Source: an uncultured bacterium
Lineage (GTDB): Bacteria > Planctomycetota > Phycisphaerae > Phycisphaerales > SM1A02
Length of the DNA stretch: 39,777 bases
Reading direction: 5' to 3'
NCBI GenBank assembly: GCA_903898755.1
Contig: CAIUGT010000014.1
Span: forward strand, 1-39,777
Shown: positions 1 to 39,777 of the stretch, in pieces
Numbering within the stretch: the first letter of the stretch is position 1
Layout: every line of letters begins with the position of its first letter
The notes under the pieces: model-generated
Told to the model about the DNA's origin: nothing
Seen by the model: the letters and a program-made list of their open reading frames with translations, nothing else
Databases searched by the model: none
Program-made: the position numbers and the translations under genes

Positions 1-398
1 ATATTGCGCGTTGGGCGCAAGAAGGTTGCTTCGACGCGGTAGATGAAGTTGAAGATGTGCGTCCGCACCTTGGCGCGTGCACCACTTTTGTGCTGCCTTC
101 ATACCGCGAAGGCACAAGCAAGGTTGTGCTTGAAGCCATGGCCACAGGTCGCGCAATTATTACCACCGACGCGATTGGTTGCCGCGATCCCATTCAACCA
201 AACGTAAACGGCTTGCTTGTTACAACACATTCCGCCAGCGAACTTGCCACAGCCATGCTTGAACTTGCGCATGATCCCGCGCGCAACGCCGCCATGGGCG
301 CGGAAAGCCGCCGCATCGCGCAAGAAAGATACAACGCCACGCCAATCGACGCGGCGATTCTTCACGCGCTGAACCTTGATTCACCACATCGCGCGTGA
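1..398 (+). CDS. Glycosyltransferase family 4, C-terminal part (cut by window edge)
   Basis: The reading frame is open from the left edge (first full codon at base 3) to the stop at 396-398, so only about 131 C-terminal residues are visible. They hold the nucleotide-sugar-binding half of a GT-B fold: a short E-x7-E motif (EGTSKVVLE) followed by AMATGRAIITTDAIGC and the NGLLV turn typical of GT4 enzymes, which move a sugar from a nucleotide donor to a lipid-linked or polysaccharide acceptor. A GTG at 57 is internal to the domain and is not the start. The downstream UDP-glucuronate 4-epimerase on the same strand fits an exopolysaccharide context. Donor and acceptor cannot be read from this fragment. 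Confidence 0.85.
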   Translation, partial: IARWAQEGCFDAVDEVEDVRPHLGACTTFVLPSYREGTSKVVLEAMATGRAIITTDAIGCRDPIQPNVNGLLVTTHSASELATAMLELAHDPARNAAMGAESRRIAQERYNATPIDAAILHALNLDSPHRA

Positions 399-470
399 AC
401 ACCTATGCATACTGGTCGTGCGCATGCCAACGGAATGCAAACCGCAAGCGTTGCATCTTGCATGAAACAA

Positions 471-476
471 TAGAAT
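471..476 (+). promoter_or_regulatory. Putative leaderless -10 box (TAGAAT) for the UDP-glucuronate epimerase gene
   Basis: TAGAAT lies exactly 6 bases before the ATG at 483, and no Shine-Dalgarno sequence is present between them. A -10 box fixes transcription start about 6-7 bases downstream, so the message would begin at or next to the ATG. A TTGCAT at 451-456 is too close (14 bases) to be a good -35. The same arrangement recurs at other genes in the window, which is the main support. Confidence 0.45.
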
Positions 477-482
477 GAGCGC

Positions 483-1490
483 ATGAACATTCTTGTCACC
501 GGCGCCGCTGGATTTATTGGCTCATTCACCGCGCATCAATTGCTTGACCGCGGCGACCGCGTTGTTGGTCTTGACAACATGAACAATTATTACGACCCAA
601 CACTGAAGCAAGCGCGCCTTGCGCGGCTTCAAGCGCGCAGCGATTTCACATTCACTCAATTGGATTTGTGCGACACGGATGGAATGAAGTCCATGTTCGC
701 CAACAACAAGTTTGATCGCGTGATTCACTTGGCGGCGCAAGCTGGAGTGCGCTACTCCATTGAAAATCCAATGGCGTATACGCAAAGCAATCTTGTTGGC
801 ATGACCAACATTCTGGAAGGCTGCCGCCACAGCGAAGTGCCGCACTTGGTCTACGCCAGCACAAGTTCCGTGTACGGTCTGAACACCACGCAGCCATTTT
901 CGCCGCACCACACGGCCGATCACCCCATGACTTTTTACGCCGCAACCAAGCGCGCCAATGAACTCATGGCGCATTCGTACAGCCACATTTTCCGCATGCC
1001 CACAACCGGCCTGCGTTTCTTCACGGTGTATGGTCCGTGGGGTCGCCCTGATATGGCGCTGTTTCTTTTCACCAAGGCCATTCTTGCGGGCGAACCCATT
1101 CGCTTGTTCAATCACGGCAAGCACACGCGCGACTTTACTTATGTGGAGGACATTGCACGCGGCGTCATTGCGGCCGCCGATCGCATTGCAACAGTGGATG
1201 AAAAGTTTGACGCGTCAAAACCCGATGTGGCAAGCAGTAGCGCGCCGTGGCGCTTATACAACATTGGGTGCTCGCGGCCAGTGCAGTTGTTGCGCTACAT
1301 CGAAGTGTTGGAGCAATGCTTGGGCAAAAAAGCCAAAACGGAAATGCTGCCTCTGCAACTTGGCGATGTGCCCGACACATTCGCCGACACCAGTGACTTG
1401 GCGCGCGACATGAACTACCAACCTTCCACCACCATTGATATTGGCGTGGCGAAATTTGTGCAGTGGTACCGCGACTATTACAAAGCGTAA
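483..1490 (+). CDS. UDP-glucuronate 4-epimerase (extended SDR)
   Basis: This 335-residue protein interconverts UDP-glucuronate and UDP-galacturonate using bound NAD, supplying acidic sugars for surface polysaccharide. The N-terminus has the Rossmann glycine motif GAAGFIG (residues 7-13) and the acidic DNMNNYYDP segment characteristic of the CapI/GAE branch. The catalytic region has STSSVYG and the YAATK pair Y152/K156, followed by [15 protein letters not shown], which is a hallmark of UDP-glucuronate epimerases. Length matches the family. The start is the ATG 6 bases after a TAGAAT box. Its upstream neighbour is a glycosyltransferase. General SDR epimerase assignment is certain; the exact substrate rests on the close motif match. 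Confidence 0.9.
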
Positions 1491-1603
1491 GCGCGCGCTG
1501 AATTTTTCCGCAGTTGCTCAACCCACAATTCAGGGCTGATTTCCCGCAATTTCATTTGATACTGAGAAGATGAATCAGCGCCTGAACAAGGCGCGCAACA
1601 ACA

Positions 1604-2815
1604 TCACGCACCCGCGCGCGTGCGCAAGTTGTCCAGCACATTCATAAAGTTGATGTACGCGTCATAAGGACTGTCATACGGCGAGAAATATTTGTGCACG
1701 TCGCCGTCGGACCAATATTTGGTGCACATGTAGTACAAGTGGTCGCTGGTGGTCAGCTTGCGCCAATCTTCCAGAATGTATGGGTCGCCCTTCAAATGCT
1801 TGTCTCGCACCGCGGGCTCAATTCTGTACAACTCCTCCACGGCGTTGTCCTGCAACGGATTTCCAAGCCACGCGGATAAATCGCGCTCCATGTCGGCCCA
1901 CGAAATTGGCTTTGGAACATCGTATTCACCAACAGGTCGAAACTTCTCAATAGCTTGCGACACTGTTAAGAATTCATTCTGCCCTGGATTCACATCAAAA
2001 ATATATTTTGGCAGCGCGTCTAGGAAATTAAAGATTCCAGTCTCCGCCCACTGATGCTCGCCAAATGTTTCATAGTCCATGAACAGGTTGCACAAATTTC
2101 CGTCGCCATTGATTTGATTCACCCAACCCGCGAACTTCTCGGCGGACAGCGGCCAATCTTTCCAATCACGATTGCTGAAACGAAACGCAATGTCGTCGCT
2201 TAAGCGATAATTTTTTAACAACAGCGGCATGGGCGGACGGCCGGCTGGAAAACCATTTCCAGGAACCGCGTACAAATAATTTGGATTGCGGAAACCAAGC
2301 AGACGATCAACGCCTTCGCACACCACACCTTTGTGCCGGCCCAACCACGCGATATGCCCGCCAACTTCGTTTGAATAAATCAATTCCGTGTTACGAAAAA
2401 CTTTTGGCTTCTGACCAAAGAGCCGCTCAATCATGGCTTCTTGAATGGCGACTTGCTCATCAAATTCCTTGCGGCTGAACAAGAAACTGAGCGAGTGATG
2501 GCTGGTCTCCGCCAAAAATTCACAAGCACCCGTGTCGGCGAGCCGCTTGAATAAATCGATCAAGTCGGGCGCCCACTGTTCAAATTGCTGCAGCGCAACG
2601 CCACTAATGGAGTAGCTCACGCGAAAACGATTCTCGTGGCGCTTCACCAAATCGAGAATTTTTTCCGTGGTTGGTCGATAGCACTTGTTGGCCACCTTCT
2701 GCAGGATGGTTCCATTGGCCTCGGCGTCAAAGTAAAACGGATCTGTGTCAAACACGGAGTAGCGACGCAACCGAAACGGCTGATGCACTTGGAAATAAAA
2801 GACGACGCTTGCCAC
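1604..2815 (-). CDS. Glycoside hydrolase family 57 (alpha-amylase type)
   Basis: The protein (403 residues from the GTG at 2815) opens with FYFQVHQPFRLRRYSVFD, the signature start of GH57 enzymes acting on alpha-glucans. The predicted nucleophile is E144 in FRNTELIYSNE and the acid/base is D247 in LFMDYETFGEHQ, both intact. There is no signal peptide, so it should act on cytoplasmic glycogen or maltodextrin. An in-frame TTG at 2887 would add 24 residues without family similarity. The GTG is preferred because the conserved block begins right there and a TACACT box sits 9 bases upstream. The gene is divergent from pyrE. Exact specificity (amylase, transglycosylase) is not readable. Confidence 0.9.
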   Translation of the reverse strand: MASVVFYFQVHQPFRLRRYSVFDTDPFYFDAEANGTILQKVANKCYRPTTEKILDLVKRHENRFRVSYSISGVALQQFEQWAPDLIDLFKRLADTGACEFLAETSHHSLSFLFSRKEFDEQVAIQEAMIERLFGQKPKVFRNTELIYSNEVGGHIAWLGRHKGVVCEGVDRLLGFRNPNYLYAVPGNGFPAGRPPMPLLLKNYRLSDDIAFRFSNRDWKDWPLSAEKFAGWVNQINGDGNLCNLFMDYETFGEHQWAETGIFNFLDALPKYIFDVNPGQNEFLTVSQAIEKFRPVGEYDVPKPISWADMERDLSAWLGNPLQDNAVEELYRIEPAVRDKHLKGDPYILEDWRKLTTSDHLYYMCTKYWSDGDVHKYFSPYDSPYDAYINFMNVLDNLRTRAGA

Positions 2816-2824
2816 AGGGGTGAG

Positions 2825-2830
2825 AGTGTA
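2825..2830 (-). promoter_or_regulatory. Putative -10 box (TACACT) for the GH57 gene
   Basis: On the minus strand TACACT is followed by 9 bases and the GTG at 2815. With initiation 6-7 bases after the box, the leader would be only about 2-3 bases. No Shine-Dalgarno sequence is visible. The site supports the shorter GTG start over the TTG at 2887. Confidence 0.4.
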
Positions 2831-2903
2831 GTTGCAATTTCTAAGTGCGCACAGTGCTTGCGACAGAGCGCTTTCGGGCGCGAACAATTCAAGGTCAAGC
2901 CAC

Positions 2904-2909
2904 TATTCT
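2904..2909 (+). promoter_or_regulatory. Putative leaderless -10 box (TATTCT) for pyrE
   Basis: TATTCT is followed by exactly 6 bases and the ATG at 2916. No Shine-Dalgarno sequence lies in the interval. This matches the spacing seen at 471-476, 6851-6856, 13284-13289 and 16580-16585. Confidence 0.45.
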
Positions 2910-2915
2910 GTGTGC

Positions 2916-3461
2916 ATGAATCGAACCACGCTTGCCGTAGAAATTGCCAAAGTTGCCATGTTGCGCGGAACTTTCACGCTGCGCAGTGGAAAAACCAGCC
3001 ACTATTACTTGGATAAATATCTGTTCAGCACCCGCCCGGAAATTTTGCGCGAGCTTGGCGAGCTGTTCGCGGCGCGCATTCCCGCCGGAACCACGCGCTT
3101 GGCTGGCGCAGAGTTGGGCGGCATTCCGCTTGTGTCCGCCGCAAGCATGGCCAGCGGGCTGCCCTGCCTTTTTATTCGCAACCAGAAAAAAGAATACGGA
3201 ACCGCCAAGCAACTCGAGGGCAAGTTGGAACGCGGCGACCGCGTGATGATTGTGGAGGATGTCGCCACCACCGGCGGCCAAGCGCTTGAGGCCGCCAAAG
3301 TGTTGCGCGAAGGCGGCGCGGAAATCACGGCCATTGTCAGCGTGATTGATCGCATGGAAGGCGCGCGGGAAAATATTCAGGCCGCCGGAATTCTGTTTGA
3401 TTCACTTTTCACCGTGAAAGATCTTGGAATTGTTCCAGACGCCTCCACGGCCACGCAATAA
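2916..3461 (+). CDS. pyrE: Orotate phosphoribosyltransferase
   Basis: This 181-residue enzyme joins orotate and PRPP to give OMP in cytoplasmic pyrimidine synthesis. The PRPP-binding loop MIVEDVATTGG is at residues 111-121. The N-terminal substrate strand FTLRSGKTSHYYLDKY and the ELGGIPL segment are also typical of PyrE. An upstream in-frame ATG at 2832 would add 28 residues that overlap the divergent GH57 promoter and resemble nothing, so the ATG at 2916, placed 6 bases after TATTCT, is chosen. Its TAA shares its last A with the ATG of the next gene, implying translational coupling. carA, the pathway's first step, lies at 23358. Confidence 0.95.
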   Translation: MNRTTLAVEIAKVAMLRGTFTLRSGKTSHYYLDKYLFSTRPEILRELGELFAARIPAGTTRLAGAELGGIPLVSAASMASGLPCLFIRNQKKEYGTAKQLEGKLERGDRVMIVEDVATTGGQALEAAKVLREGGAEITAIVSVIDRMEGARENIQAAGILFDSLFTVKDLGIVPDASTATQ

Positions 3462-4378
3462 TGGACCAACCCCTGCAAACCAACCAACGCCGCAACTTTA
3501 AAAAAGTTGGCCTAGTCGTTGGATTAGGCTTGCTCGCCGCCGCAGTGTGGACCATCGCCCGCAGCGGCACAATCGCAAGCCAAGCGTGGCAACATCTCTC
3601 GCACGCCTCTCCTATTCTTTTCCCCGCACTGCTTGGCTGCGTTGCGCTGATCGCGCTTTGCACCACGGCGTGCATGTTGATTCTCACCAATCGAACACGC
3701 CCGCCAATCCAAGTTCAGTTTCGCGAAATGCTCGCCTTGATATGCGCCAGCACTTTGGGAAATTTTATTCCACTGCAACCCGGACTCATTGGCCGCATTG
3801 CCTTTCACCACCAAGTACATGGAATTGCGGTGCCCATCAGCGTGTTGATTGCCATTCAATCCACCGCGCTCACCGCGATCGCGGCGCTTTGGATTGGCGC
3901 GGGCCTTATGTTCACGCACGCCACACAACTGTCATGGGGCGCAGCGGTGTTGTCGCCCATTCTGCTTGCTCCATTGCTGCGCAATCAAACATCGCGCCAA
4001 TTTGCCGCGGCATTTTTTGTGCGCGTCATCGAAACATGCGTCTGGGCGCTGCGCATTCACATTGCATTTCAATTGATCGGGCAACCAATTGACGCGCCCG
4101 CGGCTTTGGCGTTGGCCTGTATTGCAAACGCGGCCAACACCATTCCATTTGTTGGAAATGGAATTGGCATTCGTGAATGGAGCGTTGGTTTCTTGGCGCC
4201 ACTGATTGCGGGCGTGCCACTTGCCGACGCGCTTGCAGCCGAACTTGTTGGCCGCGTGGCGGAAATCATTATTTTTATTCCCGCCGGCTTGGCGGCGTGG
4301 CCAATGTTGCACACGCGTCTTCGCGTGCGTCGTTCAACACGTGGCGGCGAATCAGTCAATGTTGGCGCGATGAACTAA
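3461..4378 (+). CDS. Flippase-like / LPG synthase transmembrane-domain membrane protein
   Basis: The 305-residue protein is almost entirely hydrophobic, with about seven or eight predicted membrane helices starting at residues 16-34. The segment LGNFIPLQPGLIGRIAFHH and the late GNGIGIREW segment resemble the glycine/proline-rich loops of the lysylphosphatidylglycerol synthase transmembrane (UPF0104/YbhN) family, whose members are proposed lipid flippases. No catalytic aminoacyl-transferase domain follows, so lipid aminoacylation is not expected. The start ATG overlaps the pyrE stop by one base, so it is co-translated with pyrE although no functional link is obvious. The family call is moderate and the substrate unknown. 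Confidence 0.65.
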   Translation: MDQPLQTNQRRNFKKVGLVVGLGLLAAAVWTIARSGTIASQAWQHLSHASPILFPALLGCVALIALCTTACMLILTNRTRPPIQVQFREMLALICASTLGNFIPLQPGLIGRIAFHHQVHGIAVPISVLIAIQSTALTAIAALWIGAGLMFTHATQLSWGAAVLSPILLAPLLRNQTSRQFAAAFFVRVIETCVWALRIHIAFQLIGQPIDAPAALALACIANAANTIPFVGNGIGIREWSVGFLAPLIAGVPLADALAAELVGRVAEIIIFIPAGLAAWPMLHTRLRVRRSTRGGESVNVGAMN

Positions 4379-4399
4379 TCAAGACCGACAAGCACATTC

Positions 4400-6844
4400 T
4401 TATGGCGTCTTGCCCGTTGGAGGGGCGATCTCTTGCGCCTTCACCGTTCCACCTAAAATTCCAGCCTCGTCAAGCGATTGATTCGACTTGGCCGCCTGGC
4501 GCACTTTGCCCTCAATCCAACTGCGCACACTGGCCGCGACTGTGATCAATGGCTCATTCGAGCCGCGCGTGATCGTATTTAAAAATTCATCATTTTCAGA
4601 ATCCACCCAACGCAACAACGCGCTCATTTGAACCCGGACATCTTGGGATTCTTTGGCGGCCTTCGCAATTGGCGCTGTCATATCGAGGGGTTCTTTCGGC
4701 AAAACCATCAATGTCCAGGCTTGCGCCGCGGGCGGCAATCGCTTCCACGCCGCAACCACTTCCGTCCATCCCTCTTTCACTTCCTCCTCTGCGCCACTTT
4801 CCTTGCTTCGACTTGCAAGATCAAACGCAAACAAAACAAGCGTTGTCAAATCATCCGGCTTGTCACATTGACGAATGCTTCCAAGAGCCTCCTCACGCCA
4901 AGTGGCGTCACGGGGGATGGGTGAAATACGAATGGAATTATTCAGCGTCACTCGTCCCAGATATCCAGGCAACAAATTTTCAATCGTCAATTTAAAGTTA
5001 GTGATCAGTTCGGCCTGCAAGTTCACGCCTTCAAGCGGGTGATTGGAGATATCTATCGCGGCTTGTGTGCGCGCCAAATCCATCACAAATGACATGGTTT
5101 CGTTTGGCGCAAGTTGCAGATTTCTGTCGATAGGAAAAATGATCGGCTCTAGATTTTGCGGAAGGCTTCCAATGGCGATGACTTCAAGCCTGATCGAGGC
5201 TCGCGAATCAATCGGACCATCTGGAGTAATCGCCAACGGTATGGGACTTGAATTCGTGATGTCAATTTTGAATGGCAATGATTCAAATGGTTTCGCGGTG
5301 GTTGAAAGAAATTCACCATTGATGTTGATGTATTGACTTTCATCCTTGGCAAAGTTGGTGAACGCCTTTGGAAAGCGAGCGACCGCGCTTTGGATTTCCG
5401 AAGCCTTGGCATTCGGACCCGGTCGCGTCTTCACAATTTCAAACAACTGATCAGCGGCAAACAAACCGACCGCTTCCGCCCTTGCCGCTCGCGCGATGAA
5501 GTGAAATTCCTTCGCCGCCTCTTTGGACTTGCCAATTTTCGCCAATGCCAATGCGTAACCCAAGCGCGCGCCAATATTTTTTTCCGCAAGGGGCTGCAAA
5601 ATGACGATTGCTTCCTCTGGATTGCCAGCTCGCAATTTGTACCAACCTTCAAATTTCAACACGGCTTCTGGCGAGAGCGCCTGAAGGGCCTGCGCCTCCT
5701 TGATCCACGTTTCAGCCAATTCCGAACTTGGTCCAACGCACAAGGCCAGCCAACTTTTTTCTATCAGTAATTCAGATTTTTTATCTGGCGCATCGCCACT
5801 TGATTTGATTTCCTCATCAATGGCTGAAATCGCCTCCGTGAAATATTTTTCGGAATCAGGCAGCGCACCACTTTTGGTCACCATCGCATTGATCGCGTTC
5901 ATGGTTGAAGGCAGCGAGATATTGGCCGCGCCGCGCTGACCTCTTTCGGTTTTTCGGCGGATCATTGCCATCAATTGCTGCTCGCGCTTCGTGAATAAAT
6001 CGGCTGCAAGTTTATGCTGACCTAAACCCCAACGGGCCAGCATTTGTTGCGCGATCAATTTGTCCAACTCTTCAATCTGAAAATTTTTATCCGCCACCCG
6101 GCACGCAACGCCAAACAACATGTCCGCTTCGGCATACAGCCCCTCTTGCAAACACATCATTCCAAGTTCTTTCAAAAACGAAGTCTGAGTGGGGTTGGCA
6201 AGAATGGCGTCCACAAGCGCGTTGGCAATAATTCCCGAGGGCGCGTTGATTTGCAACTGATACGCGGCGAATTGCGCCGTGGCCTCTGGAAATGCGGGAT
6301 CCAATTTCACGGATTGACGCAAATGCGCCAACGCCGCGTCATCATCTCCCCTGCGGCGCAGCAACTGTGAATAAGTGAACTCAAGACGGCTTGCGACCAG
6401 CGGTGAAATTTTTGCAACCGAAGCTGGCTGCAACAAATGCTCATATGCGGCAATGCGTTCGTCAGCGCTCATGCCGCGCTCCGCGGCGTCGCTTAAGCGC
6501 ATTAGTCGTATCACCAAATCGTTGGGCTCCAACTTTGCAAGCTGAATCACCGCATCATTTGCAATCACTTCCGACCTTGGGACTCCACCACTGGTGGCTT
6601 GCGCAAGTTCAAGAACATTGCGCCAGCCGTCGGAATTGTTTGGAGTCAGTTTCGCAGCCGACAGGGCCAACTCCAACGCTCCGGCGTAGTTCTCTGGAGT
6701 GGGTTCAGCGGGCTCATAAATAATCTGAATCGCGGCGCGGCTCCACGCAATACCAAGTCGTTGAGTCGCCTCAAGTTCAATAATTTTGTCGGGTCCTCCA
6801 GCAAGAACACCCGAACACAGCAAGAGCGCGAATGACAGCATCAT
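4400..6844 (-). CDS. Exported TPR-repeat protein of unknown function
   Basis: From the ATG at 6844 this is an 814-residue protein beginning with a Sec signal peptide (MMLSFALLLCSGVLAGG), so it should be periplasmic or envelope-located. The first 500 residues are alanine/leucine-rich helical pairs of the tetratricopeptide type, for example around DDDAALAHLRQSVKLDPAFPEA, usually a protein-binding scaffold. The later part (around residues 520-680) looks more beta-rich, and the end is helical again. A longer reading frame starts at 6892, but its extra 16 residues would precede the signal peptide and run across the TACACT box at 6851-6856, so the shorter start is chosen. It is divergent from another exported helical protein 87 bases away. 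No enzyme motif is seen. Confidence 0.7.
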   Translation of the reverse strand: MMLSFALLLCSGVLAGGPDKIIELEATQRLGIAWSRAAIQIIYEPAEPTPENYAGALELALSAAKLTPNNSDGWRNVLELAQATSGGVPRSEVIANDAVIQLAKLEPNDLVIRLMRLSDAAERGMSADERIAAYEHLLQPASVAKISPLVASRLEFTYSQLLRRRGDDDAALAHLRQSVKLDPAFPEATAQFAAYQLQINAPSGIIANALVDAILANPTQTSFLKELGMMCLQEGLYAEADMLFGVACRVADKNFQIEELDKLIAQQMLARWGLGQHKLAADLFTKREQQLMAMIRRKTERGQRGAANISLPSTMNAINAMVTKSGALPDSEKYFTEAISAIDEEIKSSGDAPDKKSELLIEKSWLALCVGPSSELAETWIKEAQALQALSPEAVLKFEGWYKLRAGNPEEAIVILQPLAEKNIGARLGYALALAKIGKSKEAAKEFHFIARAARAEAVGLFAADQLFEIVKTRPGPNAKASEIQSAVARFPKAFTNFAKDESQYININGEFLSTTAKPFESLPFKIDITNSSPIPLAITPDGPIDSRASIRLEVIAIGSLPQNLEPIIFPIDRNLQLAPNETMSFVMDLARTQAAIDISNHPLEGVNLQAELITNFKLTIENLLPGYLGRVTLNNSIRISPIPRDATWREEALGSIRQCDKPDDLTTLVLFAFDLASRSKESGAEEEVKEGWTEVVAAWKRLPPAAQAWTLMVLPKEPLDMTAPIAKAAKESQDVRVQMSALLRWVDSENDEFLNTITRGSNEPLITVAASVRSWIEGKVRQAAKSNQSLDEAGILGGTVKAQEIAPPTGKTP

Positions 6845-6850
6845 TTTTGC

Positions 6851-6856
6851 AGTGTA
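6851..6856 (-). promoter_or_regulatory. Putative leaderless -10 box (TACACT) for the exported TPR gene
   Basis: On the minus strand TACACT is followed by exactly 6 bases and ATGATG (start at 6844). It lies inside the longer reading frame that would start at 6892, which argues that the shorter start, directly at the signal peptide, is the real one. Confidence 0.5.
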
Positions 6857-6931
6857 ACCTTCCATACCGCCAAGGATCTCGGTCAAATTCAAAATCAGAC
6901 ACGCTTACTTCCACATAAAGTCGCAATTGAA

Positions 6932-7939
6932 ATGAGACATTTCCACACCATCGCCATTCTGTTCGCACTCTTTTTCACGCCAATCCATGCGATCGCGCAG
7001 GGCCCCGCCAAGCCACCAAAGGCAAATCCAGCCGCGAAGACGGAAGGCAAAACTCCGCCACCAAATAAAGAATATGTGTCGAGCACAAAAGCAATTGATG
7101 CCGCTGGCCAAAAACAAATCTACGATTTCATAGCCGACCGCGCCGGGCAAATTACAAATGGCGACCCCAAAAATGTGCGGCAAGCGACGAACGAAGTTCT
7201 TGCGATTTTGCGGCAATCAACCGCGACGCCTATTTTTTGGCGCGCGTGCTCCGAAAGCCTCAAGCCATTTGTGACAAAAATTATTGCTACAAAAGATGAG
7301 TTTCGAATCAGCAATCTGCTGCAAATTATCCGTTGGATGCGATCGCCTGAGGCGCTGGACATTTTAATTGAACAAGCGACACCCGCCATACAAAAAGATG
7401 GCATCGTCCGCATCAGCGCCAGCCGTCTTTTGTCCGGCTGCATTGCATCGGCGAATTTAACGGCTCCCCAAATCGACAGCGCCGCGCGGCGGATTCGGGA
7501 AGCGGCTGAAGCGGAAAATAATTGGATTGCAAGCGTGCATGACCTTCAGGCTTTGTCAGCCATGTCCCTTGCCTCGCAAAGCTCGCAATTTATTCCGCAG
7601 GTCAAAATATCGCGCGATGAATTTCTGAAAGTGATTGCCGGCACCATCACCAAAGCTTCAAAACCAACTGATTCACAAGAAATTTTCGCCGTGCAACGAG
7701 GAATGATTCTGTTGCGAGACATGTTGCTCAACAATTCCTCACCCGCTGAAAAGAACGCTATTTCAGCGTCCATTCGAACAATCACCCTAAGCGCCAGCCA
7801 AGTTGGCAAACAACTTGGAACATCAACCACCTCGGCGGACGCGTCCATTGTGCAATCCGCCAAGAGCGTTGAAATTCTGGCGGGCGTCATTGACAAACTC
7901 CTGAGTTCAACGGCTGCGCAACCGAAGTCTCCTTCGTGA
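6932..7939 (+). CDS. Exported helical-repeat protein of unknown function
   Basis: I do not recognise this 335-residue protein. It begins with a clear signal peptide (MRHFHTIAILFALFFTPIHA, cleavage near AIAQ), followed by a proline/lysine-rich linker (PAKPPKANPAAKTEGKTPPP). The remainder is helical and repeat-like in the manner of HEAT/ARM repeats, for example around LLQIIRWMRSPEALDILIEQ. This suggests a periplasmic scaffold. It is divergent from the exported TPR gene, whose own start is 87 bases away, so the two may share a regulatory region and perhaps a complex. Upstream TAAAGT at 6916-6921, 10 bases from the ATG, is a weak -10 candidate. Confidence 0.65.
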   Translation: MRHFHTIAILFALFFTPIHAIAQGPAKPPKANPAAKTEGKTPPPNKEYVSSTKAIDAAGQKQIYDFIADRAGQITNGDPKNVRQATNEVLAILRQSTATPIFWRACSESLKPFVTKIIATKDEFRISNLLQIIRWMRSPEALDILIEQATPAIQKDGIVRISASRLLSGCIASANLTAPQIDSAARRIREAAEAENNWIASVHDLQALSAMSLASQSSQFIPQVKISRDEFLKVIAGTITKASKPTDSQEIFAVQRGMILLRDMLLNNSSPAEKNAISASIRTITLSASQVGKQLGTSTTSADASIVQSAKSVEILAGVIDKLLSSTAAQPKSPS

Positions 7940-7974
7940 TGAATGCGGTGATCAACATGGGTAAGGGCGGCTAA
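7939..7974 (+). CDS. Possible 11-codon minicistron between two genes
   Basis: An ATG at 7939 overlaps the upstream stop as ATGA. The frame MNAVINMGKGG ends in TAA at 7972-7974, immediately before the GTG start of the OppA gene at 7975. It therefore fills the gap exactly and would let ribosomes pass from the exported protein to OppA by termination-reinitiation. The AAGGG at 7963-7967, 7 bases before that GTG, lies inside it. It may be pure chance; the peptide resembles nothing I know. Confidence 0.2.
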   Translation: MNAVINMGKGG

Positions 7975-9765
7975 GTGCGTTCCTCGGGCATCGTGCCCCG
8001 CGTTCGAATTTTTGCGCCATTTCTTTTTCTCGCCGCGCTCATTCTCATCAGCGTGTTGCTTGATCGCCCACTTCCACGCGCGGACATTGTGTACGCCAAC
8101 ACGTCGGAAAATTTCACGCTTGATCCACAGCGGTTGAGCTACCAACACGATGTGCGCACGTCACGAAGTCTTTTTGAAGGCTTGGTGAATGTCAATGGTG
8201 AAAACGGAACACCCGAGCCCGCCGTGGCCACAAGTTGGCAGCGCAGCGAGGATGGCCGCACTTGGACATTTCATTTGCGCGCCGACGCTCGTTGGTCCAG
8301 TGGCGCGCCGGTGACTAGCCATGATTTTATTTACGCATGGCGGCGCGCCATGTTGCCAGACCTGGCCGCGGATTACACCGGCTTCTTTTTATCCATTGAC
8401 GGAGCCAAAGAATTTTTTGAATGGCGCACAAAAGCGTTGGCGGATTTTTCAAAGACAGATGGCGGCGCCGAAGCCGCGCAAAAACTGTGGCAAGAAACTG
8501 AATCGCGCTTTGCAAAACAGGTTGGCTTGTCCGCGCCTGACGATCACACGTTGGTGGTGCGCCTAGCGCGACCCGTGGCGTATTGGCTTGATTTGTGCGC
8601 GTTTCCAGCGCTTTTTCCCGTGTATCCACCACTGGTCGAAAAGTTCGCAACCATCAATCCCCACACCGCCACTTTGCAACAAGATCCGGGTTGGACCAAA
8701 GGTGGAGTGCTCATCAGCAATGGTCCGTATGAACTTGTGCAGTGGCGGCCCAAGCGTTCCATGCGCTTTGAAAAAAATCCGTATTACTGGGATGCCGCGA
8801 ATGTTTCCAGCAAAACAATACAGAGCATTCCAATTGAGGATCCAAACACCGCCGTGCTGGCGTTTGAGAATGGCGACATTGATTGGCTCACCGACACCAT
8901 TGTTGAATATCGAGGCGACATGTTTGACGAAGTCAAGCGCGGCAAGCGAACCAACTTGCACGTGCTTGACGCATTTGGAACGGATTTCTTTTCATTCAAT
9001 TGCCGTCCAAAATTATCCGATGGCCGCGTCAATCCGTTCGCCAATCCCGCGGTTCGCCGCGCCTTCGCGCTGTCGGTGGATAAAGCAACCATTGTCAACA
9101 GCATCACGCGCCTTGATGAGGATGTGGCGACAACATTCACTCCGCCAAATTCAATTCCTGGATATCAAACTCCCGCTGGACTTCCATTTGATCCCGCGCG
9201 CGCGCGCGCCGAACTCGCCAGTGCTGGCTGGATAGACCGGGACAACGATGGTGTGATTGAAAATGAAAATGGCGAAAAATTTCCGACCGTTGAAATTATG
9301 TATTCGGCTGGAAGCCCCCGCTACCGCGACATGGCCGGCGCGCTCAGCGCCATGTGGCACGAGACCTTGGGCATTCAATCCGCGCCGCGTAGCCGCGACC
9401 CGCTTGGCTATAAAGACGCTTTAAAACAAGGCGATTTCATGATTGCCCGCGGCGGCTGGTATGGCGACTATGGCGATCCAACAACGTGGCTTGATTTATG
9501 CCGCACCGGCGATGGCAACAACGATCGCAAATATTCATGCGCCGAGTTCGACGCGCTGCTGGACAACGCCTCCAACGAAATTGATCCGGCCCGCCGATTT
9601 CAAATTTTGCAGGACGCCGAACGCATCATCACCGAGCGCGATCTCCCGATGATTCCAATTTGCCACTACGTCACGGTGTACATGTATGACCCCGCGCGAT
9701 TGAATGGACTCAGCCACCACCCGCGGCTGGAGCAATATCTTGGTCACATGCGGATGAAAAATTAA
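7975..9765 (+). CDS. Oligopeptide ABC transporter substrate-binding protein (OppA/DppA family)
   Basis: This 596-residue extracytoplasmic solute-binding protein (SBP family 5) would capture peptides or similar substrates for ABC import. After a short basic N-terminus there is a hydrophobic segment (FAPFLFLAALILISVLL) without a lipobox cysteine, so it is either membrane-anchored by that helix or cleaved. The mature part starts with the classic pattern of a solute set against LDPQRLSYQHD, then LFEGLVNVNG and the domain signature RTWTFHLRADARWSSGAPVT. GTG at 7975 is used with AAGGG 7 bases upstream; the preceding in-frame sequence offers no better start. The permease OppB lies tail to tail just downstream, on the other strand. 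No oppC, oppD or oppF is present. Confidence 0.9.
   Translation: MRSSGIVPRVRIFAPFLFLAALILISVLLDRPLPRADIVYANTSENFTLDPQRLSYQHDVRTSRSLFEGLVNVNGENGTPEPAVATSWQRSEDGRTWTFHLRADARWSSGAPVTSHDFIYAWRRAMLPDLAADYTGFFLSIDGAKEFFEWRTKALADFSKTDGGAEAAQKLWQETESRFAKQVGLSAPDDHTLVVRLARPVAYWLDLCAFPALFPVYPPLVEKFATINPHTATLQQDPGWTKGGVLISNGPYELVQWRPKRSMRFEKNPYYWDAANVSSKTIQSIPIEDPNTAVLAFENGDIDWLTDTIVEYRGDMFDEVKRGKRTNLHVLDAFGTDFFSFNCRPKLSDGRVNPFANPAVRRAFALSVDKATIVNSITRLDEDVATTFTPPNSIPGYQTPAGLPFDPARARAELASAGWIDRDNDGVIENENGEKFPTVEIMYSAGSPRYRDMAGALSAMWHETLGIQSAPRSRDPLGYKDALKQGDFMIARGGWYGDYGDPTTWLDLCRTGDGNNDRKYSCAEFDALLDNASNEIDPARRFQILQDAERIITERDLPMIPICHYVTVYMYDPARLNGLSHHPRLEQYLGHMRMKN
9195..9209. repeat. Alternating CG tract, 15 bases
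   Basis: A run of alternating C and G inside the OppA gene encodes an Ala-Arg-Ala-Arg stretch. Such tracts can adopt left-handed DNA and are prone to length change, but here the run stays in frame and is probably just codon bias (GCG and CGC are frequent in all genes of the window). Confidence 0.7.
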
Positions 9766-9771
9766 TTCGCG

Positions 9772-10725
9772 TCACGCTTGTTGAATACGCGGATCAATCC
9801 ATCCGTACAACATGTCCACCGCTAAATTCAACAGCGCCACCAGAAGCCCATACGCCAGTGTTATGCCCATGACCAACGTGATGTCCTTGCCCAAGACCGC
9901 GTCGACAAAGTGACGGCCAAGGCCGGGCACCGCAAAAACTTTTTCAACCACAAATGAACCGGTCAGCGCCACCGCGGTGGCGGGTCCCAGCCAACTCAGC
10001 ACTGGAAGAAATGCGTTTTTCAATGCGTGACGCACGGCCACTTGCGGCCGCGACAAGCCCTTGGCCCGCGCGGTGCGCGCGTATTCCGTGTTCATTTGCT
10101 CGATCATGCCAACGCGCACAAGACGCGCCACCGCCGCGGAAAATGGCAACGAAAGCGCTATGGCGGGCAACACAATGTTGGACACGCGTCCCCAACCACC
10201 GACTGGAAACCAGCCAAGTTTGGCGGCAAAAACGAGAAGTAAAAATGCGCCAATCACAAAACTTGGAACGCTCACGCCAATCATCGCAAAGATTTGTCCT
10301 GCCGCGTCCACAACTCCACGCGGCCGCAAACCACTGAGAACACCGGCGGTCATTCCTATCGCAAGCGCCAACAACATGGCGGCGCATCCAAGCGTCACGC
10401 TGACCGGAAGCGCGTCGCGCAAAATTTCATTCACGGTCCAATCGGGCTGACGCAAACTTGGACCAAGATCAAATGGCTGCGGCGATTTTCCCAACACCCA
10501 ACTCACGCCACTGGCCTTGCCCAAGTATTCAAAATAAAAAGACACGGGGTCGTCCAAGCGATATTGCTTCTTCATGGCCTCAACAACTTCCGGCGGCGGA
10601 CGGCGACCCTCTGGATTTTCAAGCGGGTTGCCCGGTATCAACCACGCCAACGCAAAGGTGATGGTGTACATCGCCAAAAGCAGCGGAGGAATAAGAGCGA
10701 GTCTGCGCAGGAACAAGGACAACAT
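9772..10725 (-). CDS. Oligopeptide ABC transporter permease (OppB/DppB family)
   Basis: The 317-residue inner-membrane protein opens with the standard OppB N-terminus (FLRRLALIPPLLLAMYTITF) and has about six membrane helices. The cytoplasmic EAA loop that docks the ATPase is present as EYARTARAKGLSRPQVAVRH. It ends with WIDPRIQ, typical of this family. It should pair with an OppC permease and OppD/OppF ATPases, none of which is in the window. Its transcription runs toward the OppA gene, with only 6 bases between the two stops, so the two subunits are not in one operon. TAGCAT 11 bases before the ATG is a weak -10 candidate. Confidence 0.9.
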   Translation of the reverse strand: MLSLFLRRLALIPPLLLAMYTITFALAWLIPGNPLENPEGRRPPPEVVEAMKKQYRLDDPVSFYFEYLGKASGVSWVLGKSPQPFDLGPSLRQPDWTVNEILRDALPVSVTLGCAAMLLALAIGMTAGVLSGLRPRGVVDAAGQIFAMIGVSVPSFVIGAFLLLVFAAKLGWFPVGGWGRVSNIVLPAIALSLPFSAAVARLVRVGMIEQMNTEYARTARAKGLSRPQVAVRHALKNAFLPVLSWLGPATAVALTGSFVVEKVFAVPGLGRHFVDAVLGKDITLVMGITLAYGLLVALLNLAVDMLYGWIDPRIQQA

Positions 10726-10755
10726 GATCAGGCGTGATGCTAGTCAAAGGAACAC

Positions 10756-10761
10756 TACACT
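10756..10761 (+). promoter_or_regulatory. Putative -10 box (TACACT) for the lipoprotein gene
   Basis: TACACT stands 10 bases before the ATG at 10772, so the leader would be about 4 bases. There is no Shine-Dalgarno sequence. It is the same hexamer found near several other starts in the window. Confidence 0.4.
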
Positions 10762-10771
10762 GAGCGCACTT

Positions 10772-11488
10772 ATGGATCGGTCACCCATTCGCACAATTCT
10801 TGGCTATTGCGGTGCGCCCACCCTTGCGGCGTTGGCAAGTTGCGTGATCCTATTGACTGGTTGCAACACCATGAATGGTCCCGCGGTGATTGAGATTGAT
10901 TCCGCCGACTATTCCAAGGCTTTCGAGGCCTGCATTGAGGCGAGTCGCAACGCTGGAATGCCGCCGCAAGCCGCCGATCGCACCACGGGCATTATTGAAA
11001 CTGAACCCAAGACAATTGGAAGTTGGATTGAACCATGGAGATTTGATTCCACCGGTGCGATGCAAAAGGCGGAGAACACCGCGCAGTTCCAACGCCGTCG
11101 CGTGCGCTTTGTCTTCACGCCAAAAGATTGGCAACCTGAATCCATCGAGGCGATCGCCACCATGACTGGTCCCGCCGCGCCTGGCTCCACTGACGACTTG
11201 AAGCGTTTCGATTTGGAAACCTACAAGGGGCCAATTGAAATCCGCGCGCGCGTATTTGTGGAGCGCAATTTCACGGATGGCATGCGCATCAACACGTGGA
11301 GTTCCATGCTGACCAGTCAAACTCAAACACCAAAACCAGGTGTCACCGACGGTTCCACGCGCGCGCAAACAACGTGGACTCCGGTGGGTCGTGATGAAGC
11401 GTCCGAGCGCACCATCATGGCGGAGATTCAAACCATGATTGACGAGCCGGCTACTTCAAGCCCGACAGTCGACGCACCGTCATCATAA
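10772..11488 (+). CDS. Lipoprotein of unknown function
   Basis: The 238-residue product has a lipoprotein signal peptide: a charged start, a hydrophobic stretch (LAALASCVILLTGC) and a lipobox LTGC with the acylated cysteine at position 31. The mature part is a soluble alpha/beta domain, beginning with a conserved-looking ADYSKAFEACIEASRNAG helix and TTGIIETEP strand, which resembles the small domains of other lipid-anchored envelope proteins, but I cannot name the family. An open frame extends upstream to 10574, but that part is antisense to oppB and would bury the signal peptide, so the ATG at 10772 is used. Its 3' end overlaps the opposite-strand permease by 38 bases. Confidence 0.75.
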   Translation: MDRSPIRTILGYCGAPTLAALASCVILLTGCNTMNGPAVIEIDSADYSKAFEACIEASRNAGMPPQAADRTTGIIETEPKTIGSWIEPWRFDSTGAMQKAENTAQFQRRRVRFVFTPKDWQPESIEAIATMTGPAAPGSTDDLKRFDLETYKGPIEIRARVFVERNFTDGMRINTWSSMLTSQTQTPKPGVTDGSTRAQTTWTPVGRDEASERTIMAEIQTMIDEPATSSPTVDAPSS

Positions 11489-13277
11489 AAGAGCGTTTCA
11501 TTGCGGCGTGCATGCCAAAAGTGACTCCCACATACAGCGCCACGCTCAGCGCCGCGCCCAACACAAACGACGCGGTCAGTCCTGATTGAAGCTCCATGCT
11601 TGCGGGAATGGTGTCCGCGGGCGTGACCGTGGCCAACACTAAATTCAGCGGACTTAAACAGCTGATCGCTGGTCCAAAGAGTGGAACGCTGCCTCCGCTG
11701 GCCGCGCCACACAAACCAATCGTGGTCATGATGGCGACAATAATTCCAATCGCGCCAACGGTGCTGCCAATCACGCCCTTGGATTTAATGCTCCAACTTA
11801 ATCCAGTCATGACCACGAACGCAAGAAACGCGGTCAGGACAAATGGAAATACGCCCGCTGCAATTGGCAACACAAATGGCACATCCATTTTGCTAGTGCC
11901 CACAATTTCAAGCGTGGTCACACCGCCCGCACCAAAGCCATCGCACAACACATACAACGCGCTCAATATCAATGTGATCGATGGCACGGCGATCATGGGC
12001 CACAGCACGGTGATTAAGCCGCGCAGTTTGCCCGACAAATATTCACCGGGTTGAATTGGCGTGGTCAGCAATAAATCAAGCGAGCCATCCTCGCGCTCGC
12101 GGCTGACAGCGGTCGCGCTGACGCCCACCGCTAGAAGAACGGCCAGCAGCACTTCGCTGATCACCACCGCGGCCAAAATAATTCGAAGCACCGACGTGTT
12201 CAAAGCGCCACCGCGATGCATGCCCAGAAGCGCCGCGACCGCAACGCAACCACACGTCAGAAATCCCCACCGCAAGAAACGCGCCGCTGGTGTAGATAGC
12301 CGAAGATGGACTTCCCGCCAAGCGATGGGATTTCGCCAAACATGCCGAGGAACACGCTGATTTTGTGAATTCAGCCGACGCGACAATCGTGACATCCACG
12401 TGTTGCCCGCTTCCGTTCGGCTGCCAATGAAACGCACGCGCAACGTGGCGTACACGACCAAAGCAAACGACACGGCGAACGAAAGGTAGGTCTGCGCCAA
12501 CAGTGGATCACCAAACCACAATCGTCCGAACGCGCCCGATTCATTTTGCGCAAACTCGCGTGGTCGATAGTGATTGGTCAACAACACGCTTTCCAAAGTG
12601 AGAAAGGGATTCAGCGGCGTCCACGCCGTGGTCCACGACGCGGTCGAGCCCACAGTGATGGGATCGCGCGCGACACGATCAAGCGCGGTTGTCGCCGCCA
12701 GGTACAAGACCACCACCACATAGAAAATAAAAATACTGCGCTTGCCGGCGTTGCGAAACACACTCAGCGCAATTGCTATGGCGCCCATGACCAACGCCAC
12801 AGCAAATGAAATTTGCAAGCTGGCTACCACGCCACTGCCGCGCACACCACCAAAAATTTGCGTCATGATAAAAAGTGGAAAGGTGGCCAACAGCAGCGCG
12901 ACCACAAAAAATAATCGCCCACATAAATTGCCAAGAATAATTTGCAAACTAGAAAGCGGCGTGGTCAACAATATTTCCCAAGTCTTTGGATTGCTTTCTT
13001 GCGCGATCGCGCCCGCCATAAAAATGGGAGTCAACAAACAAATCGCCGCCACTTGTCCAAAACTCATCAGGGTAAACGCGTTGGCGCCGCGTTGCGCCAA
13101 ATCTTTCAGGCTGCCGCCGGGACCAAGCAACGAGAAAAAAACCAGCACCATCAAACCACCCAAATACACCGATCGAATGAGCAAATGGCGCGTCCGAGTG
13201 CTACCGCCTTTGACAATCCGCAGGGCGATTGCGTTGTTGGGGCCAAGGGCCAGGAACCAGTTGAGAAGACGCGGCAC
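11451..13277 (-). CDS. ABC-2 type permease, two fused halves
   Basis: This 608-residue integral membrane protein looks like two ABC-2 permease units in tandem. The cytoplasmic coupling motif occurs twice about 300 residues apart: ESNPKTWEILLTTPLS (near 94-109) and EREDGSLDLLLTTPIQ (near 394-409), each followed by a hydrophobic helix set. ABC-2 permeases export polysaccharide, lipids, drugs or proteins with a separate ATPase, which is not in this window. The start is a GTG at 13277, placed exactly 6 bases after TAGACT. The stop lies within the convergent lipoprotein gene. The substrate is unknown; the fusion means one polypeptide could replace a dimer. Confidence 0.85.
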   Translation of the reverse strand: MPRLLNWFLALGPNNAIALRIVKGGSTRTRHLLIRSVYLGGLMVLVFFSLLGPGGSLKDLAQRGANAFTLMSFGQVAAICLLTPIFMAGAIAQESNPKTWEILLTTPLSSLQIILGNLCGRLFFVVALLLATFPLFIMTQIFGGVRGSGVVASLQISFAVALVMGAIAIALSVFRNAGKRSIFIFYVVVVLYLAATTALDRVARDPITVGSTASWTTAWTPLNPFLTLESVLLTNHYRPREFAQNESGAFGRLWFGDPLLAQTYLSFAVSFALVVYATLRVRFIGSRTEAGNTWMSRLSRRLNSQNQRVPRHVWRNPIAWREVHLRLSTPAARFLRWGFLTCGCVAVAALLGMHRGGALNTSVLRIILAAVVISEVLLAVLLAVGVSATAVSREREDGSLDLLLTTPIQPGEYLSGKLRGLITVLWPMIAVPSITLILSALYVLCDGFGAGGVTTLEIVGTSKMDVPFVLPIAAGVFPFVLTAFLAFVVMTGLSWSIKSKGVIGSTVGAIGIIVAIMTTIGLCGAASGGSVPLFGPAISCLSPLNLVLATVTPADTIPASMELQSGLTASFVLGAALSVALYVGVTFGMHAAMKRSFMMTVRRLSGLK

Positions 13278-13283
13278 CCCCGC

Positions 13284-13289
13284 AGTCTA
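13284..13289 (-). promoter_or_regulatory. Putative leaderless -10 box (TAGACT) for the ABC-2 permease gene
   Basis: On the minus strand TAGACT is followed by exactly 6 bases (GCGGGG) and the GTG start. The G-rich spacer is too close to the start to serve as a Shine-Dalgarno site. Confidence 0.45.
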
Positions 13290-13313
13290 AAGGGTTCGGG
13301 GGTGGTGAACCTG

Positions 13314-13342
13314 TTGACCCTGAACACAATTCAAACCATAAT
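13314..13342 (+). promoter_or_regulatory. Candidate housekeeping-type promoter for RNase Y
   Basis: TTGACC (13314-13319) and CATAAT (13337-13342) are separated by exactly 17 bases, close to the sigma-70 consensus in both boxes and in spacing. It would give a leader of about 170 bases ahead of the ATG at 13521, which has a strong Shine-Dalgarno site. This contrasts with the leaderless-type starts elsewhere. The rest of the 13278-13520 gap shows nothing else I can name. Confidence 0.4.
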
Positions 13343-13510
13343 CAAATTTCTTAAACCAATCGGACCAACACGATTGGATTCCAACTTCCACGGACCAAGC
13401 GCCGGATGGCTTCGACCGATTCGAATCACTTCACTGGGATACAGTCACTCATCGGTCGCAAGCATTTCGGAGCGGCGAGCATTGCGCATCGCCAGTCTGA
13501 TTTTAAATAA

Positions 13511-13516
13511 AGGAGG
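13511..13516 (+). promoter_or_regulatory. Strong ribosome binding site (AGGAGG) of RNase Y
   Basis: A perfect AGGAGG lies 4 bases before the ATG at 13521. It settles the start against a much longer open frame reaching back to 12942, and it is the best Shine-Dalgarno match I found in the window. Confidence 0.85.
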
Positions 13517-13520
13517 CACC

Positions 13521-15137
13521 ATGCCTTCACCGATGATTTTCTCGCCGCAACTTGCGGCGATTCCCGCCACTGATTCTGCTTTCAATCCAACCTCGCTCAT
13601 TTCGATCGCCATTGTTGTGATTTCGGGCGCGGCGGTTGTTGCAATGTGGGCGCTTGCCGCGCGCAAGTTGCAACGCATGAGCCGCGAAGGCGAACAACTG
13701 ATTGAGAAAGCCCGCATGGAAGGCACGGCGAAAGCGAGCGCTCTTGAACTTGAAGCCGAGCGACGTGTCGCCGACCGCCGCGCCGCCGCCGACAAGCAAA
13801 TCGCGCAATCGTTGGCCGAGACCAAGGACGCGCAAGAGCGCGTAAGCCGCCGTGAAATTTCGGTGGAGAAGCGCTCGGAGCAACTTGAGCACCGCGAGGG
13901 CACACTTGAAAAACGCGCACAATCGCTGCAGGAAACAGAGGCAAAGCAAAAAGTATTAATGGAGGAAAACCAGCGAACGCTGGAGCAAACCCGCCAGCGC
14001 TTGGCCGAAGTAAGCGGCCTGACGCAAGAACAGGCTCGCGAGCAATTCATGCAAGAAGTGCGCGACCTCAGCCAGCGCGATGCCGCCCTGCTGCAGCACA
14101 AAATAATCGAAGAGGCGGAGTTGAAGGCGCGCGAGAATGCCCGCGAGATCACGCTCATGGCCATGCAACGCTACGGCGGCGAGTCTGCCACGGATGCCAC
14201 AGTTCGCTCCGTGAAAATTCCTTCCGATGATCTCAAGGGCCGCATCATTGGCCGCGAGGGTCGCAACATTCGAACATTTGAACGAGCCACTGGCGTGGAT
14301 GTTCTCATCGACGACACGCCTGGCGTGATTGCCATTAGTTGCTTTGACCGCGTGCGCCAGGCTGTTGCGGTTGAAGCGCTGCAACGACTTGTAGCCGATG
14401 GCCGAGTGCATCCGGCGCGCATTGAAGAAGTGGTCGAGCAATCGCGCCACGATATTCACGAGCGCATGATGAAAGCGGGCAATGACGCCGCTGTGGAAGC
14501 GGGCGTGCCTGGGCTGCATGTGAAGATGATTGAAATGATGGGTCGGCTTCACTATCGAACGAGCTACGGACAAAATGTTTTGCGCCACTCCATTGAGGTT
14601 GCGTTCCTAAGCCAACTGATTGCGAATCAACTTGGCCTTGATGGAACCGTGGCGCGGCGCGCTGGTTTCTTGCATGACATTGGCAAAGCCATGGATCACG
14701 AAATTGAGGGCGGACACCCCGCAATTGGCATGGATTTCGCCAAGCGACACAACGAAAAGAGCGAGGCCGTTCTCAACGCAATCGGCGGTCATCACAACGA
14801 TATTCCAACCACCACTCCGTACACGCCCATCGTGACCACGGCGGACGCGCTCAGTGGCGCGCGTCCAGGCGCGCGGCGTGAAAGCATGGAGCACTACGTC
14901 AAGCGCCTTGAGCAACTTGAACACATTGCAAAATTGCAACATGGCGTGTCAGAGGCCTACGCCATTCAAGCTGGGCGTGAAGTGCGCGTGATTGTGAACG
15001 CCAAGCAAGCTGACGACGCTCGCTGTTTCATCATCGCTCAGGAAATTGCCAAACAGGTCGAAGCCGAGATGACTTTTCCCGGCGAGATCAAGGTGACGGT
15101 TCTGCGTGAGCATCGCGCAGACGCCATTGCGCACTGA
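13521..15137 (+). CDS. rny: Ribonuclease Y
   Basis: RNase Y is a membrane-anchored endoribonuclease that starts mRNA decay. The 538-residue protein has the full family layout: one N-terminal membrane helix (about 25-46), a long charged coiled coil (about 50-210), a KH RNA-binding domain with GRIIGREGRNI (240-250) and an HD domain with the metal pair H385-D386 in FLHDIGKA, plus GGHHND downstream. Length is normal for the family. The long frame upstream is antisense to the permease and is excluded. It is transcribed alone, with a candidate sigma-70 promoter at 13314-13342 and a convergent neighbour. Confidence 0.96.
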   Translation: MPSPMIFSPQLAAIPATDSAFNPTSLISIAIVVISGAAVVAMWALAARKLQRMSREGEQLIEKARMEGTAKASALELEAERRVADRRAAADKQIAQSLAETKDAQERVSRREISVEKRSEQLEHREGTLEKRAQSLQETEAKQKVLMEENQRTLEQTRQRLAEVSGLTQEQAREQFMQEVRDLSQRDAALLQHKIIEEAELKARENAREITLMAMQRYGGESATDATVRSVKIPSDDLKGRIIGREGRNIRTFERATGVDVLIDDTPGVIAISCFDRVRQAVAVEALQRLVADGRVHPARIEEVVEQSRHDIHERMMKAGNDAAVEAGVPGLHVKMIEMMGRLHYRTSYGQNVLRHSIEVAFLSQLIANQLGLDGTVARRAGFLHDIGKAMDHEIEGGHPAIGMDFAKRHNEKSEAVLNAIGGHHNDIPTTTPYTPIVTTADALSGARPGARRESMEHYVKRLEQLEHIAKLQHGVSEAYAIQAGREVRVIVNAKQADDARCFIIAQEIAKQVEAEMTFPGEIKVTVLREHRADAIAH

Positions 15138-15212
15138 CGAAAGCGTAATCTTCTATCGCGAACAATCGGCGCATGCAGGCACTTGAATTCCGGCAAGCGC
15201 AATCAATCTATT

Positions 15213-15617
15213 TTATTTCACCCACAACCCCAGCAACATAATGCCGATCACCACAAGCGCGATCCATACATGAAGCCAATTGCGTTGCAGCACAAATCCG
15301 GTGCCAACAATCAACGTGCGCAGAAACGGCATGGAAATACCGCACACAATTCCAAACATCATCAACGCCGCCGCATCTCCACTGCTTATGGCGCGAATGA
15401 AATCCGACAGTGAATGCCAGTTCAAAACCGCGCTGCGAATATGCTCGTGCGACAAGCCGCGCGACCACGCCACACCTTGACCAATGCAAATCAACGTGAT
15501 GGAAATAATGACGATCGTCCACAATGACCAACGCTGAATTCGGCGTAAAACGAGCTGCAATTGACGAGATCGCAAATACTCTGCTTCATCCATCAAATTA
15601 TGGAATTCTTTGGTCAT
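15213..15617 (-). CDS. DUF1634-like small membrane protein
   Basis: From the ATG at 15617 the product has 134 residues, with a charged N-terminal segment (EAEYLRSRQLQLVLRRIQRW) and three predicted membrane helices, ending LGLWVK. DUF1634 proteins have this size and topology and are usually encoded next to TauE/SafE exporters, which is the case here: its ATG overlaps the exporter stop as ATGA. The frame extends to 15725, but the additional residues are cysteine-rich and antisense-like. Its role is presumed accessory to the exporter. The family name rests on size, topology and context rather than on a distinctive motif. Confidence 0.7.
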   Translation of the reverse strand: MTKEFHNLMDEAEYLRSRQLQLVLRRIQRWSLWTIVIISITLICIGQGVAWSRGLSHEHIRSAVLNWHSLSDFIRAISSGDAAALMMFGIVCGISMPFLRTLIVGTGFVLQRNWLHVWIALVVIGIMLLGLWVK

Positions 15618-16462
15618 GTCAACAATGCCTTGCCGCCCTTGAGCATCATTTGAATACCAACAAACAAAATCACAACAAGGAAAATTTTCTTCAATGTGGC
15701 CACATGAATTTTTGGAACTAGCCACGAGCCAAACATGGCGCCGGGAACAATTCCAATCAGCACAGGGCCAGCAATTGTTGGGTCCACCATTCCGTCGCGC
15801 AGATACACCATGACTCCGGAAGCCGCGGTGATGCCAATCATAAAATTACTGGTGATTGTGCTCACGCGAAACGGCATGCGCATGCAACTATCCATGGCTA
15901 AAACTTTGTAGGCACCGGAGCCAATGCCCAGCATGCCGCTGAGCAAACCCGCGATGGTCATCACGCCCAAACCCGCGGGCACTCGTTGCACGTGGTACAC
16001 GCGAATTCCATCTTTGGTTTCCTCAATGCCATCAAGTTGCAACACGCGTCCCCACCATGATTGAGGCAACACTTTCGCGGCGTCGGTCACTGCGCGCCAA
16101 GACAATCCCGCCGTCATCAACAAACTCAATCCGAACAACATGGTCAACACGTCAGCCGGCGCAATGGTGGCCAACATGGCGCCCGCGATCGCCCCAAGGC
16201 CCGCGGCAACCTCCAGCGTTATGCCCACTCGATAATTGCTCATGGAATCACGGCCGCGAATAAGCGCCGCCGCGCCACTGGTGGTGACCACCGCCACCAA
16301 ACTCGCTGCAATGGCGCTCTTTACATCAACGCCCAGAACCGAAACCAAAACCGGAATCAGGATCACGCCGCCACCAAGACCAAGCATGGCTCCAAAACAG
16401 CCGCTCACAATGCTGACGGCGATAATGATCAAGTCAAAGAGAAGCGGATCTGTTTGCTGCAC
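15614..16462 (-). CDS. Sulfite exporter TauE/SafE family permease
   Basis: The 282-residue inner-membrane protein has two similar halves, each opening with a glycine-rich helix turn: SGCFGAMLGLGGGVILIPVL near the N-terminus and AGLLSGMLGIGSGAYKVLAM in the second half. This is the TauE/SafE (PF01925) pattern; members export sulfite, organosulfonates or similar anions. GTG at 16462 is the start; a TACAAC 7 bases upstream is only a partial match to the local -10 pattern. It is translationally coupled to the DUF1634-like gene. The substrate cannot be told from sequence; no sulfur metabolism genes are nearby. Confidence 0.88.
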   Translation of the reverse strand: MQQTDPLLFDLIIIAVSIVSGCFGAMLGLGGGVILIPVLVSVLGVDVKSAIAASLVAVVTTSGAAALIRGRDSMSNYRVGITLEVAAGLGAIAGAMLATIAPADVLTMLFGLSLLMTAGLSWRAVTDAAKVLPQSWWGRVLQLDGIEETKDGIRVYHVQRVPAGLGVMTIAGLLSGMLGIGSGAYKVLAMDSCMRMPFRVSTITSNFMIGITAASGVMVYLRDGMVDPTIAGPVLIGIVPGAMFGSWLVPKIHVATLKKIFLVVILFVGIQMMLKGGKALLT

Positions 16463-16579
16463 GATTGATGTTGTATCAAATATCGCGGCAACTATTTATG
16501 TCGACAAATCATTTCTTGCAAGCCAAGCACGCGTTACTGAATTGATGCCGCGCAACAAAAAATCTATTCTGCACATGGG

Positions 16580-16585
16580 TACACT
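16580..16585 (+). promoter_or_regulatory. Putative leaderless -10 box (TACACT) for the DUF4139 gene
   Basis: TACACT is followed by exactly 6 bases (TTTCAA) and the ATG at 16592. No Shine-Dalgarno site is present. A second hexamer, TATTCT at 16565-16570, lies just upstream and could be an alternative box. Confidence 0.45.
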
Positions 16586-16591
16586 TTTCAA

Positions 16592-18136
16592 ATGATCCAA
16601 TTCATTATCGCCGCATGTCTTTGCGCTGAGGCCAGCATTGCCGTTGCAACACCCGCGTCAACCACTCCTTCACCCGCCGCCGTCAACGGTGTCAGCCTAA
16701 CGGTGTATTCAAGCGCCGACGCGGCTAGCTTTGATCCGCAAACGTGGATTGCGCAGCAACGCCAGGGCAACGATCCAACCGCCGCGTATCAAGTGCCCGG
16801 CTTCGGCGTGATCCGCGAGATTCGCGGCGTGGAAATGCCGCAAGGCGCCGGCTCACTGGCATTCACGGACGTGGCGGCCTTCATTGATCCAACCACCGTG
16901 GCCTTTGAAGACTTGACCGATCCATCCACCGTGGTCACCAATCAACGTTTTGAATTTGATCTTGTAAGCCCGCAAAAACTGCTGGAAAAATATGTTGATC
17001 AAAAGATTTCAGCAATGGTGGACATGAACACCGCGCCGATGCGCGTGGATGGAACGCTTCTTGCGGCGCGTAACGGGCAACTTGTTGTGCAAGGCGCCGA
17101 TGGCGGCGTGCAAATTGTGAATCAATCAAACACAACATTGACTCTTGGCGCGCTGCCAGGCGGATTGCGCACACGTCCAACTTTATTGTGGGACGTTGTT
17201 GCCGCAAAGTCTGGCGCACACCAAGTGCGAACCAGCTACCAAACTTCTGGCATCACCTGGCGCGCTGATTACAACTTGATCCTTGACCCCACCGACACCA
17301 AGGCTGACATGACCGCGTGGGTTTCCATGCTGAACGTGTCGGGCCGCAGTTACGACAATGCGCAATTGAAATTGATCGCGGGCGATGTGCAGCGCGCGCA
17401 AAGCAACAACAACCGTGGCCGTGGCGCGCCGATGATGATGATGAAAGTCATGGCCGATGGCGCAGCCGAAGGCTTTCAGGAAAAATCATTCTTTGAATTC
17501 CATCTTTACACGCTGCCACGCCCCGCGAACATTCCAGAAAATTCCAGCGAGCAGATCGCCCTGTTTCCAACCGCGCGCAACATTCCCGTGGAAAAACTCC
17601 TGGTGTACGAAGGCTCGGACATCAACGGATTTGGCGGCGGCATGATTGACCAGCCGGAATTTGGCGCCATGGGAAAAACCAAAGTGGATGTCTTTGTTCG
17701 CTTCAAGAACGAAGCCGCCGCCAACTTGGGAATGCCTCTTCCAGCAGGCAAATTGCGTGTTTCCAAACGCGACGACGCGGACGGGTCGCTTGAATTTATC
17801 GGCGAGGATTTGATCGGCCATACGCCGAAAGATGAGAAAGTTCTGGTGCGCCTTGGCTCCGCCTTTGATGTGGTGGGCTCCCGCACTCAAACTGATTTCA
17901 AATCCGACCGCGGCCGCCGCGAAATGTCCGAGTCTTTCAAGATTGAAATTCGCAACCGCAAGGACAAGCCAATCACCGTATTGGTTCGCGAACCACTGTA
18001 TCGCTGGAGCAATTGGGACATTACAACCACCAGCCAACCCTTTGAAAAGAAAAACTCGACCACCATTGAATACACGCTCGACGTGCCCGCGAACTCCGAA
18101 AAGTTGATCACCTACACCGTGCGCTACCGCTGGTGA
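16592..18136 (+). CDS. Exported DUF4139-domain protein
   Basis: This 514-residue protein has a short signal-like N-terminus (MIQFIIAACLCAEASIAVAT), then a family-specific beta-rich region. From about residue 210 on it matches DUF4139: YQTSGITWRADYNLIL, NVSGRSYDNAQLKLIAGDVQ, and a C-terminal VPANSEKLITYTVRYRW. DUF4139 proteins are extracytoplasmic and mostly uncharacterised; some are annotated as mucoidy-inhibitor MuiA-like. The N-terminal coiled-coil region of MuiA is absent here. A run of four methionines (MMMM) near residue 281 sits in a flexible linker. The start is fixed by the TACACT box six bases upstream. The function is unknown. Confidence 0.8.
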   Translation: MIQFIIAACLCAEASIAVATPASTTPSPAAVNGVSLTVYSSADAASFDPQTWIAQQRQGNDPTAAYQVPGFGVIREIRGVEMPQGAGSLAFTDVAAFIDPTTVAFEDLTDPSTVVTNQRFEFDLVSPQKLLEKYVDQKISAMVDMNTAPMRVDGTLLAARNGQLVVQGADGGVQIVNQSNTTLTLGALPGGLRTRPTLLWDVVAAKSGAHQVRTSYQTSGITWRADYNLILDPTDTKADMTAWVSMLNVSGRSYDNAQLKLIAGDVQRAQSNNNRGRGAPMMMMKVMADGAAEGFQEKSFFEFHLYTLPRPANIPENSSEQIALFPTARNIPVEKLLVYEGSDINGFGGGMIDQPEFGAMGKTKVDVFVRFKNEAAANLGMPLPAGKLRVSKRDDADGSLEFIGEDLIGHTPKDEKVLVRLGSAFDVVGSRTQTDFKSDRGRREMSESFKIEIRNRKDKPITVLVREPLYRWSNWDITTTSQPFEKKNSTTIEYTLDVPANSEKLITYTVRYRW

Positions 18137-18284
18137 TGTGAAACCGTATTGACGCGATATGAAGTCGCTTCTGAATTGAGCCAAGCACACGCATCAACTT
18201 CTCGAACCTATTTACACCACACAGCTGAGCAATTTCATCAATCGATTTCACGCAACTTCCACACAACTCTGACCGACATTCTCA

Positions 18285-19094
18285 GTGCAAACACTCACAG
18301 AAATCAAAGCCATTCTTGCCTCGCGCGGATTGCGTCCCAAGCATCGCTTTGGACAAAATTTTCTCCATGACCACAACGTGCTGCGTTTGCTTATGAAAGC
18401 CGCCAATATTTCTGCGGGTGAAGTCATTCTGGAAGTTGGTCCAGGCACGGGCGCACTCACGGATCTATTGGTCGCCGCCAATGCGCACGTGATCGCCTGT
18501 GAAATGGACCGCGACTTGGCCGCTTTCAACCGCGAGCGTTTTCAAGAGCGCATTACGCTGATCGAAGGCGACTGCTTGGCAGGCAAGCATTCTCTGAACC
18601 CGCACATCATTGCCGCCATCAATGGACGCCCATTTCGGTTGATCGCCAACTTGCCATATCAAGCGGCCACGCCACTGATCGCAATTCTGCTGAATGACTA
18701 TCCACATTGCATGGGCATGCATGTCACCATTCAACGAGAAGTTGCGCAAAGACTCACCGCCACACCGGACACCAGTGAAATGGGGTTGCTCAGCGTGATG
18801 GCGCAATTTTATTCTTCCATACACATGGTGGCCGAAATCCGACCAGGCAGTTTTTGGCCGGAACCTGAAGTCACAAGCGCCATTATTGAAATCACTCCGC
18901 ACCAGCCGCGACCAATCCTTCCCACCCATCTGCACACACTATTGGAGTGCGCGTTTCAACACCGACGCAAGCAACTTGGATCCAGCCTGTCTGGGCAATT
19001 CACATTGCCAGCGGACTTTGACCGCACGCGCAGACCAGAAACACTATCTGTTCAAGAATGGATCGCTCTAGCACAATTCCAGATTGGCCTGTAG
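18285..19094 (+). CDS. rsmA: 16S rRNA dimethyladenosine transferase
   Basis: The 269-residue RsmA (KsgA) dimethylates two adjacent adenines near the 3' end of 16S rRNA using SAM. All family motifs are there: RFGQNFLHD (21-29), the SAM loop GPGTG (52-56), acidic E73, D97, and the catalytic NLPY (122-125). The C-terminal lobe has CAFQHRRKQL. The GTG at 18285 is the only possible start because an in-frame TGA stands at 18270. The 148-base gap upstream shows no promoter I would trust. Convergent with the HATPase gene. Confidence 0.95.
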   Translation: MQTLTEIKAILASRGLRPKHRFGQNFLHDHNVLRLLMKAANISAGEVILEVGPGTGALTDLLVAANAHVIACEMDRDLAAFNRERFQERITLIEGDCLAGKHSLNPHIIAAINGRPFRLIANLPYQAATPLIAILLNDYPHCMGMHVTIQREVAQRLTATPDTSEMGLLSVMAQFYSSIHMVAEIRPGSFWPEPEVTSAIIEITPHQPRPILPTHLHTLLECAFQHRRKQLGSSLSGQFTLPADFDRTRRPETLSVQEWIALAQFQIGL

Positions 19095-19161
19095 CCACAC
19101 GGTTCATCATGATGGCATTCGCGCGTCGCGTGTTCAGCACGCAGACAACGCCACGACAAAT

Positions 19162-19590
19162 TCACTTCGCGGGATCTGGCCCATTTCTGTAGACCATGCG
19201 CAGCATGTTTCCAGGCGGCAAATGCGCGACCTCGCTCATGTACGCGCGCATCAGCATTAAACCGCGCCCTGATGGGATTTCTAAATTTTCCTCGGCGGTT
19301 GGATCGGGTACGCCCTCTGGATCAAATCCATGTCCCTCATCTTCAATCTTAAACTCCGCGCTTTCGGGGTCAATCTTGCACAGAAACTTCACCACCTTGC
19401 CAGGCTGGCTGTGATTTCCGTGGCGAAATGCGTTGACAATGGCCTCTTCAAGGCAAAGACGAATAGCAAACTGGGCGAACTCCGAGTAGTTGTTCTTGAC
19501 CAACGCCTCGGCAACACCCTTCTGTACTTTTTCAAGATCGGTTTTTAAATCCGTCAGGATTTCATCTTGAATGTAGGGTTCGCTTCTCAA
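19162..19590 (-). CDS. Anti-sigma-factor-type HATPase (RsbW/SpoIIAB-like)
   Basis: The 142-residue protein is a GHKL ATPase domain on its own, as in RsbW/SpoIIAB serine kinases that phosphorylate STAS antagonists and bind partners. The N-box is EEAIVNAFRHGN (48-59), the G1 box DEGHGFDP (84-91) and the G2 box GRGLMLMRAYM (108-118), all intact. TTG at 19590 is the only start after an in-frame TAA two codons before it. The STAS protein gene lies 27 bases upstream on the same strand. Together they form a partner-switch pair. No sigma factor or PP2C phosphatase is in the window, so the output target is unknown. Confidence 0.88.
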   Translation of the reverse strand: MRSEPYIQDEILTDLKTDLEKVQKGVAEALVKNNYSEFAQFAIRLCLEEAIVNAFRHGNHSQPGKVVKFLCKIDPESAEFKIEDEGHGFDPEGVPDPTAEENLEIPSGRGLMLMRAYMSEVAHLPPGNMLRMVYRNGPDPAK

Positions 19591-19617
19591 TGTTTAGATC
19601 CACGAGCAAAAATGAAA

Positions 19618-19977
19618 TTACTTGAAACTTTTCATCGCAACATCGCTGGTGTCCACGATTTGAAACATCTTGTTCAATTTCGTGATCTTGAATATTTCAA
19701 AGATTGGCTTTGGAATGTCGCTTAAATACAACTGGCCCTCTTTCACACGAATGCGATTGTGGCAAGTGATCAAAACACCAAGCGCGGCGGAAGATAAATG
19801 CTCAACGCCTTGAAATGAAATCAAAATCTTGGGCTTGGCGGCGCCATCAATCACCGTGACAATATCTTTGCCAATTTGGTGGATAACGGTTTCATCAATA
19901 ATGCTGCGTTGGGTGAATGTGATTTTTTTCACGCCAGCGTCCTCTGAAATTTGAATGACACTCGTTGAGTTGCTCAT
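19618..19977 (-). CDS. STAS-domain protein (anti-sigma factor antagonist)
   Basis: This is a single STAS domain of 119 residues. The phospho-acceptor loop reads VEHLSSAALGVLI, with S62/S63 at the position phosphorylated in SpoIIAA and RsbV, but the usual aspartate before the serine pair is a leucine. Unphosphorylated, such proteins bind the HATPase partner and release its target. ATG at 19977 is chosen because GGAG lies 6 bases upstream, ahead of an alternative TTG at 19989. It sits between the secretin gene (54 bases upstream) and the HATPase gene (27 bases downstream) on the same strand, so all three may be co-transcribed. Confidence 0.85.
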   Translation of the reverse strand: MSNSTSVIQISEDAGVKKITFTQRSIIDETVIHQIGKDIVTVIDGAAKPKILISFQGVEHLSSAALGVLITCHNRIRVKEGQLYLSDIPKPIFEIFKITKLNKMFQIVDTSDVAMKSFK

Positions 19978-19983
19978 GCTTTT

Positions 19984-19987
19984 CTCC
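19984..19987 (-). promoter_or_regulatory. Ribosome binding site (GGAG) deciding the STAS start
   Basis: On the minus strand GGAG is followed by 6 bases and the ATG at 19977. It overlaps the alternative TTG start at 19989, which would have no such site. Confidence 0.7.
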
Positions 19988-20031
19988 AAAATTAAAATTC
20001 ACAAAATGATTGATTCACGAAGCGTATCGAA

Positions 20032-23000
20032 TTACATCCCGGCGTCGCCGCCCGCCCCGCTGAGTTGATTTCGCAAGCCAGGAAAGAGAACGTCTTCGGT
20101 TTCTTGTTGAATTAAAATTTCAGGACGAACCATGAGCAACAACGTCTTCTCCGTCTTGGAGTTAATGCGATTCGTGAAGAATCGATTGACGACTGGAATT
20201 TTGCTCATCACTGGAACGCCAACTTCCACTTCGTAATCCGTTGTGACGCGTTGTCCACCAAGAACCGCAGTGCCTTTATCTGGAACGGTGATTGTGGTTC
20301 CAATAGATGTGTTCTGATAGTTGGGTGTTTGGAAAGTATTCTTTGCGATTGATCCTTGACCCGTGAACGAACCAGACGCCGTTGTGATGGCTTGTTGATA
20401 TTCAACTTGGGCAAACGTAATTGGTCCCTGAAGTTGGAAGCTCACATTCAAACTCACATAGCGACGATCCGCGCTGATCACGCCCTGCAAACCAAGTGAG
20501 AAGCCGGATGAAATCTGGCTGACAATCGGTGTGGAAGTTGCGCCGCCCGATGCATTGTTGAATCCAGACACATACGACTGATTGTCTGTCACGGAGATAA
20601 ACGAAATCTGCCCGTTTTGCATGGTCAATCGTGGCGATGTCACAAGCACGTTGCGTTGATCGGCCTGCGTGGCGCGAACCAACAAATCAACTTGAACATC
20701 ATCCAGGAATGTCATACCAACCGTCAAAGCTGGATTCGCAAGCGCAGCAGCACCGAACACGCCGTTGATACCCGCCGCGCCAAGAGTGTTCACAAGCGGC
20801 AAGCCTTCTTGTTGAACATTGATGGCCGACAAACCGTTGCTCACTCCGCCGTTGGCGTATGTATTGCCATTCTTCACCACGCCAACAGGAACGCCTACGG
20901 CTCCAGTCTGATATTGAATTGTTCCGGGACTTGTTCCAGGCAAACCAATGGCTTGACCAGTGGCGACGGCGTTGCCATCCGCAGGGTTGCCAATACCCGA
21001 GAAAACCACTGGGTTCTTCAAAGCACCAACTTGGCCTTTGCCGCCCTGTTGGAAGAAGAAGTCGCGCAAATTGAAATTTGGATCGGCCTGAAGAGCATTT
21101 TCATACTGCGCGTTGTTGGAGTTGAAGTACATGTCAAAGTCCAAGCCAATTTGCTCAAACCAGTCGGTGTCAATTTTGAGCACACGAACTTCAACATTGA
21201 TTTGCAACGCCAAGTCCTCACGAAGTTGCCTTAACAAATCCGCAATTTGTCGGTGCGTATCAAGCCGAGCCGTGATGACCAGCTTGGTGTCGAATGGCTC
21301 CATGGTTGCGCCACTATTCCACGCCTCTGGATCAACAGTGTTTTGAATCAGGGTCTTTAAAAAACTCACTCGACCGCTCTTGCCATCCTCGGTAATGAAC
21401 GGCGTAAGAGGAAATCCTTCGCCGCCACTGCTGCCACTACTGCCGCCGCCACCACCACCGCCGCCACCGCCGCCGCCACCGCCCCCACCACCGCCGCCAC
21501 CGCTACCACTACTTCCGCCGCCACTCACAGAAAGTGGTGGCACGGTGACTGTGTCTGGATATTTAAAAACCAAATCAGTCAGGTCATACACTCGCGGCTT
21601 TTTAGATTCGGGAAGATTTTGCAGCGCGGTCACGGTAGTCACAACAACTTGACCATCCATAATTTCAGCAACTGGATGATTGCTCTCACCCACTTGTTCC
21701 AAAATTCGTTCAAGCATGACCTTTGGACTTACATTTCCGCCCTCAAATAGAACTGGAGTTTCTTTGGTGACTTCAAACTCGGCCAAAGCCTTCCAATTCA
21801 CGTGAAACGGAATGCCGCCAGAGCCGCCGCCCGCCGCAAAACATGAATTCAGCGCCGCGCTGATTGGCGTGCCTGCATCACCTGTATCTGTGGTCGCGCC
21901 GTATGTCACAACCTTTTTCATGCGCTTGGCAAGATCCAAATCCGCCTGCGTGCGCTGGGTACCCATTGGCGCGAAATCAGGGTTGGTGTTGCTAAATGAA
22001 AGCGCTTCCCAATCTTCCTTGGAGGGATAGGTCATCAGAGCATTCGTGCTGCGTGGACCATCACCAGCCAAATTAATCTTGGGAGGAATAGAGGCCTGCA
22101 TGTCCTGCAACTGAATCTGGCCATAGCCGGAATTTCGTTGACGCTGGGCATCGGCCCATTGTCGATACATCTTGGTGCTTTCAAGCACGTCGCGCAGGGC
22201 AAGCGCCGCTGGATTGCTTGGATCCATGAACAAAATTTGATCGATGACTTGCAAAGCCTCGTCGTACTTCAGTTCCATTTGCAACTGACGAACGCGCATC
22301 AGCATTTCGCTGATTGTTGCAATGCGCTTCTGTTGCGCCATGCGCTGCGTATCCGAGATTGTTTTTTGCGCGTCGGTGCGTTGCTTGTTTTGCTCAAGTT
22401 GCTGTCCCACAAGCCGTGACTCATTGATCTGATCGATGAGCGCGGTCGCGCGGTCGTTCATATCTTTAAAATCGGCGGGAGCAAGGATGGACTGATCAAC
22501 ATTCAATGATTGCTTGGCAATGTTGGCGTCGGTTTGAGCGCCGGCATAATCGCCGCGATTGAGCTTTTCACCGGCGCGAAACATGTCATTTTCAAATTCA
22601 ACGCGCAGCTTTTGGCGCCGCAAAGTGATGTCGTCGCTGACGCTGTCAAGCAAACTTCCGCCACCCTGGCCCAACTTGGATTGAGCGTCTTGCAAGCCTT
22701 TTTTGGCCTCTTCGTTGGCTGGATTTGCATTTAAAACCGTGGTCCAATCGTCAATCGCTGTGCGCCATTGCGAGTCCGCCATGGCGGCGCGTGCATTCTT
22801 CAAGGCATCTGCGGGATCAGAACTGCCAGCAAGTGAAGGCGGAGTAACGGGCTGGCTTGTCGAAGAATTCAACAACTCGTCTGGCGATGTTGCTGGCTCA
22901 GATGTTGGAGCTGGCTCCGAAGGTTCCGCTGCAGGCGCAGGATCATTTGTCTTAGGAGCCGCATTGGTATTGCGGGGCGTCTCGCTTGGAGGCGGCTCAA

Positions 23001-23118
23001 TTGGATCATTTTGCGCCCAGGTCACTTGGGTTGGAGCCAGCGCAAGAAGTACGGCGGTCGCAAGAAGACAGAAACTGCTTCCGCGGAAATATTTGGATTC
23101 CGTCATTGGTCGAGACAT
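20032..23118 (-). CDS. Secretin (type II/IV GspD/PilQ-like) with N-terminal repeat region
   Basis: From the ATG at 23118 (GGAG 10 bases upstream) this is a 1028-residue exported protein: a signal peptide ending near VTWAQ, a proline/alanine/threonine-rich linker, a TPR-like region around residues 105-330 (WRTAIDDWTTVLNANPANEE; YDEALQVIDQILFMDPSNPA), N-domains, a 20-glycine run (540-559), and the outer-membrane secretin barrel. The family signature VPVMSKIPVVNRFF is at 968-981, followed by EKTLLLMVRPEIL. Secretins form gated outer-membrane channels for type II secretion or type IV pili. No other gsp or pil gene is in the window, and TPR fusion is unlike E. coli GspD. Downstream come STAS and HATPase genes. 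Confidence 0.92.
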   Translation of the reverse strand: MSRPMTESKYFRGSSFCLLATAVLLALAPTQVTWAQNDPIEPPPSETPRNTNAAPKTNDPAPAAEPSEPAPTSEPATSPDELLNSSTSQPVTPPSLAGSSDPADALKNARAAMADSQWRTAIDDWTTVLNANPANEEAKKGLQDAQSKLGQGGGSLLDSVSDDITLRRQKLRVEFENDMFRAGEKLNRGDYAGAQTDANIAKQSLNVDQSILAPADFKDMNDRATALIDQINESRLVGQQLEQNKQRTDAQKTISDTQRMAQQKRIATISEMLMRVRQLQMELKYDEALQVIDQILFMDPSNPAALALRDVLESTKMYRQWADAQRQRNSGYGQIQLQDMQASIPPKINLAGDGPRSTNALMTYPSKEDWEALSFSNTNPDFAPMGTQRTQADLDLAKRMKKVVTYGATTDTGDAGTPISAALNSCFAAGGGSGGIPFHVNWKALAEFEVTKETPVLFEGGNVSPKVMLERILEQVGESNHPVAEIMDGQVVVTTVTALQNLPESKKPRVYDLTDLVFKYPDTVTVPPLSVSGGGSSGSGGGGGGGGGGGGGGGGGGGGSSGSSGGEGFPLTPFITEDGKSGRVSFLKTLIQNTVDPEAWNSGATMEPFDTKLVITARLDTHRQIADLLRQLREDLALQINVEVRVLKIDTDWFEQIGLDFDMYFNSNNAQYENALQADPNFNLRDFFFQQGGKGQVGALKNPVVFSGIGNPADGNAVATGQAIGLPGTSPGTIQYQTGAVGVPVGVVKNGNTYANGGVSNGLSAINVQQEGLPLVNTLGAAGINGVFGAAALANPALTVGMTFLDDVQVDLLVRATQADQRNVLVTSPRLTMQNGQISFISVTDNQSYVSGFNNASGGATSTPIVSQISSGFSLGLQGVISADRRYVSLNVSFQLQGPITFAQVEYQQAITTASGSFTGQGSIAKNTFQTPNYQNTSIGTTITVPDKGTAVLGGQRVTTDYEVEVGVPVMSKIPVVNRFFTNRINSKTEKTLLLMVRPEILIQQETEDVLFPGLRNQLSGAGGDAGM
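21442..21501 (-). repeat. Triplet tract encoding 20 consecutive glycines
   Basis: Sixty bases read as GGC, GGT and one GGG codon on the minus strand, flanked by Ser/Gly codons. The tract lies in the secretin between the periplasmic N-domains and the barrel domain, a place where loops differ in length between homologues. Being a multiple of three it stays in frame, but slippage could change the linker length. Confidence 0.95.
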
Positions 23119-23131
23119 CTTTGTAGGGCTC

Positions 23132-23147
23132 CGAGCGTTTGCGCTCG
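23132..23147 (-). promoter_or_regulatory. Hairpin in the secretin leader, touching its ribosome binding site
   Basis: CGAGCG and CGCTCG form a 6-bp GC-rich stem with a 4-base loop just upstream of the secretin ATG. The right arm shares its last base with the GGAG (23129-23132), so folding could limit ribosome access. Small hairpins can arise by chance in this CG-rich sequence. Confidence 0.35.
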
Positions 23148-23239
23148 CTTGTTCTTGATAGGTGTGTGGAGAAGAAGAAGTTAGGGGTCGTGAAAGATCG
23201 TTTCGGAGAACCCAACCACACGGTTCCTTACAAGTGGAA

Positions 23240-23251
23240 GAAGGTACCTTC
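23240..23251. repeat. Perfect 12-bp palindrome between secretin and carA
   Basis: GAAGGTACCTTC is a perfect 12-bp inverted repeat without spacer in the 239-base gap between the divergent secretin and carA genes. A dimeric regulator could bind such a site. Nothing else in the gap looks like a coding sequence. Confidence 0.3.
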
Positions 23252-23344
23252 CATGCCAAAAACCCGCAACACTGCCTTGATACGCGGCCTTGGTATTTAA
23301 AATTGTGGATAAATGCAGCCCATTGGGCGGGCGAGTCTCATCGC

Positions 23345-23350
23345 TACACT
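23345..23350 (+). promoter_or_regulatory. Putative leaderless -10 box (TACACT) for carA
   Basis: TACACT is followed by 7 bases and the ATG at 23358. A TTGGGC 16 bases upstream is a weak -35 candidate. There is no Shine-Dalgarno site between box and start. Confidence 0.45.
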
Positions 23351-23357
23351 CGCGGAT

Positions 23358-24599
23358 ATGGCGCACGAAACCCCGCAAATTGCCCGTCTGGCTCTGGAAG
23401 ATGGAACTGTCTTTCAAGGCAGTGGTTTTGGCGCCTGTTCGCCCTCTGATATGGCCCTTGGCGAGGTGGTTTTCACCACCGCCATGTGTGGATATCAAGA
23501 GGCGCTGAGCGACCCAAGTTTTTCGGGGCAAATCTTGGTCATGACTCCCACGGAAATTGGCAACTACGGGGTCAATGATGAGGATGTTGAAAGCGCCAAG
23601 CCGCAAGTCGCCGGGTTTGTCATTCGTGAACTTTCTGGACGGCGTTCCAACTATCGCGCCACGCAAGACTTGAGCGAGTGGTTGGCGGCGCATGGCGTGA
23701 TCGGTATTTACGGAATTGACACGCGCGCCCTAGTTCGCAAGTTGCGCACACAAGGCGCACTGCGTGGCGTGATCAGTGGCAATACGGCTTTCAGCGATGA
23801 GCAACTTGTGGCCAAAGCAAAATCAATTCCATCCATGGCGGGACAAAATCTTGCGGCGTGCGTCAGTCCCAAGTCGCAAGGAACATGGACGCAAAATCTT
23901 GGCGCGTGGGCGAACGCGCATGATGTGAACACGCTTGAAGGAAAAAATTCTGGTGACGCAAAAAAATTCAAAGTTGCGGCGCTGGACTGCGGCGCCAAAC
24001 AAAATATTTATCGCCATCTTGCGCAGCGTGGTTGCGAAGTGTTGACGTTGCCGCACAACGCAAGCGCGGCGGATATTCGCGCGCTGAAGCCCGACGGACT
24101 TTTCATTTCAAATGGTCCAGGCGACCCCGCTGCCGTCGCGGCCACAGTGGCTACTTTGCGCGAAATTGCGGGCGAAATACCCACTTTTGGTATTTGTCTT
24201 GGACATCAATTGTTGGCGCTTAGTTTGGGCGCGACAACGTGGAAACTTAAGTTTGGCCATCGCGGCGCGAATCAACCGGTGCGAAATATGTTGACGGGTC
24301 GCGTTGAAATCACAAGTCAAAATCATGGCTTCTGCGTTGATGAAGATTCACTGCGCGCGGCTGGCGGCGAGCCCACGCACATTCATTTGAACGACGGAAC
24401 CTTGGCGGGATTTCGCCACACGCACAAACCAATTTTCTGCGTGCAGTACCACCCAGAGGCCAGTCCGGGTCCGCATGAATCCGCGTATCTCTTTGACTGC
24501 TTCATTGACATCATGCGAACGCGCGCGCCAGTGACGGCGCAACAAATGGAAGCGCATCAATCCGCGTCCGCCCGCTTTGCCGCGGCGGCCACGGCGTAA
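23358..24599 (+). CDS. carA: Carbamoyl-phosphate synthase small subunit
   Basis: The 413-residue glutaminase subunit hydrolyses glutamine and passes ammonia to the large subunit (CarB) for carbamoyl phosphate, the start of pyrimidine and arginine synthesis. The N-terminal CarA domain has LEDGTVFQG and EVVFTTAMCGYQE. The class I amidotransferase domain has the nucleophile C280 in FGICLGHQ and H365/E367 in YHPEASPGPHES. ATG at 23358 is chosen over an in-frame one at 23313 because the conserved domain begins within ten residues and a TACACT box lies between them. carB is not adjacent; priA follows after 10 bases. Confidence 0.96.
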   Translation: MAHETPQIARLALEDGTVFQGSGFGACSPSDMALGEVVFTTAMCGYQEALSDPSFSGQILVMTPTEIGNYGVNDEDVESAKPQVAGFVIRELSGRRSNYRATQDLSEWLAAHGVIGIYGIDTRALVRKLRTQGALRGVISGNTAFSDEQLVAKAKSIPSMAGQNLAACVSPKSQGTWTQNLGAWANAHDVNTLEGKNSGDAKKFKVAALDCGAKQNIYRHLAQRGCEVLTLPHNASAADIRALKPDGLFISNGPGDPAAVAATVATLREIAGEIPTFGICLGHQLLALSLGATTWKLKFGHRGANQPVRNMLTGRVEITSQNHGFCVDEDSLRAAGGEPTHIHLNDGTLAGFRHTHKPIFCVQYHPEASPGPHESAYLFDCFIDIMRTRAPVTAQQMEAHQSASARFAAAATA

Positions 24600-24609
24600 G
24601 CGGCGCAGC

Positions 24610-27027
24610 ATGCGCGGCCTTTACGACGAACCTGTTTGCAAACACGTTCTTGTGGCCGTGGAGCGCGGAGTGGACCGCTATCCAGACGGCTTGACCTACG
24701 GCGTGCCGCAGTCGCTGCAACGCGTGGGCGTTGGCCATCGCGTGAAGGTTCCGCTGGGTCGAGGCGACTCCTCCACATTTGGATGGGTGGTGAAAGAAAT
24801 TCCGCCTGAGCAGGCCGCCTCCATTGCCGCGGATCGCATGAAGTCCATTCTTTCAATAGAAGAGACCGACCCGCTTCCATCGCAAATTGTTGAATTAGCC
24901 CGCTGGATCAGCGTGTATTACTGCTGTCCCCTTGGTGTGGCTCTTGCGGGAGTGCTCCCGGCGGCGGTTAAAAACGCTATTGGGCGAGTGGAATCCTCGT
25001 GGATTGATCAAACCGATTTGGGCGCCGAGGCTCTGAGCGCGTCGGGGGTGGCAAGACCTCGTGATGGCGCGAAGCGAACGAAAAGCTCTGACGCACTTCC
25101 AGGCAACCTTGCGGAAACAATTTCATCCGCCACACCCAAACCAATTCGTCTGTCAGTTGCGCACAAAAGAATTTTACAAGTGTTGCGCGACACGCCGCCA
25201 GAACTGCGCCCCATTGAGTTGCGAGAACTTTTAAAGAAGGCCGCGGTAGCAACACGCGCTCCGTTAACTGCTCTCATGAAGGCCGGGTTCGTCAGCGTGG
25301 TGAAACGATCAAGCGTGGAGGCGAGTTCGCTCACTCCAGAAAATGCGCCGCGCGATTTTTCCAAGGACCGCCCTGCGCTCACAGCGTCACAAAGCGCAGC
25401 GGTCAATTCCATTCACGCCACAAGCACCGCTGGTTTTTCACAGCATCTTTTATTTGGCGTCACGGGCAGTGGAAAAACGGAAGTGTATTTGCAACTCATA
25501 GAACTATGCAGAAACGCGGGCAAAACAGCTATTTTGTTGGTGCCAGAAATTTCCCTCACGCCACAAACCACGGCGCGCGTGTTGCGGCGATTTCCAAACG
25601 ACCGAGTCGCTATTTTGCATTCGGGGCTCACGGCGGCGCAGCGCAATCAACAGTGGACCATGGTGGCGCGCGGCGAGGCGAAAATAATTGTCGGCGCGCG
25701 CAGCGCCATCTTCGCGCCCGTGCCCGACGGCGAGCTTGGTTTAATCATGGTCGACGAGGAACATGATTCGTCTGGTTACAAACAAGATCAAGCCCCGCGC
25801 TACCACGGACGCGATGTGGCCATTCGCCGCGCACAAATGTCGGCGTGTCCAGTTGTGCTTGGCAGCGCAACACCCAGTTTGGAAAGTTGGTGGAACGCCA
25901 CCGAGCGCGGCATCAGCACGCTGCATCGCCTGCCCCATCGCGCGCCTGGCTTGGTCACGCCCACAGTGGAAATCATTGACTTTTCCCAGGATATGAAGCA
26001 CTTTCGCGACAAGCGTGTGCACTTGCTTGGCGCGCGATTGGCGGATCGATTGGCGTATGTCATTGAGAATGGAGGACAAGCGTTGATGCTTCTCAACCGC
26101 CGTGGATATGCCAACTGGATTTCCTGCGCCGCGCGTTGCGGTTGGATGATGCGCTGCCAGCATTGCGACACAGGAATGATTTGCCACTCGGGTCCTCGCT
26201 CGCGATTTGTCCGTTGCCATCATTGCTTGACTGAACAACTTCTTCCACAAGCATGTCCTTCATGCAAAATGGGAGTGACCGTATTTGGTTTAGGAACGCA
26301 ACGCGTGGAGGAAGAATTGGCGCATGTGCATCCAGCGCTTGCGAAAGCCGGCGCGGTGTTGCGCGTTGATGGTGACACCATGCAGAACAGCCACGACATT
26401 TATCAAGCGCTTGCACGCTTTGCTTCTGGCGAAGCCAAGGTTCTCGTTGGCACGCAAATCATCGCAAAAGGGCTGGATTATCCCAATGTTCGATTGGTTG
26501 GCGTTGTCAACGCCGACACCGCGATCAACTTGCCAGACTTCCGCGCCGCGGAGCGAACCTTTCAACTTGTCAGCCAAGTCGCGGGTCGATGCGGTCGCGG
26601 CAGTGGTCCCGCGCAAGCGATTGTGCAAACATTTCAACCCGACGCGCTTCCCATTCGCTTGGCGGCGTCTCATCAATTTGAGGAGTTTGCAAAACAAGAA
26701 CTCGCCTCGCGCAAACAATTCGACTTGCCACCGTACCGGCGCATGGCGCGCATTGTTGTGCGTCATGAAACTCTCGCATCCGCGCAAAACATTGTTTCAG
26801 AAATCCGCCGCGCGCTTGAGCGTTTGCCAGAAGCAACTGGCGCGCACTTTCGTGGACCTCTGCCCTGCCCCATCGCGCGCATTGCGGATCGCTTTCGAAT
26901 TCAACTTGAAATTCTGGCCACGGATGCAAACGCGTTGCAACGCCTCATCGCCGCCGCGCGCAATCGAGCCGTTTTTCCAAGCGGCGAACTCTGCGCCGTG
27001 GATATTGACCCTGTCGCGCTGCTCTAA
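24610..27027 (+). CDS. priA: Primosomal protein N' (PriA helicase)
   Basis: PriA restarts collapsed replication forks and is a 3'-5' superfamily 2 helicase. The 805-residue protein has the N-terminal DNA-binding domain, Walker A GVTGSGKT (283-290), DEEH (382-385), the zinc module (C506, C510, C516, C519, C536, C539, C549, C552), and GTQIIAKGLDYPNV with the late QVAGRCGRG motif VI. The first zinc pair is spaced C-x3-C (CAARC) instead of the usual C-x2-C. Residues 126-173 form a variable, low-complexity insert before the winged-helix part. ATG at 24610 is used; 33 more bases upstream would overlap carA. It is likely co-transcribed with carA. Confidence 0.95.
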   Translation: MRGLYDEPVCKHVLVAVERGVDRYPDGLTYGVPQSLQRVGVGHRVKVPLGRGDSSTFGWVVKEIPPEQAASIAADRMKSILSIEETDPLPSQIVELARWISVYYCCPLGVALAGVLPAAVKNAIGRVESSWIDQTDLGAEALSASGVARPRDGAKRTKSSDALPGNLAETISSATPKPIRLSVAHKRILQVLRDTPPELRPIELRELLKKAAVATRAPLTALMKAGFVSVVKRSSVEASSLTPENAPRDFSKDRPALTASQSAAVNSIHATSTAGFSQHLLFGVTGSGKTEVYLQLIELCRNAGKTAILLVPEISLTPQTTARVLRRFPNDRVAILHSGLTAAQRNQQWTMVARGEAKIIVGARSAIFAPVPDGELGLIMVDEEHDSSGYKQDQAPRYHGRDVAIRRAQMSACPVVLGSATPSLESWWNATERGISTLHRLPHRAPGLVTPTVEIIDFSQDMKHFRDKRVHLLGARLADRLAYVIENGGQALMLLNRRGYANWISCAARCGWMMRCQHCDTGMICHSGPRSRFVRCHHCLTEQLLPQACPSCKMGVTVFGLGTQRVEEELAHVHPALAKAGAVLRVDGDTMQNSHDIYQALARFASGEAKVLVGTQIIAKGLDYPNVRLVGVVNADTAINLPDFRAAERTFQLVSQVAGRCGRGSGPAQAIVQTFQPDALPIRLAASHQFEEFAKQELASRKQFDLPPYRRMARIVVRHETLASAQNIVSEIRRALERLPEATGAHFRGPLPCPIARIADRFRIQLEILATDANALQRLIAAARNRAVFPSGELCAVDIDPVALL

Positions 27028-27047
27028 ATCAAAGCGCTTCGTTCCCT

Positions 27048-27152
27048 CGCTTTCAAGGGCAAATATCGCTAGAATGGCTTAGTTTCACAGACATTCTTTC
27101 AAACCATTTTTGACACGTTTGCCGCGCCGTAAAAGCACTATCTTTGAAAGCG
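27048..27152. repeat. CTTTCAA-type inverted repeats around the sucA promoter region
   Basis: CGCTTTCAA (27048-27056) recurs as its exact complement TTGAAAGCG (27144-27152), and CTTTCAAA (27096-27103) pairs with TTTGAAAG (27143-27150). The copies bracket a TTGACA (27110-27115) for which I find no well-spaced -10. They could be operator half-sites for sucA control, or chance in a short gap. Confidence 0.25.
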
Positions 27153-27158
27153 ACATTT

Positions 27159-27162
27159 GGAG
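27159..27162 (+). promoter_or_regulatory. Ribosome binding site (GGAG) deciding the sucA start
   Basis: GGAG precedes the GTG at 27172 by 9 bases. An in-frame TTG at 27157 overlaps this site and would be a poor start, so the GTG is preferred. Confidence 0.65.
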
Positions 27163-27171
27163 CATTCTTCA

Positions 27172-30069
27172 GTGAGCAACACTCCCTCTTCCAATCCTTC
27201 CCCTTCGCCCCAATCCGCCGCCGCATCGGTGAATGGTCTTGACCCCGCCTTGCTTGAGACGCTCTATGCCGATTGGCAGCGCGACCCCGCGAGTGTGAAT
27301 CAAGAGTGGCGCAGTTTTTTCCAAGGCTTTGAACTTGGCTTTGAGCGTTCGCCAAATCCCGCCGCCGAAACCGCGCCAGCCACCAACGAAAAATCGCCCG
27401 CCATTTCTACCGTCCCCGCCGCATCTGGAATGATGCACGGCTCACAAAGCAAAGTCGCAGGCCTCATCGACGCCTATCGCACACTTGGACATTTGGCGGC
27501 GTCACTCGATCCGCTTGGCGTGGAGCGGCCATTTCCAGAGGAGTTGCAACTTGAATCATTCGGCTTGACCGACAACGATCTAGCCGCGTCGTTTGATCCT
27601 GGAACGCTGCCACTTCCAAATCCAAGTTCACTGACCGAGATCATCAATCTTCTGGAAGAAACATATTGCCGGCATGTTGGCGTTGAGTATCAACATGTTC
27701 AAGATCGTCAACAACGGCGCTGGCTGCAGCAACGCATGGAAAGCGTGCGCAATCAGCCGCAATTTGATGTTTCTGTGCGCAAGCGATTGCTTGAAAGACT
27801 TATTGCGGCCGAAGGTTTTGAATCCTTCCTGGAGAAGCGCTTCATTGGAAAGAAACGTTTTGGTTTGGAGGGTGGCGAGACTTTAATTCCACTGCTCGAT
27901 GCCATCGTTGATCAAGGTCCCGCGCTTGGCGTGCGCGAATTTTCATTTGGCATGGCGCACCGCGGTCGCCTGAATGTGCTGGCCAATATTTTGGAAAAAC
28001 GCTTCGACCAAATTTTCACCGAGTTTGACGAAGCTTGGACGGAGGACTTTTTGTCCGGCGGCGGCGACGTGAAATATCATCAAGGCTATTCAAGCGATGT
28101 GAAGACCACCAGTGGTCAACCGCTGCACATCACGCTGGCCGCAAATCCAAGCCACTTGGAATTTGTTTCAAGCGTGGTCATGGGTCGCTGCCGCGCCAAG
28201 CAACGACTCGCCAATGACACCGAACACCGCACCAGTGTTGTGCCAATTCTTATTCACGGTGACGCCGCGCTTCCGGGTCAAGGTATTGTCGCCGAATGTT
28301 TCAACATGATGTTGCTTCCTGGCTTCACCGTGGGCGGCACCATTCATGTGGTCATTAACAATCAAGTGGGTTTCACCACGGATGCAAAAGATTTATTCAG
28401 TGGTCGTTACTGCACCGACATCGCCAAAATGGCGAACACGCCAATCTTTCACGTGAATGGCCAAGACCCCGAAGCCTGCGCATGGGCCGCGCGGCTTGCC
28501 ATTGAATGGCGCCAATCTTTTGGCACCGACATTCTGGTGGACATGTGGTGCTACCGAAAGAATGGCCACAATGAAACTGACGAGCCTTCATTCACGCAAC
28601 CACTGATGTACAAGTTGGTTCGCAAGCAAGTCACGGCAATGACTCACTACGCAAACCGTCTACAACAAGAAGGCGTGATCACTGCCGATGAGATCGAACA
28701 CCTCAAGAGCGATTTGTTCGCGCGCATGGACGAGGCCCAGACACGCACCAAAAAAACACCGGTGGTTCCAGGCAAGAAACCGTTCGATCATATTTGGGCG
28801 GGACTAACCGAGGCCTACTCCGACACGCCAATTGAAACGGGCGTGAAAGAAAGTCGCCTGAAAGAAGTTGCGACCGCGCTTGCGAACTTGCCGGCGGGTT
28901 TTGTTGCGCACAAGAATGTCACTCGCCTTCTAGAAATTCGCGGCAAACTTGGCGGCGATGTTGGCGTGGATTGGGGCCTTGCGGAAATGCTCGCCTACGG
29001 AACTCTTCTGCTTGAAGGCCATCCCATTCGACTCACGGGTCAAGATGTGGAGCGCGGAACATTCAGCCACCGTCATGCGGTTGTGATTGACCAAGACACC
29101 GGCGCGCCGTACATCGCGTTGAATGAAATCACGGCGAATCAGGCTAAATTTTGCGTTCACAATTCACCACTCACAGAGCAAGCTGTTGTTGGCTACGAGT
29201 ATGGATACTCGCTCACAGATCCACGCATGTTGATCTTGTGGGAAGCGCAGTTCGGCGACTTCTGCAACGGCGCGCAAATTATCATTGATCAATTCATCGC
29301 CAGCGCGGAAACAAAGTGGCAACGATCAAGTGGACTTGTTCTTCTGTTGCCACACGGATACGAGGGCCAAGGACCAGAGCACAGTTCGTCGCGCGTTGAG
29401 CGCTTCCTTCAATTGTGCGCCGCCAACAACATGGTGGTGTGTCAACCATCCACCACCGCGCAAATGTTCCACTTGCTGCGACGACAAATGAAAGTGAAGT
29501 TCCGCAAGCCGCTGATTGTGCTCACGCCCAAAAGCATGCTTCGATCGGCCGCGGCCGCAAGCCCCGTCATTGAATTCACCAAGGGCGCGTGGCAGCGAAC
29601 ATTGGCGGACACGGCGCAAGAGGCGTCGGCAAATGCGCAGAAATTATTGTTCTGCAGCGGAAAGATTTACCACGAACTTGTGGCGCAACGCGCCAAGAGC
29701 AAGTCCGCCAATATCGCCATTGTGCGCGTTGAACAGTTGAACCCATTTCCAGCTGATGAAATTAAAAAGCATTTGGAGCAACACTCCAAGGCCGACGTGT
29801 TCTGGGTTCAAGACGAACCGCGCAACATGGGCGCATGGCGATTTGTGCAAGGTCGCATGATCGATCTCTTCGCGGATCGACCCGTGAAATATATTGGTCG
29901 ACCTGATGGCGCGAGTCCGGCGGTTGGCAGTTTGAAAATGCACGGCCATCAACAAGAGGTCATTCTTGCCGAAGCCGTTGGCGCAATTCCACTCGCTGAC
30001 GGCGCCGCCAAAAACGACAAGATCGACAAAGAATCAACTGACACGTCGCCCGCGGGCACAAAGCACTGA
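27172..30069 (+). CDS. sucA: 2-oxoglutarate dehydrogenase E1 component
   Basis: This 965-residue thiamine-diphosphate enzyme decarboxylates 2-oxoglutarate and passes the succinyl group to the lipoyl arm of E2 in the TCA cycle. The N-terminal E2-docking segment is recognisable (LYADWQRDPASVNQEWRSFF, 31-50), as are GMAHRGRLNVL (260-270), GDVKYHQGYSSD (298-309), HGDAALPGQG (362-371) and NNQVGFTTD (396-404). An Ala/Pro-rich linker lies at about 58-85. It lacks the N-terminal acyltransferase domain of mycobacterial Kgd. sucB follows after 35 bases, so both form an operon. The lpd (E3) gene is not in the window. Confidence 0.97.
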   Translation: MSNTPSSNPSPSPQSAAASVNGLDPALLETLYADWQRDPASVNQEWRSFFQGFELGFERSPNPAAETAPATNEKSPAISTVPAASGMMHGSQSKVAGLIDAYRTLGHLAASLDPLGVERPFPEELQLESFGLTDNDLAASFDPGTLPLPNPSSLTEIINLLEETYCRHVGVEYQHVQDRQQRRWLQQRMESVRNQPQFDVSVRKRLLERLIAAEGFESFLEKRFIGKKRFGLEGGETLIPLLDAIVDQGPALGVREFSFGMAHRGRLNVLANILEKRFDQIFTEFDEAWTEDFLSGGGDVKYHQGYSSDVKTTSGQPLHITLAANPSHLEFVSSVVMGRCRAKQRLANDTEHRTSVVPILIHGDAALPGQGIVAECFNMMLLPGFTVGGTIHVVINNQVGFTTDAKDLFSGRYCTDIAKMANTPIFHVNGQDPEACAWAARLAIEWRQSFGTDILVDMWCYRKNGHNETDEPSFTQPLMYKLVRKQVTAMTHYANRLQQEGVITADEIEHLKSDLFARMDEAQTRTKKTPVVPGKKPFDHIWAGLTEAYSDTPIETGVKESRLKEVATALANLPAGFVAHKNVTRLLEIRGKLGGDVGVDWGLAEMLAYGTLLLEGHPIRLTGQDVERGTFSHRHAVVIDQDTGAPYIALNEITANQAKFCVHNSPLTEQAVVGYEYGYSLTDPRMLILWEAQFGDFCNGAQIIIDQFIASAETKWQRSSGLVLLLPHGYEGQGPEHSSSRVERFLQLCAANNMVVCQPSTTAQMFHLLRRQMKVKFRKPLIVLTPKSMLRSAAAASPVIEFTKGAWQRTLADTAQEASANAQKLLFCSGKIYHELVAQRAKSKSANIAIVRVEQLNPFPADEIKKHLEQHSKADVFWVQDEPRNMGAWRFVQGRMIDLFADRPVKYIGRPDGASPAVGSLKMHGHQQEVILAEAVGAIPLADGAAKNDKIDKESTDTSPAGTKH

Positions 30070-30104
30070 CCACTTCGTAAACACTTAAGCATGGAGCCAC
30101 TGGA

Positions 30105-31367
30105 ATGATTGACATTGTGATACCGAGTCCTGGAGAAAGCATTACCGAAGTTCGTCTTGGCGCGTGGAAGCGCGGAGATGGCGAGTGGGTTGAAAAAGAC
30201 GAAGTGTTAACCGAAATTGAAAGCGACAAAGCCACGCTGGAAATTTTGGCCACGGCTTCAGGCGTGCTCAAAGTGACCGCGCAAACTGGAGAAGATTTGA
30301 AAGTTGGCGCCGTTGTTGCGCGCATCGACGAAAAGGCAGCGCGACCCGCCGGCGCAAACGCTAAGCCTGCAAGCAACGCTGTTCCATCCGTGGCGGCGAA
30401 CACCTCCGCTCCCGCGCACAAAGAAACTTCCAGCGCCGCCGTTGTTGAACCGAAAGTCACCAGCGTTGCGCGCAAAATGGCCGTTGACAAAGGCGTAGAT
30501 CTTGGAACGGTGGAAGGATCCGGTCCTGGCGGACGCATCACTAAAACAGATGTTGAACACGCGCAAACAACTCCAGCAAAATCCCCCGCGTTAAACACGC
30601 CAGCCTTGTCACCTGTCGGCACAGCGAAAATTTCTTCCACTCCAATTGCAACCGGCGCGCGCGGAATGCGCCGTGAACGCATGACCAAGTTGCGTCAACG
30701 CATCGCTGAGCGTTTAGTCAGCGCCAAAAACACAGCGGCCATGTTGACCACTTTCAACGAAGCCGACATGTCCCAAGTCATGCGCCTGCGCGCAGAGCAC
30801 AAGGAAGCCTTTGAAAAGCGCCACGGCACAAGCCTGGGCTTCATGGGTTTCTTCGTGAAGGCCGTGGTTGGCGCGCTGGAAAAATATCCGCGCCTGAACG
30901 CCTTCATTATTGGCGACGAGGTTGAGTACCACGATTACATCGATGTCTCCGTGGCCGTTGGCACCGACAAGGGCCTTATGGTTCCCGTTCTGCGCAACGC
31001 CAATCGTCTTTCAATTGCCGAAGTAGAGCGAACCATTCGCGAGCTCGCCGTCAAGGCGCGCGACAACAAACTTACCGTCGACGACATGACTGGTGGCACA
31101 TTCACCATCACCAACGGCGGCGTGTACGGCAGTCTTATGAGCACGCCAATTCTGAATCCTCCGCAGTCTGGAATTCTTGGCATGCACGCTATTAAAAACC
31201 GCGCGGTCGAAGATCCAAAAAATCCCGGCCATGTTGCCATTCGACCAATGATGTATCTGGCTCTGAGCTATGACCACCGTATTGTGGATGGTTCCGAAGC
31301 CGTTGGTTTTTTGGTGGACATTAAGAACGCCATTGAAAATCCAGAGCGCCTGTTGTTGGATGTCTAA
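30105..31367 (+). CDS. sucB: Dihydrolipoyllysine succinyltransferase (2-oxoglutarate dehydrogenase E2)
   Basis: The 420-residue E2 core moves the succinyl group from E1 to CoA. One lipoyl domain (1-75) carries the lipoylated lysine K42 in [11 protein letters not shown]. After an Ala/Pro linker comes the E1/E3-binding domain (about 117-153, [16 protein letters not shown] and [13 protein letters not shown]). A second linker follows, and then the catalytic domain with H391 and D395 in [11 protein letters not shown]. Domain order and length are normal. GGAG lies 8 bases before the ATG. It is the last gene of the sucA operon and converges on ftsI. Confidence 0.97.
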
Positions 31368-31399
31368 GCAACGCGGAGTGCACAACACATTTGCGCCGC

Positions 31400-31422
31400 T
31401 TGTCAGTTTTTAAATCTGACAA
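31400..31422. terminator. Possible bidirectional terminator between sucB and ftsI
   Basis: TTGTCAG and CTGACAA form a 7-bp stem around an A/T-only 9-base loop, in the 82-base gap between the convergent sucB and ftsI stops. There is no long T run on either side, so termination strength is doubtful. A second short repeat (two TTGCAA copies at 31429-31447) follows. Confidence 0.35.
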
Positions 31423-31449
31423 TTCAACTTGCAAATATAAATTGCAAAC

Positions 31450-33312
31450 TCAATGCCGATCGGGTTCGCCGCGCTCATGCACGGCAAGTTTGGCTTGTTT
31501 CTCGCCCTGATCCGGCTCAACGCCCATGTAGTTCAGGATTTCATCAATCATCTTGCGGCACACAGGCCCAGCAATGGAACCTCCGTAATGTCCCTTTGAT
31601 TTATCTGGATCATCAATAACAACCAAACACACAATTCTTGGATTATCAAACGGCGCGCCAGCGATAAACGAACTCACATAACGATCTTCAAAGTAGCCCT
31701 TGCCTTGTCCCTTTGGCTTTGGCAACTGCGCGGTGCCGGACTTGCCAAACATTCTATAAAACTCGCTCTGCGCTTTACGTCCTGTGCCTTCCGTCATGAC
31801 GCCTTCCATAGCATCACGCGCGGTCAACGCGATCGCCTCTGGCATCACACGCTTGCTTGGAACTGAATATTGATTGTCCGCGCCTTCGGTGCCAAGCGAC
31901 AACCGCGCTGGAACCATGCTTCCATCCCTGCAAAATGCGGAGAAGGCTTGCACCATTTGAATTGGAGTGACGCCAATTTCGTGACCCATGCACACGCTTG
32001 TTTGCGTGTAGACCGACCACTTCTTAGGCGTGGTCACCAAGCCTTCGCTCTCGCCAGGAATTCCAACTCCGCTCTTTTGTCCAAATCCAAATCGCTGGAT
32101 CATGTTCTGCATGTCGCTAAATTTCATTCGCTCCGCCGCGGCCGCCATTCCACCGTTGAGCGACTTCACAAGAACTTTTTTCCAACTCACCGGGCCCGGA
32201 TATTTCACGTCGCGAATCACGCGGCCAAATTTGGTGACATACGGACCGCTTGGCAAATTCACAATTGTTTCTGGCTTAAACACGCCAAGTTCCGTGGCCG
32301 TCGCCCAGACAAATGGCTTGAATGTGGAACCCGGCTCGTACGGATCCGTGACATTTCTGTTTCGTCCAAGCGACGCATGCAACGCCCGCGATGGATCCGT
32401 GGTCACTTCCTTCCAGCCCTTGCGCGGATGCAACACGTCCGCCATGGCAAGAATGTCGCCGGTCTGCACATCCATAATCACGGCGCGCCCACCACCCGCG
32501 TTCCATTCCTTCACCGAATCTTGCAACAGTCGCTCCGCAATTTCTTGCGCGACTAAATCTATAGACAAACGAATATCAACTCCATCTCGCGGCGGTTGAT
32601 AATCATTTCCCTCAATCCACAACGGTTGCCGTTTCACATCGCGCAGAAAAACCAACTGACCATCTTTGCCACGAACTTCCGCATTGTGGCGCAACTCCGC
32701 GCCAGCTTGACCGCTTTGCTCAAGACCAACTCGACCAATCACCATTGCGGCCAAATTGCCCGCTGGATATTCACGAATTGGGCGTGACTCAATTCCAATT
32801 CCTGGAATGTTCAACGCATGAATGGCATCCACTTGCTCCGGAGTCAACATGTCCGCAAGTTGCACATAGCGATCATCCGCCCGTTGATTTAAAATCGTGT
32901 GGATTTTTTTCGGCGATTCACCAAGCGCGCCGCCAATCGCACCAGCCGCATCCTTGAATGGATCACCCACCGCTTGGGAATCTGGCTCCGCTAATTTGCC
33001 CTTGCGAATCCGATCCCAGCCTCGATCCCAAATCATGGCCGGATCCGCGAAAAGTCTGCGCCCCATCAAGCTGGACGCGAGAACTCGACCGCGACGATCA
33101 ACTATTTGTCCACGAGATGCGAGTTCAGGCGCGGTGCTTTGATGCACTCCCGCAGCCGCTATAAGCCGCGGATCATCTGTTGTTTTTAACCATGCAACGC
33201 GCGCAGTGATGCAAAGCAATATCGTCGCTGTGGTGATAATGAGCACGCGACTCCAAGCGCGAATTCGGCTTGATTGCATCTCAGAAATCTGTGAAATGGA
33301 AAACTGCTTCAT
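31450..33312 (-). CDS. ftsI: Septal peptidoglycan transpeptidase FtsI (class B PBP)
   Basis: The 620-residue protein crosslinks peptidoglycan at the division septum. It has one N-terminal membrane helix (about 22-38), a pedestal domain starting at RGQIVDRRGRVLA, and a transpeptidase domain with all three active-site motifs: STFK (S329, K332), SLN (384-386) and KSGT (524-527). No PASTA domain follows. Its ATG overlaps the stop of the FtsL-like gene as ATGA, and the order rsmH - LysM - ftsL - ftsI is the dcw cluster order. That location favours FtsI over the elongation PBP2. No murE, murF or mraY follows; sucB converges instead. Confidence 0.93.
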   Translation of the reverse strand: MKQFSISQISEMQSSRIRAWSRVLIITTATILLCITARVAWLKTTDDPRLIAAAGVHQSTAPELASRGQIVDRRGRVLASSLMGRRLFADPAMIWDRGWDRIRKGKLAEPDSQAVGDPFKDAAGAIGGALGESPKKIHTILNQRADDRYVQLADMLTPEQVDAIHALNIPGIGIESRPIREYPAGNLAAMVIGRVGLEQSGQAGAELRHNAEVRGKDGQLVFLRDVKRQPLWIEGNDYQPPRDGVDIRLSIDLVAQEIAERLLQDSVKEWNAGGGRAVIMDVQTGDILAMADVLHPRKGWKEVTTDPSRALHASLGRNRNVTDPYEPGSTFKPFVWATATELGVFKPETIVNLPSGPYVTKFGRVIRDVKYPGPVSWKKVLVKSLNGGMAAAAERMKFSDMQNMIQRFGFGQKSGVGIPGESEGLVTTPKKWSVYTQTSVCMGHEIGVTPIQMVQAFSAFCRDGSMVPARLSLGTEGADNQYSVPSKRVMPEAIALTARDAMEGVMTEGTGRKAQSEFYRMFGKSGTAQLPKPKGQGKGYFEDRYVSSFIAGAPFDNPRIVCLVVIDDPDKSKGHYGGSIAGPVCRKMIDEILNYMGVEPDQGEKQAKLAVHERGEPDRH

Positions 33313-33641
33313 CCGCCAAATTCCACTTGTGCCGCGTCGGCATCTTTTACGCCCGGCTTCGTGGCCAAACGTGGTTGGGTTGGTGGCGCGGGCGCGTCAA
33401 GTCTGTGAGGAATGGGGCGCCACTGCATCTTCATGGAATCCAACGCCAGACGAATTGCGTCGGGCCGAACCTTGGAAGCCACTTCCGCGCGACATCTCAT
33501 TAAATCCCTTTGTTGTTCGATCAATCTCCAATGCGTTCTGGAAATCTTGGCGGCAACTTCATAGCGCTTCTGCCGCGTCGCCAAAAGCGCGGTTGCCATA
33601 ATTCCAAGACCCAACAAGATGGCGATTACTTTTCCGAACAT
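33309..33641 (-). CDS. FtsL-like small bitopic membrane protein
   Basis: The 110-residue product has one membrane helix right at the N-terminus (FGKVIAILLGLGIMATALLA), followed by a helical, charged stretch (about 25-75) and a proline-rich tail. FtsL proteins share this architecture but almost no sequence, and the position between rsmH and ftsI is where ftsL lies in dcw clusters. FtsL links FtsB/FtsQ to the FtsWI synthase in the periplasm. AAGGA stands 7 bases before the ATG. The stop overlaps the ftsI start. The call rests on size, topology and synteny; its tail is longer and more proline-rich than usual. Confidence 0.6.
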   Translation of the reverse strand: MFGKVIAILLGLGIMATALLATRQKRYEVAAKISRTHWRLIEQQRDLMRCRAEVASKVRPDAIRLALDSMKMQWRPIPHRLDAPAPPTQPRLATKPGVKDADAAQVEFGG

Positions 33642-33657
33642 GGTCCGGTCCTTGAAC

Positions 33658-34668
33658 TCAGTTGGTTTGTGGAAGTTGAATGCTCATGCCTGGAGAAAGC
33701 GCCGCTGGATTTGAAAGGGTTGAACCATTCGCCTCCGCAATTTCCTTCCACCGGCTGGTCTTGCCTAATTTATTTTTGGCAATGGAGCCAAGCGTGTCGC
33801 CTTTTTGCACAACATAGGTCGTCGCCGTGGCGGACTTGCTTGCTTGTTTCGGCGTCAACTGTGTCGATGTATTTGTGGCGGCTGGTTTTGCATTTGCAAC
33901 AACCACTTCAATCACGCCGCCCTGCGAGCCAGTTTTAGTTGGCGACATTTCAACACTTGTAATGTCAGCGGCCGCAAGAAGCGGGGTCTGCTCATTGAAT
34001 TTAGAATTGAGATTTGCCGAACCGCGGAGCGCGGAGCCCTCTTGCTCTTGTGGCGTCACACTGACGCGAGCGCCTTTTGCCGTTGACGCCAATACTGCGC
34101 CATGACGCAGCTGCTCCACCGGAGGCAAGCGAAGCGTGACACCCTTGCGCAATTTTGCTGCATTTGGCAGTGCTTTTTTGTTGTATTCAGCAAGCTCCTT
34201 CCACAGCGATCCGTCTCCGTATTCCTTGGCGCAAATGGAATACAAGGTTTCACCCTCGGCAATCGGATGCAATTGAACTCCTGGCTCGCTCTCCTGCACC
34301 TTAGTTGTCTTGCTTTTTTCCGTGGAAGCAATCACAGTTTCTGGCGCGGTGTTTGGCACGTTGGAAATTGGTCGAACACTTGTGGTGGTTCGCGGAACTT
34401 CCTGCTGTGGAGCGGCAATGAGATTTGATGTTGGACGGACATCGCTTGGTGGATTAGCCGCCATCACTTCAGTGGGTTGCACCGTGGTTGCGCCAGCCAT
34501 TGGGGCAATTGAAATCGGTCGAGTAACACGAATGCGTGTTCGATCGTTGCCAGCAAGATCCGCGCCTCCCTGTCTTTGTGCCGTGCTGAAATGATCGCTG
34601 ACAAGTATGCCAACAAACAGCAGCAATCCGAATCCCACAACCATCGCCAATTTATTTTCTCGTGTCAT
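33658..34668 (-). CDS. Membrane-anchored protein with two LysM domains
   Basis: From the ATG at 34668 this is a 336-residue protein with a short cytoplasmic start, one membrane helix (about 7-25), a long Thr/Pro/Ser-rich spacer, a first LysM domain (about 134-182, GETLYSICAKEYGDGSLW) and a second at the C-terminus (about 284-333, VVQKGDTLGSIAKNKLG). LysM binds the glycan of peptidoglycan. No hydrolase domain is present, so it is probably a wall-binding scaffold. It is inserted between rsmH and the ftsL-like gene, which is not where LysM genes usually sit. AAGGA 6 bases upstream settles the start against the ATG at 34728. Confidence 0.85.
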   Translation of the reverse strand: MTRENKLAMVVGFGLLLFVGILVSDHFSTAQRQGGADLAGNDRTRIRVTRPISIAPMAGATTVQPTEVMAANPPSDVRPTSNLIAAPQQEVPRTTTSVRPISNVPNTAPETVIASTEKSKTTKVQESEPGVQLHPIAEGETLYSICAKEYGDGSLWKELAEYNKKALPNAAKLRKGVTLRLPPVEQLRHGAVLASTAKGARVSVTPQEQEGSALRGSANLNSKFNEQTPLLAAADITSVEMSPTKTGSQGGVIEVVVANAKPAATNTSTQLTPKQASKSATATTYVVQKGDTLGSIAKNKLGKTSRWKEIAEANGSTLSNPAALSPGMSIQLPQTN

Positions 34669-34674
34669 TTCGCA

Positions 34675-34679
34675 TCCTT
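34675..34679 (-). promoter_or_regulatory. Ribosome binding site (AAGGA) deciding the LysM gene start
   Basis: On the minus strand AAGGA is followed by 6 bases and the ATG at 34668. This excludes the 20-residue extension from 34728, which carries no hydrophobic or conserved sequence. The 122-base gap to rsmH shows no clear promoter. Confidence 0.7.
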
Positions 34680-34790
34680 GCGTTGTGGCAATCTTGATTT
34701 TTGAAACTCTTGAATGCCAATTGTTCATTCACAAACTTTTATCAACACCAGTGAATCCATCCACCATTGATTTTGTATCGGACAAGCGAC

Positions 34791-35843
34791 CTATATACCA
34801 CCAATCCGAACTATTCGAAGCTTGGCGGAGCGAGCCCTTGGATTCGCTTCGCATTCGGCCTCACTTGCAACCAACGGCTTTCGAGCGATTCGGGTCACCC
34901 ATCCATGGCGTTCCCAATCGGTGAAAGCTCTTTTTATCAATCGGTCTTCTAGGCTGTGGAACGCCAAAATTGCCATGCGAGCATTTTGAGCCAGCCAACT
35001 TGGACTGGTTGGCTGCCCATCATTTGCCGCTTTAGAAACACTTGGCAAACCAGGGACACCCCCCCGAAACTGGGCAAATTGGTTGCCTTGGGCATCCCTT
35101 GGCGGTGGCTGAAATGTGGCAATTTCATGCTGAAATAGAGCTAAAAGTGTCTCAAGCGACTCCAATTCCTTGTTCACCGCAATCCGCAGGGCCATGAAGG
35201 TCCGTGTCGCGGGGTGCATGCGACTTTGCCTGGCCTTACCCCCATACGCGGAGACCACCGCCTTGGCTAAATCTGAAGTGGTTTTCAGCAACCCAAGGTC
35301 GCGAACATAGATAATTCGTCGGGCAATTCTGCGAGAAAACGGGTCCTCTCCCAGTTGAAAAATCAAATCAGCAAGCTCGACCTCTGAAATCCGCGCTAGC
35401 AACGCCTGGGCACTTTCTCCCGTGCTTTGATCAAGCCGCATATCGAGTGGCCCGGCAGCCCCAAATGAAAAACCGCGCGCCGGATCGCTCATTTGATTGC
35501 TGGCAAATCCCAAATCCGCAAGAAATGCGTCAGCGCGTAGTGAGTGCCCCCGGAGCACCTCCGCAATGCTTGCAAAGTTGGTGTGCACAGATACCACCTT
35601 TGGAGCTTGAGGCATTGCCCGCACTCTTTCGCTGGCAAACGCCAGATTTTTTTGATCTCGGTCAAGCAGAACTAAAGTCCCAGTGCTGCCAATCATTTTG
35701 GCAACGGCTTGCGCGTGCCCACCTCGGCCGGCGGTTGCGTCCACCACCGTGTTTCCAATTTCAAGCGTCAGCCCCTCGATAATTTCAGACAGCATGACCG
35801 GTTCATGATCAACGGCATCAAATAAAGGGTCGCCCTCGATCAT
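34791..35843 (-). CDS. rsmH: 16S rRNA (cytosine-1402-N4) methyltransferase with an insertion
   Basis: RsmH (MraW) methylates C1402 in the ribosomal decoding centre using SAM. Family motifs are present: HEPVMLSEI (13-21), the SAM loop DATAGRGGHA (35-44), DAFLADLGFASNQ (105-117), HPATRTFMALRIAVN (210-224) and FHSLEDRLIKR (295-305). At 350 residues it is longer than the usual 300-320: between the NKELESLETLL helix and the AILAFHSLED strand there are about 40 extra residues (around 240-288), rich in Pro, Gln, Gly and Ser. The wecA-type gene ends 2 bases before its ATG. mraZ is not present upstream. Confidence 0.94.
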   Translation of the reverse strand: MIEGDPLFDAVDHEPVMLSEIIEGLTLEIGNTVVDATAGRGGHAQAVAKMIGSTGTLVLLDRDQKNLAFASERVRAMPQAPKVVSVHTNFASIAEVLRGHSLRADAFLADLGFASNQMSDPARGFSFGAAGPLDMRLDQSTGESAQALLARISEVELADLIFQLGEDPFSRRIARRIIYVRDLGLLKTTSDLAKAVVSAYGGKARQSRMHPATRTFMALRIAVNKELESLETLLALFQHEIATFQPPPRDAQGNQFAQFRGGVPGLPSVSKAANDGQPTSPSWLAQNARMAILAFHSLEDRLIKRAFTDWERHGWVTRIARKPLVASEAECEANPRARSAKLRIVRIGGI

Positions 35844-35845
35844 GC

Positions 35846-37147
35846 TTAACTATGTTCTTCTGAAAGAACAGATTTGCTATTTGAAATTTTGGAGCGCTCC
35901 TGTTTCAACCACTCTAAACGTCGCGCCCGCTTTACGGCGAAAGCCACAACAATTAAAAACGCTCCCAGGGCGGCGGCCTCCACCACAATTCCTTTGACAT
36001 TGGTTAACAACAACATGACAGTCAAGCCAACACCAAGAAGCGTGAATCCCAAGGCAATGGCATATAAAGTTAAAACCGCCTTGCGAACGCTGCCTTCAAA
36101 ATATCGCTTCAATCTGTGGTGAATATGGTTGCTATCCGCGTCGGACATTGAAAGCCCCGCCACCTTGCGACGAATAATGGCAAGAGTGGTGTCCAAAATG
36201 GGCAATCCAAAACAAATTAAACCCGCCACGGAATATTTCGTCGTGCCAAATTCACCAAAGGTCATAATAATGACAACGCTGAGAAAGCCAATCAACAAAC
36301 TTCCGCAGTCGCCAAGAAATATAACCGCTGGGTTAAAGTTGTAGGGCAAGAATCCAAGCGTTGCGCCCAACAGGATCAAGCTCAGAATAATCCGAGTTCC
36401 CGCCAAACTTGTTTCAGGATTTTCCACAGGAAGCGCATACGCCATGGTCAAACTAATTGCCAAAAAGCCAAGCGCCATGATTGTGGTTGTTCCAGTCAAA
36501 AGTCCATCGAGACCATCTATTAAATTGGCGGCGTTGCAACCACCAATCACAAAGATGGCTGTGACGGCTGTTCCAAGCCAGTAATACAACTCTGAATTGG
36601 GAACACTGAACGCGCCTATGGAAAATAAAATTTCTTTTGGTTCGCCGCAAATTGCTGAAAGCACGCCACCAACCAACTGCGGTCCAACATCTTCAATAGC
36701 CAAGGCGGCGGCCGCGATAAGTTGACCGGCTATTTTCAAGCGCGGGTCCCATTTCCAAATATCATCAGCCAATCCGGTGAACACAATCGCCAACATGCCC
36801 ACCACTATGCTCAGCGGTACCCCTTGCAAGATTGCCGACTGTCCGCTTGTAAAGATTCCGCTTGCAGCAATCCCAGCCAAAACACCAGCAAAAACAGCAA
36901 GACCGCCAAGATACGCAATGGGATATGCGTGCTGTTTTCGCCCTTGATCTGGATGATCAATAATGTCCGCGGCGATCGCAATGCGTCGAACAATAGGAGT
37001 GACGATGAGTGTGACGACAAGCGCCGCCACAAAAACTGGCATATAGCCAGAGAGCAGCTCTATTGGATTCAACACTGTCCATGTTGAAACATCGGAGCCC
37101 GTGCGCCCAATGTTAAGAGACTGGTTGACAAGTGAGCCCTGAATCAT
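35846..37147 (-). CDS. Undecaprenyl-phosphate sugar-1-phosphate transferase (WecA/TagO type)
   Basis: This 433-residue membrane enzyme should transfer GlcNAc-1-phosphate (or a related sugar phosphate) to undecaprenyl phosphate, the first step of a polysaccharide. About eleven membrane helices are predicted. Motifs: DIIDHPDQGRKQH (61-73), the Mg-binding DD (128-129), NAANLIDGLDGL (205-216), FLGDCGS (277-283) and HIHHRL (341-346). The last motif marks the WecA/TagO branch; MraY has a different HHHFE loop. The N-terminus carries about 35 residues before the first helix. Its ATG overlaps the epimerase stop (ATGA), and rsmH starts 2 bases after its stop. Confidence 0.9.
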   Translation of the reverse strand: MIQGSLVNQSLNIGRTGSDVSTWTVLNPIELLSGYMPVFVAALVVTLIVTPIVRRIAIAADIIDHPDQGRKQHAYPIAYLGGLAVFAGVLAGIAASGIFTSGQSAILQGVPLSIVVGMLAIVFTGLADDIWKWDPRLKIAGQLIAAAALAIEDVGPQLVGGVLSAICGEPKEILFSIGAFSVPNSELYYWLGTAVTAIFVIGGCNAANLIDGLDGLLTGTTTIMALGFLAISLTMAYALPVENPETSLAGTRIILSLILLGATLGFLPYNFNPAVIFLGDCGSLLIGFLSVVIIMTFGEFGTTKYSVAGLICFGLPILDTTLAIIRRKVAGLSMSDADSNHIHHRLKRYFEGSVRKAVLTLYAIALGFTLLGVGLTVMLLLTNVKGIVVEAAALGAFLIVVAFAVKRARRLEWLKQERSKISNSKSVLSEEHS

Positions 37148-38145
37148 GCTGCGTGTTCCTTTTGATGAGCGCCACCCAAAGATCGAGCGATGTCGGCAAT
37201 TGTTGTGTCAAGAGAAATCAATGGCGCAAATCCAATCGCTCCACGAATGCGTTCAAGGCTTGGCTGCCGAACTTGAAGATCTTCAAAGCCCTTGCCAAAT
37301 ACTTTCTCGTGTGACACGTTTTGAATAGCAGAGACAGATCCCGTGACGCGAATCACGCTCTCGGCCAACTCTCGCATTGAAATCATCTCATCGGAACCCA
37401 TGTTGAAGACCTGCCCCAAACACGCCGTCGAGCGCAGCAACTGAATCAACGCGGGCGCGACATCGCGCACATCGCAAAAACAGCGCTTTTGAGAGCCGTC
37501 ACCATGCACTTCCAAGGGCTTGCCCGCCAATGCGGCCTGAATAAATCGCGGCAACACCATTCCCCAATCCCCTTTTTGACGGGGCCCAACTGTATTAAAA
37601 AATCGGACAATGACCGCCTGAAGGTTTGATTCCGAAACTGCCGCAAGAGTGAGAAACTCATCAAGTGCTTTGGAATAACCATAACTCCAACGCGAAGATG
37701 TGGTTGGTCCAAACACCACGTCGTCACATTCAGAAAATGGTATTCGAATGCCTTTACCGTAAACCTCGCTGCTTGAAGCGATCAACAACTTCGCGTGATC
37801 TCGAATGGCCCAACGAATGGCCGCGGTTGTTTCAAGAATATTTGTCTCTATGGATTGCCTTGCGTGATCAACAATAAGGCGAACGCCAACCGCGGCAGCA
37901 AGGTGGTAAATCTCATCGAAGCGTTCCATATTCAACGTGGCGAATGCGTGCGTGACGGTATTTGGAATAAACTGAAGTCGATCTCCCGCCGCTTTTTTCG
38001 CGCCAGAAAGATTCTGTATATCTCCAGTTGAAAGATCATCCACAACCACCACGCGCGCGCCCTGCAAGAGCAATTGCTCCACCAAGTGGCTTCCAATAAA
38101 CCCCGAGCCACCCGTAACCAGAATGTGCTTGGTGGAGGTTGTCAT
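37144..38145 (-). CDS. NAD-dependent nucleotide-sugar epimerase/dehydratase (extended SDR)
   Basis: The 333-residue protein is an extended short-chain dehydrogenase acting on a nucleotide sugar. It has the NAD motif GGSGFIG (12-18), DDLSTG, HLAAAVGV, SSSEVYG (124-130), and the active pair Y155/K159 in YGYSK, then RFFNTVGPRQ. It is closest in pattern to UDP-glucose 4-epimerases and UDP-glucuronate decarboxylases, but the exact reaction is not determined by these motifs. It lies between the Wzz/BY-kinase-like gene (8 bases) and the WecA-type gene (ATGA overlap), so it should make a sugar donor for the same surface polysaccharide. Confidence 0.85.
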   Translation of the reverse strand: MTTSTKHILVTGGSGFIGSHLVEQLLLQGARVVVVDDLSTGDIQNLSGAKKAAGDRLQFIPNTVTHAFATLNMERFDEIYHLAAAVGVRLIVDHARQSIETNILETTAAIRWAIRDHAKLLIASSSEVYGKGIRIPFSECDDVVFGPTTSSRWSYGYSKALDEFLTLAAVSESNLQAVIVRFFNTVGPRQKGDWGMVLPRFIQAALAGKPLEVHGDGSQKRCFCDVRDVAPALIQLLRSTACLGQVFNMGSDEMISMRELAESVIRVTGSVSAIQNVSHEKVFGKGFEDLQVRQPSLERIRGAIGFAPLISLDTTIADIARSLGGAHQKEHAA

Positions 38146-38153
38146 GTATCAAT

Positions 38154-39777
38154 CTATGTTGTGGATGGCTTTGGGCCATCTTTGGCACGGATAGGATTCG
38201 CCACTTGACCGGCTGCCGGCAACTGAAATGCCGCGGTTTGTTCCGCGTATTCCGCGATTGCCTCGGCGTTCTTTTTAAAGTAGCCGCCTGCGGTGTTCTT
38301 AGGTCTATTCAATATTGTTCCTAAGAAATTACTTTTGCTGTCCATGAGTTGATACGCCAACTTGATGACAAGTCCCCTCTGGTCTTGCCAAGCGCGCACA
38401 ACTAAAATTGATGCGTCGGCTTTGTTTGCCAACGCAAGCCCTTCTCCAGCGACAACGCTTGGTGGAGCATCTAGATACACACGGTCATAATTTTGATGAC
38501 ACCAATCGAGAAACGCATCCATTTTTTCGGTATTAAGCAGTTGAAACGTTCTATTGGACGGCGCACCAGCACCTATGAAATGCAAGCCGTTGCCTTGGTC
38601 AATTAAAATACTAGACGGATTTGCGCCATTTAAAATATCACCAAGACCTGGCAGGTTTGGATCAAGTCCAAGCGCCTTACCCAACCCGGGCCGGCGAAGA
38701 TTGGCGCCAACAATTAAAGTCCTCCGCCCAACCGATGCATCGCATGCGGCAAGATTGAGCACCATGGTCGTCGTACCCGAATTCGGCATCGGACTCATGA
38801 CCAAGACAATTTTTGCGTTCGTTGGAGCCAAGCCCTTTGTAATCAAGGCATCACTTTGTCTAAAGCTTTCCGCCGTCATGGAGTGCGGACTTTCAAACAC
38901 TATCAATTCCGCGCGCTTGGGCTTGGTTGGATCATCACTAATATCTGGAATAACGCCCAATATTTTTCCGGGCAAGCCCATGAGGTCGCTGGGATACTTG
39001 ATTCGCTGGTCAAGGATTTCACGGACAAACAGAATTAAAATATAAATACCGCACAGTAGAAGGGCGGTTCCAGGAACCATGATCTTCAATTGGGGAAAGG
39101 TGATTTCGCGGGGCTTGATCGCTTTTTGAACTACCTCAACTCGATGGGATTCGTCACGCAATCGCGCCAAATTCACATCGTTGATTGTTTGAGACACAAG
39201 CTTTCTTTGATCCTCAGCCTGGCTTAACTGCTCACGCAATGTGCCAAGCTCTGCCATATTCATTGTAAAATCTTCGCTTGCAACGGAGTTCTTTGCAAAA
39301 TCTTCCTGTTGCCTTTTCAAAAGACTTGTGAGTGATTGAACCCGATTGGCCGCGGCCCTTAAATCGGAAAGCTGATTTCGAAGCAGGATCTTCTTGCGCG
39401 TTTCAGTGCGCTGTTTATCAACCGCAGCCTGGGCCGCCTTTAATTGAAGTACTTCGGCGTGCTTTTCTCCAAATTGTTTTGTCGAAGCTTCGTAACGACG
39501 AGACGCGTCCTCGAAATCACGGTTTAAATTTTGCATCACAGGGTCGCTGTCCGCGTCACGTAAATCCTCGTCAGAAAACCCGGCTGCGCCACTCTGCTTT
39601 TCTTCCGCCTGGGCCTTGCGCGACTCCGCCACAGAGAGCTCACTGGTTGTGTTGGCAATTCCCTCCCGCAATTTCTCCAATGCCCGAGAATTTTCACTGG
39701 ATGACTCATTCAAACTTGTCATGTTGCGTTCTTTGACAAACTTTTGAATTTCCTGCTTCTTAGCCGCAATTTGATCA
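38154..39777 (-). CDS. Wzz/BY-kinase-like polysaccharide co-polymerase with degenerate nucleotide site (5' end outside window)
   Basis: The frame is open to the right edge, so the N-terminus (first membrane helix and start of the Wzz domain) is missing; 540 residues are visible. They comprise a long coiled coil, the proline-containing segment before the second membrane helix (VPGTALLLCGIYILILFV), then a cytoplasmic bacterial-tyrosine-kinase-like domain. Its Walker A reads SPMPNSGTTT, where GKS/T is expected, so the lysine is threonine. Walker A' reads LIVGANLRRP, lacking both aspartates. Walker B VYLDAPP is kept. The C-terminus has no tyrosine cluster. Probably a chain-length regulator whose kinase part is inactive. 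It heads the epimerase-wecA-rsmH-ftsI run. Confidence 0.9.
   Translation of the reverse strand, partial: DQIAAKKQEIQKFVKERNMTSLNESSSENSRALEKLREGIANTTSELSVAESRKAQAEEKQSGAAGFSDEDLRDADSDPVMQNLNRDFEDASRRYEASTKQFGEKHAEVLQLKAAQAAVDKQRTETRKKILLRNQLSDLRAAANRVQSLTSLLKRQQEDFAKNSVASEDFTMNMAELGTLREQLSQAEDQRKLVSQTINDVNLARLRDESHRVEVVQKAIKPREITFPQLKIMVPGTALLLCGIYILILFVREILDQRIKYPSDLMGLPGKILGVIPDISDDPTKPKRAELIVFESPHSMTAESFRQSDALITKGLAPTNAKIVLVMSPMPNSGTTTMVLNLAACDASVGRRTLIVGANLRRPGLGKALGLDPNLPGLGDILNGANPSSILIDQGNGLHFIGAGAPSNRTFQLLNTEKMDAFLDWCHQNYDRVYLDAPPSVVAGEGLALANKADASILVVRAWQDQRGLVIKLAYQLMDSKSNFLGTILNRPKNTAGGYFKKNAEAIAEYAEQTAAFQLPAAGQVANPIRAKDGPKPSTT

Follow-up and report, generated by a model that had tools for sequence, protein, structure and literature searches.

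The last minus-strand gene of the planctomycete DNA examined here (39,777 nucleotides, hereafter the window) is best read, with a probability of about 0.8, as encoding an inner-membrane PCP-2a co-polymerase of a conserved exosortase-linked exopolysaccharide locus. Its kinase domain would be a catalytically dead pseudokinase with a role in oligomerization, serving an exporter that works independently of phosphorylation. What was computed for this reading is which residues were lost and in what phylogenetic sequence, the purifying selection, the fold, the gene context and a genome search in which no second BY-kinase was found among the matches opened.

Gene and domain architecture

The co-polymerase gene occupies positions 38154-39776 (minus strand), which hold 540 aa of its product. 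A sequence-only reading of the same DNA had claimed an intact frame, and the ORF is indeed open throughout the window; its 5' end runs off the window edge. The remaining ~220 N-terminal residues lie on a second contig, C131 (L003:11790-12566), the end of which overlaps the first 46 aa of the window ORF with 100% identity (L003:12429-12566; window 39776). From this exact overlap, the genome carries a complete gene that was split by assembly. The window contig and C131 are joinable via the overlap coding the 46 identical residues.

By sequence, the best solved relatives of the protein are VpsO, CapAB, BceF and Wzc. A model of the kinase-like domain from 70 sequences (pLDDT 86.4, pTM 0.80) has Wzc-K540M and CapAB as its best PDB matches by Foldseek, with TM-scores of 0.72-0.77. 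In the model of a full-length orthologue, helices 38-62 and 443-468 fall where TM segments are expected, the periplasmic part is long and helical, and the BYK fold lies at the C-terminus. Helix 443-468 corresponds to the second transmembrane segment region read from the window sequence (FPQLKIMVPGTALLLCGIYILILFVREILDQ; aa 227-257; 39006-39098, minus strand). Wzc chains are again the top PDB matches of the full-length model, at a whole-chain TM-score of only 0.32-0.38, which is low because the helical part is extended. As modeled, the protein has the PCP-2a (Wzc-like) architecture of two TM helices around a periplasmic domain and a fused BY-kinase fold.

Motifs of the kinase-like domain

The motifs PNSGTTT, VGAN and YLDAPP occur in the minus-strand ORF just as the sequence-only reading had given them, but the span it assigned, 38700-38795, covers Walker A, cuts through Walker A' and leaves Walker B outside. 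The degenerate Walker A (PNSGTTT, 38766-38786, minus strand) has Thr at the Lys position (codon 38772-38774), and the Lys of GK[ST] expected of an active BY-kinase is found in 0/93 sampled orthologues of the order. The degenerate Walker A' (VGANLRRP, 38688-38711, minus strand) keeps its Arg, with Gly at the first Asp position (D1) and Asn at the second (D2); the DxD of active BY-kinases is absent, both Asp being replaced throughout the genus. Walker B (YLDAPP, 38460-38477, minus strand) is intact, and its Asp, also expected of an active BY-kinase, is invariant in all orthologues and paralogues compared. The sequence AESFRQ (38856-38873, minus strand) is the retained E-x-x-R half of the EX2RX2R oligomerization motif; ExxR is present in 93/93 orthologues of the order, and the second Arg is lost in the genus.

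At the C-terminus, a tail reading GGYFKKN...Y (38247-38288, minus strand), predicted at low confidence to form a helix, replaces the Tyr-rich tail. The absence of a tyrosine cluster had been noticed before and stands, since this tail holds two tyrosines, neither within two residues of another; what should be added is that both, Y499 and Y510, are conserved in the order (79/80 and 80/80 members outside the genus, respectively). The tail motif itself is conserved class-wide despite loss of the cluster. The NCBIfam model TIGR01007 scores 76.6 bits against a curated cut-off of 108.05, and BY-kinase models fall below cut-off. With a predicted BYK fold that lacks catalytic residues on the same chain as the PCP part, the protein is, judging from sequence and model, a fused BY pseudokinase PCP-2.

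Distribution and order of residue loss

A match was present in 98 of the 101 genomes searched (own genome included). Matches that bear a name are Planctomycetota MAGs, many of them carrying the label Phycisphaerales or Phycisphaerae. The suggestion that homologues be compared for the three substitutions is answered by an independent orthologue of 94% identity and by 13/13 sampled genus orthologues, all of which carry T, G and N. Intact GKT was found only in orthologues of other orders, and homologues from the same species had no intact GKS/T. A canonical Wzc-like fragment (L320) in the assembly G012, which is 9% contaminated, probably comes from a contaminating organism.

Each of the three positions has its own distribution. 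The Walker A Lys is missing from all 13 genus orthologues and all 80 sampled from the rest of the order; in other orders of the class (n=43) the position is K in 27, R in 13 and another residue in 3. D1 is G in 13/13 of the genus, but D in 77/80 of the rest of the order (plus E in 2) and D in 41/43 of the other orders. D2 is N in 13/13, 78/80 and 43/43, or 134/136 sampled across the class, and D in the phylum homologues read from outside the class. In paralogues, which come from the genomes of relatives and not from the window's own genome, both Lys and D2 are kept in 53/53. The order forms one clade (SH-aLRT 100) in a 115-row tree built with the trait columns masked, on which seven changes occur among K, R and other. 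Read from these sequences, the loss is stepwise: D2 became N first, class-wide; the Lys was lost next, at the order's base or below it, and D1 last, in the genus only. The three losses, listed together in the sequence-only reading, are nested steps of different age and not one event; it was correct that both Asp are replaced, but D2 to Asn is the older, class-wide change and only the D1 loss is genus-specific.

The 13/43 sampled sequences with Arg in place of the Walker A Lys, reading GDGRT, belong to several of the other orders of the class (L229, L239, L253-L257, L259 and others). Further Lys losses, to Ala or Thr, are found outside the order in families f9 and f13 (L237, L240, L249), and these may be either separate from the order-base loss or shared with it.

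Purifying selection on the domain

The pseudokinase domain is retained under purifying selection. Six pairs gave dN/dS values of 0.037-0.166 for the kinase-like part, synonymous sites being near saturation in some of them, and comparable values (0.046-0.086) for the PCP part. Within the order, little or no variation is seen at G334, T/S336, D357, R361, D436, Y499 and Y510, while the Lys column varies more freely than the domain does on average (2.07 vs 1.90 bits). Together with the absence of Lys throughout the sampled order, strict synteny, the intact fold and the lack of an active BY-kinase among the other matches opened in the genome, these values bear out the earlier view that selection maintains a pseudokinase in a polysaccharide chain-length or export protein. 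That the substitutions reflect recent decay or a sequencing error has next to no probability. The gene does come from a single draft assembly and is split between contigs, but the data contradict such an origin: independent genomes share the same residues, frames are open over about 750 aa and dN/dS is low. A strain mutation and chance were rejected on the same grounds.

Exopolysaccharide locus and genome search

The gene order is pyrB, Wza-like, exosortase, EpsI-like, large TPR, co-polymerase, epimerase, WecA-like, rsmH, LysM and PBP. Next to the co-polymerase is an NAD-dependent sugar epimerase/dehydratase (37144-38145, minus strand), followed by a WecA/MraY-like glycosyl-1-phosphate transferase (Glycos_transf_4; 35846-37147, minus strand) that is the probable initiating enzyme. 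The exosortase scores 113 bits with TIGR02602, above the 105.55 cut-off. The order Wza-exosortase-TPR-co-polymerase was found in 57/57 complete loci, with the WecA-like gene in 56/57. Twenty loci of the class have the same cluster core, with the Wza-like, exosortase and TPR genes each present in 19, which indicates that the residues changed within a single conserved type of locus.

The sequence-only reading had proposed looking for a separate active enzyme, and no second BY-kinase was found among the TIGR01007 matches opened in the window's own genome. Of these, L005 and L007 are ParA and L006 is Mrp-like; L008 and L009 (E 0.002 and 0.008) lie outside the matches opened. No phosphatase gene was recognized among the cluster genes examined. 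The sole LMWPc-type phosphatase found in the genome (L287:1444-1962) lies beside an RpiB-like gene and was rejected as a Wzb partner because it is outside the exopolysaccharide locus.

Proposed function and alternative explanations

From the evidence above, we infer that the domain has lost its activity and acts in oligomerization as a scaffold. The co-polymerase would be laid out as a TM segment, a periplasmic helical domain, a second TM segment and a cytoplasmic BY-kinase fold. Still packed within the oligomer's cytoplasmic ring, the dead domain would hold the permanently unphosphorylated co-polymerase in an assembled state that couples polymerization to the outer-membrane exporter, a Wza-like protein. 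Contacts independent of phosphorylation, and not Tyr autophosphorylation, would drive assembly and disassembly, perhaps with nucleotide serving the remaining members of the order as a structural ligand. The bacteria of the order, this aquatic planctomycete among them, appear to export slime polymer without the usual phosphorylation drive. The earlier proposal of a structural role in chain-length control is better stated as a cytoplasmic oligomerization domain of a PCP-2a co-polymerase in an exosortase-linked locus.

Some findings count against a dead kinase. Hardly any variation occurs in the order at the Walker B Asp, the Walker A Gly and Ser/Thr and the two tail tyrosines, which leaves room for a nucleotide-dependent function. 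With wild-type Wzc, the E. coli capsule needs phosphorylation cycling (PMC8285477), so that a permanently dead kinase needs some other driver of disassembly. The missing second Arg of EX2RX2R in the genus likewise counts against the oligomerization role. It is possible, though short of even odds, that phosphotransfer has been lost while the domain goes on binding Mg-nucleotide, which would switch the oligomer in a structural or regulatory way. Wzc-K540M, in which phosphorylation is abolished, forms stable octamers and still binds ADP-Mg (PMC8285477); with Walker A Thr and Walker B Asp remaining here, the loss of ATP binding that had been deduced from the motifs does not follow. The Mg-ligand positions are fixed in the order (Ser/Thr 80/80, D1 as counted above, Walker B Asp 80/80), and the freer Lys column fits as well. 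However, the conserved residues may serve folding, and in the genus the loss of D1 would weaken nucleotide binding and makes it less likely. On the widest such reading, the order would have rebuilt Wzc-type polymer export to run permanently without tyrosine phosphorylation: the BY-kinase would have been dismantled in traceable steps, first D2 to N, next K to R or its loss and finally D1, and outside the genus its nucleotide pocket would have been kept as a phosphotransfer-free ligand switch. We hold this to be somewhat less probable than its negation.

The near-invariance of Y499 and Y510 from genus to class also invites explanations in which these tyrosines are phosphorylated. An unrelated kinase might act on them in trans, given that no active BY-kinase domain is seen in cis and none was found among the matches opened elsewhere in the genome; with only two tyrosines, in a segment modeled as a helix, this is very unlikely. 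It is slightly more improbable that the domain itself is a non-canonical active kinase in which another basic residue stands in for Lys. The order does conserve a basic residue at the QRGL/QKGL position, but D2 is replaced besides the Lys, D1 is lost in the genus, the Tyr cluster is missing, and many members of the order differ at the Lys site with no shared replacement.

Comparison with known systems

Like Wzc, the PCP-2a tyrosine autokinase of E. coli K30, the planctomycete co-polymerase has the domain architecture, the BY-kinase fold and an adjoining gene for a Wza-type exporter, and it shares its key Lys loss with the engineered Wzc-K540M. Unlike Wzc, it lacks the Walker A Lys, the A' Asp pair and the Tyr-rich tail, and its gene stands in an exosortase/TPR context. 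The locus resembles the XrtA/PEP-CTERM exopolysaccharide locus (EpsH exosortase, PrsT, TIGR03018 autokinase) in that exosortase, EpsI-like, TPR (PrsT-like) and Wza-like genes follow one another, but a fused pseudokinase takes the autokinase role and most XrtA-specific models score below cut-off.

According to the EcpK paper (PMC12004946), EcpK/EpsV of Myxococcus xanthus and HfsB/HfsA of Caulobacter likewise have a BY-kinase fold with neither catalytic motifs nor a Tyr tail, and EcpK is a BY pseudokinase able to support a PCP-2 without phosphorylation. A C-terminal helix and an exopolysaccharide pathway are common to these systems and the planctomycete protein. EcpK and HfsB are stand-alone, with a PCP-2 partner that has no BYK, whereas the planctomycete domain is fused in a single polypeptide; EcpK lacks all three Walker motifs, whereas Walker B and parts of Walker A are kept here. 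The same paper names PCP-2 pseudokinases fused in one polypeptide in S. meliloti (SMc01795), Brucella, Mesorhizobium and Vibrio vulnificus. These are scattered sequence examples, likened here by description only, and neither order-wide fixation nor a path of loss was found described for them.

Stand-alone and fused BY pseudokinases are already known. No report of order-wide fixation as the locus copy, within an exosortase locus and with surviving intermediates, was found in the open-licence papers searched; what seems new, from the sequences, is order-wide fixation as the genome's sole BY-kinase domain, together with a path of loss that can be read. Wzc models hold phosphorylation cycling to be needed for capsule and exopolysaccharide export, and the EcpK paper treats the working mode of pseudokinases as an open question (PMC12004946). 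A single orthologue series in one locus type runs from K+ through K-to-R and K-less with Mg-ligand positions to K-less without D1, so the structural and catalytic roles of BY-kinases can be tested with natural proteins; if order-wide dismantling is true, the class is a natural series that separates the two. For this order's locus copy, annotation as a 'tyrosine autokinase' is probably an error.

Further features of the locus and window

The exopolysaccharide locus (window 31450-38145 plus L003:2042-11776) is directly followed by the cell-wall cluster of rsmH, LysM and PBP, and pyrB precedes it in the genus and many relatives. A 24/48-bp tandem repeat (L003:4000-4166) codes a Pro/Thr-rich stretch inside the Wza-like protein. 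Positions 27157-31367 of the window hold putative 2-oxoglutarate dehydrogenase E1-like (TTG start) and E2-like genes.
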